This document shows positions 1 to 45,463 of a stretch of 45,463 nt of DNA, piece after piece. The translations under genes were made by a program, and so were the position numbers. The stretch lies in IMG/VR virus record IMGVR_UViG_3300044701_005145, positions 1 through 45,463 of that record, one strand, 5' to 3'. The DNA comes from a virus. The notes beneath the pieces are model-generated. The model was given only the letters and a program-made list of their open reading frames with translations. It was not told where the DNA came from and did no database searches. Every line of letters starts with the position of its first letter. The first letter of the stretch is position 1.

Positions 1-1
1 T

Positions 2-442
2 TGTTCAGGATTATGGATTAAAATTCTTTTTCATGATGATTTTTTGTTTGATGAATATTCTTTGGAAACTCAGGCTAATTTTATTAAATCAAATCAAGAA
101 ATTATTTGGTTTTTTACAAACTTTTACCACACAAATACTGGTCATGATTTATACAGATTTTATCAACCGAATTGGAATGAACAAATGTTGTCAGGACATA
201 ATACTCTCGGAGCTCCCAGTGGACTTACACTTAAAAATGAAAATATCATTTTTTTTGACGAGGATTTATGTTGGTTGATGGATTGCGACTATTATCATAG
301 AATGAAAAATAAATATGGACCCCCAAAAATTCTGAGAGAAACCACCTATGTTAATAGAACATCAAATGAAAGATTAACTGATACTTTATCTGAAGAATTC
401 AAATCAAAAGAATTTGAAATAATTTCAAAAAAATATGCTTAA
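2..442 (+). CDS. Glycosyltransferase family 2-like, C-terminal part (5' truncated by window)
   Basis: The reading frame is open from the left edge, so the start lies outside the window. The visible part begins with CSGLWIKILFHDDF; the HDD is the expected metal-binding acidic motif of a GT-A fold enzyme. It then shows GAPSG and DLCWLMDCDYYHRM, which match the acceptor-side region of GT2 enzymes where the catalytic acid and an aromatic D-x-D-like stretch occur. The stop overlaps the start of the next gene by 8 bp, the first of many tight junctions in this cassette. The family assignment is good; donor and acceptor sugars cannot be read from the sequence. A TTG at 44 is in frame but is unlikely to be the real start because coding similarity extends upstream of it. 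Confidence 0.72.
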   Translation, partial: CSGLWIKILFHDDFLFDEYSLETQANFIKSNQEIIWFFTNFYHTNTGHDLYRFYQPNWNEQMLSGHNTLGAPSGLTLKNENIIFFDEDLCWLMDCDYYHRMKNKYGPPKILRETTYVNRTSNERLTDTLSEEFKSKEFEIISKKYA

Positions 443-1082
443 ACTTAAAAATGTAACTATAGTTTCTGTTGCTGGAGTTAATGCGGAAACTTCCCTTAAA
501 GCGATAAAATACTCTCAATCAAAAATTCAATTTGCAGAATCAAAATTGATTACACCAAGTGATTTGAGAGACAACGAAGTTGAGGTTATTAAGTGTAAGA
601 ATCTTAATTACGAAGAGTATAATTATTTTATAGTATACGAACTTTACAAGTACATAAATACAGATTTTGCATTGGTAGTACAAAATGACGGATTTGTAGT
701 TAATGAGTCTCAATGGACTGATTCATTTCTAAAATATGATTATATAGGGGCTTTATGGCCGATACCTAAAGATGATTTTTCATACAAAGATTCACAAGGT
801 GATTTATATAGAGTAGGAAATGGCGGTTTTTCTTTGAGGAGTAAAAGACTTATGGGATTAGCAGATAAATTAAATTTGGAGTGGAAAGAATATTTCGGTT
901 ATTTCCATGAAGATGGTTTCATTTGTGTTCATAACAGAAAAATTTATGAAAAAAATGGGTGTGTTTTTGCCGATATTGAAACAGCATCTAAGTTTTCCCA
1001 CGAAACTGATGTGGATGAAAATCGAGACAAATTACCATTTGGTTTTCATGGTAAAAATCACCCATACTATAAACTAATATAA
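435..1082 (+). CDS. DUF5672-like putative glycosyltransferase
   Basis: This 215-residue protein resembles the DUF5672 family, a GT-A-like group found in polysaccharide clusters. Visible marks are an N-terminal beta strand (VTIVSVAGVN), the acidic VVQNDGF segment around residues 81-87, YIGALWP, a glycine-rich VGNGGFSLRSKRL stretch, an HEDGF motif and a C-terminal FGFHG. In GT-A enzymes the QNDGF position is where a DxD-type metal ligand sits, and the NGGFSLRS segment is typical of the family. It overlaps the preceding gene by 8 bp and is followed after 8 bp by an epimerase, so it is probably part of the same operon. Its substrate is unknown. Confidence 0.72.
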   Translation: MLKLKNVTIVSVAGVNAETSLKAIKYSQSKIQFAESKLITPSDLRDNEVEVIKCKNLNYEEYNYFIVYELYKYINTDFALVVQNDGFVVNESQWTDSFLKYDYIGALWPIPKDDFSYKDSQGDLYRVGNGGFSLRSKRLMGLADKLNLEWKEYFGYFHEDGFICVHNRKIYEKNGCVFADIETASKFSHETDVDENRDKLPFGFHGKNHPYYKLI

Positions 1083-1090
1083 AATTTTAT

Positions 1091-2080
1091 ATGAAAGTAT
1101 TAATAACAGGTGTTGCAGGTTTAATTGGGTCAAGACTATCAAAATGGATAATGGAAAATCATCCTCATGTTCATGTGGTTGGAATCGATAATTTAACTGG
1201 TGGTTATTTGGAAAACGTCCCGTCTAAAGTTGAGTTATGGCAAATGGATTTAGTGTCTCACCCGATAGAAAATTGTTTCGAAACCCACAAATTTGACTAT
1301 GTTTTTCATTTTGCAGCATACGCCGCAGAGGGACTAAGTCCGTTTATACGTTCTTATAATTATCAAAACAATTTAGTCGCAACCTCAAGAATAATTAATC
1401 AATGTATTAAACACGATATAAAAAGATTAGTTTTCACATCAACCATGGCCGTTTATGGTGAAGGAAATCCTCCGTTTGATGAATCCCATGTACCTTCACC
1501 TGTAGACCCATATGGTATTGCGAAGTATGCATGTGAAATGGATATTAAAGTGGCGGGGGAACAACACGGGTTAGATTGGTGTATTATTAGACCGCATAAT
1601 GTATATGGAGTGAATCAAAATATTTGGGACAAATACAGGAACGTTTTGGGGATTTGGATGTACCAACATTTAAATAATGAACCGATGACTATATTTGGTG
1701 ATGGTATGCAAAAAAGAGCCTTTAGTTTTATCGATGATTGTTTAGAACCGCTATGGAAAGCCGCGGTAGACTCAAGAGCATCGAAAGAAATTATAAACTT
1801 AGGAAGTTCAATTTTTTATACAATAAATGAAGCAAATTCAATATTAAGAGAGGTTATTGGTTCAGGTGAGATTATCTACATGGAAAAAAGACATGAGGTT
1901 AAAAACGCACACCCCACGTGGACAAAAAGTATGAAACTTTTAGATTACGAAGACAAAACAAATTTAAAAGATGGTTTGAAAACTATGTGGCAGTGGGCAC
2001 AAAAACAACCCAAAAGAAAAAGACTAATTTGGGAGAAATACGAGTTAGAAAAAGGTATATACTCTTTTTGGAAAAATTAA
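1091..2080 (+). CDS. NAD-dependent epimerase/dehydratase (UDP-glucose 4-epimerase-like SDR)
   Basis: This is an extended short-chain dehydrogenase of 329 residues, a normal length for nucleotide-sugar epimerases. The Rossmann motif GVAGLIG is at residues 7-13, the catalytic Ser/Thr lies in FTSTMAVYG near 115-122, and the YxxxK pair is Y140 and K144. The segment RPHNVYG is typical of GalE and related enzymes. It should interconvert or oxidise a nucleotide-activated sugar, feeding the neighbouring glycosyltransferases. Whether it acts on UDP-glucose, UDP-GlcNAc or a GDP-sugar cannot be decided by eye. The next gene starts 3 bp after its stop and encodes a second SDR enzyme, so two sequential sugar-modifying steps are likely. 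Confidence 0.85.
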   Translation: MKVLITGVAGLIGSRLSKWIMENHPHVHVVGIDNLTGGYLENVPSKVELWQMDLVSHPIENCFETHKFDYVFHFAAYAAEGLSPFIRSYNYQNNLVATSRIINQCIKHDIKRLVFTSTMAVYGEGNPPFDESHVPSPVDPYGIAKYACEMDIKVAGEQHGLDWCIIRPHNVYGVNQNIWDKYRNVLGIWMYQHLNNEPMTIFGDGMQKRAFSFIDDCLEPLWKAAVDSRASKEIINLGSSIFYTINEANSILREVIGSGEIIYMEKRHEVKNAHPTWTKSMKLLDYEDKTNLKDGLKTMWQWAQKQPKRKRLIWEKYELEKGIYSFWKN

Positions 2081-2083
2081 AAT

Positions 2084-2995
2084 ATGAATAAAGAAACTAA
2101 ATTATTAGTAACAGGTTGCAAAGGGTTAGTAGGTAGTGAAATGACCGGTGATGTATTGGTTGGAAAAGAATTTGATTTGAGAATTCCTCATCAATCGGAT
2201 GAAATGGTTAATTTTCACAAACCAACACACGTTATACATTGTGCGGCGAAAGTGGGAGGTATTGGTGGAAACATCTCTGCAATGGGTGAATACTTCTACG
2301 ACAACTTAATGATTAACACTAATGTTATTGAGTCTTGTAGAAAATTCCAAGTCGAAAAACTTATGGTATTTTCGTCTAATTGTGTTTTTCCATACGATAT
2401 AGAATATCCTATCACTGAAGATAAAATTCATTTAGGTCCTCCTCATGAAACAAATTATGGGTATGCATACGCGAAAAGAATGGCCGATATTCAAATAAAG
2501 GCATATAATCAACAGTATGGGTTGAATTATTTTAGCGTTCTGCCTTGTAATATGTACGGACCTAATGACAACTATAATTTAGAAACAAGTCATGTTATAC
2601 CTTCATTAATACACAAAGCGTATTTAGCAAAAATTAACAATACTAACATCAACGTTTGGGGAAGTGGAAAAAGTTTGAGAGAATTTATTTTTTCTAAAGA
2701 CGTTGCAGACATAAGTCAAATTCTGATAAAAGATTACAAAGATATTAAACCAATTTTACTTTCAACCGGTAATGAAATTTCTATAGAGGAAATTATTACA
2801 ATAATTTGTGATATTATAAAATTCAAAAAAAATATAGTTTTTGATAAATCAAAACCTGAGGGTGTTTTTAGAAAACCTTCAGACAATACCTATTTGAAAT
2901 CAATCATCGGAGACTATAAATTTACAAGTATAGAAAAGGGGTTAGAAGAAACAATTGAATATTTCATAAAAAATTATAATACAGTAAGAAAATGA
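2084..2995 (+). CDS. fcl: GDP-L-fucose synthase-like SDR
   Basis: GDP-L-fucose synthase converts GDP-4-keto-6-deoxymannose to GDP-L-fucose by epimerisation and NADPH reduction. The protein has the GCKGLVG nucleotide loop (residues 11-17), the family marker AAKVGGIGGN (54-63), the SSNC segment with Ser98 and Cys100, Tyr127/Lys131 in YAYAK, and His170 in SHVIPSLI. These match the catalytic Ser, Cys, Tyr, Lys and His known for the E. coli enzyme. The partner GDP-mannose 4,6-dehydratase is not in the window; it may lie upstream or be supplied by the host. A fucosyltransferase-like gene at 4927 is a natural user of the product. The stop overlaps the next start by 4 bp (ATGA). Confidence 0.83.
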   Translation: MNKETKLLVTGCKGLVGSEMTGDVLVGKEFDLRIPHQSDEMVNFHKPTHVIHCAAKVGGIGGNISAMGEYFYDNLMINTNVIESCRKFQVEKLMVFSSNCVFPYDIEYPITEDKIHLGPPHETNYGYAYAKRMADIQIKAYNQQYGLNYFSVLPCNMYGPNDNYNLETSHVIPSLIHKAYLAKINNTNINVWGSGKSLREFIFSKDVADISQILIKDYKDIKPILLSTGNEISIEEIITIICDIIKFKKNIVFDKSKPEGVFRKPSDNTYLKSIIGDYKFTSIEKGLEETIEYFIKNYNTVRK

Positions 2996-4218
2996 AGGAG
3001 TTATTGAATTTGGGAGAACTTTATATCTCCGATTTTATTAGGGAAAATGAATCTCCAAGAGGAGGAAAATACGAATTAAAATTAGTACTAGACGAATCTG
3101 TGGGAGCTCCGAAATTAGAAAAAGTTGCAGACCAATCGATGATGTTTGGTAAATATTGGTATAGGTCAGGTATAAATCATACCATGAAAAAAGAACTCAA
3201 AGAAATAGTCGATGATGTTATGACTATAAAAAAACTTAAAGAGAATGATATTTGGCTAGATATTGCTAGTAACGATGGAACGTTACTAAGTTTTTTACCC
3301 AAAAAATTACTCAGAATTGGTGTCGACCCATGTGATGATTCTTATAAAGTAGAAGCAGAAAAACACGCGGATTTGATTATACAAGATTTTTTTAGTTCTA
3401 AATCATATAAAGATAGTAAATTTGGAAAGTTTAAGGCAAAAGTAATCACATGTATTGCAATGTTTTATGACTTAGAAGACCCGAAAAAATTTTTGAGGGA
3501 AATTTCAGAAATATTAGATGATGGTGGCATATTTGTTTTACAAATGAGCTATACTCCTCTTATGATTAAACAACTTGCGTTTGATAATATATGTCATGAA
3601 CATGTTTGGTATTATTCACTTTTCAATATTAAAAATCTTTTGGAAGAGGTTGGATTCAAAGTATTTAATTGTGAATTGAATGATGTTAATGGTGGTTCTT
3701 TTAGGGTTTATGCAACTCCGAACACACGTTCTTATGAAACAATAGGCAATCAACAATATAGAGATGTATCCGAATATAGAATCAATTCCATACTTGAATA
3801 CGAAAAGACTCTGAACTTAAATAAACACGAGGTGTGGCAAGAATTTTTTTCTAAAATTGAAGACCTTAAACATAAGGTAGTAAATTTCATAAAAGAAAAA
3901 AAGTTAGAAAAAAAGAAGGTTTGGGCTTACGGAGCATCAACTAAAGGAAATACTTTGTTACAATATTTTGGTTTAGATTCTACACTGATAGATGGTATTG
4001 CGGAAAGAAGTCCATATAAGTGGGGACTTAAAACAGTAGGTACAAATATACCAATCTACTCGGAAGATGAGATGAGGAAACACAAACCTGATTACCTTTT
4101 AGTCTTACCTTGGCATTTTATAAATGAATTTGTCGAGAGAGAACAAGATTTTCTAAAGGATGGTGGAACATTTATAGTACCGTGTCCTCAATTTGAATTA
4201 ATTACATATAAAAAATAA
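2992..4218 (+). CDS. Sugar C-methyltransferase (TylCIII/NovU-type), zinc ligands missing
   Basis: The 408-residue protein has the architecture of nucleotide-sugar C-methyltransferases: a SAM-binding domain with motif I WLDIASNDGT (88-97) followed by the characteristic C-terminal domain containing VWAYGASTKGNTLLQYF and a DYLLVLPWHF strand. The family normally starts with a small zinc-binding domain carrying CxxC pairs. Here the equivalent region (residues 1-60, with LNLGELYISDF and KYELKLVLDES) keeps the spacing but has no cysteines, so zinc binding appears lost. It probably methylates a keto-deoxy sugar nucleotide made by the two SDR genes just upstream, to which it is coupled by an ATGA overlap. 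Confidence 0.82.
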   Translation: MKELLNLGELYISDFIRENESPRGGKYELKLVLDESVGAPKLEKVADQSMMFGKYWYRSGINHTMKKELKEIVDDVMTIKKLKENDIWLDIASNDGTLLSFLPKKLLRIGVDPCDDSYKVEAEKHADLIIQDFFSSKSYKDSKFGKFKAKVITCIAMFYDLEDPKKFLREISEILDDGGIFVLQMSYTPLMIKQLAFDNICHEHVWYYSLFNIKNLLEEVGFKVFNCELNDVNGGSFRVYATPNTRSYETIGNQQYRDVSEYRINSILEYEKTLNLNKHEVWQEFFSKIEDLKHKVVNFIKEKKLEKKKVWAYGASTKGNTLLQYFGLDSTLIDGIAERSPYKWGLKTVGTNIPIYSEDEMRKHKPDYLLVLPWHFINEFVEREQDFLKDGGTFIVPCPQFELITYKK

Positions 4219-4222
4219 ATTT

Positions 4223-4930
4223 ATGAAAAAAATCAGCATTCTGATGCCAACTAGAAATAGATTTGAGTTAGCAAAAAAATCTATCGACTCTTTATTCGAG
4301 AACTGTCAATCTATTAAAAATTTTGAGGTTCTTTTAGCTGTGGATTATGATGATACTGAGACAACTAAAAAATTAGCCGATTATATAAATAATAAAAAAA
4401 ATATAAAAATGTTTTTTTATGAAAGACAATTTTATAGGGGATTAAATGTTTATATAAATGATTTGGCTCAGAGAGCAAAGGGAACATCACTAATGTTATG
4501 GAACGACGATTCCATTATAGAAAGTAAAAATTGGGATTATGAGATTTTAAAAAATCATGAAACATTTTGTGTACTAAACCCTTTAGTTTCAAATATGGAG
4601 GACTTTTGGAAAAATAAAGGGGTTTTGTACCCAATAATTCCAAAAAAATGGATTGAAATAACTGGCGAATGGTCAAGAGTACCGGCGTGCGATTCAGTAA
4701 TAGATTTACTGGCAAAAAGATTAGGACTATTGGTAAAATTAGAAACAGTTTCTATATTTCATGATAGATACGAAAATACAGGAAATAATCACGACGTAAC
4801 TTACAAGGAGGTGACTGCCGACAAAGTTAATCCTAATTATGTAAAAGAATTTCATATTGGTTATCCTGAAGTTATCGAAGAACATTATAATAAATTAAAA
4901 TATTATTTGGATTCAAAAAACAAAATATGA
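4223..4930 (+). CDS. Glycosyltransferase family 2-like
   Basis: The protein opens with ISILMPTRNR, the standard first strand of GT2 enzymes, followed by a helix (ELAKKSIDSLFENC) and FEVLLAVDYDD, a nucleotide-binding acidic segment. LMLWNDDSI near residue 92 is the GT-A metal-binding motif equivalent to DxD. At 235 residues it is short and compact, with no membrane segment, so it probably acts in the cytosol on a soluble or protein acceptor. It lies 4 bp after the methyltransferase and overlaps the fucosyltransferase-like gene by 4 bp (ATGA). Specificity is unknown. Confidence 0.75.
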   Translation: MKKISILMPTRNRFELAKKSIDSLFENCQSIKNFEVLLAVDYDDTETTKKLADYINNKKNIKMFFYERQFYRGLNVYINDLAQRAKGTSLMLWNDDSIIESKNWDYEILKNHETFCVLNPLVSNMEDFWKNKGVLYPIIPKKWIEITGEWSRVPACDSVIDLLAKRLGLLVKLETVSIFHDRYENTGNNHDVTYKEVTADKVNPNYVKEFHIGYPEVIEEHYNKLKYYLDSKNKI

Positions 4931-5826
4931 TTATAACTGAATTTTATTATGGACAAGGTTTAGGAAACCAACTATTTGTGTACGTAACTACCAAATCAAT
5001 TGCTTTGGATAGGGGATATGAGTTCGGGTACATAGGGTTAGAAAATATTGGTGACAGGAGATATAACAATAGTGGGGTTTATTTTATGGACTTGGACCTC
5101 GGAATACAAGTAGATATGTCGAAAATTAGTAATTATTACAAAGAAAAAGAGTTTAGAATTAAAACAAATAATAGTCATCACGATGCAACCATCGGATGTG
5201 ATATTAGACTCTATGACGATAATTTAACGAAAGTTCCAGATAATTGTAAGATAGACGGAGTCATGCAAGGTGAGGATTATTTTTATCACAGAAAAAACGA
5301 AATAAAAGAATGGTTGAAAATTAAACCTGAGTATGATTGCAAAGATTTTTCCAACGAAGATACATGTGTAATAAATTTCAGAGATTATCGAGGAGCTTCC
5401 GAATTATATTTGGAAAAAGATTATTGGATGAACGCCATTAATCACATGATTAAAATAAACCCCGACATGCAATTTATCGTCATAACTGAAAGTCCTTCCG
5501 CCGCCTCTGAAATGCTACCTCATTTAAAAGATAGAATATTTCATTTTGATGTTGGAAAAGACTATTCCATCATAAACAATGCCAAGTGGTTAATTTTATC
5601 AAACTCGAGTTTTGCATATTTTCCCGCATTTACGAACACAAACGTAAAATTAACGATAGCGCCTAAATATTGGGCTAGGTATAACGTGTCAGATGGTTAT
5701 TGGTCATGTGGATATAATTTATATAGAGATTTTATGTATATGGATAAAAAAGGTAATTTACAATCATACGATGATTGTTTAAAAGAGTTTGAAATTTATA
5801 AAAAAGAAACTAAAATTTATGGCTAA
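4927..5826 (+). CDS. GT11-like (alpha-1,2-fucosyltransferase-like) protein
   Basis: GT11 enzymes transfer L-fucose from GDP-fucose. The N-terminus carries GQGLGNQLFVYVTTKSIA, closely matching the GT11 signature GGLGNQMFQYA. Around residue 150 INFRDYRGA replaces the usual HxRRGDY donor-binding motif, and KDYSIINNAKWLILSNSSF near 212 corresponds to the family's D...M..C...I.SNSSFSWW block. The match is convincing at both ends, although the central motif is divergent. With a GDP-fucose synthase encoded 2 kb upstream, a fucosylation step is a reasonable inference. The length (299 residues) is normal. The stop overlaps the next gene by 8 bp. Confidence 0.72.
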   Translation: MIITEFYYGQGLGNQLFVYVTTKSIALDRGYEFGYIGLENIGDRRYNNSGVYFMDLDLGIQVDMSKISNYYKEKEFRIKTNNSHHDATIGCDIRLYDDNLTKVPDNCKIDGVMQGEDYFYHRKNEIKEWLKIKPEYDCKDFSNEDTCVINFRDYRGASELYLEKDYWMNAINHMIKINPDMQFIVITESPSAASEMLPHLKDRIFHFDVGKDYSIINNAKWLILSNSSFAYFPAFTNTNVKLTIAPKYWARYNVSDGYWSCGYNLYRDFMYMDKKGNLQSYDDCLKEFEIYKKETKIYG

Positions 5827-6676
5827 AATATATGATATTTTTACATTTTTTAATGAATTAGAATTACTAGAGCTTAGATTAGAAATACTAGATAGGTTTG
5901 TCGATAAGTTTGTTCTTATTGAATGTGTTGAGACTTTTTCTGGTAATAAGAAACCGTTGTACTATGAAGAAAACCAACACTTGTTCAAAAAGTACCATCA
6001 CAAAATTATTCACCATGTAACTTACGACCCATTGATTTCTTTCATGGACGCAGAAAACAGGTTGTCAGACCCCAATTTTGACGCTCTAACAAAAGAAATA
6101 TGTCATCAAGCACTTACTTCAACTAATGTCCCTAAAGGAGAAACACATTGGCTAAAAGAGTTCTACCAAAAAGAAAATATACGAAGAGCTTTATTGAATT
6201 TACAAGATGATGATTTGTGTTTTATTTCTGATTTAGATGAAATTTGGAACCCTAATTTAGATTATTCAAATATACAAAATGATAAGATTTATAAATTAAA
6301 TCAATTATCATACTCTTTATACCTAAATAACCGTTCAAGCGAACCTTGGGCAGGAACTTTACTAACAAAATATAGTAATATTAAAAACTCATGTTTGAAT
6401 CATCTCAGAACAGTTTCCAAAACTACTTATGAATATTTGGAAAATGGTGGTTGGCATTTTACCTTTATGGGTGGAAAAGAACAAATAAGTTTAAAGCTTG
6501 AATCGTATGGACATCAAGAATTTAACAAAGAGAGCATCAAAAATAATATTGAGAGAAATTTACTCTTAAATAAAGATGTGCTCGGTAGAAACCATTTTCA
6601 TTTTTGGGTAGACGAAAGTAATTTACCAAAATATTTAATCGACAACAAAGAAAAATACAAAAAATTTTTTAAATGA
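5819..6676 (+). CDS. GT17-like glycosyltransferase (MGAT3-type fold)
   Basis: The N-terminus MAKIYDIFTFFNELELLELRLEIL and the later CFISDLDEIWNP match GT17 (beta-1,4-mannosyl-glycoprotein N-acetylglucosaminyltransferase-like) proteins, where SDxDEI supplies the metal-binding acids. Further marks are WLKEFYQKENIRRAL and NGGWHFTFMGG. An in-frame ATG at 5789 exists, but I chose 5819 because similarity to the family begins at MAKIYD and this gives an 8 bp overlap with the preceding stop, in line with the other junctions. The protein has 285 residues and no signal peptide or membrane segment. The acceptor is unknown; GT17-like genes occur in bacterial and phage glycan clusters. Confidence 0.76.
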   Translation: MAKIYDIFTFFNELELLELRLEILDRFVDKFVLIECVETFSGNKKPLYYEENQHLFKKYHHKIIHHVTYDPLISFMDAENRLSDPNFDALTKEICHQALTSTNVPKGETHWLKEFYQKENIRRALLNLQDDDLCFISDLDEIWNPNLDYSNIQNDKIYKLNQLSYSLYLNNRSSEPWAGTLLTKYSNIKNSCLNHLRTVSKTTYEYLENGGWHFTFMGGKEQISLKLESYGHQEFNKESIKNNIERNLLLNKDVLGRNHFHFWVDESNLPKYLIDNKEKYKKFFK

Positions 6677-7428
6677 TTACCATAAGTACACTTTTATACG
6701 AAGGAAACTATATGCAAATTTTGAATGAAAACTCATGGTTTTTAAAATATAGTCCCTCTTACGAATATAAAAAAACAATAATAATAAATAATGTCAATGA
6801 CAGAACTTATATTGAAAGATTATTAGAAGAAATAATTAAAAAAAAATTCAGTAACGTGAATTATTTTTTTGTTGAAGATTTTGAAAAAATAAGTATAAAA
6901 AATTTTAATCTTGAAATTGATAAAAATCAAACTTTGGGTTACTACTATATAATTCCATATTTTACTCTTATTGATTATCTCGATAGTGAATATATCTTTC
7001 ACATTAGTGAAGATTGTACAAAAAATATTTTTTTTGACGACAATTTCGTAAAATCATCAATTGATAGTTTAAATAAAAACCCAAATTTATTATCCACAAC
7101 ATTAAGTTTCGGTCTCCCTAAACAAAGTTTTGGGTACGATGTTGGAGAATGGGAACAAATAGAATCTTTTAGATATAAAAATTTAGAAATTAAAAATGAC
7201 AATTATTTTTGGTATAGTTTAGGGTTTAGTGACCAAGTTTTTGTGGCAAAAACAAACTTACTTAAAAAAATTGACTATAATTTAGAAACCAGGGAAAACC
7301 CAATATGTTTCGGTACAACATATTGTCCCGATTCTTGGGAAAGGAGAGTTGCAGAATATATGTATCAAAATAATTTATATAGAGGTATTTGGAAAAATAG
7401 TGAACATTATTATTTACATGGAAAATAA
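6673..7428 (+). CDS. Hypothetical protein of glycan cassette, GT-A-like
   Basis: I do not recognise this 251-residue protein as a named family. It begins with a short strand (ITISTLLYEGNYM) and carries YIFHISEDC around residue 115, placed where a GT-A fold would have its acidic metal-binding segment. The C-terminal third has FSDQVFVAKTNLL and CPDSWERRVAEYM, reminiscent of the acceptor-binding part of small GT2-like enzymes. It overlaps the preceding GT17-like gene by 4 bp (ATGA). A glycosyltransferase role is inferred from context and weak motif resemblance only. The gene is especially rich in Asn, Lys, Ile and Tyr codons, as are its neighbours. Confidence 0.55.
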   Translation: MITISTLLYEGNYMQILNENSWFLKYSPSYEYKKTIIINNVNDRTYIERLLEEIIKKKFSNVNYFFVEDFEKISIKNFNLEIDKNQTLGYYYIIPYFTLIDYLDSEYIFHISEDCTKNIFFDDNFVKSSIDSLNKNPNLLSTTLSFGLPKQSFGYDVGEWEQIESFRYKNLEIKNDNYFWYSLGFSDQVFVAKTNLLKKIDYNLETRENPICFGTTYCPDSWERRVAEYMYQNNLYRGIWKNSEHYYLHGK

Positions 7429-7462
7429 TTATTTTTTTTTAAAATTTAATCAATAAGAGTAT

Positions 7463-8122
7463 ATGAAAGAAGTTGTAATTGCAGGATACAATAAACCATT
7501 AGATTGGATAAAAGATTTTAATTCTGATGTCAAGTTGACAATCTATAGAAAAGGGGAGAGTATCTCATACGAAAATGAAATTTATATTCACGATAATGTT
7601 GGGAGGGATGTTCATACTTTTTTCAATCATATTTATCAAAATTATGAAAATTTATCTGAATATACTTTTTTTGTTCAAGATTATCCTTTCGACCATTGGG
7701 AAAACCTAATTGAAGTTATTAATGGCGATTTAGAAAATTTTATAAATAAATCAACTTTAAATTTTGATGGATATTTTGGTTTTCATTATAATACAATAGG
7801 TACTATGTGGCAAATGTATCCCTCGTCTCATTTCAAACATGGCAAAATAATAAGTTGTAGTAGCAATGGGCAACCCCAAGACAGTGACAACAATGTTGAT
7901 GTGGACTCATATTGGGATATACTATTTGAAAACCCAAAACCAAAAATGTATGAATTTGTACCTGGAGGACATTTTGGTGTTTCTAAATCTCAGGTACATA
8001 TCAGAAGTAAAAAATTTTACTCAAAAATTGTCGAGCTCCTCGAGAATGACCAGAGAGCACCTTGGAGAATCGAAAGACTTGAAGGATATATTTTCTGTCC
8101 TGAATATAAAACAAAATTTTAA
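7463..8122 (+). CDS. DUF3431-like protein
   Basis: The 219-residue protein matches the DUF3431 pattern: an N-terminal VVIAGYNKPLDWI, then LTIYRKG, NVGRDVHTFFNHIYQNYENL, and YTFFVQDYPFDHW. In this family the NVGRE/D and Q..PFDHW motifs are the most conserved. DUF3431 proteins are thought to be GT-A-like transferases and often occur in polysaccharide or lipid-glycan loci, but no reaction is established. The C-terminal FVPGGHFGVSKSQV resembles the region with a catalytic base in related GT folds. The gene is preceded by a 34 bp T-rich gap and closes the first glycan block. Confidence 0.75.
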   Translation: MKEVVIAGYNKPLDWIKDFNSDVKLTIYRKGESISYENEIYIHDNVGRDVHTFFNHIYQNYENLSEYTFFVQDYPFDHWENLIEVINGDLENFINKSTLNFDGYFGFHYNTIGTMWQMYPSSHFKHGKIISCSSNGQPQDSDNNVDVDSYWDILFENPKPKMYEFVPGGHFGVSKSQVHIRSKKFYSKIVELLENDQRAPWRIERLEGYIFCPEYKTKF

Positions 8123-8149
8123 AAAAATTAAAAAATATTAATAATCCCA

Positions 8150-8878
8150 ATGAGTAGAACAACAAAGAAACCATCCCCGACTCAATTAGAAACAAAAGTT
8201 CAAGAAAACAAAAAAAAATTAATATGTTCTATAATAAAGAAAAAAACCAAAGAAAAATTTTTATCAGAAAGTCAAAAAATTTATTATGAAAAATTAAGAG
8301 ATAATCAAATTACATTATGTTCGGGTCCCGCAGGAGTAGGTAAAAGTTATATAGCAATGAAATGTGCAATAGATTTGTTGTCTGACCCTGAAACTCCATA
8401 TGAAAAAATTATAATTGTGAGACCTGCAGTAGAAGCTGAAGAAAAGTTGGGCTCTTTGCCGGGTAATCTCGAAGAAAAACTAGACCCTTATATATTTCCA
8501 TCATATTATCTTTTGAACAAAATAATAGGTAAAGAAAATCGAGAAAAACTAAAAGAGATAGAAGCAATCGAAGTTTTTGCACTGGCATATATGAGAGGTA
8601 TGAACATTGATAATTCTATTTTGATTTTTGAAGAAGCACAGAATTCCACTCCAAATCAAATGAAATTATTGATGACAAGAATAGGATTTAATTCAAAATT
8701 TTTTATTTCGGGAGATTTGGAACAAACTGACAGATATAAAGACAAAACACAATCAGGATTATATGATGCAATTCAAAAATTTTCAGATATTAATGATATT
8801 GGGAGTTTTGAATTTGGACATAATGATGTTGTTAGAAACCCACTAATTACAAAAATCCTAAAAAAATATGAAGAATGA
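8150..8878 (+). CDS. phoH: PhoH-like ATPase
   Basis: PhoH proteins are P-loop ATPases common in bacteria and in many marine and T4-like phages; their role is uncertain, with RNA helicase or ribonuclease-linked activity proposed. Here Walker A is GPAGVGKS (residues 59-66), followed by IIIVRPAVEAEEKLGSLPG, the PhoH signature, then FALAYMRGMNI and Walker B SILIFEEAQN near 155-164. SGDLEQTDR is the sensor motif. The 242-residue length fits the single-domain phage form. A lysine-rich N-terminal tail (about 40 residues) precedes the ATPase core. The stop overlaps the next gene by 4 bp. Confidence 0.93.
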   Translation: MSRTTKKPSPTQLETKVQENKKKLICSIIKKKTKEKFLSESQKIYYEKLRDNQITLCSGPAGVGKSYIAMKCAIDLLSDPETPYEKIIIVRPAVEAEEKLGSLPGNLEEKLDPYIFPSYYLLNKIIGKENREKLKEIEAIEVFALAYMRGMNIDNSILIFEEAQNSTPNQMKLLMTRIGFNSKFFISGDLEQTDRYKDKTQSGLYDAIQKFSDINDIGSFEFGHNDVVRNPLITKILKKYEE

Positions 8879-9480
8879 GAATAGGAATAGATATAAATAA
8901 TGTTCTGAGAGATACACTTAAGAGAATTGAACAAATCTATGAAAAATGGTATATAGATAATCCATATCTATCTGAGGATTCAGACAATTTCGAATACAAG
9001 ATAATTTCTACAGTTAATAGTTTGGACCTGAAGTCTCACCTATCATTCAAAAATGATGAACATTTGTATGATTTTTTATATTCAGAACACACCATGGAAA
9101 TATTTGGCCATGCAGGTTCAGTTGAGTTTTCTACTTTTCATGATTTGAATGATTTTTATTTGGAATTTAGAGATGAACACGAAATTATGTTGGTTTCTGA
9201 CGAGATTGGTAAATCAAAACCAGCAACTTTATTTTTTCTCTCAAAATTTGGTTGTCTTGTTGAGAACATAAGTTTCTATTCGGAACAAACAAAAAATTTA
9301 TTGTGGGACAAAGTCGATGTTTTACTTACGGCAAATCCTTCTTTAATTTCTGAAACTCCTCAAAATAAAAAAATAGTAAAATATAATACCCCTTATAATA
9401 TAAATTCAGAATCGATTTATCAAATAAACAAATTATCTGAATTCAAGAAAGCCATTTTTGATTTGTTACATAAAAAATAA
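8875..9480 (+). CDS. HAD-like protein, possible 5'(3')-nucleotidase
   Basis: The first residues MRIGIDINNVLRDTL place D-x-N at the position of the HAD nucleophile motif DxDxT/V. The mid region has EIMLVSDEIGKSKPATLFFL, resembling HAD motif II and the motif III lysine, and WDKVDVLLTANP resembles the acidic motif IV region of the NT5C-like (deoxyribonucleotidase) branch. In the first motif the second Asp, normally the general acid, is Asn, so phosphatase activity may be reduced or altered. The gene is coupled to phoH by an ATGA overlap. The fold assignment is fairly sure; the substrate is not. Confidence 0.6.
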   Translation: MRIGIDINNVLRDTLKRIEQIYEKWYIDNPYLSEDSDNFEYKIISTVNSLDLKSHLSFKNDEHLYDFLYSEHTMEIFGHAGSVEFSTFHDLNDFYLEFRDEHEIMLVSDEIGKSKPATLFFLSKFGCLVENISFYSEQTKNLLWDKVDVLLTANPSLISETPQNKKIVKYNTPYNINSESIYQINKLSEFKKAIFDLLHKK

Positions 9481-9605
9481 TGACCTCTTGTGATTCATAT
9501 GAAAAATGGGTATAATAAAATGACATAATTTGGAATTACAAACGTGAAATATCTATAGATTATGCCGAATTTATATCTAAAATTGAAAATATAATAAAGA
9601 AAAAA
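9480..9605 (+). pseudogene. Interrupted in-frame 5' extension or decayed small ORF
   Basis: An ATG at 9480 overlaps the stop of the HAD gene in a TAATG arrangement, normally a sign of translational coupling. It reads MTSCDSYEKWV and then meets two consecutive TAA codons at 9513-9518. The same frame then stays open (IIWNYKREISIDYAEF and onward) and runs without further stops into the methyltransferase ATG at 9606. This looks like a longer gene broken by a nonsense mutation or small indel, or the fused remnant of a lost gene. A chance open stretch of about 29 codons is also possible. Confidence 0.4.
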
Positions 9606-10184
9606 ATGGACAGACTACAGAAAATTTATGAGAGTAAACTATCAACTTACAGTGATATAAATGAACATCTACCAACATTAAAAAGATACTCTGAAGAGTG
9701 TGAAACAATAATTGAGATGGGTGTCAGAACAATTGTATCAACATGGGCATTCCTTTCGGGTAATCCGAAAAAGTTAATATCAATCGATTATAAACACCCG
9801 ATAGAATACAATTCAAATGATTTATCTGTTGTCGAAGAAATTTCAAAAGAAAAAAATATAGATTTTACTTTTTTACTTGCAGACACCAGAAATGTGGAAA
9901 TACCTGAATGCGATTTATTGTTTATAGATACTTGGCATACCTATCCACAAATAAAAAAAGAATTAAACCTACATTCTCCTAAAGTAAAAAAATATATTAT
10001 TTTTCACGATACAGTAACTTTCAGATTTACTGGAGAAGAAAAACAAGAAGCAACTATAATAGAAGAAAACCAAGAAGTGGGTATTTGGCCTGCAATTGAA
10101 GAATTTTTATCTGACAACCCTAATTGGAAAATTCATGAAATTTATGAAAATAATAATGGTCTTACTGTAATAAAAAGAAATTAA
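9606..10184 (+). CDS. Class I SAM-dependent methyltransferase-like protein
   Basis: The core carries IIEMGVRTIVSTWAFL, a divergent SAM motif I, then LISIDYKHP (the acidic end of strand 2, ribose-binding), FLLADTRNVEIP, and CDLLFIDTWHTYPQIKKEL followed by YIIFHDT. The FIDTWH...HDT pattern is typical of the Methyltransf_24/cephalosporin-hydroxylase-like group often found beside glycosyltransferases, where the Asp and His bind metal and acceptor. The 192-residue length suits a minimal Rossmann methyltransferase. Its placement between two glycan blocks suggests sugar O-methylation, by inference only. Start chosen at 9606 because of the in-frame stops upstream. Confidence 0.68.
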   Translation: MDRLQKIYESKLSTYSDINEHLPTLKRYSEECETIIEMGVRTIVSTWAFLSGNPKKLISIDYKHPIEYNSNDLSVVEEISKEKNIDFTFLLADTRNVEIPECDLLFIDTWHTYPQIKKELNLHSPKVKKYIIFHDTVTFRFTGEEKQEATIIEENQEVGIWPAIEEFLSDNPNWKIHEIYENNNGLTVIKRN

Positions 10185-10194
10185 ACTCGGAGTA

Positions 10195-10476
10195 ATGCAA
10201 AAAGTATTTGGTGAAAATTATTTTATAGATTTAGATGCAATTGAAAAATATTTGGATATGACAGAAGTTAATCCAGTAAATCTGTCGGGAGAGACCGAAG
10301 CAAAAATTAACTTAATAAAATTTGAATTGGTTAAATTGCTTTTGGAAGTTGTTCTATCTGAAGATATAGAAATTGATGACAAATTAGGAATGAAAGGTTC
10401 AAGTAGCAATACTTCAGTACCATTTAAATTGGCATTTAACTCTTTATTAAATAAAAAATTGATTAATTTTTATTAA
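10195..10476 (+). CDS. Small hypothetical phage protein
   Basis: A 93-residue protein with no family I can name. It is predicted mostly helical, with an amphipathic stretch AKINLIKFELVKLLLEVVL in the middle and a short Ser-rich segment (KGSSSNTS) afterwards. There is no signal peptide. A GGAG lies 5 nt before the ATG, one of the few Shine-Dalgarno-like sites in this window. The stop abuts the next glycosyltransferase start, so the two are probably translated together. No function is proposed. Confidence 0.7.
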   Translation: MQKVFGENYFIDLDAIEKYLDMTEVNPVNLSGETEAKINLIKFELVKLLLEVVLSEDIEIDDKLGMKGSSSNTSVPFKLAFNSLLNKKLINFY

Positions 10477-11529
10477 ATGGAAAATGAACTTAAAGAGAAA
10501 GTAAAACTTTCAATAGAAAATTTAAAAAGTAAAAAATGTAGATTGTACTTCATGGTACAAGACACTAAAGGAAATGCTAAAGGGTCTATAAGATATATCT
10601 ATCAATTAGCATTATCTTTAAAAAATTCAGGATTCAATCCAATTATTTTACACGAAAAAAACGATTACACTTCTGTTAGTTCTTGGTTGGGTGAAGAATA
10701 TATGGATAAACTCCCTCATAAATCCTTGGAAGGACAGAATTTAGAAGTTTCTCCTGAAGATTTTATCATTTTACCTGAAATATTTGGATATGTAATGGAC
10801 CAAATCAAAAATCTTCCATGTGGTAAAATTGTATTAACTCAAGCATATAGATATATGTTAGAAACTTTACAACCAGGTCAAACTTGGTCTCAATTCAACT
10901 TTTTGAAATGTATTACCACAACTGAAAATCAAAAAACATACATTGAAAGTATCATGAAGAGTGTAAATGTGGATATACTACCTCCTTACATATCTGACGT
11001 TTTTTCGAAAAGAGAACTGCCAGCGATGCCAATTGTTGGTGTACATTCAAGAGAACAGTCTGACACTATTAATATAATCAAATCATTCTACCTGAAGTAT
11101 CCACAATACAGATGGTTCACGTTCAGAGACCTAAGAGGTCTCAGTGAACTTGAGTTTGCAAACTCTATCAAAGAATGTTGTTTATCTGTATGGGTTGATA
11201 GAGAAAGTGGTTTCGGTACATTTCCTATTGAATCAATGGCATGTGGAGTTCCTGTCATGGGTGTAATTCCGAATATGCAACCTGGATGGATGAATGAAAA
11301 CAATGGAATTTGGGTTGATGATTATAATTCACTACCTGATTTTATTGCTGATTTCTTACAAAATTGGCTTGAAGATAATATCAACTATTCATTCTTAGAC
11401 AAAATGGATGAGACAGTTTCGTCTTTTAAAAATAAAGAGTCATTCGAACAAAAAGCATCTGAATTATTTGATACATATATCCAAGTAAGATTAGAATCTT
11501 TCGAATCACAAATAAATAAAGTAGATTAA
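10477..11529 (+). CDS. Glycosyltransferase, GT-B fold, GT4-like
   Basis: The 350-residue protein looks like a two-domain GT-B enzyme. The N-terminal half contains KGSIRYIYQLALSLKNSGFNPIIL, the usual strand-helix that holds the acceptor site. The C-terminal half has VDRESGFGTFPIESMACGVPVMG, the GT4 donor-binding signature (E-x7-E type with GFG.fpiEaMa.G.Pv), followed by GIWVDDYNSLPDFI. That signature normally binds the nucleotide-sugar diphosphate. No membrane segment is visible. It is separated from the first glycan cassette by phoH but sits directly before another GT2 gene, 1 bp apart. Confidence 0.8.
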   Translation: MENELKEKVKLSIENLKSKKCRLYFMVQDTKGNAKGSIRYIYQLALSLKNSGFNPIILHEKNDYTSVSSWLGEEYMDKLPHKSLEGQNLEVSPEDFIILPEIFGYVMDQIKNLPCGKIVLTQAYRYMLETLQPGQTWSQFNFLKCITTTENQKTYIESIMKSVNVDILPPYISDVFSKRELPAMPIVGVHSREQSDTINIIKSFYLKYPQYRWFTFRDLRGLSELEFANSIKECCLSVWVDRESGFGTFPIESMACGVPVMGVIPNMQPGWMNENNGIWVDDYNSLPDFIADFLQNWLEDNINYSFLDKMDETVSSFKNKESFEQKASELFDTYIQVRLESFESQINKVD

Positions 11530-11530
11530 T

Positions 11531-12337
11531 ATGAGCAATAAATTTCCAATTTCAGTAATACTACCTATCAAATCATCTGTAGTAAAAGATTTCAAAGAAC
11601 TATTTGATAAATCAATCGAGTCAATTAAAAAAAATTCAGTTCAACCCGAAGAAGTGTTGATTGTACCAACTAAAGAAGAACAGTTAAATAAATTTTTAGA
11701 TGAGTATGATTTTGGTGACTTGAATGTAAAAAAACTAAATTATGAGGGTGTTGTTGGATATGCTGAACAAATAAGTCATGGTGTACAAAATGCAAACACT
11801 GAATGGGTGACTTTTTTTGAGTTTGACGATGAATATTCACCTATTTGGTTCAAGAATGTTAAATTATATTCTGAGGCATATAAAGACGTTCAGGTTTTCT
11901 TACCTGTTGTTGTTGAGACGGATGCTAAAGGAGGTTTTGCCGGTTTTACTAACGAGGCAACCTTTGCTGCAAACTTCACTCAAGAAATGGGATATTTGAC
12001 AAATGAAACTTTGCTAACATATCAAAATTTTCAGACCTCAGGAGCTGTTTATAAAAAATCAACTCTTTTAGATTTTGGAGTATTCAAACCCTCAATAAAA
12101 CTTACATTTGGATATGAATTTTTATTGAGACTTACTTATAATTCTGTAAAAATTATGACAATACCAAGACTTGGATACAAACATGTAAATTTACGTGAAG
12201 GTTCTATATTTTGGAATTACAAATTTTCTTCAGAAAAAATTTTAGAAGATGAAGTCAAATTTTGGATTCAAACAGCAAAAAAAGAATACTTTTTTGTTGC
12301 GGATAGAGCCATAAAATATGAAGGTCAAACAATATAA
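11531..12337 (+). CDS. Glycosyltransferase family 2-like
   Basis: The protein begins ISVILPIKSSVVKDFKELFDKSIESIKKN, a GT2-type first strand and helix, followed by PEEVLIVPT. TEWVTFFEFDDEYSP near residue 90 provides the acidic metal-binding motif, and FQTSGAVYKKSTLLDFGVF resembles the G.....r...le.iG.f acceptor region. The length (268 residues) and lack of membrane helices suggest a soluble enzyme. It is next to the GT4-like gene and its TAA overlaps the start of the sigma-like gene by one base, so the glycan and transcription genes seem to share a transcript here. Confidence 0.75.
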   Translation: MSNKFPISVILPIKSSVVKDFKELFDKSIESIKKNSVQPEEVLIVPTKEEQLNKFLDEYDFGDLNVKKLNYEGVVGYAEQISHGVQNANTEWVTFFEFDDEYSPIWFKNVKLYSEAYKDVQVFLPVVVETDAKGGFAGFTNEATFAANFTQEMGYLTNETLLTYQNFQTSGAVYKKSTLLDFGVFKPSIKLTFGYEFLLRLTYNSVKIMTIPRLGYKHVNLREGSIFWNYKFSSEKILEDEVKFWIQTAKKEYFFVADRAIKYEGQTI

Positions 12338-13086
12338 TGATAGACAATCTCTCTGCAATTACAGAGGATGTTTCGTCAAAAAAGAAGGGTAGGAAATCAC
12401 AAAAAGAAAACTACTTTGATATAAGAGAAGAGGATGCGGTAAAAAGTTTCCTAATAGCACAAACGTCTGAAGAAAAAAACAAAATTTACAATGAGTTTTT
12501 GAGAGCTCCGTTGGATAAGATGATTTCATCGATTATACGACGATACAAATTGTATCGTAAAGATATGGATTTTCAAGAAATTCATACGGATACTCATTCT
12601 TTTTTGATGACTAAGGTTGATAAGTTTAAACCTTCAAAAAACAAAAAAGCATACTCTTACTTCGGAACAATTTGTAAGAATTATTTGATGGGTCAAATTA
12701 TAAAAGACCAAAAGGAAACAAATAGAAAAATTTCTTACGAAGATGTATCATCAGCACTAGAGGAAAGACCAGATATGATTTACACCATAGATGATGATGT
12801 TTTGGGTTCTGATGTTATAATTACAACCTATACTCATGAACTGAAAGAATATATTAATAACGAGTCTTTAAGTGATAATGAGAGAAGATTGGGTTTTGCT
12901 TTAGTGGATTTATTCGATAATTACGAAACAATTTTTTCTAGTACAGACAACAACAAATTCAATAAAAACATAATTCTACTTTCTCTTAGAGAGATGACCA
13001 ATTTATCAACTAAAGAAATAAGAACTTCAATCAAAAAATTTAAAAAGCTCTACGTAATAACTCAGACTAAGTTAAAAAATTATTGA
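12337..13086 (+). CDS. Putative phage late sigma factor (gp55-like, sigma-70 region 2-like)
   Basis: A 249-residue basic protein. Residues about 45-125 (EEKNKIYNEFLRAPLDKMISSIIRR onward, then FKPSKNKKAYSYFGTICKNYLMGQI) resemble sigma region 2: a helix pair followed by the YF..i.kN....q.ik segment that melts and reads the -10 element. The segment after it, DQKETNRKISYED, is also typical. The C-terminal part (LREMTNLSTKEIRTSIKKFKKLY) looks like a helix-turn-helix. T4 gp55 reads the late promoter with a region-2-like domain, and this gene lies at the front of the virion-gene block. The assignment is by pattern; identity with gp55 is inferred. Confidence 0.6.
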   Translation: MIDNLSAITEDVSSKKKGRKSQKENYFDIREEDAVKSFLIAQTSEEKNKIYNEFLRAPLDKMISSIIRRYKLYRKDMDFQEIHTDTHSFLMTKVDKFKPSKNKKAYSYFGTICKNYLMGQIIKDQKETNRKISYEDVSSALEERPDMIYTIDDDVLGSDVIITTYTHELKEYINNESLSDNERRLGFALVDLFDNYETIFSSTDNNKFNKNIILLSLREMTNLSTKEIRTSIKKFKKLYVITQTKLKNY

Positions 13087-13089
13087 TAG

Positions 13090-13096
13090 TATTTAT
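13090..13096 (+). promoter_or_regulatory. TATTTAT late-promoter-like element
   Basis: TATTTAT followed by TAAT and the ATG at 13101. It lies at the very start of the virion/baseplate gene block and decides the start choice there. Any transcript starting 4-7 nt downstream would be leaderless. Confidence 0.5.
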
Positions 13097-13100
13097 TAAT

Positions 13101-13463
13101 ATGCCTAGACCACAAAGAAAAGAAATTAATTTTACTAAAGAAAGCATTTTAGGGTTAATGCAAGAAATTTACAATGAACTTGTAGAACAAAGAAATACTG
13201 CAGTAAGAATTCAGAATAAAATGCTTACCATGATGAAGGACCCTGAAGATATGACATTGATTGGTCCAGTCATAGAAAAACAACAAAAAATCATCAATGA
13301 TTGTGTTGAAAAAAAATTAAGTCTTTCCAAGCTTCAGTCTACTATTTGGGAAAAATCAAGTTCTTCACAAGAATCATTTTCTCTTGCCGATTTGGACGAT
13401 GATTTATTACAAAATTTAATAGAAAAAGATGTGACGAAAGACGAAGGCACTTATAGAATTTAA
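13101..13463 (+). CDS. Hypothetical helical protein at start of virion block
   Basis: A 120-residue, mainly helical protein (MPRPQRKEINFTKESILGLM onward) with a likely coiled coil between residues 15 and 80 and an acidic C-terminus (LADLDDDLLQNLIEKD). The frame is open 18 nt further upstream, but the ATG at 13101 is preferred because it is preceded at 4 nt by a TATTTAT element. It is adjacent to the sigma-like gene. A role as a small RNA-polymerase-binding co-activator (as T4 gp33) would suit the position and size, but no sequence evidence shows this; a small virion protein is equally possible. Confidence 0.68.
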   Translation: MPRPQRKEINFTKESILGLMQEIYNELVEQRNTAVRIQNKMLTMMKDPEDMTLIGPVIEKQQKIINDCVEKKLSLSKLQSTIWEKSSSSQESFSLADLDDDLLQNLIEKDVTKDEGTYRI

Positions 13464-13468
13464 AATGT

Positions 13469-15559
13469 ATGGCTTTAAGTATTTCACAACAGCAGAAGGA
13501 TATTGAAAATAAGATTCAAGCTATTAAATCTTATAATGAGACTTCCAATGCTGAAAAACAAATATTAAGCAAAGCAGGAAATTCTGTCACCGAGGTCAAT
13601 AATTTATTTTCCAATCAAGTAGAAAAAATAAAAAACCAACAGAAAAGGTTTCAAAGAAGTATTGAGACTTCTTCGGATAGATTAATTAATCTAATACAAT
13701 CAACTGCGGGAAACGGTCCCGATAGTTTCAGGTTTTTAAGAAAAATATTTTTACAAACCTTGAAAAAAATGCAGCCTGAAATTTTAAAAATTTTAAGTGA
13801 AGAAACAATTAAGTCTTTAGGTTGTTCTCAAGAACAAACATATAACGGTATTAATGTTGGGAACCTTCAAATTGGTTCTTTGCAAGAATTACCGGTCAAC
13901 CAAGGTATTTATGTTCCGATTGGTAATATTGATTTAAATGGATTGTTGAAAACAAGTCCTCAAAGTATCATAGGACTTTTTACGTATGAAAAAAGTAATC
14001 CTTCAACAAGTGGAATTTTCAAACCTTATGGAGGTTTTATTCCATTCCCTTCTAATAAAATGTTGCACAACCTAACTCAAAACCAAGGACAAACATATGA
14101 AAATTTATATGGTCAATATTATTGGGGGAAGTCAGGTCAGAATCTTTTTGACATAGTTTATACTAACACAAATGATTTAGGGGTGACCGGAGATTATTTT
14201 AGAGTGTTCTTATTAAATAGACAGGAAACATCTCTAACTTCTGTATCAGAACCTTTGAACTTTGTTGGACAATTCGTTAATGATTATTATCAAACCATTC
14301 AGCCTTTCTATTACAAACAAGTGATTGCAAATGTTATAAATTCTATGACAGGGGCGATTAGTATAAAAGCTCAAATTGGATATAATCAATTAGAAGAAAC
14401 AAGTAAATTTGAGTTATTAATTGGTAGAATATTAGGTCTTTGTTTTGATGAAAAAGAACAAATTGATGTAAGTGGCATTTCTAAAATAGGCGAATTAGAC
14501 GGAGTTGATGATAGTTTTTTCGAACTAACAGATGTCGATTTGAGGAATATAGAATTACAAATATCTAATATTCAAAGAGGTGTTGTTACATTTGAAGACT
14601 GCGGAAATGTGGAACTTCCAGTTGATGTAGACGATTTAATCAGTCGTTTAGTTGATTTATCTGAAGAAGACGAAGTCAATGAATCTGAAAAAATTATTGA
14701 TTCGATAAGTCAGAATAAAAAATGGAAAGAAATATATCCTAATTCAGTGGATTTAGAAGTTTCAGTTAATAAAGATTTTTTGAAAAAATTACCTAAAGCT
14801 ATTGTGTTTTCTGTATTGAATCCAAAAGTACTTTTACCTTTAGCGGTCATGTATTATGAATTGGAGAAGTTAGCGAAAAACACTGTAAATAACCAAATTA
14901 ATCAAGCGAACGCACTTATAAATAACGTCAATACACAATTACAAGAAGGCACACAATTAGGCCAAAATGTTGCAAGTAAAATTAATAGTTCGGTCGATTT
15001 CATAATAAAAAATAAATCATTTGTGACCGCAGTTGCAACAAGAATAAATGTAATTTTTATCGAAAAACTTTTTGAAGTACTGAAATTTGAAATTTTCAAT
15101 TTAGTTAGTCAAATAGTTAAGGATATTCAAAATACACAAATAACTAAAAAATATGCCATTATCCTCAGGTTAATACAGGTTGGTTATATTGTAAGTAGAT
15201 TTGTTACTGATTATAAAAAATGTAAATCATTATTAGACGAAATATCACTACTACTAAGTTTAATTGGTCAATATAGTGCTGCAAATTTATTCAGAATTCC
15301 ATCTTTTCTTAATTTATTTTCAGCTCTTTTACCAGGTTACTCACCCGAAAGAGCCACTGTCAATATTTTGGAAAAAATGCAAAAGCTAGGTCTTCCAACA
15401 GGAGCAGCACCTGACGGCTCACCAAACTTCATGAACTTATTTACAAAATCTGTAGTAAGCGGGATTGATGAAGAAGAAACCCAAAATGGTAAAACTGAAA
15501 CATCGACTCTTCTTCCACCACCTTTTGGTTTAATTGGTACAGTAGGAAAAAAACAATAG
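13469..15559 (+). CDS. Large putative virion/baseplate protein
   Basis: A 696-residue protein that I cannot assign to a named family. The first 100 residues are helical and probably coiled coil (QQQKDIENKIQAIKSYNE and following). The middle contains Gly/Asn/Gln-rich beta-type sequence (YGGFIPFPSNKM, YGQYYWGKSGQNL) and an acidic stretch around 345-420. A second long helical region begins near 460 (INQANALINNVNTQLQEG), and the C-terminus is Gly/Pro-rich (PPPFGLIGTVG). This helix-beta-helix layout and the position directly before the gp5-like gene fit a baseplate or tail-associated structural protein. There is no signal peptide. Confidence 0.65.
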   Translation: MALSISQQQKDIENKIQAIKSYNETSNAEKQILSKAGNSVTEVNNLFSNQVEKIKNQQKRFQRSIETSSDRLINLIQSTAGNGPDSFRFLRKIFLQTLKKMQPEILKILSEETIKSLGCSQEQTYNGINVGNLQIGSLQELPVNQGIYVPIGNIDLNGLLKTSPQSIIGLFTYEKSNPSTSGIFKPYGGFIPFPSNKMLHNLTQNQGQTYENLYGQYYWGKSGQNLFDIVYTNTNDLGVTGDYFRVFLLNRQETSLTSVSEPLNFVGQFVNDYYQTIQPFYYKQVIANVINSMTGAISIKAQIGYNQLEETSKFELLIGRILGLCFDEKEQIDVSGISKIGELDGVDDSFFELTDVDLRNIELQISNIQRGVVTFEDCGNVELPVDVDDLISRLVDLSEEDEVNESEKIIDSISQNKKWKEIYPNSVDLEVSVNKDFLKKLPKAIVFSVLNPKVLLPLAVMYYELEKLAKNTVNNQINQANALINNVNTQLQEGTQLGQNVASKINSSVDFIIKNKSFVTAVATRINVIFIEKLFEVLKFEIFNLVSQIVKDIQNTQITKKYAIILRLIQVGYIVSRFVTDYKKCKSLLDEISLLLSLIGQYSAANLFRIPSFLNLFSALLPGYSPERATVNILEKMQKLGLPTGAAPDGSPNFMNLFTKSVVSGIDEEETQNGKTETSTLLPPPFGLIGTVGKKQ

Positions 15560-15560
15560 T

Positions 15561-15767
15561 ATGAAAAAAGAAGAATTTGAATATATTTTACAAAATGAAA
15601 ATAAGTTTAAAGAGTTTCCTAATTCAGAACTTATTAAAGTCATGGATTTATTGAGTTCTGATTTTGATACAACCAAAAAACAAATAATTGAATTAACATA
15701 TTATTTGGATAAGGTGGAGGAACTATACAATAAAAGTCTTGAAGTTTATAAAACAAGAGTATCATGA
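15561..15767 (+). CDS. Small coiled-coil protein between virion genes
   Basis: A 68-residue, almost entirely helical protein (MKKEEFEYILQNENKFKEF; DFDTTKKQIIELTYYLDKVEELY). Hydrophobic spacing in the second half suits a short coiled coil. It starts 1 bp after the large virion gene and its stop overlaps the gp5-like start by 4 bp (ATGA), so it is translated with them. It could be a chaperone or a small subunit of the baseplate protein next to it; this is inferred only from position. Confidence 0.7.
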   Translation: MKKEEFEYILQNENKFKEFPNSELIKVMDLLSSDFDTTKKQIIELTYYLDKVEELYNKSLEVYKTRVS

Positions 15768-17269
15768 ATGAACCTTTATTTTATCAATGCGTTGTTTTAG
15801 ATAATCAAGACCCGATGATGCTGGGTAGAGTTAGAGCAAGACTTCTGACTGACAATTACCTCGATATGGTTAAATCATTCAGACCCCCGTTCAACGAAGA
15901 AAAAGATAAATGGACTGAAAGAGACCCTTTTATATTCAACCCTCTTTTACCCTATTTCTTATATCAAGTACCCAAAGTAGAAGAATTTATATATGTACTC
16001 TACTATAACAAAGAATTTAAATATAGGAATCAGTTTTATATTCAGGCAATGTTTTCCTCACCTGTCAACTCCCCATTTGAATATTATGTAGGTGCTCAAA
16101 AATTTACAGGTGTTGGAGTCCAATACACAAACCCTAAACCCTTGAAAAATCAAGACGGGACTTTTGCAAACAATTCAACAAAAGGAGTGTTTCCAGAACC
16201 AGGGGATAATGGGTTATTAGGTAGAGGTAATTCTGATGTTATTGTTAAAGAGGACGGAGTTTTAATAAGAACCAACAAATATAAAGGGACATTGAATCCA
16301 CAAAACTCACCTGTTGGTAATAGTAAAAATGGTTTTTTACAATTGTCAACATTCGGATTGAATAAAAAATTAGTTGATAATAAAGAAATTATTGAGTTTG
16401 ATGAGGTTGTTGTTATGGTCAATTACCTGATTGAATATGTAATTATAAATCCTGAAAATACAGAAAATACTTTTAGTGGATATGTTTATTTGTATAAACT
16501 GAAACCAGACCCAAGAGTAAATTCCAAAAATTTAACAGTTGATTCGAAAATTGATGAACTTAAGTCTTTGATTTTAATTAAGGAATTTATGGCCCTAAGT
16601 TTGGATAATACGATTTTATTTATAAATGATTTCATAAACCTTGTGAATTCTCAAAATAAAATTGACGGGAGAGTTATATTTCTACCGCAGTCTAAATTCC
16701 CTATATATTATAGACCTTCGAATTCCATGTATGCAATCATCAGTTCATCACCACAAGCAAATTCTAACAATAAAGCCATAGAAAATACAAACAACATTTA
16801 CAAAAAAATACAACTCAATGCGACAGCTGATTTCAAAGGGTATGGTTTAATAAATTCGCAGAATCAAGTTGGTCCCCCTCGTAGAACAAAAAAGACATTG
16901 GAAAATGTTTTTAAATACGATAATACTCCAACAACTTATGGTTCACTTGGTGCAGACAAAATTTTCTTATTATCCCAAAAAAGTGAAATACCTGGAAAAG
17001 GAAAAATAAATTTTGATGGGACTTTGTATGGTATTTCAAACGACAAATATGTTGACGACATAATACCTAAAACTTCAAGTTTGGTAAGAGGTGAAGAGTT
17101 GATAGAATTACTGAATTTGATTGTAAGATTTTTACTCACTCACACACATAGTTTTCCACTATTACCTCCTTTACCTGTAGGATATGATGGAACAAATAGC
17201 TCAATTATTCTCACGGAACTACAAAACGCTTATAATAAAATTCTGAATGAGAATATACGATTGAATTGA
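15764..17269 (+). CDS. Baseplate hub/spike protein with gp5-like OB-fold domain
   Basis: The N-terminus YQCVVLDNQDPMMLGRVRAR matches the OB-fold domain that opens T4 gp5 and gpV-type spike proteins, where GRVRVR is the hallmark strand. The C-terminal region has RFLLTHTHSFPLLPPLPVG, a His/Pro-rich segment commonly seen in baseplate spike-associated proteins. T4 gp5 carries a lysozyme domain and a beta-helix in between; neither is obvious in the 501 residues here. The middle is beta-rich (VYLYKLKPDPRV). It probably sits at the centre of the baseplate. If so, a cell-wall enzyme must come from elsewhere, perhaps the lysozyme-like fusion encoded at 35635-37152. Confidence 0.7.
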   Translation: MNEPLFYQCVVLDNQDPMMLGRVRARLLTDNYLDMVKSFRPPFNEEKDKWTERDPFIFNPLLPYFLYQVPKVEEFIYVLYYNKEFKYRNQFYIQAMFSSPVNSPFEYYVGAQKFTGVGVQYTNPKPLKNQDGTFANNSTKGVFPEPGDNGLLGRGNSDVIVKEDGVLIRTNKYKGTLNPQNSPVGNSKNGFLQLSTFGLNKKLVDNKEIIEFDEVVVMVNYLIEYVIINPENTENTFSGYVYLYKLKPDPRVNSKNLTVDSKIDELKSLILIKEFMALSLDNTILFINDFINLVNSQNKIDGRVIFLPQSKFPIYYRPSNSMYAIISSSPQANSNNKAIENTNNIYKKIQLNATADFKGYGLINSQNQVGPPRRTKKTLENVFKYDNTPTTYGSLGADKIFLLSQKSEIPGKGKINFDGTLYGISNDKYVDDIIPKTSSLVRGEELIELLNLIVRFLLTHTHSFPLLPPLPVGYDGTNSSIILTELQNAYNKILNENIRLN

Positions 17270-17276
17270 TATTTAT
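17270..17276 (+). promoter_or_regulatory. TATTTAT late-promoter-like element
   Basis: TATTTAT located 12 nt before the ATG at 17289, in the 19 bp gap after the gp5-like gene. It suggests a separate message for the next structural gene. Confidence 0.45.
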
Positions 17277-17288
17277 GAATAAAAGTAA

Positions 17289-18788
17289 ATGTCATTACTT
17301 AGGTCATATATTAACAAAAATAATACAATTGTATTAGAGTCAGACGTAAATACGGGGAGAAATCCTGTACTCCAACTTAATTTCGGTGAATCGGCAAGCA
17401 TAATACCAAGCTACGGATATACAAGATTTATATTCGACTTGGATTTGGAACTTTTAAGACAAAATATTCAGACAGGAACCATATCTACTGGATGCACATC
17501 AGCAATGACTCACACTCTACACATGACAAATACGTCATCGTTCGAAGAAGAATTATTGAATACATTCATGAGTGATGGTAAAAGAAGGGCATCTTCTTTT
17601 GATTTAATACTTTATAGATTACCAAAAACTTCAGGTTCGACAGGAAATCCTCAATATTGGGACGAGGGTGTTGGTTACGATTTCTCTAATACTAATTTGA
17701 ACAAAAACGGGGTAAATGGCGGACAATCTCCAATTACATATGTAGACCCAAGGTCATATTCAAATAGACCGTCAAATTGGTTTAAAAGGACTAATATTGA
17801 CAACTGGTCGGAAGAAGGGATATACAGTAATGTAAACGAAGGAACTGTCAATTATACGGGATTAACAATCATAGATATTCAACATTTCGAGTTTGGTAAT
17901 GAAGATATTAATTTTGATATGAGTGATGAGATAAATGGTATTCTGGATGGGACTATTACAGGTGTTACAGGTTGGGGAATTTCATATGTACCTGATGTTG
18001 AAAATATCTCTGGTCTTACTGAATCATATAGTGTAGGATTTTTTACACGACACACTCAAACTTTTTATCAACCATACTTACTAACTGAATACGATGATTT
18101 GATTCAAGACGATAGAAACGATTTTGTAAAAAACCAAACAAACAAATTATACTTATACATTTATCAAAATGGAGTTCCAACAAACTTAGATGAATTACCT
18201 TATGTTAGAATAGAAAATAGAAATGGAGTAGTTGCAGGTCTTGAAAACTTATCTACTTGTCTAAGAACTAAAGGAGTTTACGAAGTAACCGTACCTAATT
18301 TACTAACAGGATTTACAACACCTTGTGAATTCTATGATATTTGGTCTGGACTCACAATTAATGGACAATCTTTAACAAATGTGACCAATCAATTTATATT
18401 GAAAAATTATCAAACTAGAATACAAATTGGAACTTTGTCAAAAGAACCTCAAAAGTTTGGTTTTGATTTTTACGGCATTTTACAAAATGAAAAGATACTA
18501 AATACAGACATCAGAAAGGTAGGTGTAACTATTAAAAAATCATATACAACACAACAATTACTTGAGAATATTGAATCTTATTATAGAGTTTATGTTAGAG
18601 AGGGTACTACGGAAGTACAAGTTCAGGATTGGACTAAACTAAACAGAACCCCTAATGAGTACTACTTTATTTTTGATACAAGAGACAAAATTCCAAATCA
18701 ATACTATGTTGATATTAAAGTGAACATAAGTGGTGAGGTAGATACTTATAAGAGTCAATTAACATTCCAAATTGTAAATAAAAAATAA
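17289..18788 (+). CDS. Large putative structural protein (beta-rich)
   Basis: A 499-residue protein without a family I recognise. It is rich in Thr, Asn, Gly and Tyr with short alternating strands, as in tail, neck or fibre proteins. Notable segments are GYTRFIFDLDLELL near 42-55, a Gly/Asn-rich stretch around 125-155, and a C-terminal region (YYVDIKVNISGEVDTYKSQL) that resembles an immunoglobulin-like or fibronectin-like beta sandwich. Cysteines are few. It follows the gp5-like baseplate gene and probably belongs to the tail or neck. There is no signal peptide or membrane helix. Confidence 0.62.
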   Translation: MSLLRSYINKNNTIVLESDVNTGRNPVLQLNFGESASIIPSYGYTRFIFDLDLELLRQNIQTGTISTGCTSAMTHTLHMTNTSSFEEELLNTFMSDGKRRASSFDLILYRLPKTSGSTGNPQYWDEGVGYDFSNTNLNKNGVNGGQSPITYVDPRSYSNRPSNWFKRTNIDNWSEEGIYSNVNEGTVNYTGLTIIDIQHFEFGNEDINFDMSDEINGILDGTITGVTGWGISYVPDVENISGLTESYSVGFFTRHTQTFYQPYLLTEYDDLIQDDRNDFVKNQTNKLYLYIYQNGVPTNLDELPYVRIENRNGVVAGLENLSTCLRTKGVYEVTVPNLLTGFTTPCEFYDIWSGLTINGQSLTNVTNQFILKNYQTRIQIGTLSKEPQKFGFDFYGILQNEKILNTDIRKVGVTIKKSYTTQQLLENIESYYRVYVREGTTEVQVQDWTKLNRTPNEYYFIFDTRDKIPNQYYVDIKVNISGEVDTYKSQLTFQIVNKK

Positions 18789-18801
18789 TTAAGTTAAAAT
18801 T

Positions 18802-19254
18802 ATGAAAAATCTAGATGAAAAAAAATTAAGTTTATCTATAAGAAAAGTTCTTAAAGAACATTCAGAAAATTATATGTTTTTTTCCAACCTTCAACAAATT
18901 AAAAGACAATGCGATATGATGTTGGAAATGGACGAAGAACTTTTGGATTTAATAATTCAAGATGGACACGATTGGGCGGATGACCATATTTCTGAAGCAA
19001 AAACAAACATTGACCAAGTTTTTGATTTCTTTATGAATGAATCTAGAAAAAGAAAATCTTACGCTGAGTACGAAGATTTACAAGAGGGAAAAAAGAAGAC
19101 AGGAACAAAACTTTGTTCTAGAGGTAAAGCAGCTGCAAAATCAAAATTCAAAGTATATCCAAGTGCGTATGCCAATGGATACGCGGTACAAGTTTGTAAA
19201 GGAAAAATGCCAGGTCTTGATGGAAAAAAAAGATGTTCATCTCCGTATTGTTAA
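18802..19254 (+). CDS. Cys-containing phage protein with N-terminal IRKVLKE helix
   Basis: The N-terminus (KLSLSIRKVLKEHSEN) is an amphipathic helix ending in L-K-E, a pattern repeated in other genes of this window and similar to a prohead protease site. After an acidic helical middle, the last 50 residues hold KLCSRGKAAAKSKF, then KVYPSAYANGYAVQVCKG and a terminal RCSSPYC. This Cys-rich basic block recurs in phage and giant-virus proteins of unknown role and could bind metal or DNA. The full length is 150 residues. There is no SD; it begins 13 bp after the preceding structural gene. Confidence 0.7.
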   Translation: MKNLDEKKLSLSIRKVLKEHSENYMFFSNLQQIKRQCDMMLEMDEELLDLIIQDGHDWADDHISEAKTNIDQVFDFFMNESRKRKSYAEYEDLQEGKKKTGTKLCSRGKAAAKSKFKVYPSAYANGYAVQVCKGKMPGLDGKKRCSSPYC

Positions 19255-19281
19255 TATCTAAAAAATTATTACCTTTGGAAA

Positions 19282-19686
19282 ATGAAAGTTAATAAGCCAC
19301 TAGGAATTGCTTATAGATTTTACCTACATCTTAGAGAAAAATTCAATCCAAAACCTGAAATCACCGAAGAAGAAAGGTATGCTGCAAAAATTACAAAGAA
19401 AATAATTAATTCTCCTGAAGCCTTTTTATATTACACACCAATATCGAATAGGTACGTAATAAAAAACGATTCGAAAGAAATTTACGTTTTAATTGGTAAT
19501 AGAAACATAACAATTATCAACCACGTCTATTCATATAGCATCTACATAGAAAATGATGAATTATACGGTAGTATCATAAATCTATTTAATGAAACTTTAG
19601 AGAAAAAAAGAGAAGAAATAGAACACGAAATCAAAGATAATATTCAACACTCTTTGATGATTATTTCAGAAAAGCTCGAAAACTAA
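19282..19686 (+). CDS. Hypothetical protein
   Basis: A 134-residue protein of unknown family. It begins with a basic amphipathic helix (PLGIAYRFYLHLREKF), followed by a mixed region of short strands (RYVIKNDSKEIYVLIGNRNITII) and a long charged C-terminal helix (NETLEKKREEIEHEIKDNI). A TACCTTTG box ends 5 nt before the ATG. This matches the Bacteroidota -7 element, with a weak ATTG 19 nt further upstream, so an independent leaderless message is possible. The stop overlaps the end of the convergent gene on the other strand by 4 bp. Confidence 0.62.
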   Translation: MKVNKPLGIAYRFYLHLREKFNPKPEITEEERYAAKITKKIINSPEAFLYYTPISNRYVIKNDSKEIYVLIGNRNITIINHVYSYSIYIENDELYGSIINLFNETLEKKREEIEHEIKDNIQHSLMIISEKLEN

Positions 19687-20360
19687 AGTGATTCTTTAAG
19701 TATTTTTTTAATCAGCTCTTTTAGAGACTCATTCTTTTTAGGTTTATAAGAAACCATAGTTGGTTTATTACCTGTACCTGTTTTGGGTTTACTTTTTTCA
19801 GCCCTTCTTTTCTGTGAACAAGCCGATTTTTTTTGTGAATCAGTCATTTTAGCAGCAACACCAGCGGCCCTACATTTTGGGTACCCCTTAGAGTCTGCCT
19901 CAGGTCTACCACAAGGTGGGTGTCCACCACCTTCTTTTTTTCTACAAATATTTACCCATGGACCTTTTGGTTGTTTACTTCCTTTCGGTTTCTTTTTTGT
20001 TCCAAACCAAACAGCTAAATCTTCTTTTAAAAATTCCTCTTTTAATGGTAATCCTGAAGCGGTTGGATTTAATGCGCTTCCCTCTTCATCGTTTTGGCCT
20101 GTATAAAATTTTTTTAGATACATGGTTGCATTTGTTAATTTTTTAGTTCGAGTTTCGATTTCTCTTCTTTTTTCAGAAGATTCTTTATAATCTCCATCAG
20201 CCTCTTCATAAGCTAACTCGGCATTTGTATAATTATAAACCGGCTCAGTGAATGGACCCAGTTGGTCTTCCATCCATTTCTGAGGGGCTAACACAATTGG
20301 TACTTTGAATTTACCTGAAGAACCCACACCCGTCGCTTCATAAATATTTCTATTTATCAT
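19683..20360 (-). CDS. DUF5872-like Cys-containing phage protein
   Basis: The central part carries DLAVWFGTKKKPKG, PWVNICRKKEGGGHPPCGR, KGYPKCRAAGVAAKMT and QKRRAEK. This is the pattern of DUF5872-type proteins, found in phages and algal viruses and of unknown function; the spaced cysteines could bind zinc. The first 85 residues are less conserved. The C-terminus ends in SLKELIKKILKESL, a helix with an L-K-E site like that at the N-terminus of the gene at 18802. An in-frame ATG five codons upstream exists, but the start at 20360 lies exactly 5 nt after a TATTTAT element. The gene ends convergently with its + strand neighbour. Confidence 0.72.
   Translation of the reverse strand: MINRNIYEATGVGSSGKFKVPIVLAPQKWMEDQLGPFTEPVYNYTNAELAYEEADGDYKESSEKRREIETRTKKLTNATMYLKKFYTGQNDEEGSALNPTASGLPLKEEFLKEDLAVWFGTKKKPKGSKQPKGPWVNICRKKEGGGHPPCGRPEADSKGYPKCRAAGVAAKMTDSQKKSACSQKRRAEKSKPKTGTGNKPTMVSYKPKKNESLKELIKKILKESL
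20351..20357 (+). promoter_or_regulatory. TATTTAT element of a divergent pair (+ strand)
   Basis: TATTTAT 30 nt before the ATG at 20388. It sits opposite the minus-strand copy at 20366-20372, giving two back-to-back candidates in a gap of only 27 bp. It could be fortuitous, since this strip is almost pure A/T. Confidence 0.3.
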
Positions 20361-20365
20361 ATATA

Positions 20366-20372
20366 ATAAATA
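20366..20372 (-). promoter_or_regulatory. TATTTAT late-promoter-like element
   Basis: On the minus strand TATTTAT, then 5 nt, then the ATG ending at 20360. This decides the start of the DUF5872-like gene against the upstream in-frame ATG. Confidence 0.5.
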
Positions 20373-20387
20373 CATTATATTTTAAAT

Positions 20388-20651
20388 ATGGAACACGAAT
20401 CTCCTAAAGGGTTTTTATTTGAAAGCATACCTTACTATTCAAACGAATCAATTGAGTTGATGATTGATAAATTGTCTATAAGAGAATCAACCTATATGAT
20501 TACTCAAGCACTAAATTTTGCCTATTCCAAAAATATTTTTTCCCTCACAGAATCAGAAATACTCTCAAAGAGTTTGAGAATACTTAATAAAGAAATATAT
20601 TCTTATGATGACACAACAGGAAAAAAATCAGATAATGTCGAAAATAATTGA
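20388..20651 (+). CDS. Small hypothetical protein
   Basis: An 87-residue acidic, helical protein (ESIELMIDKLSIRESTYMIT; LTESEILSKSLRILNKEI). No family recognised. It is divergently placed from the DUF5872-like gene across a 27 bp AT-only gap. Its 3' end overlaps the start of the next small ORF. Confidence 0.6.
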   Translation: MEHESPKGFLFESIPYYSNESIELMIDKLSIRESTYMITQALNFAYSKNIFSLTESEILSKSLRILNKEIYSYDDTTGKKSDNVENN

Positions 20652-20790
20652 ACTTGAGTTAGAACTAACTCGAGCCATAATTAACGGTCACAGGTGTACT
20701 GCCGACGATAGATTTGAAGGACATCGTAAAGAATTATCAATCCTCCGTTGTTTATATTACGGAAAAGAATCGATTTTTTGTAAAAAGTAG
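20635..20790 (+). CDS. Small hypothetical protein
   Basis: A 51-residue protein (MSKIIELELELTRAIINGHR and on), with a conserved-looking core RCTADDRFEGHRKELSILRCLYYGKE and a Lys-rich end. The frame is open to an ATG at 20605. I prefer 20635 because it shortens the overlap with the preceding gene to 17 bp and starts at a natural helix. Function unknown; the two Cys and two His residues could bind a metal, but the spacing matches no zinc finger I know. Confidence 0.55.
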   Translation: MSKIIELELELTRAIINGHRCTADDRFEGHRKELSILRCLYYGKESIFCKK

Positions 20791-20858
20791 AATTAAATAG
20801 TTCAAAAAAAACTTTTGTGTTTCAGTTAATCTATTTTCAATCAAAGGAAGATAAGAAC

Positions 20859-20865
20859 TATTTAT
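20859..20865 (+). promoter_or_regulatory. TATTTAT late-promoter-like element
   Basis: TATTTAT, then ATGAT, then the ATG at 20871: again a 5 nt spacing. The frame is open further upstream to a GTG, so this element fixes the likely start of the metalloprotease-like gene. Confidence 0.5.
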
Positions 20866-20870
20866 ATGAT

Positions 20871-21842
20871 ATGGACTTGAATGAAAATATATTCAAAATT
20901 AAAAAAATAATGGGATTGTTAAGTGAACAAGAAAGTTCACAATATGAAAATAATTTGAATTTCTGTAAAACTACCTATTCTGAGAGTATTTTTCAAGAGG
21001 CAATTAATTATCACAAAAACTGGATATTATCTCCACAATTTAAAGAAAAAATAAAAAAAAATAACGGTTGGGATGATGCAACTTCAAATCAAAAAATAAA
21101 AGAATGGGTTTTATTCCTTTCAGAAATAAAATTGAAGTATATACCAACTTTTCAAGAATTTGAAACTATACTTCCTCAACATGACCTTTCGCACATAGGT
21201 GCTCAAGCATTTGTTAGAAACCAAGAACCAAAAAAAGTTTATATAAATTGCTTTAATCCGAAGCAAAATCAAAAAACCCTTGAAAGAGGGGGTATTAAAT
21301 CTATATTAATCCACGAAATACAACATTGTTTGGACAATATTACTCGTGCGAATAGTAAAGAATCGATAAATAAGAGTCTTAACAACGTAGATACTGAAGT
21401 AGATGTTAAAGTAAGAGGAAACAAAAACATAAAAAAACTATCACAGCAATTGGGTATTAACTTATCCCAATTTTATAAAATTTCGACTAACTTATCGAAA
21501 ATGGTAAATTCATCAGAATCTGAAAAACAATATTCCTGTAGCGATAAAGAAACAATGGCTAGAATTTCCAATATGCGCGAGTATTATGGATTAACGAATC
21601 CCTCTCAAAAAATCGAAACTAAATTTTTCAAAGATTTATTATTAAAAATCAAAGATTTAGACATAAAAAAATATATAGAAGGAAAAGTAACTAACTTTAA
21701 TCTAAGTTGGACAGAAAATGATATGAAATTTATTCTACTTTGTTGGGCAAAAAATGGATTTCAAGATTTCGAAATCATGATTAATCAGTTCAATGACTTA
21801 GCCAAACAAAAAAATCCAAATCAAAATCAGAATCAAGTGTAA
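20871..21842 (+). CDS. HExxH protein, putative zinc metallopeptidase
   Basis: Residues 148-152 are HEIQH within a hydrophobic helix (IKSILIHEIQHCLDN), the consensus of gluzincin/metzincin-type zinc peptidases. A third ligand is not certain; E190-region TEVDV and the later KETMARISNMREYYG are candidates. The N-terminus IFKIKKIMGLLSEQESS is an amphipathic helix ending L-S-E, similar to the candidate capsid-targeting tags elsewhere in the window. The C-terminus is Asn/Gln-rich (KNPNQNQNQ). There is no signal peptide, so if it is secreted it would be by injection from the virion. Fold is fairly sure; role is unknown. Confidence 0.65.
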   Translation: MDLNENIFKIKKIMGLLSEQESSQYENNLNFCKTTYSESIFQEAINYHKNWILSPQFKEKIKKNNGWDDATSNQKIKEWVLFLSEIKLKYIPTFQEFETILPQHDLSHIGAQAFVRNQEPKKVYINCFNPKQNQKTLERGGIKSILIHEIQHCLDNITRANSKESINKSLNNVDTEVDVKVRGNKNIKKLSQQLGINLSQFYKISTNLSKMVNSSESEKQYSCSDKETMARISNMREYYGLTNPSQKIETKFFKDLLLKIKDLDIKKYIEGKVTNFNLSWTENDMKFILLCWAKNGFQDFEIMINQFNDLAKQKNPNQNQNQV

Positions 21843-21853
21843 ATAATCTTATC

Positions 21854-22222
21854 ATGAAGGAACTATTGTCTCCTACTTGGTTTATTGAATCACCTGTCGA
21901 TTTCGAACACAAACAATACATCTTATTTGCATACCTTCAAAAAGTTGAATCAAGTTTTTTAAATAAAAAATTGTCTCCTCACCTTCTTCACTTGGAAAGA
22001 TTATCTGACGAACTTATATCTTTTGATTCCTCATTCAAATTAATAAAAAAGGACTTCGAAAAAAATAGATATACATATTTTGATAATATAAAATTGGAAG
22101 GTGAAAATAACGAAATTATTTTGGAGATTAAGGAAATTGTAGGATTTTCTATACTCCAATTGGAACCAAGAATTAAAATGGGATATAAAATCTTAGAAAA
22201 GAACAATCAAATATTATATTAA
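21854..22222 (+). CDS. Hypothetical protein before terminator
   Basis: A 122-residue protein of unknown family, predicted mixed helix and strand (PTWFIESPVDFEHKQYILFAYL; LSPHLLHLERLSDELISF). It has no cysteines and no membrane segment. It follows the HExxH gene after 11 bp, so both are likely on one message, which ends at the hairpin just downstream. Its position directly next to the capsid gene (convergent) suggests a phage structural or assembly role, but nothing in the sequence proves this. Confidence 0.62.
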   Translation: MKELLSPTWFIESPVDFEHKQYILFAYLQKVESSFLNKKLSPHLLHLERLSDELISFDSSFKLIKKDFEKNRYTYFDNIKLEGENNEIILEIKEIVGFSILQLEPRIKMGYKILEKNNQILY

Positions 22223-22225
22223 AAA

Positions 22226-22247
22226 AAAGGGTCCCGAAGGACCCTTT
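22226..22247. terminator. Bidirectional rho-independent terminator
   Basis: A perfect 9 bp stem AAAGGGTCC / GGACCCTTT with a CGAA tetraloop, flanked by an A-tract on the left and T-rich sequence on the right. It serves the + gene ending at 22222 and the - strand capsid gene ending at 22268. Confidence 0.9.
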
Positions 22248-22267
22248 ATATTTTGGTTCAGACCATA

Positions 22268-24082
22268 CTATCTCAACTCTTTCAAATCGAATGTTCTAAC
22301 ACCATCAACTGTTACTCTACCATAGAAACGGTTATTAACCATTTTCTTAGCGTATCTAGTCATGATACCCTTGATAGGTGTGAAGTTGAATGGATTATAC
22401 ATTGTTGGAGTAAGTTGTAAAGGTACATATGGTGCGTAGATGTAACCAGTGTCCAATAGAGACGTTCCTTTGTGTCCAAGAAGAACTTGGTTTGCTGGGA
22501 AGTAAGGGTCTCTATACACCTGATAACGACCTGCAAGAGTACCGATTCTTTCAATACCCATGTTGTATTGGTCTTGCTCAGGAGCCGCGTTTGAAACGTG
22601 GAAATACTCTAAGTCATCAAAAATCGCAGAAATTTCAGAAGACACTACAATCCAGTTAGCACCACCTCTAAGAGTTGATTTGTGGATTTGTGCTGAAATT
22701 TGGTTGATTGCTGTGATAAGAGTTTGGTTCCAGTCTTTCTGAGTGTAAGGAACAGCGTTAGTTCCCAATCTCTTCCAACCGTTGTAATCCCATCTTAAGT
22801 TCCATGCTGCACCTTTTCTAAGGTCTCTCAAGATTTCTCTATCAATTTCTGCAGCAACTTGCTCAGACAATAAAGCTGTCAATTCAGCTTCAGCGTCGAT
22901 GTTATGGAAAGCAGCAACGTCTTGTGCCATTTCTGGTGACCATTGTGCTCTTAATTTTCTTTCAGTTACAGAAACTGTTACTGATTGAAGGTCGAAAGAA
23001 ACTTCACCAATTTTATCTTCGAATTCAAGATTCTTATAGATTCTATACACAGGTACGAACGCTTGGTTGTTTACTGCTGTAGATGAGAATGTAGAACCTG
23101 AGTATCCGTCAAGTGAATCTGCACCCACTTCACAAGGAACTTGAAGGTCAACTTCTAAATAGATGTTTCCGTTTACATCACAAATGTTGTCGTATTGACC
23201 ACCTCCTGTTTTTGAGTCAGGGAATACTAATGTAGAGTTATTATTACCATACTGAACAATACCCTTGCCATATCTTTGAGTTACAACTCTGAAAAGATAA
23301 GGATTTGTTGTATTTGCTGATGTGAATGCATTCAATGAAGAACCATAGATAGTCAAATCAGACAAGAATGATTCATTGTCGATTGGATTACCATCAGGAC
23401 CGATAAGCTTACCACCCGCTTCAGTCGCAAAACCAGACATGATTAAAAGAACTTTTCTGTATGCATTTTGAGAATAAGCGGCTGGGCTTAAGTTTAACGT
23501 AGTACTATTCCATTGTGCAGTAACAGCAACACCTGTGATTGCAGAATATTGTCCTTTAGAATAGTCAAAAAGACCTGGTGGGTCTAATGCTGGTTCATTA
23601 CCTTCATAAAATCTATCATAAAGGTCTCTACCTTGGTTCCAATTGTAACCCGCATTTGGGTCAGTTGGACCATTTGGTGAGCCATAAGGTGCAAAGTGTT
23701 CACCTGTTCCAGGGTAATTCGCATTACCCTCATACTGATTTTGATATTGTTGAATGTTAGGTACAAAATAGAACAATTTACCGATTGGTAAGTTCATAGC
23801 TTGTACAGATACGATGTCGTTAGCCAATAATTTAGAGAATACTCTTCTAATGATTGGGAAAACAACTGTTTCGAAAGAACCTGAGTCAGATGTAGTTGAA
23901 GCCTCATTGATAAGATGAGATGCTTGGTTTTCATACAACTGAGCTACATTTTCTTTTTGGTGACCTTTAAGTCCTTCTAAGAAACCTAAACTGTCCCATT
24001 TGTTGATTGTGTCTTCTTTGATAACTTTGAGGTGCTTAAGACCAATATTACCAACAAGACCTGATTCTAATAAAGCTCCCAT
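22268..24082 (-). CDS. gp23: Major capsid protein (T4 gp23-like)
   Basis: The 604-residue protein has the recognised gp23 N-terminal region: ENVAQLYENQASHL followed by a FPIIRRVFSKLLANDIVSVQ block and PIGKLFYFVPN. T4 gp23 is processed by the prohead protease after a (L/I)-x-E site near residue 65. Here INE60 followed by Ala61 (HLINEASTT) is an excellent equivalent, so residues 1-60 are probably removed on maturation. The HK97-type fold is expected in the rest. The C-terminal half is rich in Gly, Tyr and Asn. It lies 40 bp after the scaffold gene on the same strand and ends at a strong terminator, consistent with very high expression. I see no TATTTAT element in its short upstream gap. Confidence 0.95.
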   Translation of the reverse strand: MGALLESGLVGNIGLKHLKVIKEDTINKWDSLGFLEGLKGHQKENVAQLYENQASHLINEASTTSDSGSFETVVFPIIRRVFSKLLANDIVSVQAMNLPIGKLFYFVPNIQQYQNQYEGNANYPGTGEHFAPYGSPNGPTDPNAGYNWNQGRDLYDRFYEGNEPALDPPGLFDYSKGQYSAITGVAVTAQWNSTTLNLSPAAYSQNAYRKVLLIMSGFATEAGGKLIGPDGNPIDNESFLSDLTIYGSSLNAFTSANTTNPYLFRVVTQRYGKGIVQYGNNNSTLVFPDSKTGGGQYDNICDVNGNIYLEVDLQVPCEVGADSLDGYSGSTFSSTAVNNQAFVPVYRIYKNLEFEDKIGEVSFDLQSVTVSVTERKLRAQWSPEMAQDVAAFHNIDAEAELTALLSEQVAAEIDREILRDLRKGAAWNLRWDYNGWKRLGTNAVPYTQKDWNQTLITAINQISAQIHKSTLRGGANWIVVSSEISAIFDDLEYFHVSNAAPEQDQYNMGIERIGTLAGRYQVYRDPYFPANQVLLGHKGTSLLDTGYIYAPYVPLQLTPTMYNPFNFTPIKGIMTRYAKKMVNNRFYGRVTVDGVRTFDLKELR

Positions 24083-24122
24083 GTTTGTGAATTTTATTTT
24101 TTAAGTGTTTATTTAATTTTTA

Positions 24123-25622
24123 TTAACCGATTTTAGTCATAAGGTCTTTGATTCTTAAGAACTGAGGAGCCTCATAAGTTTTACTTTCGATTAATGTCGT
24201 TGATGAACCTGTTTGAACTGATTGATTTAATTTATGTTCAACAGTCTCATTCAATGATTTAGTTTCAGTCTTAGATAATTCTTCTTTAATGACTCTGTAA
24301 AGAGATTTTGACTCTTTAAGTGATTCAACTCCGTCAAATCTTCTAAGAATGTTTATTTTTTCTTTTTTAGTTGTTGAATGTTCTGTAAACAATCTAGTTG
24401 CATACGCTAAATTTGAATTGAAGATTGCAACTTCATTAAGTTTCTCTCTAAATACATTTAACGCCTTTCTATATTCTTCATTTTTTTCTCTCAACGAACT
24501 AACTTCTGTTTCAAGGCCTTCAAGGTTTAAATTTGCACTTGAGTGAGCTCTTGGTTTAGGAAGACCACCTTTTCTGAAGTCTGAACCCATACCCAAAGTT
24601 CTTGCAGCTTCTTTAGTTTCTGCTTTCTTTACAACTTTACCCTTACCTTCCATATTTTCACCTTCTTTGTACTCGAATTTTGCTTTACCAGTACCCATAG
24701 TTTTTGGACCTTCTTTCTTATCCTCTTTGAATCCTCCAGAAGTCTTTTTATATGAGAACTTAGGCTTACCAATTCCAACACCTTTAGGTTTTACTGACAT
24801 TTTACTTTCTTTGGTCTCAACCTTTTTAGCCTTTTTGTGACTATAAGATTCGTCCATGTGCCAACCTTCGTGTTCTTCAGTTTCATCAATTTCACCATCA
24901 TTATCATCATCGTCGTCTTCTTCATCGTCATCATCATCTTCAGATTCTTCGATATTTTCAGATTCATCCATGTCGTCAGACTCAGTAAATTCAATTTCAT
25001 AAACTACTTCATCTTCGTCCATTTCTTCTGTGTAATCTGATTCATCGATTTCATCTGTAAAATCTGATTCTTCAGAATCGTCTTCTTTGAAGATACTTTT
25101 GATTACTCTAGCAACTTCGTCATCACTAACTTTTTCATCGAGGTCTTCTGTAATTTCAGTCGATTCCTCTTCTTCAGTCATTTTGACTAGATATTCCGTA
25201 TCTGAATCATTATCTGTTAGGTGAATATCTTCACCATCTTTTTTTACTATAATTCCATCTTCGGGTTTCATAGACTTAAAAACTTTAATTAATTCCTCAT
25301 CGGAAATATCTTTATCAGATAAATCTAATACATCTACGTCCTCTGAATCATCATCTTCTGAATCATCATCATCCGCAAAATCCATGGAAAGACCCATGTC
25401 CATAGACTCATCATCGTCTGTTGCAGGAACTTCATCAAATTCTGCACCTACCTCAACTTCAGATTCTTCTTCATCATCTTCAGTTAGAGATTCTTTTACT
25501 AGTTGGCTGATTTCTTCCTTCATAGTTGAAGCAAGTATTCCTTTTGCATTCTCGGCAATAGCTTCTTCAACATTTTTCATTTGAATAAGCGCCTCTTCAA
25601 CAAGATTCTTGTTTTCTTGCAT
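24123..25622 (-). CDS. gp22: Prohead core scaffold protein (gp22-like)
   Basis: In T4 the order 21 (protease), 22 (scaffold), 23 (capsid) is conserved, and this gene holds the 22 position. The 499-residue protein is very acidic between residues 45 and 245, with long runs of Asp and Glu. A Lys/Gly-rich segment follows (KPKGVGIGKPKFSYKKTSGG and a second copy-like GKAKFEYKEG), and the C-terminal part is helical and coiled (LEGLETEVSSLREKNEEYRK). Scaffold proteins are cut to small peptides by the prohead protease; LTE and similar sites occur throughout. It is about twice as long as T4 gp22 because of the acidic insertion. Confidence 0.82.
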   Translation of the reverse strand: MQENKNLVEEALIQMKNVEEAIAENAKGILASTMKEEISQLVKESLTEDDEEESEVEVGAEFDEVPATDDDESMDMGLSMDFADDDDSEDDDSEDVDVLDLSDKDISDEELIKVFKSMKPEDGIIVKKDGEDIHLTDNDSDTEYLVKMTEEEESTEITEDLDEKVSDDEVARVIKSIFKEDDSEESDFTDEIDESDYTEEMDEDEVVYEIEFTESDDMDESENIEESEDDDDDEEDDDDDNDGEIDETEEHEGWHMDESYSHKKAKKVETKESKMSVKPKGVGIGKPKFSYKKTSGGFKEDKKEGPKTMGTGKAKFEYKEGENMEGKGKVVKKAETKEAARTLGMGSDFRKGGLPKPRAHSSANLNLEGLETEVSSLREKNEEYRKALNVFREKLNEVAIFNSNLAYATRLFTEHSTTKKEKINILRRFDGVESLKESKSLYRVIKEELSKTETKSLNETVEHKLNQSVQTGSSTTLIESKTYEAPQFLRIKDLMTKIG

Positions 25623-25641
25623 AATTATTTTTGTTTAACCT

Positions 25642-25648
25642 ATAAATA
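25642..25648 (-). promoter_or_regulatory. TATTTAT late-promoter-like element
   Basis: Minus-strand TATTTAT 19 nt before the ATG of the scaffold gene. It would drive the scaffold-capsid pair. Confidence 0.5.
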
Positions 25649-25694
25649 GTGTCTATACGTAAAAAAGTTTGCTGAATACCCTAAAAACAAAAAA

Positions 25695-25718
25695 AAAGTG
25701 GTCAAATTTGACCACTTT
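25695..25718 (-). terminator. Rho-independent terminator after the protease operon
   Basis: A perfect 24 bp palindrome (AAAGTGGTCAAA joined to its complement) lies 2 bp after the stop of the small gene at 25721. In the minus-strand sense it is followed by a long T tract, so it ends the protease message and insulates the scaffold promoter. Confidence 0.9.
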
Positions 25719-25720
25719 AA

Positions 25721-25933
25721 TTATTCAATAACTTCATCTATTTTACTTTCTGATACTGAAGTTATTCTCCAATCGTAAGAAAAATTTTGAAAAGCTTTGG
25801 TTACTTTGGCTTCAATGTCGGTGACATTATACCCTTTAACTAATTTTTCTTCTCTAATCTTTTTGATTTTACCTGTATTGTCATCAGGTAAATCATAAGA
25901 AATTTTTGCAACAAAAAATTTTTGGTCGTCCAT
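25721..25933 (-). CDS. DUF4494-like small protein
   Basis: A 70-residue protein with QKFFVAKISYDLPDDNTGKIKKIREEKLVKGYNVTDIEAKV. This follows the DUF4494 pattern (an aromatic-K-I-x-Y strand, a Gly-turn, K.v.E.yLV.a....eAe). DUF4494 proteins are found in Bacteroidota and their phages and have no known activity. It begins 4 bp after the prohead protease stop and is closed by the palindromic terminator, so it is co-expressed with the protease. Its small size and conserved location could suit an assembly factor; that is an inference. Confidence 0.65.
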   Translation of the reverse strand: MDDQKFFVAKISYDLPDDNTGKIKKIREEKLVKGYNVTDIEAKVTKAFQNFSYDWRITSVSESKIDEVIE

Positions 25934-25937
25934 TAAA

Positions 25938-26657
25938 TTATTTTTTCAAATAATCGGATAATTTTTTCATTAAATCAATAGAGTTATTAACCTGAGGTTC
26001 CAAAGTCAATTTAGACCTTTTTTCCTCTTCCAAATTCTCTTCATACTTCTCTCTCTCATTCACATCATCGAACAAATATGCGCCTGGAGTTGATGGTGAT
26101 GAAACTAAATCAAAACATATTAATTCAAAATCATCCTGAACTTCATTTCTTTCTCCTACCTTTTTGAGAGAACCAACTCCTCTCGATGAAATACCCAAGG
26201 TTACACCCTGTCTCAATAGATTTGCCGCAATATCACCTTTGGAAGATACAATACCTCTTTCGTGGAAACCTGGTGTAGTCAATAATTTTAATTTACCCAT
26301 TAAAATATTTTTATCCCACCAAATGTCTGTAATCAAGTGTGATACTCTATCTAAATCAATAAGAGATGACTCAGGATGGTTCAACTCGGATGTTGATAGA
26401 CCCTTTTTAATTATGTTTTTATATTTATCTGCTTCTCTCTTGAGGATTCTCTCGGGATAAAATCTACCATTTCTATTAGCAGTATCAAACTTTTGTAAAA
26501 CAGCATAAAATTCGAAAGGATTTCGATAATCAAAATTTTTAGCTTCTTGTAAAACTTTCATATTTTCATTATCTACAGGAGATATAAATCCTGCATCCAT
26601 CTCGACTAAAATCCCATGACCTAATTCGTGGGCTTCAAGTATTCTCAATTTTTTCAT
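25938..26657 (-). CDS. gp21: Prohead maturation protease (T4 gp21-like)
   Basis: This serine protease cuts scaffold and capsid proteins during head maturation. The 239-residue protein contains DTANRNGRFYPERIL (57-71), the family's N-terminal block; ELNHPE with the catalytic His94; the helix IDLDRVSHLITDIW; and GVTLGISSRG with the catalytic Ser157 or Ser158. These features match the S78/U9-type herpesvirus-like protease fold. A charged C-terminal tail (EREKYEENLEEEKRSKL) may be an autocleavage region. The specificity of the T4 enzyme (L/I-x-E) bears directly on the repeated L-x-E helices seen elsewhere in this window. Confidence 0.94.
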   Translation of the reverse strand: MKKLRILEAHELGHGILVEMDAGFISPVDNENMKVLQEAKNFDYRNPFEFYAVLQKFDTANRNGRFYPERILKREADKYKNIIKKGLSTSELNHPESSLIDLDRVSHLITDIWWDKNILMGKLKLLTTPGFHERGIVSSKGDIAANLLRQGVTLGISSRGVGSLKKVGERNEVQDDFELICFDLVSSPSTPGAYLFDDVNEREKYEENLEEEKRSKLTLEPQVNNSIDLMKKLSDYLKK

Positions 26658-26671
26658 TCAAATCTTTTGTA

Positions 26672-26678
26672 ATAAATA
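26672..26678 (-). promoter_or_regulatory. TATTTAT late-promoter-like element
   Basis: Minus-strand TATTTAT 14 nt before the ATG of the prohead protease, in the 48 bp gap downstream of the next gene. Confidence 0.5.
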
Positions 26679-26705
26679 TTTGAGTAATACAATAGTTTTG
26701 TTCTT

Positions 26706-27134
26706 TTATTTTTTTGTAAGCGAAAAATCAAAATATTCGTTTCTTATAATCGAGTTTGAATTGATATTTTTGACAACATTTTTGACTGACTCTTTTAGAT
26801 TAGAAGACTTGAAGTCTATTTCATTTTCTAAAAAAAGATTTATTTCCAAGTTAAAAAAAGATTTTTTTCCATATGAAATTCCGCTGGTTCTGAGGTCTAA
26901 ATCCACTATAGAATTTTTATTGAACATATCAGTATCGATTGTTTCAAATACTGTATGTTTTATTTCCCTACTTAAATTACAAACCACTCTATTCCAATTT
27001 TCTAAATCTACTTTTGGTTTGACCCAAGATTGAATGTTTATGTATAATGATTTTAAGTTTTTAGAATCTACTGTACCGTATACTGTTTTGAATGAATTCG
27101 AAAGATTCATTTTTACACTTTTACCCTTTTTCAT
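26706..27134 (-). CDS. Hypothetical protein of head module
   Basis: A 142-residue protein of unknown family with mixed strands and helices (LKSLYINIQSWVKPKVDLENWN; FETIDTDMFNKNSIVDLDLRTSG). The motif SGISYGKKSFFNLEINLFL has an alternating pattern typical of a beta sheet. I start at the ATG at 27134; one codon upstream is an in-frame TTG. It is separated from the protease by a short gap containing that gene's promoter candidate. Placement among head genes is the only hint at function. Confidence 0.6.
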   Translation of the reverse strand: MKKGKSVKMNLSNSFKTVYGTVDSKNLKSLYINIQSWVKPKVDLENWNRVVCNLSREIKHTVFETIDTDMFNKNSIVDLDLRTSGISYGKKSFFNLEINLFLENEIDFKSSNLKESVKNVVKNINSNSIIRNEYFDFSLTKK

Positions 27135-27215
27135 CAATTTTCATATTGCTAAAAGTTTATTTTTATCAATAATAAGATATACTCAGTTAGTAGTCAAAAA
27201 ATTAGATAAACTAAT

Positions 27216-27222
27216 TATTTAT
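27216..27222 (+). promoter_or_regulatory. TATTTAT element of the bS21 gene
   Basis: TATTTAT, AGTAT, then ATG at 27228: the canonical 5 nt spacing. No Shine-Dalgarno sequence precedes the ATG. Confidence 0.55.
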
Positions 27223-27227
27223 AGTAT

Positions 27228-27413
27228 ATGTTGATAATAGAAATAAAAAATAGGGATACGATAGAAAAGGCTTTGAAAACCTTGAAATCCAAAGTCATCA
27301 AAACAAAACAACAACAAAAATTAAACGAAGGTAAGGAATATACCAAAAAGTCTGTTAGAGAAAGAGCAAAGTATCTAAAAGCAGTATATGTCCAAAAGAA
27401 GAAAAACTCTTAA
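27228..27413 (+). CDS. rpsU: Phage-encoded ribosomal protein bS21
   Basis: The 61-residue basic protein has the bS21 layout: a first strand MLIIEIKNRDTIEKALKTLK, a helical basic middle and KKSVRERAKYLKAVYVQKKK at the end. In cellular bS21 the equivalents are the ...NVKEGESIDKALKRFK... and KPSVKRR...KAKYKQ blocks. Tyr54 lies in the AVYVQ segment; an aromatic residue there is a feature of Bacteroidota bS21, where this protein helps to hide the anti-Shine-Dalgarno end of 16S rRNA. Phage-borne bS21 genes are known from metagenomes and are thought to replace host bS21 on the 30S subunit. It is an isolated + strand gene inside the minus-strand head module, and its stop overlaps the convergent gene by 4 bp. 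Confidence 0.85.
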   Translation: MLIIEIKNRDTIEKALKTLKSKVIKTKQQQKLNEGKEYTKKSVRERAKYLKAVYVQKKKNS

Positions 27414-28114
27414 AGAGACTCATTTAATTTTTTCAATCTCAAAAAATTAATTTGACTGAACTCTTCTTCTTTGACTTTTTGAATTGTTTCTTGTATCGTA
27501 GTTTTAGTCTCAGTCGCGTCTTCGTTGGTCATTAAAGAATTTAATTTTTCGATTGTTAATTCTCTAAACTCATTGAACTTAGTTTCCAAATTTTTTGAAT
27601 CTTCTTTTATAATTTGAAAGAATTCTTTTTTGGTGCTTTCATCTAAACTTTCAATATAATTATTCAAAGTTTGATTTGCAATTTTAATCATGGTACTTAC
27701 AGGAAGAGAAACTTTTTTCGAGAAGTCTGATTTAGATTCTTTTAGAACATTAACAATTTCTTTTTTTGTTTTTATTCTTTCATGTAAATCTATTTTATTC
27801 TTACCATAGACAAGCTCATCAATTTTGACATATTTGTTTTCTACTTTTGACTCTCCTATAATTTTAGGTAATTTAATATTTTTAATTACTCCTTGTACTA
27901 TACTAATACCCTCTTGTAAAAACTCTTTTGCATCCTCCTCAGATAATCCTTGTGGTTTTGAAAGTTCATCATAAATTGCATAAACTTTTGCAATATCTTT
28001 ATTATTCAAAATGTTGTGTTTGAATTCATTAATTGCCCTTTTAAAGGATTTCTCATCTTTGTATGAGTCTAAGATGTTTTCTTCTATAATTGATTTTATT
28101 AAACCGAAAGTCAT
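27410..28114 (-). CDS. Hypothetical helical protein of head module
   Basis: A 234-residue, highly charged and almost wholly helical protein (KDEKSFKRAINEFKHNIL; ITIQ-type coiled-coil spacing in the last 80 residues). It ends FLRLKKLNESL, a terminal helix with an L-N-E site. The location between portal and protease corresponds to where T4 has gp67 and gp68, small helical prohead core proteins, but this protein is larger and I cannot show homology. A core or scaffold-associated role is plausible. Confidence 0.65.
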   Translation of the reverse strand: MTFGLIKSIIEENILDSYKDEKSFKRAINEFKHNILNNKDIAKVYAIYDELSKPQGLSEEDAKEFLQEGISIVQGVIKNIKLPKIIGESKVENKYVKIDELVYGKNKIDLHERIKTKKEIVNVLKESKSDFSKKVSLPVSTMIKIANQTLNNYIESLDESTKKEFFQIIKEDSKNLETKFNEFRELTIEKLNSLMTNEDATETKTTIQETIQKVKEEEFSQINFLRLKKLNESL

Positions 28115-28134
28115 AAAGGAGTTTTTTATTTCAT

Positions 28135-28141
28135 ATAAATA
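28135..28141 (-). promoter_or_regulatory. TATTTAT late-promoter-like element
   Basis: Minus-strand TATTTAT 20 nt before the ATG at 28114. It overlaps the last base pair of the portal gene's 3' boundary. Confidence 0.45.
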
Positions 28142-29992
28142 TTACAAGTTTAATAACTTATCCAATTCTTTTTCCATTTCACCCAAAGATTCTTGTCCAT
28201 GTTCCAAATCTATAAATTTTGAACCAACAAGAACATCATTCTCGACTAAAATTTTTAATTTTTCTACAGACTCAGGAGTTATTTCCGCTCCACCTGGTGT
28301 AGGAGGTTCTGGTGGAGGTAAGCCACCACCTGCAGGTTCTGCTGGAATTTCCGCAGCACCTAATGCTGGTTCAGGTAATTCCGATGGTCCTCCTGCTTCA
28401 GCTGAAGGTCCGCCAGGTGTTTCGGCTGAAGAAGCCGCACCTTTTCCACCTCCATAAAGTTTATCAATATTATCAAACAATCCTGTTTTGGAAATAACTG
28501 TTGGTGTTTGTTTTAACTCTTCTCCAATTGCTCTTTCTAATCTTTGTTGCATCAAATCAACTCTAATTTCTTCATCAGAGAAATTGAAAATATGTTTCTT
28601 TGCCCAAGTTGCAGAAGTTGGTTGAATACCGCTTCCAGGGTCTGTCACCAAATCTTTATAAAGTAAAACTTTTTCTTTCCAAACATCAATTTTTAATAAA
28701 TCGGCCTGAGTTGAAGGATTAGTTAGACCTAATGTAAAATTGGATATTTCGTCTTCGAAACCTAATAAAAATAAATGTATGATGGCTATTTTATTAAGCT
28801 CCTGAATCATACATTTTTGAATCCTATTAATTGTTCTTGCAAATCTTATATCCTGTAAAGATAAATTTTTACCATCACCTACCACTTCTTCGAATCCCAA
28901 GAATGCTTTTGGAACACGTAGTGCTGTCAAAAGTTTTTTCTGAATATATTCAATATCCGCAATTTCAGATAGATTTTGAGCCCCAGCTAGTGTCTCAATT
29001 GGACTTGGGGTAGCAGGGTCTCTAACTGGTATAAAATAGTCTTGGTCCACAGCCATTTGATTAAACCTCAAATCAACATTTCCTGTTTTTTGGTCTACAA
29101 TCTGTTGTCTTTTGAACTTATCCGCAACCCTATTTACATATGCTTCAACATCTGCATCTTCCATGTTTCCAACAAATACTTTGAAAACTCTTCTTTCAGG
29201 TGCTCTTGAAGTTCTATATATCATCATAGCATCTTCAGACAAAAGAAGTTGTTTCCAAATTCTTCTTGCCTTTTCTAACATTGAAGTACCATAAGGCAAT
29301 TTCCTGTCGTCACCTAATAATCTAAAATGAGCAACTTCCCACGATTGGAAGGTCATATTTTTTTGTTTCCATTCGAAAGTTAGTGCCTTTTTAGCCTCTT
29401 TCTTACCTAAATCAACGGTCACCTTTTCAGTAGTACCGACCTCATGTCTTTCTATCTCGATATTTGGAAGTTGCTGACAACCTACAATACCCTTTTCAGG
29501 GTCAAGTTTTAGATAGACAAAATTATCACCGAACTTACAAGTATTTCTTGTCCACATCGGTAAGTTAGTGTTAATATCCAAAGTATTATTGAATAAATCC
29601 GCTAATACTGATTTGATTCTTTTTGACTCAGAATAAATCTGTAGCATGAATCCATCTTCATTTACTGTTGTTGTCTCTTCAGCGTAAATGTCTAAAGCAG
29701 CTGAAATTTCAGGAGTGTACTCCATAGACTCATAGTCATATGTTGCCGACAACCTTGAAGGTTCATAGTAAATTGCTTGTGAATATAGATTATTTTCAAC
29801 CTTAGCCCATTGATTGGCAATGTAATAACTTTGTTGTGCTTGTAATTTTTCTTTTTCGTATTCGGCTTTATTTTGAGTCCTTAGTAATTCTTTTTTGTCG
29901 AATTTGAAAGTTGGATAGTCCTGACTCAAAAGTGAATTAGGGCCAAAAGCTTTTCCAAGTCGTTGCCAAACTGTTAAATTATTTTCCGCCAT
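28142..29992 (-). CDS. gp20: Portal vertex protein (T4 gp20-like)
   Basis: The portal dodecamer forms the DNA entry channel at one capsid vertex. The 616-residue protein has the recognisable gp20 landmarks: YESMEYTPEISAALDIYAEE, NTCKFGDNFVYLKLD, FRLLGDDRKLPYGTSMLEKARRIWKQL, RAPERRVFKVFVGNM and FLGFEEVVGDGKNLS. These span the wing, stem and clip regions of the known fold. The C-terminal 110 residues are an unusual Pro/Gly/Ala/Glu-rich low-complexity tail (for example PGGPSAEAGGPSELPEPA) followed by a helix, not present in T4 gp20; it may be exposed inside the capsid or interact with the acidic scaffold. It is directly followed by other head genes. Confidence 0.94.
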   Translation of the reverse strand: MAENNLTVWQRLGKAFGPNSLLSQDYPTFKFDKKELLRTQNKAEYEKEKLQAQQSYYIANQWAKVENNLYSQAIYYEPSRLSATYDYESMEYTPEISAALDIYAEETTTVNEDGFMLQIYSESKRIKSVLADLFNNTLDINTNLPMWTRNTCKFGDNFVYLKLDPEKGIVGCQQLPNIEIERHEVGTTEKVTVDLGKKEAKKALTFEWKQKNMTFQSWEVAHFRLLGDDRKLPYGTSMLEKARRIWKQLLLSEDAMMIYRTSRAPERRVFKVFVGNMEDADVEAYVNRVADKFKRQQIVDQKTGNVDLRFNQMAVDQDYFIPVRDPATPSPIETLAGAQNLSEIADIEYIQKKLLTALRVPKAFLGFEEVVGDGKNLSLQDIRFARTINRIQKCMIQELNKIAIIHLFLLGFEDEISNFTLGLTNPSTQADLLKIDVWKEKVLLYKDLVTDPGSGIQPTSATWAKKHIFNFSDEEIRVDLMQQRLERAIGEELKQTPTVISKTGLFDNIDKLYGGGKGAASSAETPGGPSAEAGGPSELPEPALGAAEIPAEPAGGGLPPPEPPTPGGAEITPESVEKLKILVENDVLVGSKFIDLEHGQESLGEMEKELDKLLNL

Positions 29993-30022
29993 TTTATAAT
30001 TTTACTCGGGATTACCGATATT

Positions 30023-30029
30023 ATAAATA
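30023..30029 (-). promoter_or_regulatory. TATTTAT late-promoter-like element
   Basis: Minus-strand TATTTAT 31 nt before the portal ATG and directly abutting the terminase stop. It has the longest leader among the candidates. Confidence 0.4.
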
Positions 30030-31790
30030 CTATCTAATGCCAAACAACCATTTATATTTTTCGTAATCTGATTTGTCGGGTCCTTGGTTAGGAAAATACT
30101 GTCTTTTTTCTGATGTTTGTGGAATATATGGGTTGAAATACAAAGAAGAATTTTTATTTTCATTGATGCTTGTTGACCAAGAATCAATCATAGACTTTGT
30201 TTGATTTACATTTTTAGTTAAAGACTGAAATGATTTTTCACCAACATAGGTGGCCATCGATATTCCCATAATACAATCATCATGATGACCTTTTTGATGG
30301 TCAGGTCTTCCGTTTAGATATATAAAAGTATTCATTTCGTTGAACAACCTTTGTGACCTAACTTTAAACCCATGTCTGACTGATTCTTCAAAAGAAGCGA
30401 TTATCTGAACCCTTTTGGAATTAAAATTTATTCCAGGTATTTTTTCATTTATCTTAGGGTCCCATTTCCATTTGTTGGCTTCATTTACATTGTCAATATA
30501 CAATCCTTTGTAGTTCAGTTCCTGTAATTTTCTCGCTGTTGATACACCCATACCTCCTGTCAAATCAACAACACAATATGCACCGTACATAGTACCCCAT
30601 TTGTAAGCGATTTCTGCAACAACATCAGGTGGAACTTTTGCAACATATTCTAATACTTGTTCCTGTTCGTCAAAATCAATAATTTCGATACAAGAAAAAT
30701 CTTCACTATCCCCTCTACTAACATCTACACCCATAACATACTTGTGGCCTACGACTGGTTCCTTCCAAATCCATAATGTACCCCCCATCAATTTTGCTTC
30801 AGGTTCCTTCAAGGTATTTTTTGAGATATTTTGAAGTACATCTGAATCAAAAACATTATCACCGGAGCCTAAGAAATTACATTCAAGTTCTTGAGCAACT
30901 TTTCTTCTATCAAACTTCAATTTTTTGACCATCCCTTCAAACCAAGAAGATGATGGTTTATAACCTTGCTCTATATAACTTTTTAATTCTTCAAAATCTC
31001 TTTCGTAAGGATTATCTACAGATAAATCAACCACAGCATCTGAAGGGTATTCTTCTCTATTCAGTAAAAAATGAACCAAATCTTTTGTCTTTACCATGTA
31101 TAAATCTTTGGTATATCTTGGGTCTCTGTACCAAAACATTTCACTGACTTTAAATTCATTCATTCCTCTGAGTGATTGGTCATATATTTCATAGTAAATT
31201 GGGTCGTATCCGTTCGGAGTAGAGACAACAATAACTTTACCACCTGTTGAAAGTGAGGCCATACAGGCAGCCCAAAAATCTCCATCGGCCTCTATATATG
31301 CTGCTTCATCGAATATCAATATTGTTGGAGTATAACCACGAAGTGCGTCTTTAGATGTTGCAACAGCCTTTACTTCACAATTGTTTGTTAGTTTGAAATG
31401 TCTTTGAGAATTTTTTTCTTGTGAAAATCCAGCACCGACCCAATCAGGCCACTGTTCCGTAAATGCTCTGATTTTGTTTGCCATCTCGACAGCAGTGTCA
31501 AGTTTGTTGGCAATAATTAGTATTTTTTCTGGTTTGTTTTTTTTGGCAAAAGCCAATCTTTTGGATGCCCAAGCAGCAGTAACTGTTGATACTCCAGCTT
31601 GTCTATATTTCAATGCAATATTTTCATTGAAATTATCATAATCTTCAATAAGTTTTATTTGGTCTGGAAATAAATCTAATGGAACGTATTTTGATACTGT
31701 GTTGTCGTAAGTTTGTAAATAGGTTTTCAAGGCATATGGAGTATCCCTCATACACTTCGTAACTTCTATTATTAATTGTTCTCTAGTCAC
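30030..31790 (-). CDS. gp17: Terminase large subunit (T4 gp17-like)
   Basis: This is the packaging motor ATPase and DNA-cutting nuclease. The ATPase domain has the adenine-binding FPDQIKLI segment, a Walker A variant KYRQAGVSTV (61-70), and Walker B TILIFDEA with Asp161-Glu162. The C-terminal RNase H-like nuclease has Asp356 in MGVDVSRGDSEDFS, Asp409 in YCVVDLTGG and Asp504/505 in GHHDDCIMG, the three acidic positions expected. The length is 586 residues, close to T4 gp17 (610). The start codon appears to be GTG, 8 bp after the previous gene's stop. It heads directly into the portal gene, as in many T4-like phages. Confidence 0.95.
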   Translation of the reverse strand: MTREQLIIEVTKCMRDTPYALKTYLQTYDNTVSKYVPLDLFPDQIKLIEDYDNFNENIALKYRQAGVSTVTAAWASKRLAFAKKNKPEKILIIANKLDTAVEMANKIRAFTEQWPDWVGAGFSQEKNSQRHFKLTNNCEVKAVATSKDALRGYTPTILIFDEAAYIEADGDFWAACMASLSTGGKVIVVSTPNGYDPIYYEIYDQSLRGMNEFKVSEMFWYRDPRYTKDLYMVKTKDLVHFLLNREEYPSDAVVDLSVDNPYERDFEELKSYIEQGYKPSSSWFEGMVKKLKFDRRKVAQELECNFLGSGDNVFDSDVLQNISKNTLKEPEAKLMGGTLWIWKEPVVGHKYVMGVDVSRGDSEDFSCIEIIDFDEQEQVLEYVAKVPPDVVAEIAYKWGTMYGAYCVVDLTGGMGVSTARKLQELNYKGLYIDNVNEANKWKWDPKINEKIPGINFNSKRVQIIASFEESVRHGFKVRSQRLFNEMNTFIYLNGRPDHQKGHHDDCIMGISMATYVGEKSFQSLTKNVNQTKSMIDSWSTSINENKNSSLYFNPYIPQTSEKRQYFPNQGPDKSDYEKYKWLFGIR

Positions 31791-31798
31791 AAATATAA

Positions 31799-33103
31799 TT
31801 ATTTGGGTCTTGATATACCCAAACCACCAAATAAGTTGTCTAAATCATCATCACTCAATCCGTCAGAATCTTCAGAATCTTCAGAACCTTTCTGTTTTCT
31901 ATACTCATCGTATTCTTCTTTAAGTCTCTGAGCTTCTTTCATAACTTCTTCGAATCTGGCAGTGGCCTTTTTATTTTTTGCCTTATCTTCAGAAATTACA
32001 TCTGCCATAATTCCTAAAAATTCTTTTGCATCTATTTTAAAAAGTTCCATTTCGAACCAATTAATCAGACCTTTGTTTTCAGGTTTGAAAATTGCATCAG
32101 GCATTGCCATTCTGAGTAGTTCTTGTACTTCAGGACCTACCCTCAATTGCATTGGTTCATTTGATAATAAATCGGTTTGACCCATTACTTTTTGTGCCAT
32201 TTCAGTATCTTGAGGTAATCCATGTCTTGCATTCACTTCCTTAATACCCTTAATTAATTCATGACAAAGTATTGGAAAAATCATACCATAAGCCTTAATT
32301 GTGGTGTCGGGACTTTCTTCCCCTCCTTCGTCACCACCCTCTTCTCCATCTCCACCATCTAACTCAACTTTACCTGCAACGCCTTGACCTGTCTGACTCA
32401 TCATTTCAATCATTTGTTCCATCGTGAAATAGAAAAAATCGTTGATTGACATGATTTTATTATAAAGAGGGTATAGTTGTGGGTCGATTGAATCGAGTTC
32501 TGACTTTACTTCAGGTTTTCTGAAAACATAATGACCTTTTTTTGCTGCTCCTTGAATAAGTGCATTGATAATATTTCTCTTATGTTTCTCTAATTCTAAT
32601 TGTTCTTGAGGTGTTAAGTCTTCAATATCAAATGACGGGATGGACATATTTTGTTCATTTTCGTCCTCGTCATCTTTCTCTTGTTCAGGTTCATATCTAA
32701 AGTTAGAAACATCAATAGGTTCCTCATTCAAATACATTTCAACATTTACCCAAGACTCATCAAATTCCGTTTCATCAAAACTTACTTTCTTGGCAAGTTG
32801 TTTAAGTTCTTCTTTGTGTCTACTTTCACGTCTCATTACATCATAAGTGGCATTCATCATTTCACTCATCAACATTTGCTTTACGTGATTTGGAGACAAA
32901 TCTTCAATCCCTGTAACTTGTTTCAACGCATCAACAACGTCACCAAATCTTTTGGAAATTAATCTTTGTACATCTTCAGCCCCCTTCCTCATTGCAGGAT
33001 TTGTTGAGTATATGTCTTGTCCTGCTCTTAATTTTCTTTCAAGGTTTGGGTCCATTCTCTCTGGTCTTCCTCCGTAATCTATATCTTCTCTTATTTTTTT
33101 CAT
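31799..33103 (-). CDS. Large acidic structural/assembly protein, unknown
   Basis: A 434-residue acidic protein without a family I can name. Residues 1-100 are helical (RPERMDPNLERKLRAGQDIYS). An acidic segment near 135-155 (EQEKDDEDENEQN) is followed by helices (LTPQEQLELEKHKRNIINALI), a Gly/Glu/Asp-rich stretch at about 248-272, and a C-terminal Asp/Ser-rich tail (GSEDSEDSDGLSDDDLDNLFGG). Lying next to the large terminase, it could take part in packaging or head completion, perhaps even as a small-terminase substitute, but no DNA-binding motif is seen. It overlaps the gene before it by 4 bp. Confidence 0.62.
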   Translation of the reverse strand: MKKIREDIDYGGRPERMDPNLERKLRAGQDIYSTNPAMRKGAEDVQRLISKRFGDVVDALKQVTGIEDLSPNHVKQMLMSEMMNATYDVMRRESRHKEELKQLAKKVSFDETEFDESWVNVEMYLNEEPIDVSNFRYEPEQEKDDEDENEQNMSIPSFDIEDLTPQEQLELEKHKRNIINALIQGAAKKGHYVFRKPEVKSELDSIDPQLYPLYNKIMSINDFFYFTMEQMIEMMSQTGQGVAGKVELDGGDGEEGGDEGGEESPDTTIKAYGMIFPILCHELIKGIKEVNARHGLPQDTEMAQKVMGQTDLLSNEPMQLRVGPEVQELLRMAMPDAIFKPENKGLINWFEMELFKIDAKEFLGIMADVISEDKAKNKKATARFEEVMKEAQRLKEEYDEYRKQKGSEDSEDSDGLSDDDLDNLFGGLGISRPK

Positions 33104-33783
33104 TTCTTCAACATTTTGATGATTGTGTCAATTATTTTTTCTTTAGCTTCTTCAGGTGTAATTTCTTTTGCCTTTGGAGCTGGATTGACTTTTGGGTTAG
33201 GGTTTTTTCCAGGGTGTGAAGGTGTCTTGACTGGTGAAGGTGGCTCTTTAGTTCCAGGTTTTGTTTTTGGTTCTGTTTTGGGTTTTGTTGCCGGCTCACT
33301 CTCCATGACAAATTGTATCAAATCTTTTTTCGAAATTTTTGGTGGCAAGTGAGTTTCTAATAATTCCATAATTTTATTTTCAAAAAACAAAGTTACGGGA
33401 TTTTTTCCTTCTTTCAAAGATTTTTTTACATCTCTGACACATCTTTCATATTTTGCAACTTGTTTCGGTGACCACTCACTTCTCTTTGTAGTTTTGAATT
33501 TTTTTCCAAGTTGTGCGGTACATATACTCCAAGGATTGTTTTCATCTTCTTTATCTTCTTCTGTAACAGCCACGTTAATACCTTGTGAATTTAACTTCTG
33601 TACTATTGGACCTACATTAGGATTTTTACTTGAGACCATTGTTTGTCCAACTTTTCCCGCAGTAGCTTGTTCATTTAATATTTTTTTATATAATGTGGAA
33701 ATTTCATTCTCATTAAACTGAGATAAGGTTTTATCACTAAATCCTTTTTTCATCAATAATGATTTCATTTTTTCAGTTTTCAT
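33100..33783 (-). CDS. Phage protein with PWSICTA...YERCV motif and Pro/Lys-rich tail
   Basis: The first 40 residues include a helix ISTLYKKILNEQATAG that ends in L-N-E, one of the repeated candidate prohead-protease sites. Then comes NPWSICTAQLGKKF...KYERCVRDVKKSL, a two-Cys block I have seen as a recurring module in phage proteins of unknown role. The final 70 residues are Pro/Lys/Thr-rich (KPKTEPKTKPGTKEPPSPVK), likely unfolded and able to bind DNA or acidic scaffold. Flanking genes overlap on both sides (4 and 11 bp). A packaged internal protein is a reasonable inference. Confidence 0.66.
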   Translation of the reverse strand: MKTEKMKSLLMKKGFSDKTLSQFNENEISTLYKKILNEQATAGKVGQTMVSSKNPNVGPIVQKLNSQGINVAVTEEDKEDENNPWSICTAQLGKKFKTTKRSEWSPKQVAKYERCVRDVKKSLKEGKNPVTLFFENKIMELLETHLPPKISKKDLIQFVMESEPATKPKTEPKTKPGTKEPPSPVKTPSHPGKNPNPKVNPAPKAKEITPEEAKEKIIDTIIKMLKK

Positions 33784-34165
33784 AAACTACTTTTTTTTCG
33801 AATTCGAGAATCAAATCTTTCTCGTACAATTTATCTTTAATATTTTTCTCTTCTTCACCAAATCTAAAAACTAATCTGTCGTTTTTATTATCATCTTGTT
33901 CCCACGCTAGAGCTATTATCCCATCTATTCCATCAACCATCGAAAAAAAATCAGAGTTCTGAATCAATTCCAATTTTATTTCGGTATTTTTCAGAACTCC
34001 TACTTTTTTAATATATTTCATATCAGGTGCTGATGGATATGAATTGCATGGTTTACTTTCCCAAGACTCACCCCAAACATCTAAAGTATCAGAAAATATA
34101 AATTCATATATGTTGTCCCCTTTATAGTTTGGACCAAGTCCATTTACATAAATCAAATAACTCAT
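33773..34165 (-). CDS. Hypothetical protein of head module
   Basis: A 130-residue, mainly beta protein (MSYLIYVNGLGPNYKGDNIYEF; IALAWEQDDNKNDRLVFRFGEEE). There is an aromatic-rich segment WGESWESKPCNSYP near residues 31-44. It resembles small head or tail-completion proteins only in its size and position. It overlaps both neighbours (11 bp and 4 bp), so expression is coupled. Confidence 0.64.
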   Translation of the reverse strand: MSYLIYVNGLGPNYKGDNIYEFIFSDTLDVWGESWESKPCNSYPSAPDMKYIKKVGVLKNTEIKLELIQNSDFFSMVDGIDGIIALAWEQDDNKNDRLVFRFGEEEKNIKDKLYEKDLILEFEKKVVYEN

Positions 34166-35361
34166 AATACAAGTCCTTCAGGTGAAATCTTTACCTGACC
34201 TGTTTTGTTTTCAAACACCAAATTTTTTTTATTAGTTTTTCCTAAAAAAATATAATCTGAGTTTTCTTCCAAAAATTTTTGTGAAGATAATTCTTGTTCG
34301 ATTGATTCACTAAGTTTTTTTACTGAATCCATTTTTTTAGTGAACTCTGATTTTCTTCTTATTCTCATTTCTTCCTTTTTTTCTTGAATTTGTTTTTTTT
34401 CTGAATCATTAATTTCGAAATATCTTGAAATTAATTTATCAATTTTAGATTCTCTAAAAATACCATCCATTATAGCTCCACTGTTATGTCTCATACCTTC
34501 TATTGGTTCGTCCATATCATTTTGTATTTTTTCAACTTCAGAATCACTTGTTATGTCCTCATCTGGTGAAGGCATATCATCCGAAGGCATTTCGTCATCC
34601 GACATTTCGTCCCCTTCCTCTGACTCAAATTTTGAAAGTATATCTTCCTTATCTTCGTCTGATAAATTATTCAATTCTAAAGATGATAATACCATGTTTA
34701 TAACGTATTTTATGTCCTCAGATGTCATTCCCTCCTCATTTTCAAATTCTCTAATTTTTTGAGTCAATTTACCAGTCAATTTTTGAATTGTCTTGAAATT
34801 GACTACCTCTCCATCACTCTCAACATTGTCTGTTTCAGGTTCAGAAATTTCAGTATCTGTTTCTGTATCAACTTCAACTTCATCAGAAGGTATATCTGAA
34901 TCTGAAGGTGGTAATTCTGGTGAAGGTACTGATGGTGGTTCAGCTGGAGGAGCTGCAGGTGTTTCCATCTCGGGTTCCATTTTTGGAGTTTTTAAAACAA
35001 ATTTTTTTTGTTCTCCAAACATAGAAATTTCTTCTTCATTTTCGTTGATTCTATTAATTTCTTTAGCCATCAAATTCAAGCGTTTCAAAGCTTGAGAATA
35101 TGAGTTGAAATATTTTCTATTTTTCATAGGTTCTATATAATCAGTTTCTGACTCGTTCATAGTTTTTTTGATTATATATCCCATTTTTTCTTTGACTATT
35201 TGATAGTCATTACCGTCAGAAAGATTTCTACTATACTCAACTGAAGATGTTTGATTTTGATTAACAGGTCTTGCCTCTTTGTAAGTGGCAATTTCCATTA
35301 TTCTTTTAATTTTTTCTTGTCCTGTTAATTTCTCGCTACCGATTGGTTTAAGTCCTGCCAT
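34162..35361 (-). CDS. Acidic, Pro-rich prohead-core-like protein
   Basis: A 399-residue protein with three parts. Residues 1-120 are basic/helical (EKLTGQEKIKRIMEIATYKE). Residues 125-290 are dominated by Pro, Ser, Asp and Glu (for example PPSDSDIPSDEVEVDTETD), with an inserted helix (FKTIQKLTGKLTQKIREFEN). Residues 300-399 are a charged helix ending in a short beta hairpin (DYIFLGKTNKKNLVFENKTG). The composition is like that of prohead core or internal proteins and recalls the acidic scaffold at 24123. No known domain is recognised. Confidence 0.62.
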   Translation of the reverse strand: MAGLKPIGSEKLTGQEKIKRIMEIATYKEARPVNQNQTSSVEYSRNLSDGNDYQIVKEKMGYIIKKTMNESETDYIEPMKNRKYFNSYSQALKRLNLMAKEINRINENEEEISMFGEQKKFVLKTPKMEPEMETPAAPPAEPPSVPSPELPPSDSDIPSDEVEVDTETDTEISEPETDNVESDGEVVNFKTIQKLTGKLTQKIREFENEEGMTSEDIKYVINMVLSSLELNNLSDEDKEDILSKFESEEGDEMSDDEMPSDDMPSPDEDITSDSEVEKIQNDMDEPIEGMRHNSGAIMDGIFRESKIDKLISRYFEINDSEKKQIQEKKEEMRIRRKSEFTKKMDSVKKLSESIEQELSSQKFLEENSDYIFLGKTNKKNLVFENKTGQVKISPEGLVL

Positions 35362-35378
35362 TTTATTTAAAATTTTAG

Positions 35379-35588
35379 TTAATTATTTAATCCATTAAAC
35401 CCACCAATTGTGATGGCATTCATTTGGAGAACTGTGTCTCCTGAACTGTTCACGTTAGTAGGGTCTGAAAGTTTATATGATTCAGGGTGAGGGGCATTCC
35501 CTAAAGAACTGTTCCATGTACCACCACTGAAACTACCTAAAATAAGGTTGCTATATTCATATTGTGAATTTGCACTAAAAGTCGCCAT
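35379..35588 (-). CDS. Small Ser/Gly/Asn-rich protein, possibly virion
   Basis: A 69-residue protein, MATFSANSQYEYSNLILGSFSGGTWNSS..., with almost no charged residues and strongly beta-type composition. Such low-charge, Ser/Asn/Gly-rich small proteins are often decoration or tail proteins. A minus-strand TATTTAT lies 12 nt before its ATG, suggesting strong late expression and a separate message. Function not known. Confidence 0.62.
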   Translation of the reverse strand: MATFSANSQYEYSNLILGSFSGGTWNSSLGNAPHPESYKLSDPTNVNSSGDTVLQMNAITIGGFNGLNN

Positions 35589-35600
35589 TATTTTTTCTTT

Positions 35601-35607
35601 ATAAATA
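35601..35607 (-). promoter_or_regulatory. TATTTAT late-promoter-like element
   Basis: Minus-strand TATTTAT 12 nt before the ATG at 35588. Confidence 0.5.
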
Positions 35608-35634
35608 TATGATAAGACCGAAAATAATTAATAT

Positions 35635-37152
35635 TTACGCTAAACCGCCTATTTTCGGTGAAGCACCTGCTTCATAACCTTTGATGACTTTAGAAACTAA
35701 ATCACCTGTACCCCAAACCTTAAGTGAAGGACATTTAGAAATTTGGTACGCACCTATGTCATTTTTCAAACCATTTACAATACAATCGTATCTACCATTT
35801 CTCAAAGTTTTGATTGTTGCAACTAATCCATCCTCCAAATTTTGATAATTTTTTACACCGACTTTGTTAAAATTTGTAGAATTTGGCATTTTATGTGTAG
35901 TATTGAATGGATTGTATTTTCCTGCCTTACCTTCAGATTGTCTCCAAGCAAATAAAAACTTCATATTTTCATCCGAAATGGGTGCACCTAATTCTTGAAG
36001 AATTCTTTCATAAAAATTTTTATCAGTAATCCCGATTATATTAATTTCTTTGTCTTTTTTGATAGAACTTAAATCAGAATCTTTGAATTTTTTTATGATT
36101 AATAGAGACAACAAATATTGTAATTCTTTGGAGGCAACCCTACCAGTTTCAACTAATCCATATTCTTTTTGAAACTCTGAAACCGAAGTTTGGGTTTCCG
36201 GTCCAAATTTTCCATCAATTCCCCATTTCGGTAAAGAAAATCCTAAAAATTGAAGAGCTGTTTGTATCAAAACAACATCTTTTGAGAAAGGTATTTTGAC
36301 ACCTGGAGTAAACTCGAATGTTAATTCATTATCTGCCATCTCTTTCAGGGATTTGAGAAATTCTGAATCATTTAAAATTTTTTCATTTTCATCAGTATCT
36401 TCAAACGACATTTGTTCCTGTAAAAATTGTTCTATAGATAATTTTTTATCTAAATTTTTATTGATTGAATCTAATAACTTTTCTATATGACCTGACCTTC
36501 TTAAAAATTTGAAAACAAGATTTTCGTGTGATATTTCTCCACCTTTTTCGAGTCCTGCCTTTCGGTAATCCTTTAACTTAGTTTTTAATTTTTCTAATTT
36601 ATCAGCACTCTTATCTCCTGAAGTTTCTACTGTTTTATTAATTTTTTCAATCCAACAATTAATCTTTTTTACCAGCTCCGTCTCATCAATTTCAGGAAAA
36701 TCTTTTTTGGGGACATTTAACCACTCATCTTTAAGCACAGAATATAATCCAGTACTTGTATGCGGTTCTTCACTATCTTGTGCATAAAGTTCAACATCAT
36801 ACCCGTATATTTTTATATCGTGATTTTCGTTGAAGATATATTTTCTTGCATCGAATAGTTTTTTGGTTAATTCCATTTCGTCTTCGTACTGTTGGTAATC
36901 CACAATAACATGTAAATCAAAATCAGAAAAATCTGACCAATTATAGTTTGCTAATGAACCTGTGAGAACTATATCATCGACAAAAACATCATCCCCCAAA
37001 TAATCTATGAAATTTTCAGAAATTTCCAATAATTTTTTCCTTACTTCCTTTTTCATCGTTGAGTTTTCCGCATCCTTGGGATTTTCCCAAACTTTAGGAT
37101 TTAACTCATCACGTAACTTGAAACTTTTTAAAATTTTTTTGAAGTTAATCAT
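35635..37152 (-). CDS. Nucleotidyltransferase-like / PG-binding / lysozyme-like fusion
   Basis: Three modules are visible in 505 residues. The N-terminus has a polymerase-beta-type nucleotidyltransferase core: LTGSLANYNWSDFSDFDLHVIVD with Gly65-Ser66 and Asp77-x-Asp79, plus a third acidic strand YDVELY near 118-123. Residues about 285-345 are a peptidoglycan-binding repeat (VLIQTALQFLGF, GIDGKFGPETQ, VSEFQKEYGL). Residues about 380-470 resemble phage lysozyme/muramidase domains: FAWRQSEGKAGKYNPFNTT with Glu407 as the likely catalytic acid, then NKVGVKNY and DGLVATIKTLRNGRYDCI. A helical linker holds FLQEQMS, a possible prohead protease site (L244-Q-E246) that would separate the NTase from the lytic half. 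The TATTTAT element 5 nt before the ATG marks a late gene. Confidence 0.8.
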   Translation of the reverse strand: MINFKKILKSFKLRDELNPKVWENPKDAENSTMKKEVRKKLLEISENFIDYLGDDVFVDDIVLTGSLANYNWSDFSDFDLHVIVDYQQYEDEMELTKKLFDARKYIFNENHDIKIYGYDVELYAQDSEEPHTSTGLYSVLKDEWLNVPKKDFPEIDETELVKKINCWIEKINKTVETSGDKSADKLEKLKTKLKDYRKAGLEKGGEISHENLVFKFLRRSGHIEKLLDSINKNLDKKLSIEQFLQEQMSFEDTDENEKILNDSEFLKSLKEMADNELTFEFTPGVKIPFSKDVVLIQTALQFLGFSLPKWGIDGKFGPETQTSVSEFQKEYGLVETGRVASKELQYLLSLLIIKKFKDSDLSSIKKDKEINIIGITDKNFYERILQELGAPISDENMKFLFAWRQSEGKAGKYNPFNTTHKMPNSTNFNKVGVKNYQNLEDGLVATIKTLRNGRYDCIVNGLKNDIGAYQISKCPSLKVWGTGDLVSKVIKGYEAGASPKIGGLA

Positions 37153-37157
37153 ATGAC

Positions 37158-37164
37158 ATAAATA
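37158..37164 (-). promoter_or_regulatory. TATTTAT late-promoter-like element
   Basis: Minus-strand TATTTAT, GTCAT, then the ATG at 37152: again exactly 5 nt. Confidence 0.55.
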
Positions 37165-37172
37165 GTAAAAAA

Positions 37173-37415
37173 TTACACTTTTTTGTATTTGTAATTTTTT
37201 GCAATCTCAGTTGAGAAAAATTTTCCTTGTGATTCGGACATTCTGAATCTTGTGTAGACTTTTAACGGAACATCATCGTATTCGTATCTCAAATCATTAT
37301 TGAAGGTGACCAACATCTTACTCGATTGAGTATCATATTCTGTCTTTTTAATGTTGGATGATTTGATTTCGTTAATAATTTTTGTACCTTGACAAATTTC
37401 AGATAAAATAGACAT
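37173..37415 (-). CDS. KTSC-domain protein
   Basis: The 80-residue protein matches the KTSC domain: SSNIKKTEYDTQSSKMLVTF, then YEYDDVPLKVYTRF, then SESQGKFFSTEIAKNYKYKK. In the family the pattern S..i..i.Yd....L.v.F..G..Y.Y..Vp...y......S.G.yfn..I...Y is conserved. KTSC domains occur alone or attached to lysyl-tRNA synthetases and are common in phages; the activity is unknown. It lies 20 bp upstream of the fusion lysozyme gene with its own promoter candidate. Confidence 0.82.
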   Translation of the reverse strand: MSILSEICQGTKIINEIKSSNIKKTEYDTQSSKMLVTFNNDLRYEYDDVPLKVYTRFRMSESQGKFFSTEIAKNYKYKKV

Positions 37416-37435
37416 AATTAATATTTTTGATAATT

Positions 37436-37442
37436 ATAAATA
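37436..37442 (-). promoter_or_regulatory. TATTTAT late-promoter-like element
   Basis: Minus-strand TATTTAT 20 nt before the KTSC gene start. In the + direction the same bases read ATAAATA and run into the ATG at 37442, which would be a T4-style late box. I favour the minus reading because all other copies have this polarity. Confidence 0.4.
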
Positions 37443-37753
37443 TGAAATCTTTACACTCAACAATAAGAAAGTTTTTAAATGAGTATCACGATATGAATAA
37501 TCAAGAACCCATGATGAAAACTTACAATGAATTGAAATCTTTTTTGCGAGGATATAAATTGGAGCCGGCTTCGACTCCTTTAGAGGGAAATAATTTTATA
37601 GTTATTGGTCCTATTAAATCCAAAACACTGTCTTCGGGTAAATTTGAATTAAACCAAATGTACAAAAGTAAAACACCTTTTACAAAAAGTTGGTTTTTCT
37701 TCAAAGAAGAAAATTCAGAATTAACATTGTATAAAATTATTTTATCAAACTAA
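37442..37753 (+). CDS. Hypothetical protein with N-terminal IRKFLNE helix
   Basis: A 103-residue protein starting MKSLHSTIRKFLNEYHDMNN. The first 14 residues are an amphipathic helix ending L-N-E, as in several other genes here. The rest is mixed: a helix (MKTYNELKSFLRGYKLE) and strands (NNFIVIGPIKSKTL; KSWFFFKEENSELTLYKIIL). The frame is open 15 nt upstream to an ATG at 37427; I prefer 37442 because it puts the helix at the N-terminus like its counterparts. It is followed after 6 bp by the kinase-like gene. Confidence 0.6.
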   Translation: MKSLHSTIRKFLNEYHDMNNQEPMMKTYNELKSFLRGYKLEPASTPLEGNNFIVIGPIKSKTLSSGKFELNQMYKSKTPFTKSWFFFKEENSELTLYKIILSN

Positions 37754-37759
37754 ATCTTG

Positions 37760-38317
37760 ATGAAAACTGAATTGGAAGAATTATCTACGAGGCAGAAAAA
37801 ACCAATGGGTCATGGTATTGAACATGAAATCTATTCTTCTGAAAAAAAACCAAATGTGGTTTTTAAGGTGGGAGAGCTTGATGTGATTAATGAATGGTAT
37901 GAAGTTTTTAAATCCGACCCCGATATTTTTCCAATAGTTTATAAATTAGGCAGAACAAAAACTAAAAACTTTTACTATGTTGTTCTTGAGAAATTAGATA
38001 CTCAAAGGTTTGAAAACGATTGGGACGATATGGAATTATCTTTAGAAGACGTGGGTGCTTTGGATGTAGATAGAGGTGAAAGTTTTACAGATTTATATAC
38101 CTTAGAAGGTGCTTCGTCTGAAAAATTTATAGAGATTGGTAAATTGCTCAAAAACCATGACAAATCATCTTATGACTTCTTCATAAAATTTCTCACTTTA
38201 TTAAAAAAATGCGAGAGAGCTCAAAACAAAATTTTGAACAAAGATACTTTAGTTGATGCACACAAATACAATTTTGGTTATTCCGAAGATGGGAAACTCA
38301 AATGCTTAGACTTATAA
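37760..38317 (+). CDS. Protein kinase-like fold protein
   Basis: The 185-residue protein shows GHGIEHEIYSSEKKPNVVFKVG near the N-terminus, like the glycine-rich loop and beta3 lysine of small kinases (G-x-G-x2-x-x-V-Y ... v.K.g). The C-terminus has VDAHKYNFGYSEDGKLKCLDL, resembling a catalytic loop D-x-H-x2-N followed by the DFG-like LDL, where Asp, Asn and Asp are the key residues. The two halves lie at the right distance for a minimal kinase. Substrate unknown; small phage kinases often modify host proteins. An upstream in-frame TTG is ignored in favour of ATG. A terminator follows immediately. Confidence 0.6.
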   Translation: MKTELEELSTRQKKPMGHGIEHEIYSSEKKPNVVFKVGELDVINEWYEVFKSDPDIFPIVYKLGRTKTKNFYYVVLEKLDTQRFENDWDDMELSLEDVGALDVDRGESFTDLYTLEGASSEKFIEIGKLLKNHDKSSYDFFIKFLTLLKKCERAQNKILNKDTLVDAHKYNFGYSEDGKLKCLDL

Positions 38318-38319
38318 AA

Positions 38320-38341
38320 AAACCCTCAAAACTGAGGGTTT
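38320..38341. terminator. Bidirectional rho-independent terminator
   Basis: An 8 bp stem AAACCCTC / GAGGGTTT with a 6 nt loop, flanked by A-rich sequence on the left and GTTTTTT on the right. It separates the convergent kinase-like and Hsp20 genes. Confidence 0.88.
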
Positions 38342-38346
38342 GTTTT

Positions 38347-38766
38347 TTAGATTATGTTTACCTTATTTTTTCTTTTTTCAGCCTCTTTCGTGTATTTGGG
38401 TATATAAACAGTAAGGATTCCGTCAGAAATTGTAGCTTCTAATGTTGAAGAATTATAATTGTTGTTCAATTTAATCCTCTTATTAATTTGTTTTTCCTTT
38501 TCTGTATTATTCAATTTATACTTTCTTGTTCCTTCTAAAACAAGTTCGTCACCTTCTACTGTAATTTCCAAATTTTCTTTGTTGAATCCAGGGACTTCAA
38601 AATGAAGATATGCACCATCTTTAACATGGTTTATTTCGTAATCCTCATCTTTTACACACTCTGTTTCTTTGTCCACAGGAACTAATCGATAAGTACTTGA
38701 ATAGTAGACAGGTTTAGAATCAAAAAATTTGTTAAACAGTTCATTAAAATCATTTCCGTAAATCAT
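38347..38766 (-). CDS. Small heat-shock protein, Hsp20/alpha-crystallin family
   Basis: Small heat-shock proteins hold unfolding proteins. The alpha-crystallin domain occupies about residues 45-130: AYLHFEVPGFNKENLEITVEGDELVLEG is the classic first half, and TLEATISDGILTVYIPK is the hallmark second half (A.l.dGvLtv.iPk). The C-terminus KVNII offers a V-x-I motif equivalent to the I-x-I oligomerisation motif. The N-terminal 40 residues are short and aromatic. T4-like and cyanophages often encode Hsp20. It is divergent from the ClpC-like unfoldase across a regulatory-looking gap. Confidence 0.92.
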   Translation of the reverse strand: MIYGNDFNELFNKFFDSKPVYYSSTYRLVPVDKETECVKDEDYEINHVKDGAYLHFEVPGFNKENLEITVEGDELVLEGTRKYKLNNTEKEKQINKRIKLNNNYNSSTLEATISDGILTVYIPKYTKEAEKRKNKVNII

Positions 38767-38832
38767 AGTTTTTATTTTTTAAATTTATTTATTTTAATGG
38801 AGATGGTCAAACCATATGCCAGTTCTTATTTT

Positions 38833-38845
38833 TGTCAATATGACA
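38833..38845. promoter_or_regulatory. Inverted repeat TGTCA-ATA-TGACA, candidate operator
   Basis: A perfect 5 bp dyad with a 3 nt spacer. The same half-sites recur at 38864 (TGTCA) and 38902 (TGACA). It lies between the divergent Hsp20 and ClpC-like genes and could bind a regulator of both. Confidence 0.4.
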
Positions 38846-38861
38846 TGTTTTTTTAAAAAGA

Positions 38862-38908
38862 AATGTCAATTTGTCTTCATTTAAAATAAATGATGAGAAT
38901 TTGACATT
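38862..38908 (+). repeat. Long imperfect hairpin upstream of ClpC-like gene
   Basis: The two 21 nt arms (38862-38882 and 38888-38908) can pair at 18 of 21 positions around a 5 nt AAAAT loop. The stem begins AATGTCAA and ends with TTGACATT, carrying the TGTCA half-sites. There is no following T tract, so it is unlikely to be a terminator. It could be an operator or a structured leader. Confidence 0.5.
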
Positions 38909-38980
38909 TTGTTTGGTTGTGTCCAAATTTTGAATGATATTTGTATCTGATTTACTAAATAAACAATAAAATTTTAGACT

Positions 38981-40990
38981 ATGAATGAATTAATCGACGA
39001 TGATGATGAAAAAACAACAAGTAGAAAAAAAACTTCAGAGAGTCAGACTCCCGTATTAGACAATTTTAGTAGGGATTTGAACAAACTCGCTGAGTTAGGT
39101 AAGTTAGACCCTGTTATTGGTAGGGAAAGAGAGATTCTACGAATTGCACAAATTTTATCAAGAAGAAAAAAGAACAACCCGATTATTATTGGTGAACCTG
39201 GTTGTGGTAAGACCGCAATTATAGAAGGTTTAGCCATGAAAATTTACAATGGGGAGTGTCCAAGAAATTTAATGGACAAAAGAATTGTTGCTTTAGATTT
39301 GACATCTGTTGTTGCAGGTACAAAATATAGAGGTCAATTTGAAGAAAGAATGAAAGTTATTATGGAGGAACTACAAGCCAACCCAAACATAATAATCTTC
39401 ATCGATGAAATTCACACCTTAGTTGGTTCAGGTAATGCTGCTGGTTCGATGGATGGTTCAAATATTTTCAAACCAGCTTTGGCAAGAGGTGAACTCCAAT
39501 GCATCGGAGCAACAACTTTGGATGAATACAGAAAGTCCTTTGAAAAAGATGGTGCTCTCGAACGTAGATTTCAAAAGATAATTGTAGAACCTTCATCTGT
39601 ACGTGAAACTGTAGAAATACTTAAAAACGTCAGAGACAAATACGAGTTGTTTCATAAGGTCACTTACAATGATGAGATTATCGAGGCCTGTGTAAAATTG
39701 GCGGATAGATATATTACGGACAGAGAGTTTCCTGACAAAGCTTTGGATATTTTAGACGAGGTTGGCGCAAAAATGCAAACACAACTAAAAATTCCACCAT
39801 CAATCGAAGAGTTGAAAAAGAAAGCTGAAGAACTAAGACAACAAAAAATGGATGTCGTAAAAAAACAAAACTACGAGCAAGCGGCAGAATTGAGGGATAA
39901 GGAAAAAAAATTAATATCGAAACTCGATTCAGAAAAAAAGAAGTTCGAAGAACAGATGTTGAAACAAAAACAACCGATTCTAATCGAGGATGTATATGAT
40001 GTGGTTTCCAACATGACTAAAATACCAGTTTCAAAAATGTCTGTTGATGATTTGAAATCTCTGATGAACTTGGATAAAGAATTATTAGGAAAAGTAATTG
40101 GTCAAGATGAGGCAGTGATTAAAATTGTAAAATCAATCAAAAGAAATCGACTCGGAATTAAAGACCCAAATAGACCAATCGGTTCATTTATCTTTTTAGG
40201 TTCGACAGGTGTAGGTAAAACACATTTGGCAAAAATTTTAGCAAGGGAACTGTTCGGAAGTGAAGACTCACTAATACGAGTTGATATGAGTGAATATCAA
40301 GAAAAACACGCAATTTCCAAATTAGTTGGAGCCCCTCCAGGTTATGTTGGTTATGATGAAGGTGGACAATTAACTGAAAAGGTAAAAAATAAACCATATT
40401 CTGTAATTTTATTTGATGAGGTTGAAAAGGCTCACAAAGACATTTTTTCAATATTACTTCAAATTATGGATGATGGATTTGTGACCGACAGCTTGGGTAG
40501 AAAAATTAATTTCAAAAACACTTTAATCATTTTAACATCAAATTTAGGTGTAAAGAAATTTCAAGATTTCGGTGCAGGAATTGGATTTGGAAGTAGTACA
40601 TATTCCAATGAAGAAGCAAAAAAACAAATGCTTGTTAAGGAAATGAAAAATTTCTTTTCTCCTGAATTTCTTAACAGAATCGACGATACAATCATGTTCA
40701 ATTCTCTCACTGAGGAAGACATCAAAAAAATCACCAAAATTGAATTGGATAAATTAACCAATAGATTAGTTGAGATGAATTACTTGATTAAATACGATGA
40801 AACTTTAGTTGATTTCATTTCAAAAGTAGGGTTCGATTCTACCTTTGGAGCAAGACCAATGAAACGAGCAATACAAGATAAAGTCGAGGATTTCGTTTCT
40901 GAAGAAGTATTAACTAACAAAGTCAAAGAAAACGTGAAATACGTAATCAAAGTTGTTGATGAAAAGGTAGTAATACAGAAAACTAAATAA
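38981..40990 (+). CDS. ClpC/ClpB-like AAA+ unfoldase lacking the Clp N-domain
   Basis: Two AAA+ modules are present. The first has Walker A GEPGCGKT (71-78), Walker [10 protein letters not shown] and a [10 protein letters not shown] sensor. The second has Walker A GSTGVGKT near 407-414, [25 protein letters not shown] and a C-terminal D2-small domain. Between them a short coiled segment with [16 protein letters not shown] resembles the ClpC UVR motif. The typical Clp N-terminal repeat domain is missing; only about 25 polar residues precede the ATPase. Residues 534-536 are IGF, aligned with the VGF/IGF loop that docks ClpC or ClpX onto ClpP, so it may feed host ClpP. 669 residues against about 810 for full-length ClpC. 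Confidence 0.9.
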
Positions 40991-40992
40991 AA

Positions 40993-41015
40993 ATGGGGGG
41001 GCTCAAGTCCCCCAT
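40993..41015 (+). terminator. Rho-independent terminator after ClpC-like gene
   Basis: Stem ATGGGGG / CCCCCAT around a 9 nt loop, then CTTTATATTT. It directly follows the stop and ends just before the next TATTTAT element. Confidence 0.82.
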
Positions 41016-41020
41016 CTTTA

Positions 41021-41027
41021 TATTTAT
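41021..41027 (+). promoter_or_regulatory. TATTTAT late-promoter-like element
   Basis: TATTTAT, CAATA, then the ATG at 41033, with the recurring 5 nt spacing, immediately after a terminator. Confidence 0.55.
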
Positions 41028-41032
41028 CAATA

Positions 41033-41689
41033 ATGAAAACTTTCATCAGAAAATTATTGAGAGAGGAACTTACATTATTGTCAAACTTCGATAAGTTGAT
41101 GAATTCTTTTAAAGAAGACTTTCCAGAAGATTTAAGGAGTGTAGTCGACAGTATCTCTGATTACGTAAAAGAATATGTTAGAGAAAATGGTTTCAATATA
41201 AAATTCCTCAATAGTTGTGTAAGTGGTACGGGATTCAAAGGGGTTAGGACTAAAAATTTTATAATAATCTGTTCACCAATGCAAATAGAAAATATTGGTG
41301 ATTTTCTTTATACCATTTTTCATGAAATAAGACATGAAGAGCAGATGGGTAAATTGAAAATTGATAATCCTTTGACAGGACAATTAGAAGACTTCGAAAA
41401 ATTATTTGAAGATTATTGGAAGTTAGAGTTAGATGCTGATGAATTTGCTAAAGAAAAAATCGCCCATATCGTTTTGAAGTTCAATATACCAATAGGCACC
41501 GCAAAACAAAATTTCAAATTATCCTCTTATGTAGAGAACTACCCAAGTGCATCTAAGACAGTGAAAAATTTTATGAGAACAATTGTAAATGATATTCAGA
41601 AGATGAAAAAATCAGGAATGGAATACACCGATATTGCAGACCACCCTGTTGTAAAGAATCACTTAGAAAAGCTTGAAAATTTCTTTTAG
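41033..41689 (+). CDS. HExxH metallopeptidase-like protein with N-terminal IRKLLRE helix
   Basis: Residues 97-101 are HEIRH in YTIFHEIRHEEQMG, and a second acidic block LELDADEFAKE (131-141) probably provides the third zinc ligand, as in M78/ImmA-like and related peptidases where E-x-x-AD-x-FA follows the HExxH helix. The N-terminus MKTFIRKLLREELTLL is the repeated amphipathic helix with an L-R-E site. No signal peptide. The combination suggests a virion-packaged protease that acts at the start of the next infection, but that is an inference. The gene ends 4 bp into the convergent M20-like gene. Confidence 0.68.
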   Translation: MKTFIRKLLREELTLLSNFDKLMNSFKEDFPEDLRSVVDSISDYVKEYVRENGFNIKFLNSCVSGTGFKGVRTKNFIIICSPMQIENIGDFLYTIFHEIRHEEQMGKLKIDNPLTGQLEDFEKLFEDYWKLELDADEFAKEKIAHIVLKFNIPIGTAKQNFKLSSYVENYPSASKTVKNFMRTIVNDIQKMKKSGMEYTDIADHPVVKNHLEKLENFF

Positions 41690-42528
41690 TCCCAAAGTGC
41701 GTATTTTTTAGAGTCATTCTTTTTCTCTTTATAATATAGCTTATAACCTAAATTTTCTATCATCTCTTTTCCAATTTTAATTCCGTTGAAGACATCTTCG
41801 ATTACAACATACTCGTTTCTTGTATGATAGTTGTAATATCCTATTGAGAAATTTATACATGAAAAATCAAACCTACTCTTTAAAGCCCAAACATCAGTGT
41901 ATGGATGTGTCATATAATCCATATCTTCCATGACCATATTTTCAGTCAATACTTTATCAACTTGATTGAAAAAATCTGAATCTCTATCAAAAAGTTGTTG
42001 TCCAAAACATCTTTCCGTGACCATCCAATTTTCAGGAGCGTCAAATTGAATAGCATAACCAACATTTTCAAAAAAATCCTCATCAGCGTATCTTGACCCA
42101 TGACAACCAGTTTCTTCAGAAACAAAGAAAGCCGCTTTTAGATAAGGTAGTTCCTTCAACAAAGTGAGACAGGCAAAAACACCACACTTATCATCACCAC
42201 CTATACCTGTAGGTTTTTGTGAATCATTTAATGCAAACAAGGAAAGTTTGTACTCACCTTGAGCATTCGGAAGTAGAGTTTCAAAAACATTTATATTTTC
42301 TATGTTATGAACTGTGTCTGTATGAGATACAACACATGGGAAATAAAAATTTTTGTCGTCTATTTCAGAAATTTGTTTTGTTGCGTAGATGTTTCCCCTA
42401 TCATCAATTCTATACTCAATATTATTTTCCGTGAGCCATTGACTGATAAATTCAATCATTTTTTCCTCACTATAAGTTTTGGAAGGAACACTCAATACTT
42501 CTTTTAATAGTTCCAAATTTTCAACCAT
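41686..42528 (-). CDS. M20-family-like metallopeptidase
   Basis: M20/M28 peptidases use two zinc ions held by H, D, E/D and H residues. Here they appear as VVSHTDTVH (ligand His), GIGGDDKCGV (bridging Asp), VSEETGCHGS (catalytic Glu followed by a ligand Glu), QFDAPE (ligand Asp), and a C-terminal YHTRNEYV (last ligand His). This set matches peptidase T-like or other aminopeptidases and is intact. The start ATG at 42528 (MVENLELLKEV) is preferred over a TTG 9 codons upstream. TATTTTTG, a Bacteroidota-like -7 box, lies 15 nt before it. Such a peptidase is uncommon in phages; it may recycle peptides or trim a virion protein. Confidence 0.85.
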   Translation of the reverse strand: MVENLELLKEVLSVPSKTYSEEKMIEFISQWLTENNIEYRIDDRGNIYATKQISEIDDKNFYFPCVVSHTDTVHNIENINVFETLLPNAQGEYKLSLFALNDSQKPTGIGGDDKCGVFACLTLLKELPYLKAAFFVSEETGCHGSRYADEDFFENVGYAIQFDAPENWMVTERCFGQQLFDRDSDFFNQVDKVLTENMVMEDMDYMTHPYTDVWALKSRFDFSCINFSIGYYNYHTRNEYVVIEDVFNGIKIGKEMIENLGYKLYYKEKKNDSKKYALWD

Positions 42529-42563
42529 AAATTTTAGTTTAGACAAAAATAACAATTTATTTG

Positions 42564-43961
42564 TTAATTTTCATCAAAAATACTAAAAATTTCTGGATTA
42601 TTTATAAACTTGTAAAAATCTTCTTCAGAAAACTGATGAACTTTATTTTGTTTTGTATTTTTTTCTGTATCTATTTTCTGTAAATGAACTGTCAATTTTT
42701 TTGTTCCAGGATTGATGTCCATTATTTTAAAATATAACCCGTAGGGTGCTTGATACATGTTTCCAAATTTATATTTTTTCTTAATTCTATCAATTAAATT
42801 AATATATTCTCTATAATCTGGGTCATCTTCTAATTTATCAATTATATTTCCGAGTTCGTTTTTTACCTTCTCATTAAATTCATTACTATCAATTCTGGCG
42901 TCTGCTTGATATTCATATTCATAATAGTCCGACCAACCAATATGAGAATTAGATAAATTTAACTTGAAATATTTTGCAAGAACATCGGATAGACTTGAAT
43001 TAACGTCTCCTACAGTAGAATATATTTCCAAAAGTTTTCTTGGAGTTGTCACAATTTCTGTAGATGATTCATAATCAAATCCGTTTTCTTTAAAAAAAAC
43101 ATTAAGTTGTTTGTCAACATCGTCTTCAGCAATCTCATTAGCCAACTCATTAATTTTAGAAATATAATAATATTCTATATCATTATAATATCTTCCAAAT
43201 GAGTCTGTAATTCTATCCTCAAGTTTCACAAAATCTTTTTCTGAATAATCATCAATTTCTTTTTCAGGGAAAAAAAACTTAGAAATTTTTTTAATCATGT
43301 TTCTTCCTTCTTCGTCTATTCGGTCATATATTACCGCTAAAAAACTATCGTCCCCATACTCATATCTTGAGTAATCTATGAATTCGAAGTGTCTAGATTT
43401 TATTGTATTATAAAACCATATTTCATCATCAGATAAATCTATAATATCCAAGAAACCGTCGTCCCCTTCATTGTTTTCTAAATGTATTTTTGAGTTTAGC
43501 CTGTTCTCAAAGTCTTCACCAATACTATAAATCATATTGTCCGAATTCTCGAATGTCCTCGAAGAAATAACCCCTTTAATATATCTCCTTAATGCGTCAA
43601 AGAATTTACTTCCGAATACAATCTTTTGTGTTTTTTTGCTAAGCTCATTAAAATTATCATAATCTTTTTTAGCCTTTGAAATAGAACCATATTCTTCATC
43701 ATCGATTGATATTTCATAACTTTTTTGATTATATGGTCTGTAGATTACATTTTTGGTATTCGTTTTTTTATTAAAAACAATAAAAATTTCTCCATTTTGC
43801 AAAAGCTCTAAAATTTCAGATGTGTGTAGTCTGTCATATCCTTCTTCATCCAAACCAATATATGTGTTTCTACCATAATAAAGTACACCTTTCCATGTCA
43901 AAGGTCTTACAACCATAAACTCATCATCGTCCGAAATTATTTTTCTATCTTTGTCAGTCAT
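42564..43961 (-). CDS. Large hypothetical protein
   Basis: A 465-residue acidic protein that I do not recognise. It begins with a beta-rich region (EFMVVRPLTWKGVLYYGRNTYIG, then GEIFIVFNKKTNTKNVIYRPY), continues with helices rich in Asp, Glu and aromatic residues, and ends with beta segments (APYGLYFKIMDINPGTKKLTVHLQK). The first part looks like a small beta-barrel or SH3-like fold. A TATTTAT element lies 17 nt before its ATG. It stands alone upstream of the M20-like gene on the same strand, 35 bp away. Function unknown. Confidence 0.66.
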   Translation of the reverse strand: MTDKDRKIISDDDEFMVVRPLTWKGVLYYGRNTYIGLDEEGYDRLHTSEILELLQNGEIFIVFNKKTNTKNVIYRPYNQKSYEISIDDEEYGSISKAKKDYDNFNELSKKTQKIVFGSKFFDALRRYIKGVISSRTFENSDNMIYSIGEDFENRLNSKIHLENNEGDDGFLDIIDLSDDEIWFYNTIKSRHFEFIDYSRYEYGDDSFLAVIYDRIDEEGRNMIKKISKFFFPEKEIDDYSEKDFVKLEDRITDSFGRYYNDIEYYYISKINELANEIAEDDVDKQLNVFFKENGFDYESSTEIVTTPRKLLEIYSTVGDVNSSLSDVLAKYFKLNLSNSHIGWSDYYEYEYQADARIDSNEFNEKVKNELGNIIDKLEDDPDYREYINLIDRIKKKYKFGNMYQAPYGLYFKIMDINPGTKKLTVHLQKIDTEKNTKQNKVHQFSEEDFYKFINNPEIFSIFDEN

Positions 43962-43978
43962 CCAATTAACTTATTGAA

Positions 43979-43985
43979 ATAAATA
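43979..43985 (-). promoter_or_regulatory. TATTTAT late-promoter-like element
   Basis: Minus-strand TATTTAT 17 nt before the ATG at 43961. It is adjacent to the host-type promoter of the tmRNA on the other strand, so the two classes sit back to back. Confidence 0.45.
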
Positions 43986-43994
43986 CTTTTTTCT

Positions 43995-44025
43995 TTTGTT
44001 ATTATCATATTTATTCTTACCTTTG
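43995..44025 (+). promoter_or_regulatory. Bacteroidota-type sigma promoter for tmRNA
   Basis: TTTG at 43995-43998 and TACCTTTG at 44018-44025 with a 19 nt spacer. This matches the primary-sigma consensus of Bacteroidota (TTTG, about 19-21 nt, TAnnTTTG). The start of transcription would be near 44032, about 13 nt before the mature tmRNA. Confidence 0.78.
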
Positions 44026-44044
44026 TAAGGTTCTTTGAAAATAT

Positions 44045-44464
44045 GGGGAAGACATGGAATCGACTGCAATATGTAGGTACAAGTGGCATGTCGGAGCTGA
44101 ATTAACTCCGAAAAAACTGATTTGAAAAACAAATGGCAAATCTTTTGCTAAGATGTCTGCTCTCGGTTTAATGAGAGAAGAATCTGTTGTTGCTGCGTAA
44201 TCGTAGAGAACAACCCACGGGTCGGTAAGGACATATACCTAGGAACAGAAGTCCATGAGGTTTAACAAATACCGCGTGATTCAGTTCAGGAAATTTGTTT
44301 GGTGGTGTTTTCGGTTCAAACCAACCTAATAGGAACCGACCACAGTTGTTAGTTTTAATGGAAAAATAAGAACTATCTATTTGTTGATTGAGAACTAATC
44401 AAATAAACATGTAGTCATTTGTGGTTGCTATTGCAACACGAGGGTTCGAGTCCCTCCTTCTCCA
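44045..44464 (+). ncRNA. ssrA: tmRNA (transfer-messenger RNA)
   Basis: tmRNA rescues stalled ribosomes by adding a degradation tag. The acceptor stem pairs GGGGAAG (44045-44051) with CTTCTCC (44457-44463), including a G3-U70 wobble, the alanine identity mark. Just after the 5' arm, GACATGGAATCGACTG matches the conserved 5' tRNA-like region, and the T arm GAGGG-TTCGAGT-CCCTC precedes the 3' end. GCAATA near 44066 can pair with TATTGC near 44429 to form the long helix 2. The hairpin CGGAG / CTCCG near 44090-44111 suits pseudoknot 1. The tag frame probably starts with GGC at 44135 and ends at TAA 44198, giving 21 residues: GKSFAKMS... to ...REESVVAA. CCA is not encoded. The tag is long and lacks the usual ALAA end. 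Confidence 0.93.
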
Positions 44465-44467
44465 CAA

Positions 44468-44651
44468 AAACAGGTGAGGACTGTGGTGCAACCCCACGGT
44501 ATATTAGTCCCAAAGAGCCGTCTTGAGTTCGCGATATTAGAGCGGTGAGGGTAGAGTCAATATAAGTCGGGAGTAGCTACCCAATGACGAAAATGTGACC
44601 GCCGATGTTAAAATCGGTAATGATGTACAATCGGGTACGATAAACCTGTTT
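44468..44651 (+). ncRNA. Candidate structured RNA between tmRNA and tRNA-Glu
   Basis: This 184 nt stretch is richer in G and C than its surroundings and has no ORF. Its ends pair perfectly over 8 bp: AAACAGGT (44468-44475) with ACCTGTTT (44644-44651). Inside, GGACT pairs with AGTCC and encloses a GTGG/CCAC hairpin; CGTCTTG pairs with CAATGACG with one bulge; GGGTAG pairs with CTACCC; CCGAT pairs with ATCGG; and TGTAC pairs with GTACG. A second ATCGG in the last loop could pair with the same CCGAT, as a switch or pseudoknot. It matches no RNA family I know. It may be processed from the same transcript as the tmRNA and tRNA. Confidence 0.6.
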
Positions 44652-44658
44652 ATTTTTT

Positions 44659-44732
44659 GCTCCGTTAGACCAGTGGCTTAAGTCGCTTCCCTTTCACGGA
44701 AGAAACCATGGGTTCGAATCCCATACGGAGTA
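44659..44732 (+). tRNA. tRNA-Glu (anticodon TTC)
   Basis: A 74 nt cloverleaf. The acceptor arms GCTCCGT and ACGGAGT pair, with a G1-U72 wobble that is unusual. The anticodon arm is CTTCC-CTTTCAC-GGAAG with anticodon TTC at 44693-44695. The T arm is ATGGG-TTCGAAT-CCCAT. CCA is not encoded. GAA codons are very frequent in the phage genes, so extra tRNA-Glu could aid their translation. Confidence 0.93.
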
Positions 44733-44741
44733 CTTCTATTT

Positions 44742-45128
44742 ATGAAAAGTTGTGAAATTTGCTCAAGTAAATGTTTAGGAATCGATGACAATCATGGTGG
44801 TTGTTGTTCAATTGAGAATCGTGATTATATAATCGGACCACATACTGATTCAGAAATTTTTATCAAAAATCTTTCAGATAAATTCAATCGAGAAATAAAA
44901 TTTTCTGAAGTTTTTTATGACTATGAAGAAGGTTCAAAATTATTTCCTGAAAAAAAAATTTGGCAATATAATACCGCATATCCCGCTTTGAGGATTGACC
45001 CCAGTAGTCCAAGAAAAAGTTGTATTTTCTATAATAACGAATTAAAATATTGTACTGTTCATGAAATAAAACCTAAATTATGTAGAGATTATGAATGTAA
45101 TTATTTAAAAAACAACAAAGAAATATAA
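44742..45128 (+). CDS. YkgJ-like Cys-rich (Zn/Fe-chelating type) protein
   Basis: The 128-residue protein carries an N-terminal CEICSSKCLG and GGCC, then CIFYNNELKYCTVHEIKPKLCRDYEC near the C-terminus. This is the pattern of the YkgJ (UPF0153) family, in which eight or so cysteines bind zinc or an iron-sulfur cluster; C-x-F/Y...L..C.iHe.rP..CR.yeC is its core. The role is unknown in cells. A TATTTAT overlaps the ATG, so the true start may be this ATG or translation may be driven by read-through from the tRNA, which ends only 9 bp upstream. Confidence 0.8.
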   Translation: MKSCEICSSKCLGIDDNHGGCCSIENRDYIIGPHTDSEIFIKNLSDKFNREIKFSEVFYDYEEGSKLFPEKKIWQYNTAYPALRIDPSSPRKSCIFYNNELKYCTVHEIKPKLCRDYECNYLKNNKEI

Positions 45129-45144
45129 TACTTTTTTTTAAAAA

Positions 45145-45176
45145 TTTGACTTACTAATTTATTATTACTATTTTTT
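45145..45176 (+). promoter_or_regulatory. Bacteroidota-type sigma promoter before leader ORF
   Basis: TTTG at 45145-45148 and TATTTTTT at 45169-45176 with a 20 nt spacer, close to TTTG / TAnnTTTG. It would start transcription near 45183 and read through the leader ORF towards the receptor gene. Confidence 0.5.
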
Positions 45177-45223
45177 TAATCAAAGATAATTTTCAAGATA
45201 CTTAAAATTAGGAGAATTCCTTT

Positions 45224-45283
45224 ATGAACTATACGACCTCGAAAACTTTGGAGCTTCGGATACTTAAACCCCTTGACGCATAA
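45224..45283 (+). CDS. Candidate 19-codon leader ORF
   Basis: ATG at 45224 has a strong AGGAG 9 nt upstream, rare in this window. The product is MNYTTSKTLELRILKPLDA. Its last codons and stop lie inside the terminator hairpin, so ribosome position could decide whether the hairpin forms. Peptide function unknown; it may be a regulatory leader or chance. Confidence 0.35.
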   Translation: MNYTTSKTLELRILKPLDA

Positions 45284-45294
45284 TCTTGGGGTTT
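45266..45294 (+). terminator. Rho-independent terminator / possible attenuator
   Basis: Stem AAACCCC / GGGGTTT with a 15 nt loop and a following T run. It lies between the promoter candidate at 45145 and the receptor gene at 45324, and the leader ORF ends within it. Confidence 0.8.
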
Positions 45295-45323
45295 TTTATT
45301 ATAAACAAATAAACAAAACAAAC

Positions 45324-45463
45324 ATGAAAAAAGCAATCTTGATGTCACTTTTATCCTTTATCGTGACACTCACGTCTTTCGGGCAGATTACAACTTCTAC
45401 CCTGGCTGGCGTTGTTAAAAATGAAAAAGGAGAGGTTCTTGCAGGAGCTTCTGTTCATGCGGT
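45324..45463 (+). CDS. SusC/TonB-dependent receptor-like protein, N-terminus (3' truncated by window)
   Basis: The first 21 residues MKKAILMSLLSFIVTLTSFG form a signal peptide (two Lys, hydrophobic core, Gly/Gln end). The following QITTSTLAGVVKNEKGEVLAGASVHAV is the start of a CarboxypepD_reg-like domain, which precedes the plug and barrel in SusC/RagA receptors. It could also belong to another outer-membrane protein with this domain. The 5' leader is A/C-rich (AAACAAATAAACAAAACAAAC), without SD, as in Bacteroidota. The GC content is visibly higher than that of the phage genes, suggesting recent host origin. Phages rarely encode such proteins. The rest lies outside the window. Confidence 0.72.
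   Translation, partial: MKKAILMSLLSFIVTLTSFGQITTSTLAGVVKNEKGEVLAGASVHA

Follow-up and report, generated by a model that had tools for sequence, protein, structure and literature searches.

A conserved ~185-nt RNA of phage tRNA islands, likely a self-assembling noncoding RNA with two palindromic kissing loops

What is encoded in the 184 nucleotides that lie between the tmRNA and tRNA-Glu of a T4-like phage contig, and is this segment more than a spacer? The contig, an IMG/VR virus record of 45,463 bases that was analyzed over its whole length and is referred to here as the window, encodes a T4-type terminase, portal, and major head protein. Flavobacterium phages are among the closest annotated relatives of the terminase, at ~28% identity, and the large T4-like phages that bear the RNA described below probably infect Bacteroidota. 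The original prediction, made from sequence alone, proposed a structured RNA at 44468-44651 that contains no ORF, is richer in GC than the phage background, and sits 4 nt after the tmRNA and 8 nt before the tRNA. The segment indeed has no ORF of ≥60 aa, and its GC content is 0.48, compared with 0.26-0.32 in nearby sequence, while the gaps are corrected to ~0-2 nt on the tmRNA side and 7 nt on the tRNA-Glu side. Folding energy is not decisive as proof of structure, with the single sequence folding only weakly better than its shuffles (z -1.5; 11 of 200 did equally well). The decisive evidence, which upholds the proposal of a structured RNA, comes from homologs with compensatory changes in nearly every helix.

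Homologs were collected with sequence patterns from the RNA core, some of which left the hairpin loops free. A 17-nt exact pattern identified a phage with the same tmRNA-RNA-tRNA-Glu order and 80% identity. A covariance model, R1, was built from 26 sequences that include the window RNA itself (Table 1). At E <= 2e-20, R1 matches 40 copies, comprising the window and 39 others on further IMG/VR contigs, which represent ~29 different sequences; weak matches at L007:1176, at L099:2599, and in L140 were treated as chance and left out of the counts. With collection based on patterns, divergent relatives may be missed and sequence conservation is overstated. Every one of 21 RNA-bearing contigs, which reach 321 kb and include three of 317-321 kb, carries a single copy. 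Three related contigs of comparable size lack the RNA, which is therefore not essential to the wider lineage. An M20-type peptidase used as a probe retrieved 80 related phage loci, and the RNA was found in none of the 79 that were searched with the model, the 80th (L071) being the same contig as L002. The neighboring protein encoded at 42564-43961 retrieved no relatives. Among cultured phages, the best-ranked blastn matches to the window segment cover only its tRNA-Glu part, and a homolog used as query gave only chance 27-nt matches. One pattern-based scan across genomes of bacteria and archaea returned four matches, and neither the profile nor the covariance model confirmed any of them. No description of the ~185-nt RNA was found in the literature searched, which included few subscription papers and no preprints, so an existing description is not excluded. 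The existence of an RNA family with conserved structure is all but certain.

Comparison of these sequences shows that the ~185-nt RNA is closed by helix P1 and has a conserved core of several arms, with P2, P10, and P2a inside P1 and with P2a enclosing arms P3-P4-P5, P6-P7-P8, and P9 (Table 1). In a MAFFT alignment that was not fitted to structure, RNAalifold predicts 47 pairs, of which 17 show compensatory changes, and 97.5% of the cells are paired, compared with 92.1% in shuffled alignments and <=51% after the partners have been slid out of register. In the final model, which comprises 52 pairs, 98.1% of cells are paired and 26 pairs have changes on both sides. None of 500 shuffles is as good as this model, and pairing falls sharply when partners are slid, with the qualification that these statistics were computed on an alignment fitted to the model. 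A mutual-information scan of all column pairs yielded helix P2a and indicated that the P2 loop probably contacts the P10 loop. The check named by the original prediction, a search for homologs with covarying stems, is passed, and the perfect 8-bp closing stem that it described, AAACAGGU with ACCUGUUU at 44468-44475/44644-44651, also held. Its suggestion of two alternative partners for CCGAT failed: the P9 pairing of CCGAU with AUCGG (44602-44606/44613-44617) is the only one supported by homologs, and the other AUCGG, at 44630-44634 within the P10 loop, is not conserved. Visual inspection of the window also suggested a GGGUAG/CUACCC pairing and an H-type pseudoknot, neither of which is retained in homologs. 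Within the internal loop between P7 and P8, alignment columns 108 and 125 (window ~44569-44585) are G-U in 23 sequences and A-C in 4, an isosteric exchange that could reflect a structured internal loop.

Table 1 Predicted features of the tmRNA-RNA-tRNA-Glu locus, in window positions.
Feature	Position	Strand	Details
Predicted Bacteroidota promoter of operon	43995-44025	+	TTTG 43995-43998, TACCTTTG 44018-44025; 19 nt before tmRNA
tmRNA, upstream neighbor	44045-44465	+	ARAGORN end 44465; Rfam end 44467
RNA gene	44468-44651	+	188-position covariance model R1: 186.5 bits, E 5.5e-44
P1	44469-44475/44644-44650	+	5 of 7 pairs with compensatory changes
P2 hairpin	44480-44500 (44480-44486/44494-44500)	+	UG/GU and UA/AU changes
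P2-P10 loop contact, probable	CC 44492-44493 with GG 44633-44634	+	column pair 25-178, CG to GC in one clade
P2a, encloses P3 to P9	44502-44505/44619-44622	+	column pair 38-163: AU, GC, UA, GU, UG; never unpaired
Arm P3-P4-P5	44509-44551	+	P3 variants CCC/GGG, CUC/GAG, CUU/AAG
P3	44509-44511/44549-44551	+	
P4	44518-44521/44542-44545	+	
P5	44524-44528/44536-44539	+	
P5 palindromic loop UCGCGA	44529-44534	+	proposed homotypic kissing loop 1
Arm P6-P7-P8	44556-44599	+	P6 variants GUCA/UGAC, AUCAC/GUGAU, GUUAC/GUAAC, others
P6	44556-44560/44595-44599	+	
P7	44566-44568/44586-44588	+	
P8	44570-44571/44581-44582	+	
P8 palindromic loop UAGCUA	44574-44579	+	proposed homotypic kissing loop 2
P9 hairpin	44601-44618 (44601-44606/44613-44618)	+	3 of 6 pairs with compensatory changes
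P10 hairpin	44624-44639 (44624-44628/44635-44639)	+	3 of 5 pairs with compensatory changes
tRNA-Glu (TTC), downstream neighbor	44659-44733	+	start 44659

The loops of P5 and P8 vary in sequence, and all of their variants are palindromic. The P5 loop is UCGCGG, with G-U ends, or UCGCGA in most copies and UCUAGA in L120, L121, and L149, while L099, which is 98% identical to the window, has UCAUGA where the window has UCGCGA. L124 is divergent, with a different P5 arm and a loop that contains a CCGG aligned by hand. One of the patterns used for discovery fixed CGCG, and three others did not. The P8 loop, in 27 full-length sequences, is UAAUUA in 23 and UAGCUA in the remaining 4 (the window, L099, L002, and L005). 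At the loop centers, the dinucleotide is GC in 22 sequences, UA in 3, and AU in 1 for P5 (columns 66-67), and AU in 23 and GC in 4 for P8 (columns 115-116). Among the variable pairs of adjacent columns, 150 in all, these two centers are the only ones that switch among self-complementary dinucleotides in >=95% of sequences. On a tree built without the loops, the dinucleotide changes three times in P8 and five times in P5, and the new state is always self-complementary, although several nodes are weakly supported and the independent events are few. No columns elsewhere in the RNA follow the switches. Because adjacent bases cannot pair within one chain, and because no other column follows, the simplest view is that the partner of each loop is the same loop of a second molecule. 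Covarying palindromes of this kind support the symmetric kissing loops seen in the structures of OLE, where the palindrome alternates between GGCC, GAUC, and AGCU, and of GOLLD, where it alternates between GC and CG (Kretsch et al., PMC12286853). The same signature, covarying palindromic loop centers, is met here by two loops. We infer from sequence, with no probing or assembly data, that the P5 and P8 loops are likely homotypic kissing loops through which the RNA homo-oligomerizes, with the caveat that UAAUUA would form a weak, all-A/U helix.

In all 30 copies whose surroundings were examined, the RNA shares its strand with a tRNA/tmRNA array that contains or adjoins it, and many of these copies are 0-12 nt from their array neighbor. 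The neighbors themselves vary, with tmRNA, tRNA-Asn, -Thr, -Met, or -Asp on the 5′ side and tRNA-Glu, -Asp, -Gly, or others on the 3′ side. The promoter consensus for the primary sigma factor of Bacteroidota consists of TTTG near -33 and TAnnTTTG near -7 (PMC7366714). Six copies, none of which abuts an upstream tRNA, have a full predicted promoter, TTTG-N17-21-TAnnTTTG, that ends exactly 2 nt 5′ of the RNA, compared with a background for the motif of 1.2e-4 per base in the same loci; in a seventh copy, L104, TAnnTTTG lies 6 nt upstream of the RNA. These six promoters indicate that the RNA is a gene of its own and not a spacer. Many copies also have a U tract right after P1. The predicted promoter that precedes the tmRNA in the window recurs at the same spacing in seven other tmRNA-linked loci that were checked. 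We predict from these sequence features, in the absence of expression data, that the RNA is a transcript in its own right, made either alone or with the tmRNA and tRNAs. In the window it would be co-transcribed with the tmRNA and tRNA-Glu and released by tRNA-processing enzymes.

Several other features of these loci were recorded. A tmRNA scores above the Rfam cut-off in 18 of the 21 RNA-bearing contigs, and the tmRNA of the window, like those of L002, L099, L105, L116, and others, encodes an unusually long tag of 21 aa of similar form (e.g. GETFAKLSAIGLIREESVVAA). Directly 3′ of tRNA-Glu is the gene for a TonB-receptor-type outer-membrane beta-barrel protein, which is truncated by the end of the window (45325-45463). 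A protein of the same type at L071:1780-5064 (-) has 1094 aa with CarboxypepD_reg and OMP_b-brl_4. This is an odd gene for a phage and may possibly relate to receptor masking or exchange. The window also encodes an HSP20-type small heat-shock protein beside a 669-aa ClpB/ClpC-like AAA+ unfoldase (38347-40990), both of which are kept in L002. A second conserved RNA, of ~75-80 nt, was seen at L101:1598-1685 (-), closed by a long stem, UGAgACUAACUCA...GUGAGUUAGAAUCA, around the conserved center CGAGGACUUUGUYAACCA. It also lies 3′ of the ~185-nt RNA in L006, L007, L095, L100, L114, L118, and L123, usually between that RNA and tRNA-Asp. It was not seen in the window, and the L101 sequence has no Rfam match.

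The sequence was also compared with known RNA families. When all 4227 Rfam families were searched against the window and the segment, none matched the segment at either the gathering score or E <= 10, the only exceptions being spurious matches and matches to the tmRNA edge, and no family matched the homologs that were tested. Group I introns, RNase P, tmRNA, and known ribozymes are thus without an Rfam match to the RNA in either the window segment or the tested homologs, and the claim that the RNA is undescribed and belongs to no known family held. ROOL (RF03087) has no match in the window at the gathering score or in the segment at E <= 10; it was not found in 24 phage contigs either, but control genomes also gave no ROOL match. 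GOLLD has no Rfam match in the window and segment, the only sequences covered by that result, and the T4 tRNA region (L119) has no match to R1 at E <= 1.

Like the ~185-nt RNA, ROOL is a phage-encoded structured RNA found near tRNA islands; it is a homo-oligomer that forms an octameric cage through kissing loops and other contacts (PMC12286853). However, ROOL is ~570-660 nt long and has a different secondary structure. GOLLD is also a tRNA-island phage RNA and has a symmetric kissing loop in which the palindromic dinucleotide switches between GC and CG (PMC12286853), but many of its members exceed 800 nt and its fold is unrelated; the length of the RNA described here is a third to a quarter of that of ROOL and GOLLD. 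OLE forms a dimer and shares the symmetric kissing loop with a covarying palindrome (PMC12286853), but it is not a phage tRNA-island RNA, is larger, has protein partners, and gives no Rfam match to the ~185-nt RNA. RNAs C and D of T4 (species 1 and 2) are small stable RNAs of unknown function from the tRNA cluster of a T4-like phage. In contrast to the ~185-nt RNA, they are 139 and 119 nt long, with no covariance-model match between them and it, and RNA C folds with a tRNA-like T arm that the ~185-nt RNA lacks. The RNA is therefore best regarded as a separate family that is a member of no named one, related to ROOL and GOLLD in kind but not by homology. The comparison with GOLLD and ROOL in the original prediction accordingly holds for genomic setting and probably for behavior, as homotypic kissing loops, and does not extend to homology.

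The strongest competing explanation is a monomeric structured RNA that serves as a decoy or ligand for a host or phage protein, such as a nuclease, RNA polymerase, or ribosome-associated factor, with palindromic loops that bind a dimeric protein or another RNA rather than each other. The many conserved unpaired nucleotides of the core, as in protein-binding RNAs, favor this possibility, as do the small size of the RNA and the fact that phage tRNA clusters are known to encode stable RNAs whose function is unknown, T4 RNA C and D among them. However, the loop centers change and yet remain self-complementary, where a protein site would keep its sequence, and their switches are tracked by no other column of the RNA. 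We consider a monomer unlikely.

Alternatively, the RNA could be an element that only helps to process or space the tRNA/tmRNA transcript, by folding as a spacer or by cleaving itself, and that has no role of its own afterward, as its 0-12 nt distance from tRNAs in the window and many other copies might suggest. Against this stand the promoter 2 nt upstream in the six copies with no directly preceding tRNA, the differing neighbors in different phages, and the occurrence of a single copy in arrays that hold many tRNAs; such an element would also leave the covarying loops and long conserved core unexplained, making it very unlikely. A divergent member of a known family, whether ROOL, GOLLD, T4 RNA C/D, group I intron, or RNase P, has in its favor the genomic setting common to ROOL and GOLLD (PMC12286853). 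The lack of any Rfam match for the window segment or the tested homologs, the absence of an R1 match in the T4 region, and the differences in size and fold all but exclude it.

The reading we prefer, a stand-alone, self-assembling noncoding RNA gene of Bacteroidota-type phages that resembles ROOL and GOLLD in kind, is likely, although no expression, probing, or assembly data exist. In the proposed mechanism, the P5 and P8 loops would each pair with the same loop of another copy, resulting in self-assembly. Two different homotypic two-fold contacts per molecule imply either a closed dihedral particle of 2n subunits or a fiber; the ROOL (8) and GOLLD (14) assemblies are even-numbered (PMC12286853). 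By analogy with proposals for ROOL and GOLLD, and on weak inference, the RNA made together with phage tRNAs may act as an RNA-only scaffold or container during infection, and the assembly could, equally tentatively, hold translation components. A link to translation is the first to consider because of the constant company of phage tRNAs and tmRNA and because GOLLD is reported to bind ribosomes (cited in PMC12286853). A bolder version, which we rate as less likely than not, is that the ~185-nt RNA alone builds a closed dihedral 2n particle through its two self-kissing loops; it might then be the smallest cage or ring that RNA forms in nature, and it would be the third independently evolved assembly RNA of phage tRNA islands, and, if true, one shared need would be met by unrelated RNAs.

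The function of ROOL and GOLLD, both of them large RNAs, is unknown. At ~185 nt, the RNA described here is short enough to be synthesized chemically, mutated at every position, and studied by routine structural methods, which makes the role of such RNAs directly testable, and its covariance model allows the gene to be annotated in Bacteroidota phages that have not been cultured. A small, independent RNA with both the genomic setting of ROOL and GOLLD and their kissing-loop signature would suggest that self-assembling RNAs recur in phage tRNA islands, answering some need of large phages.
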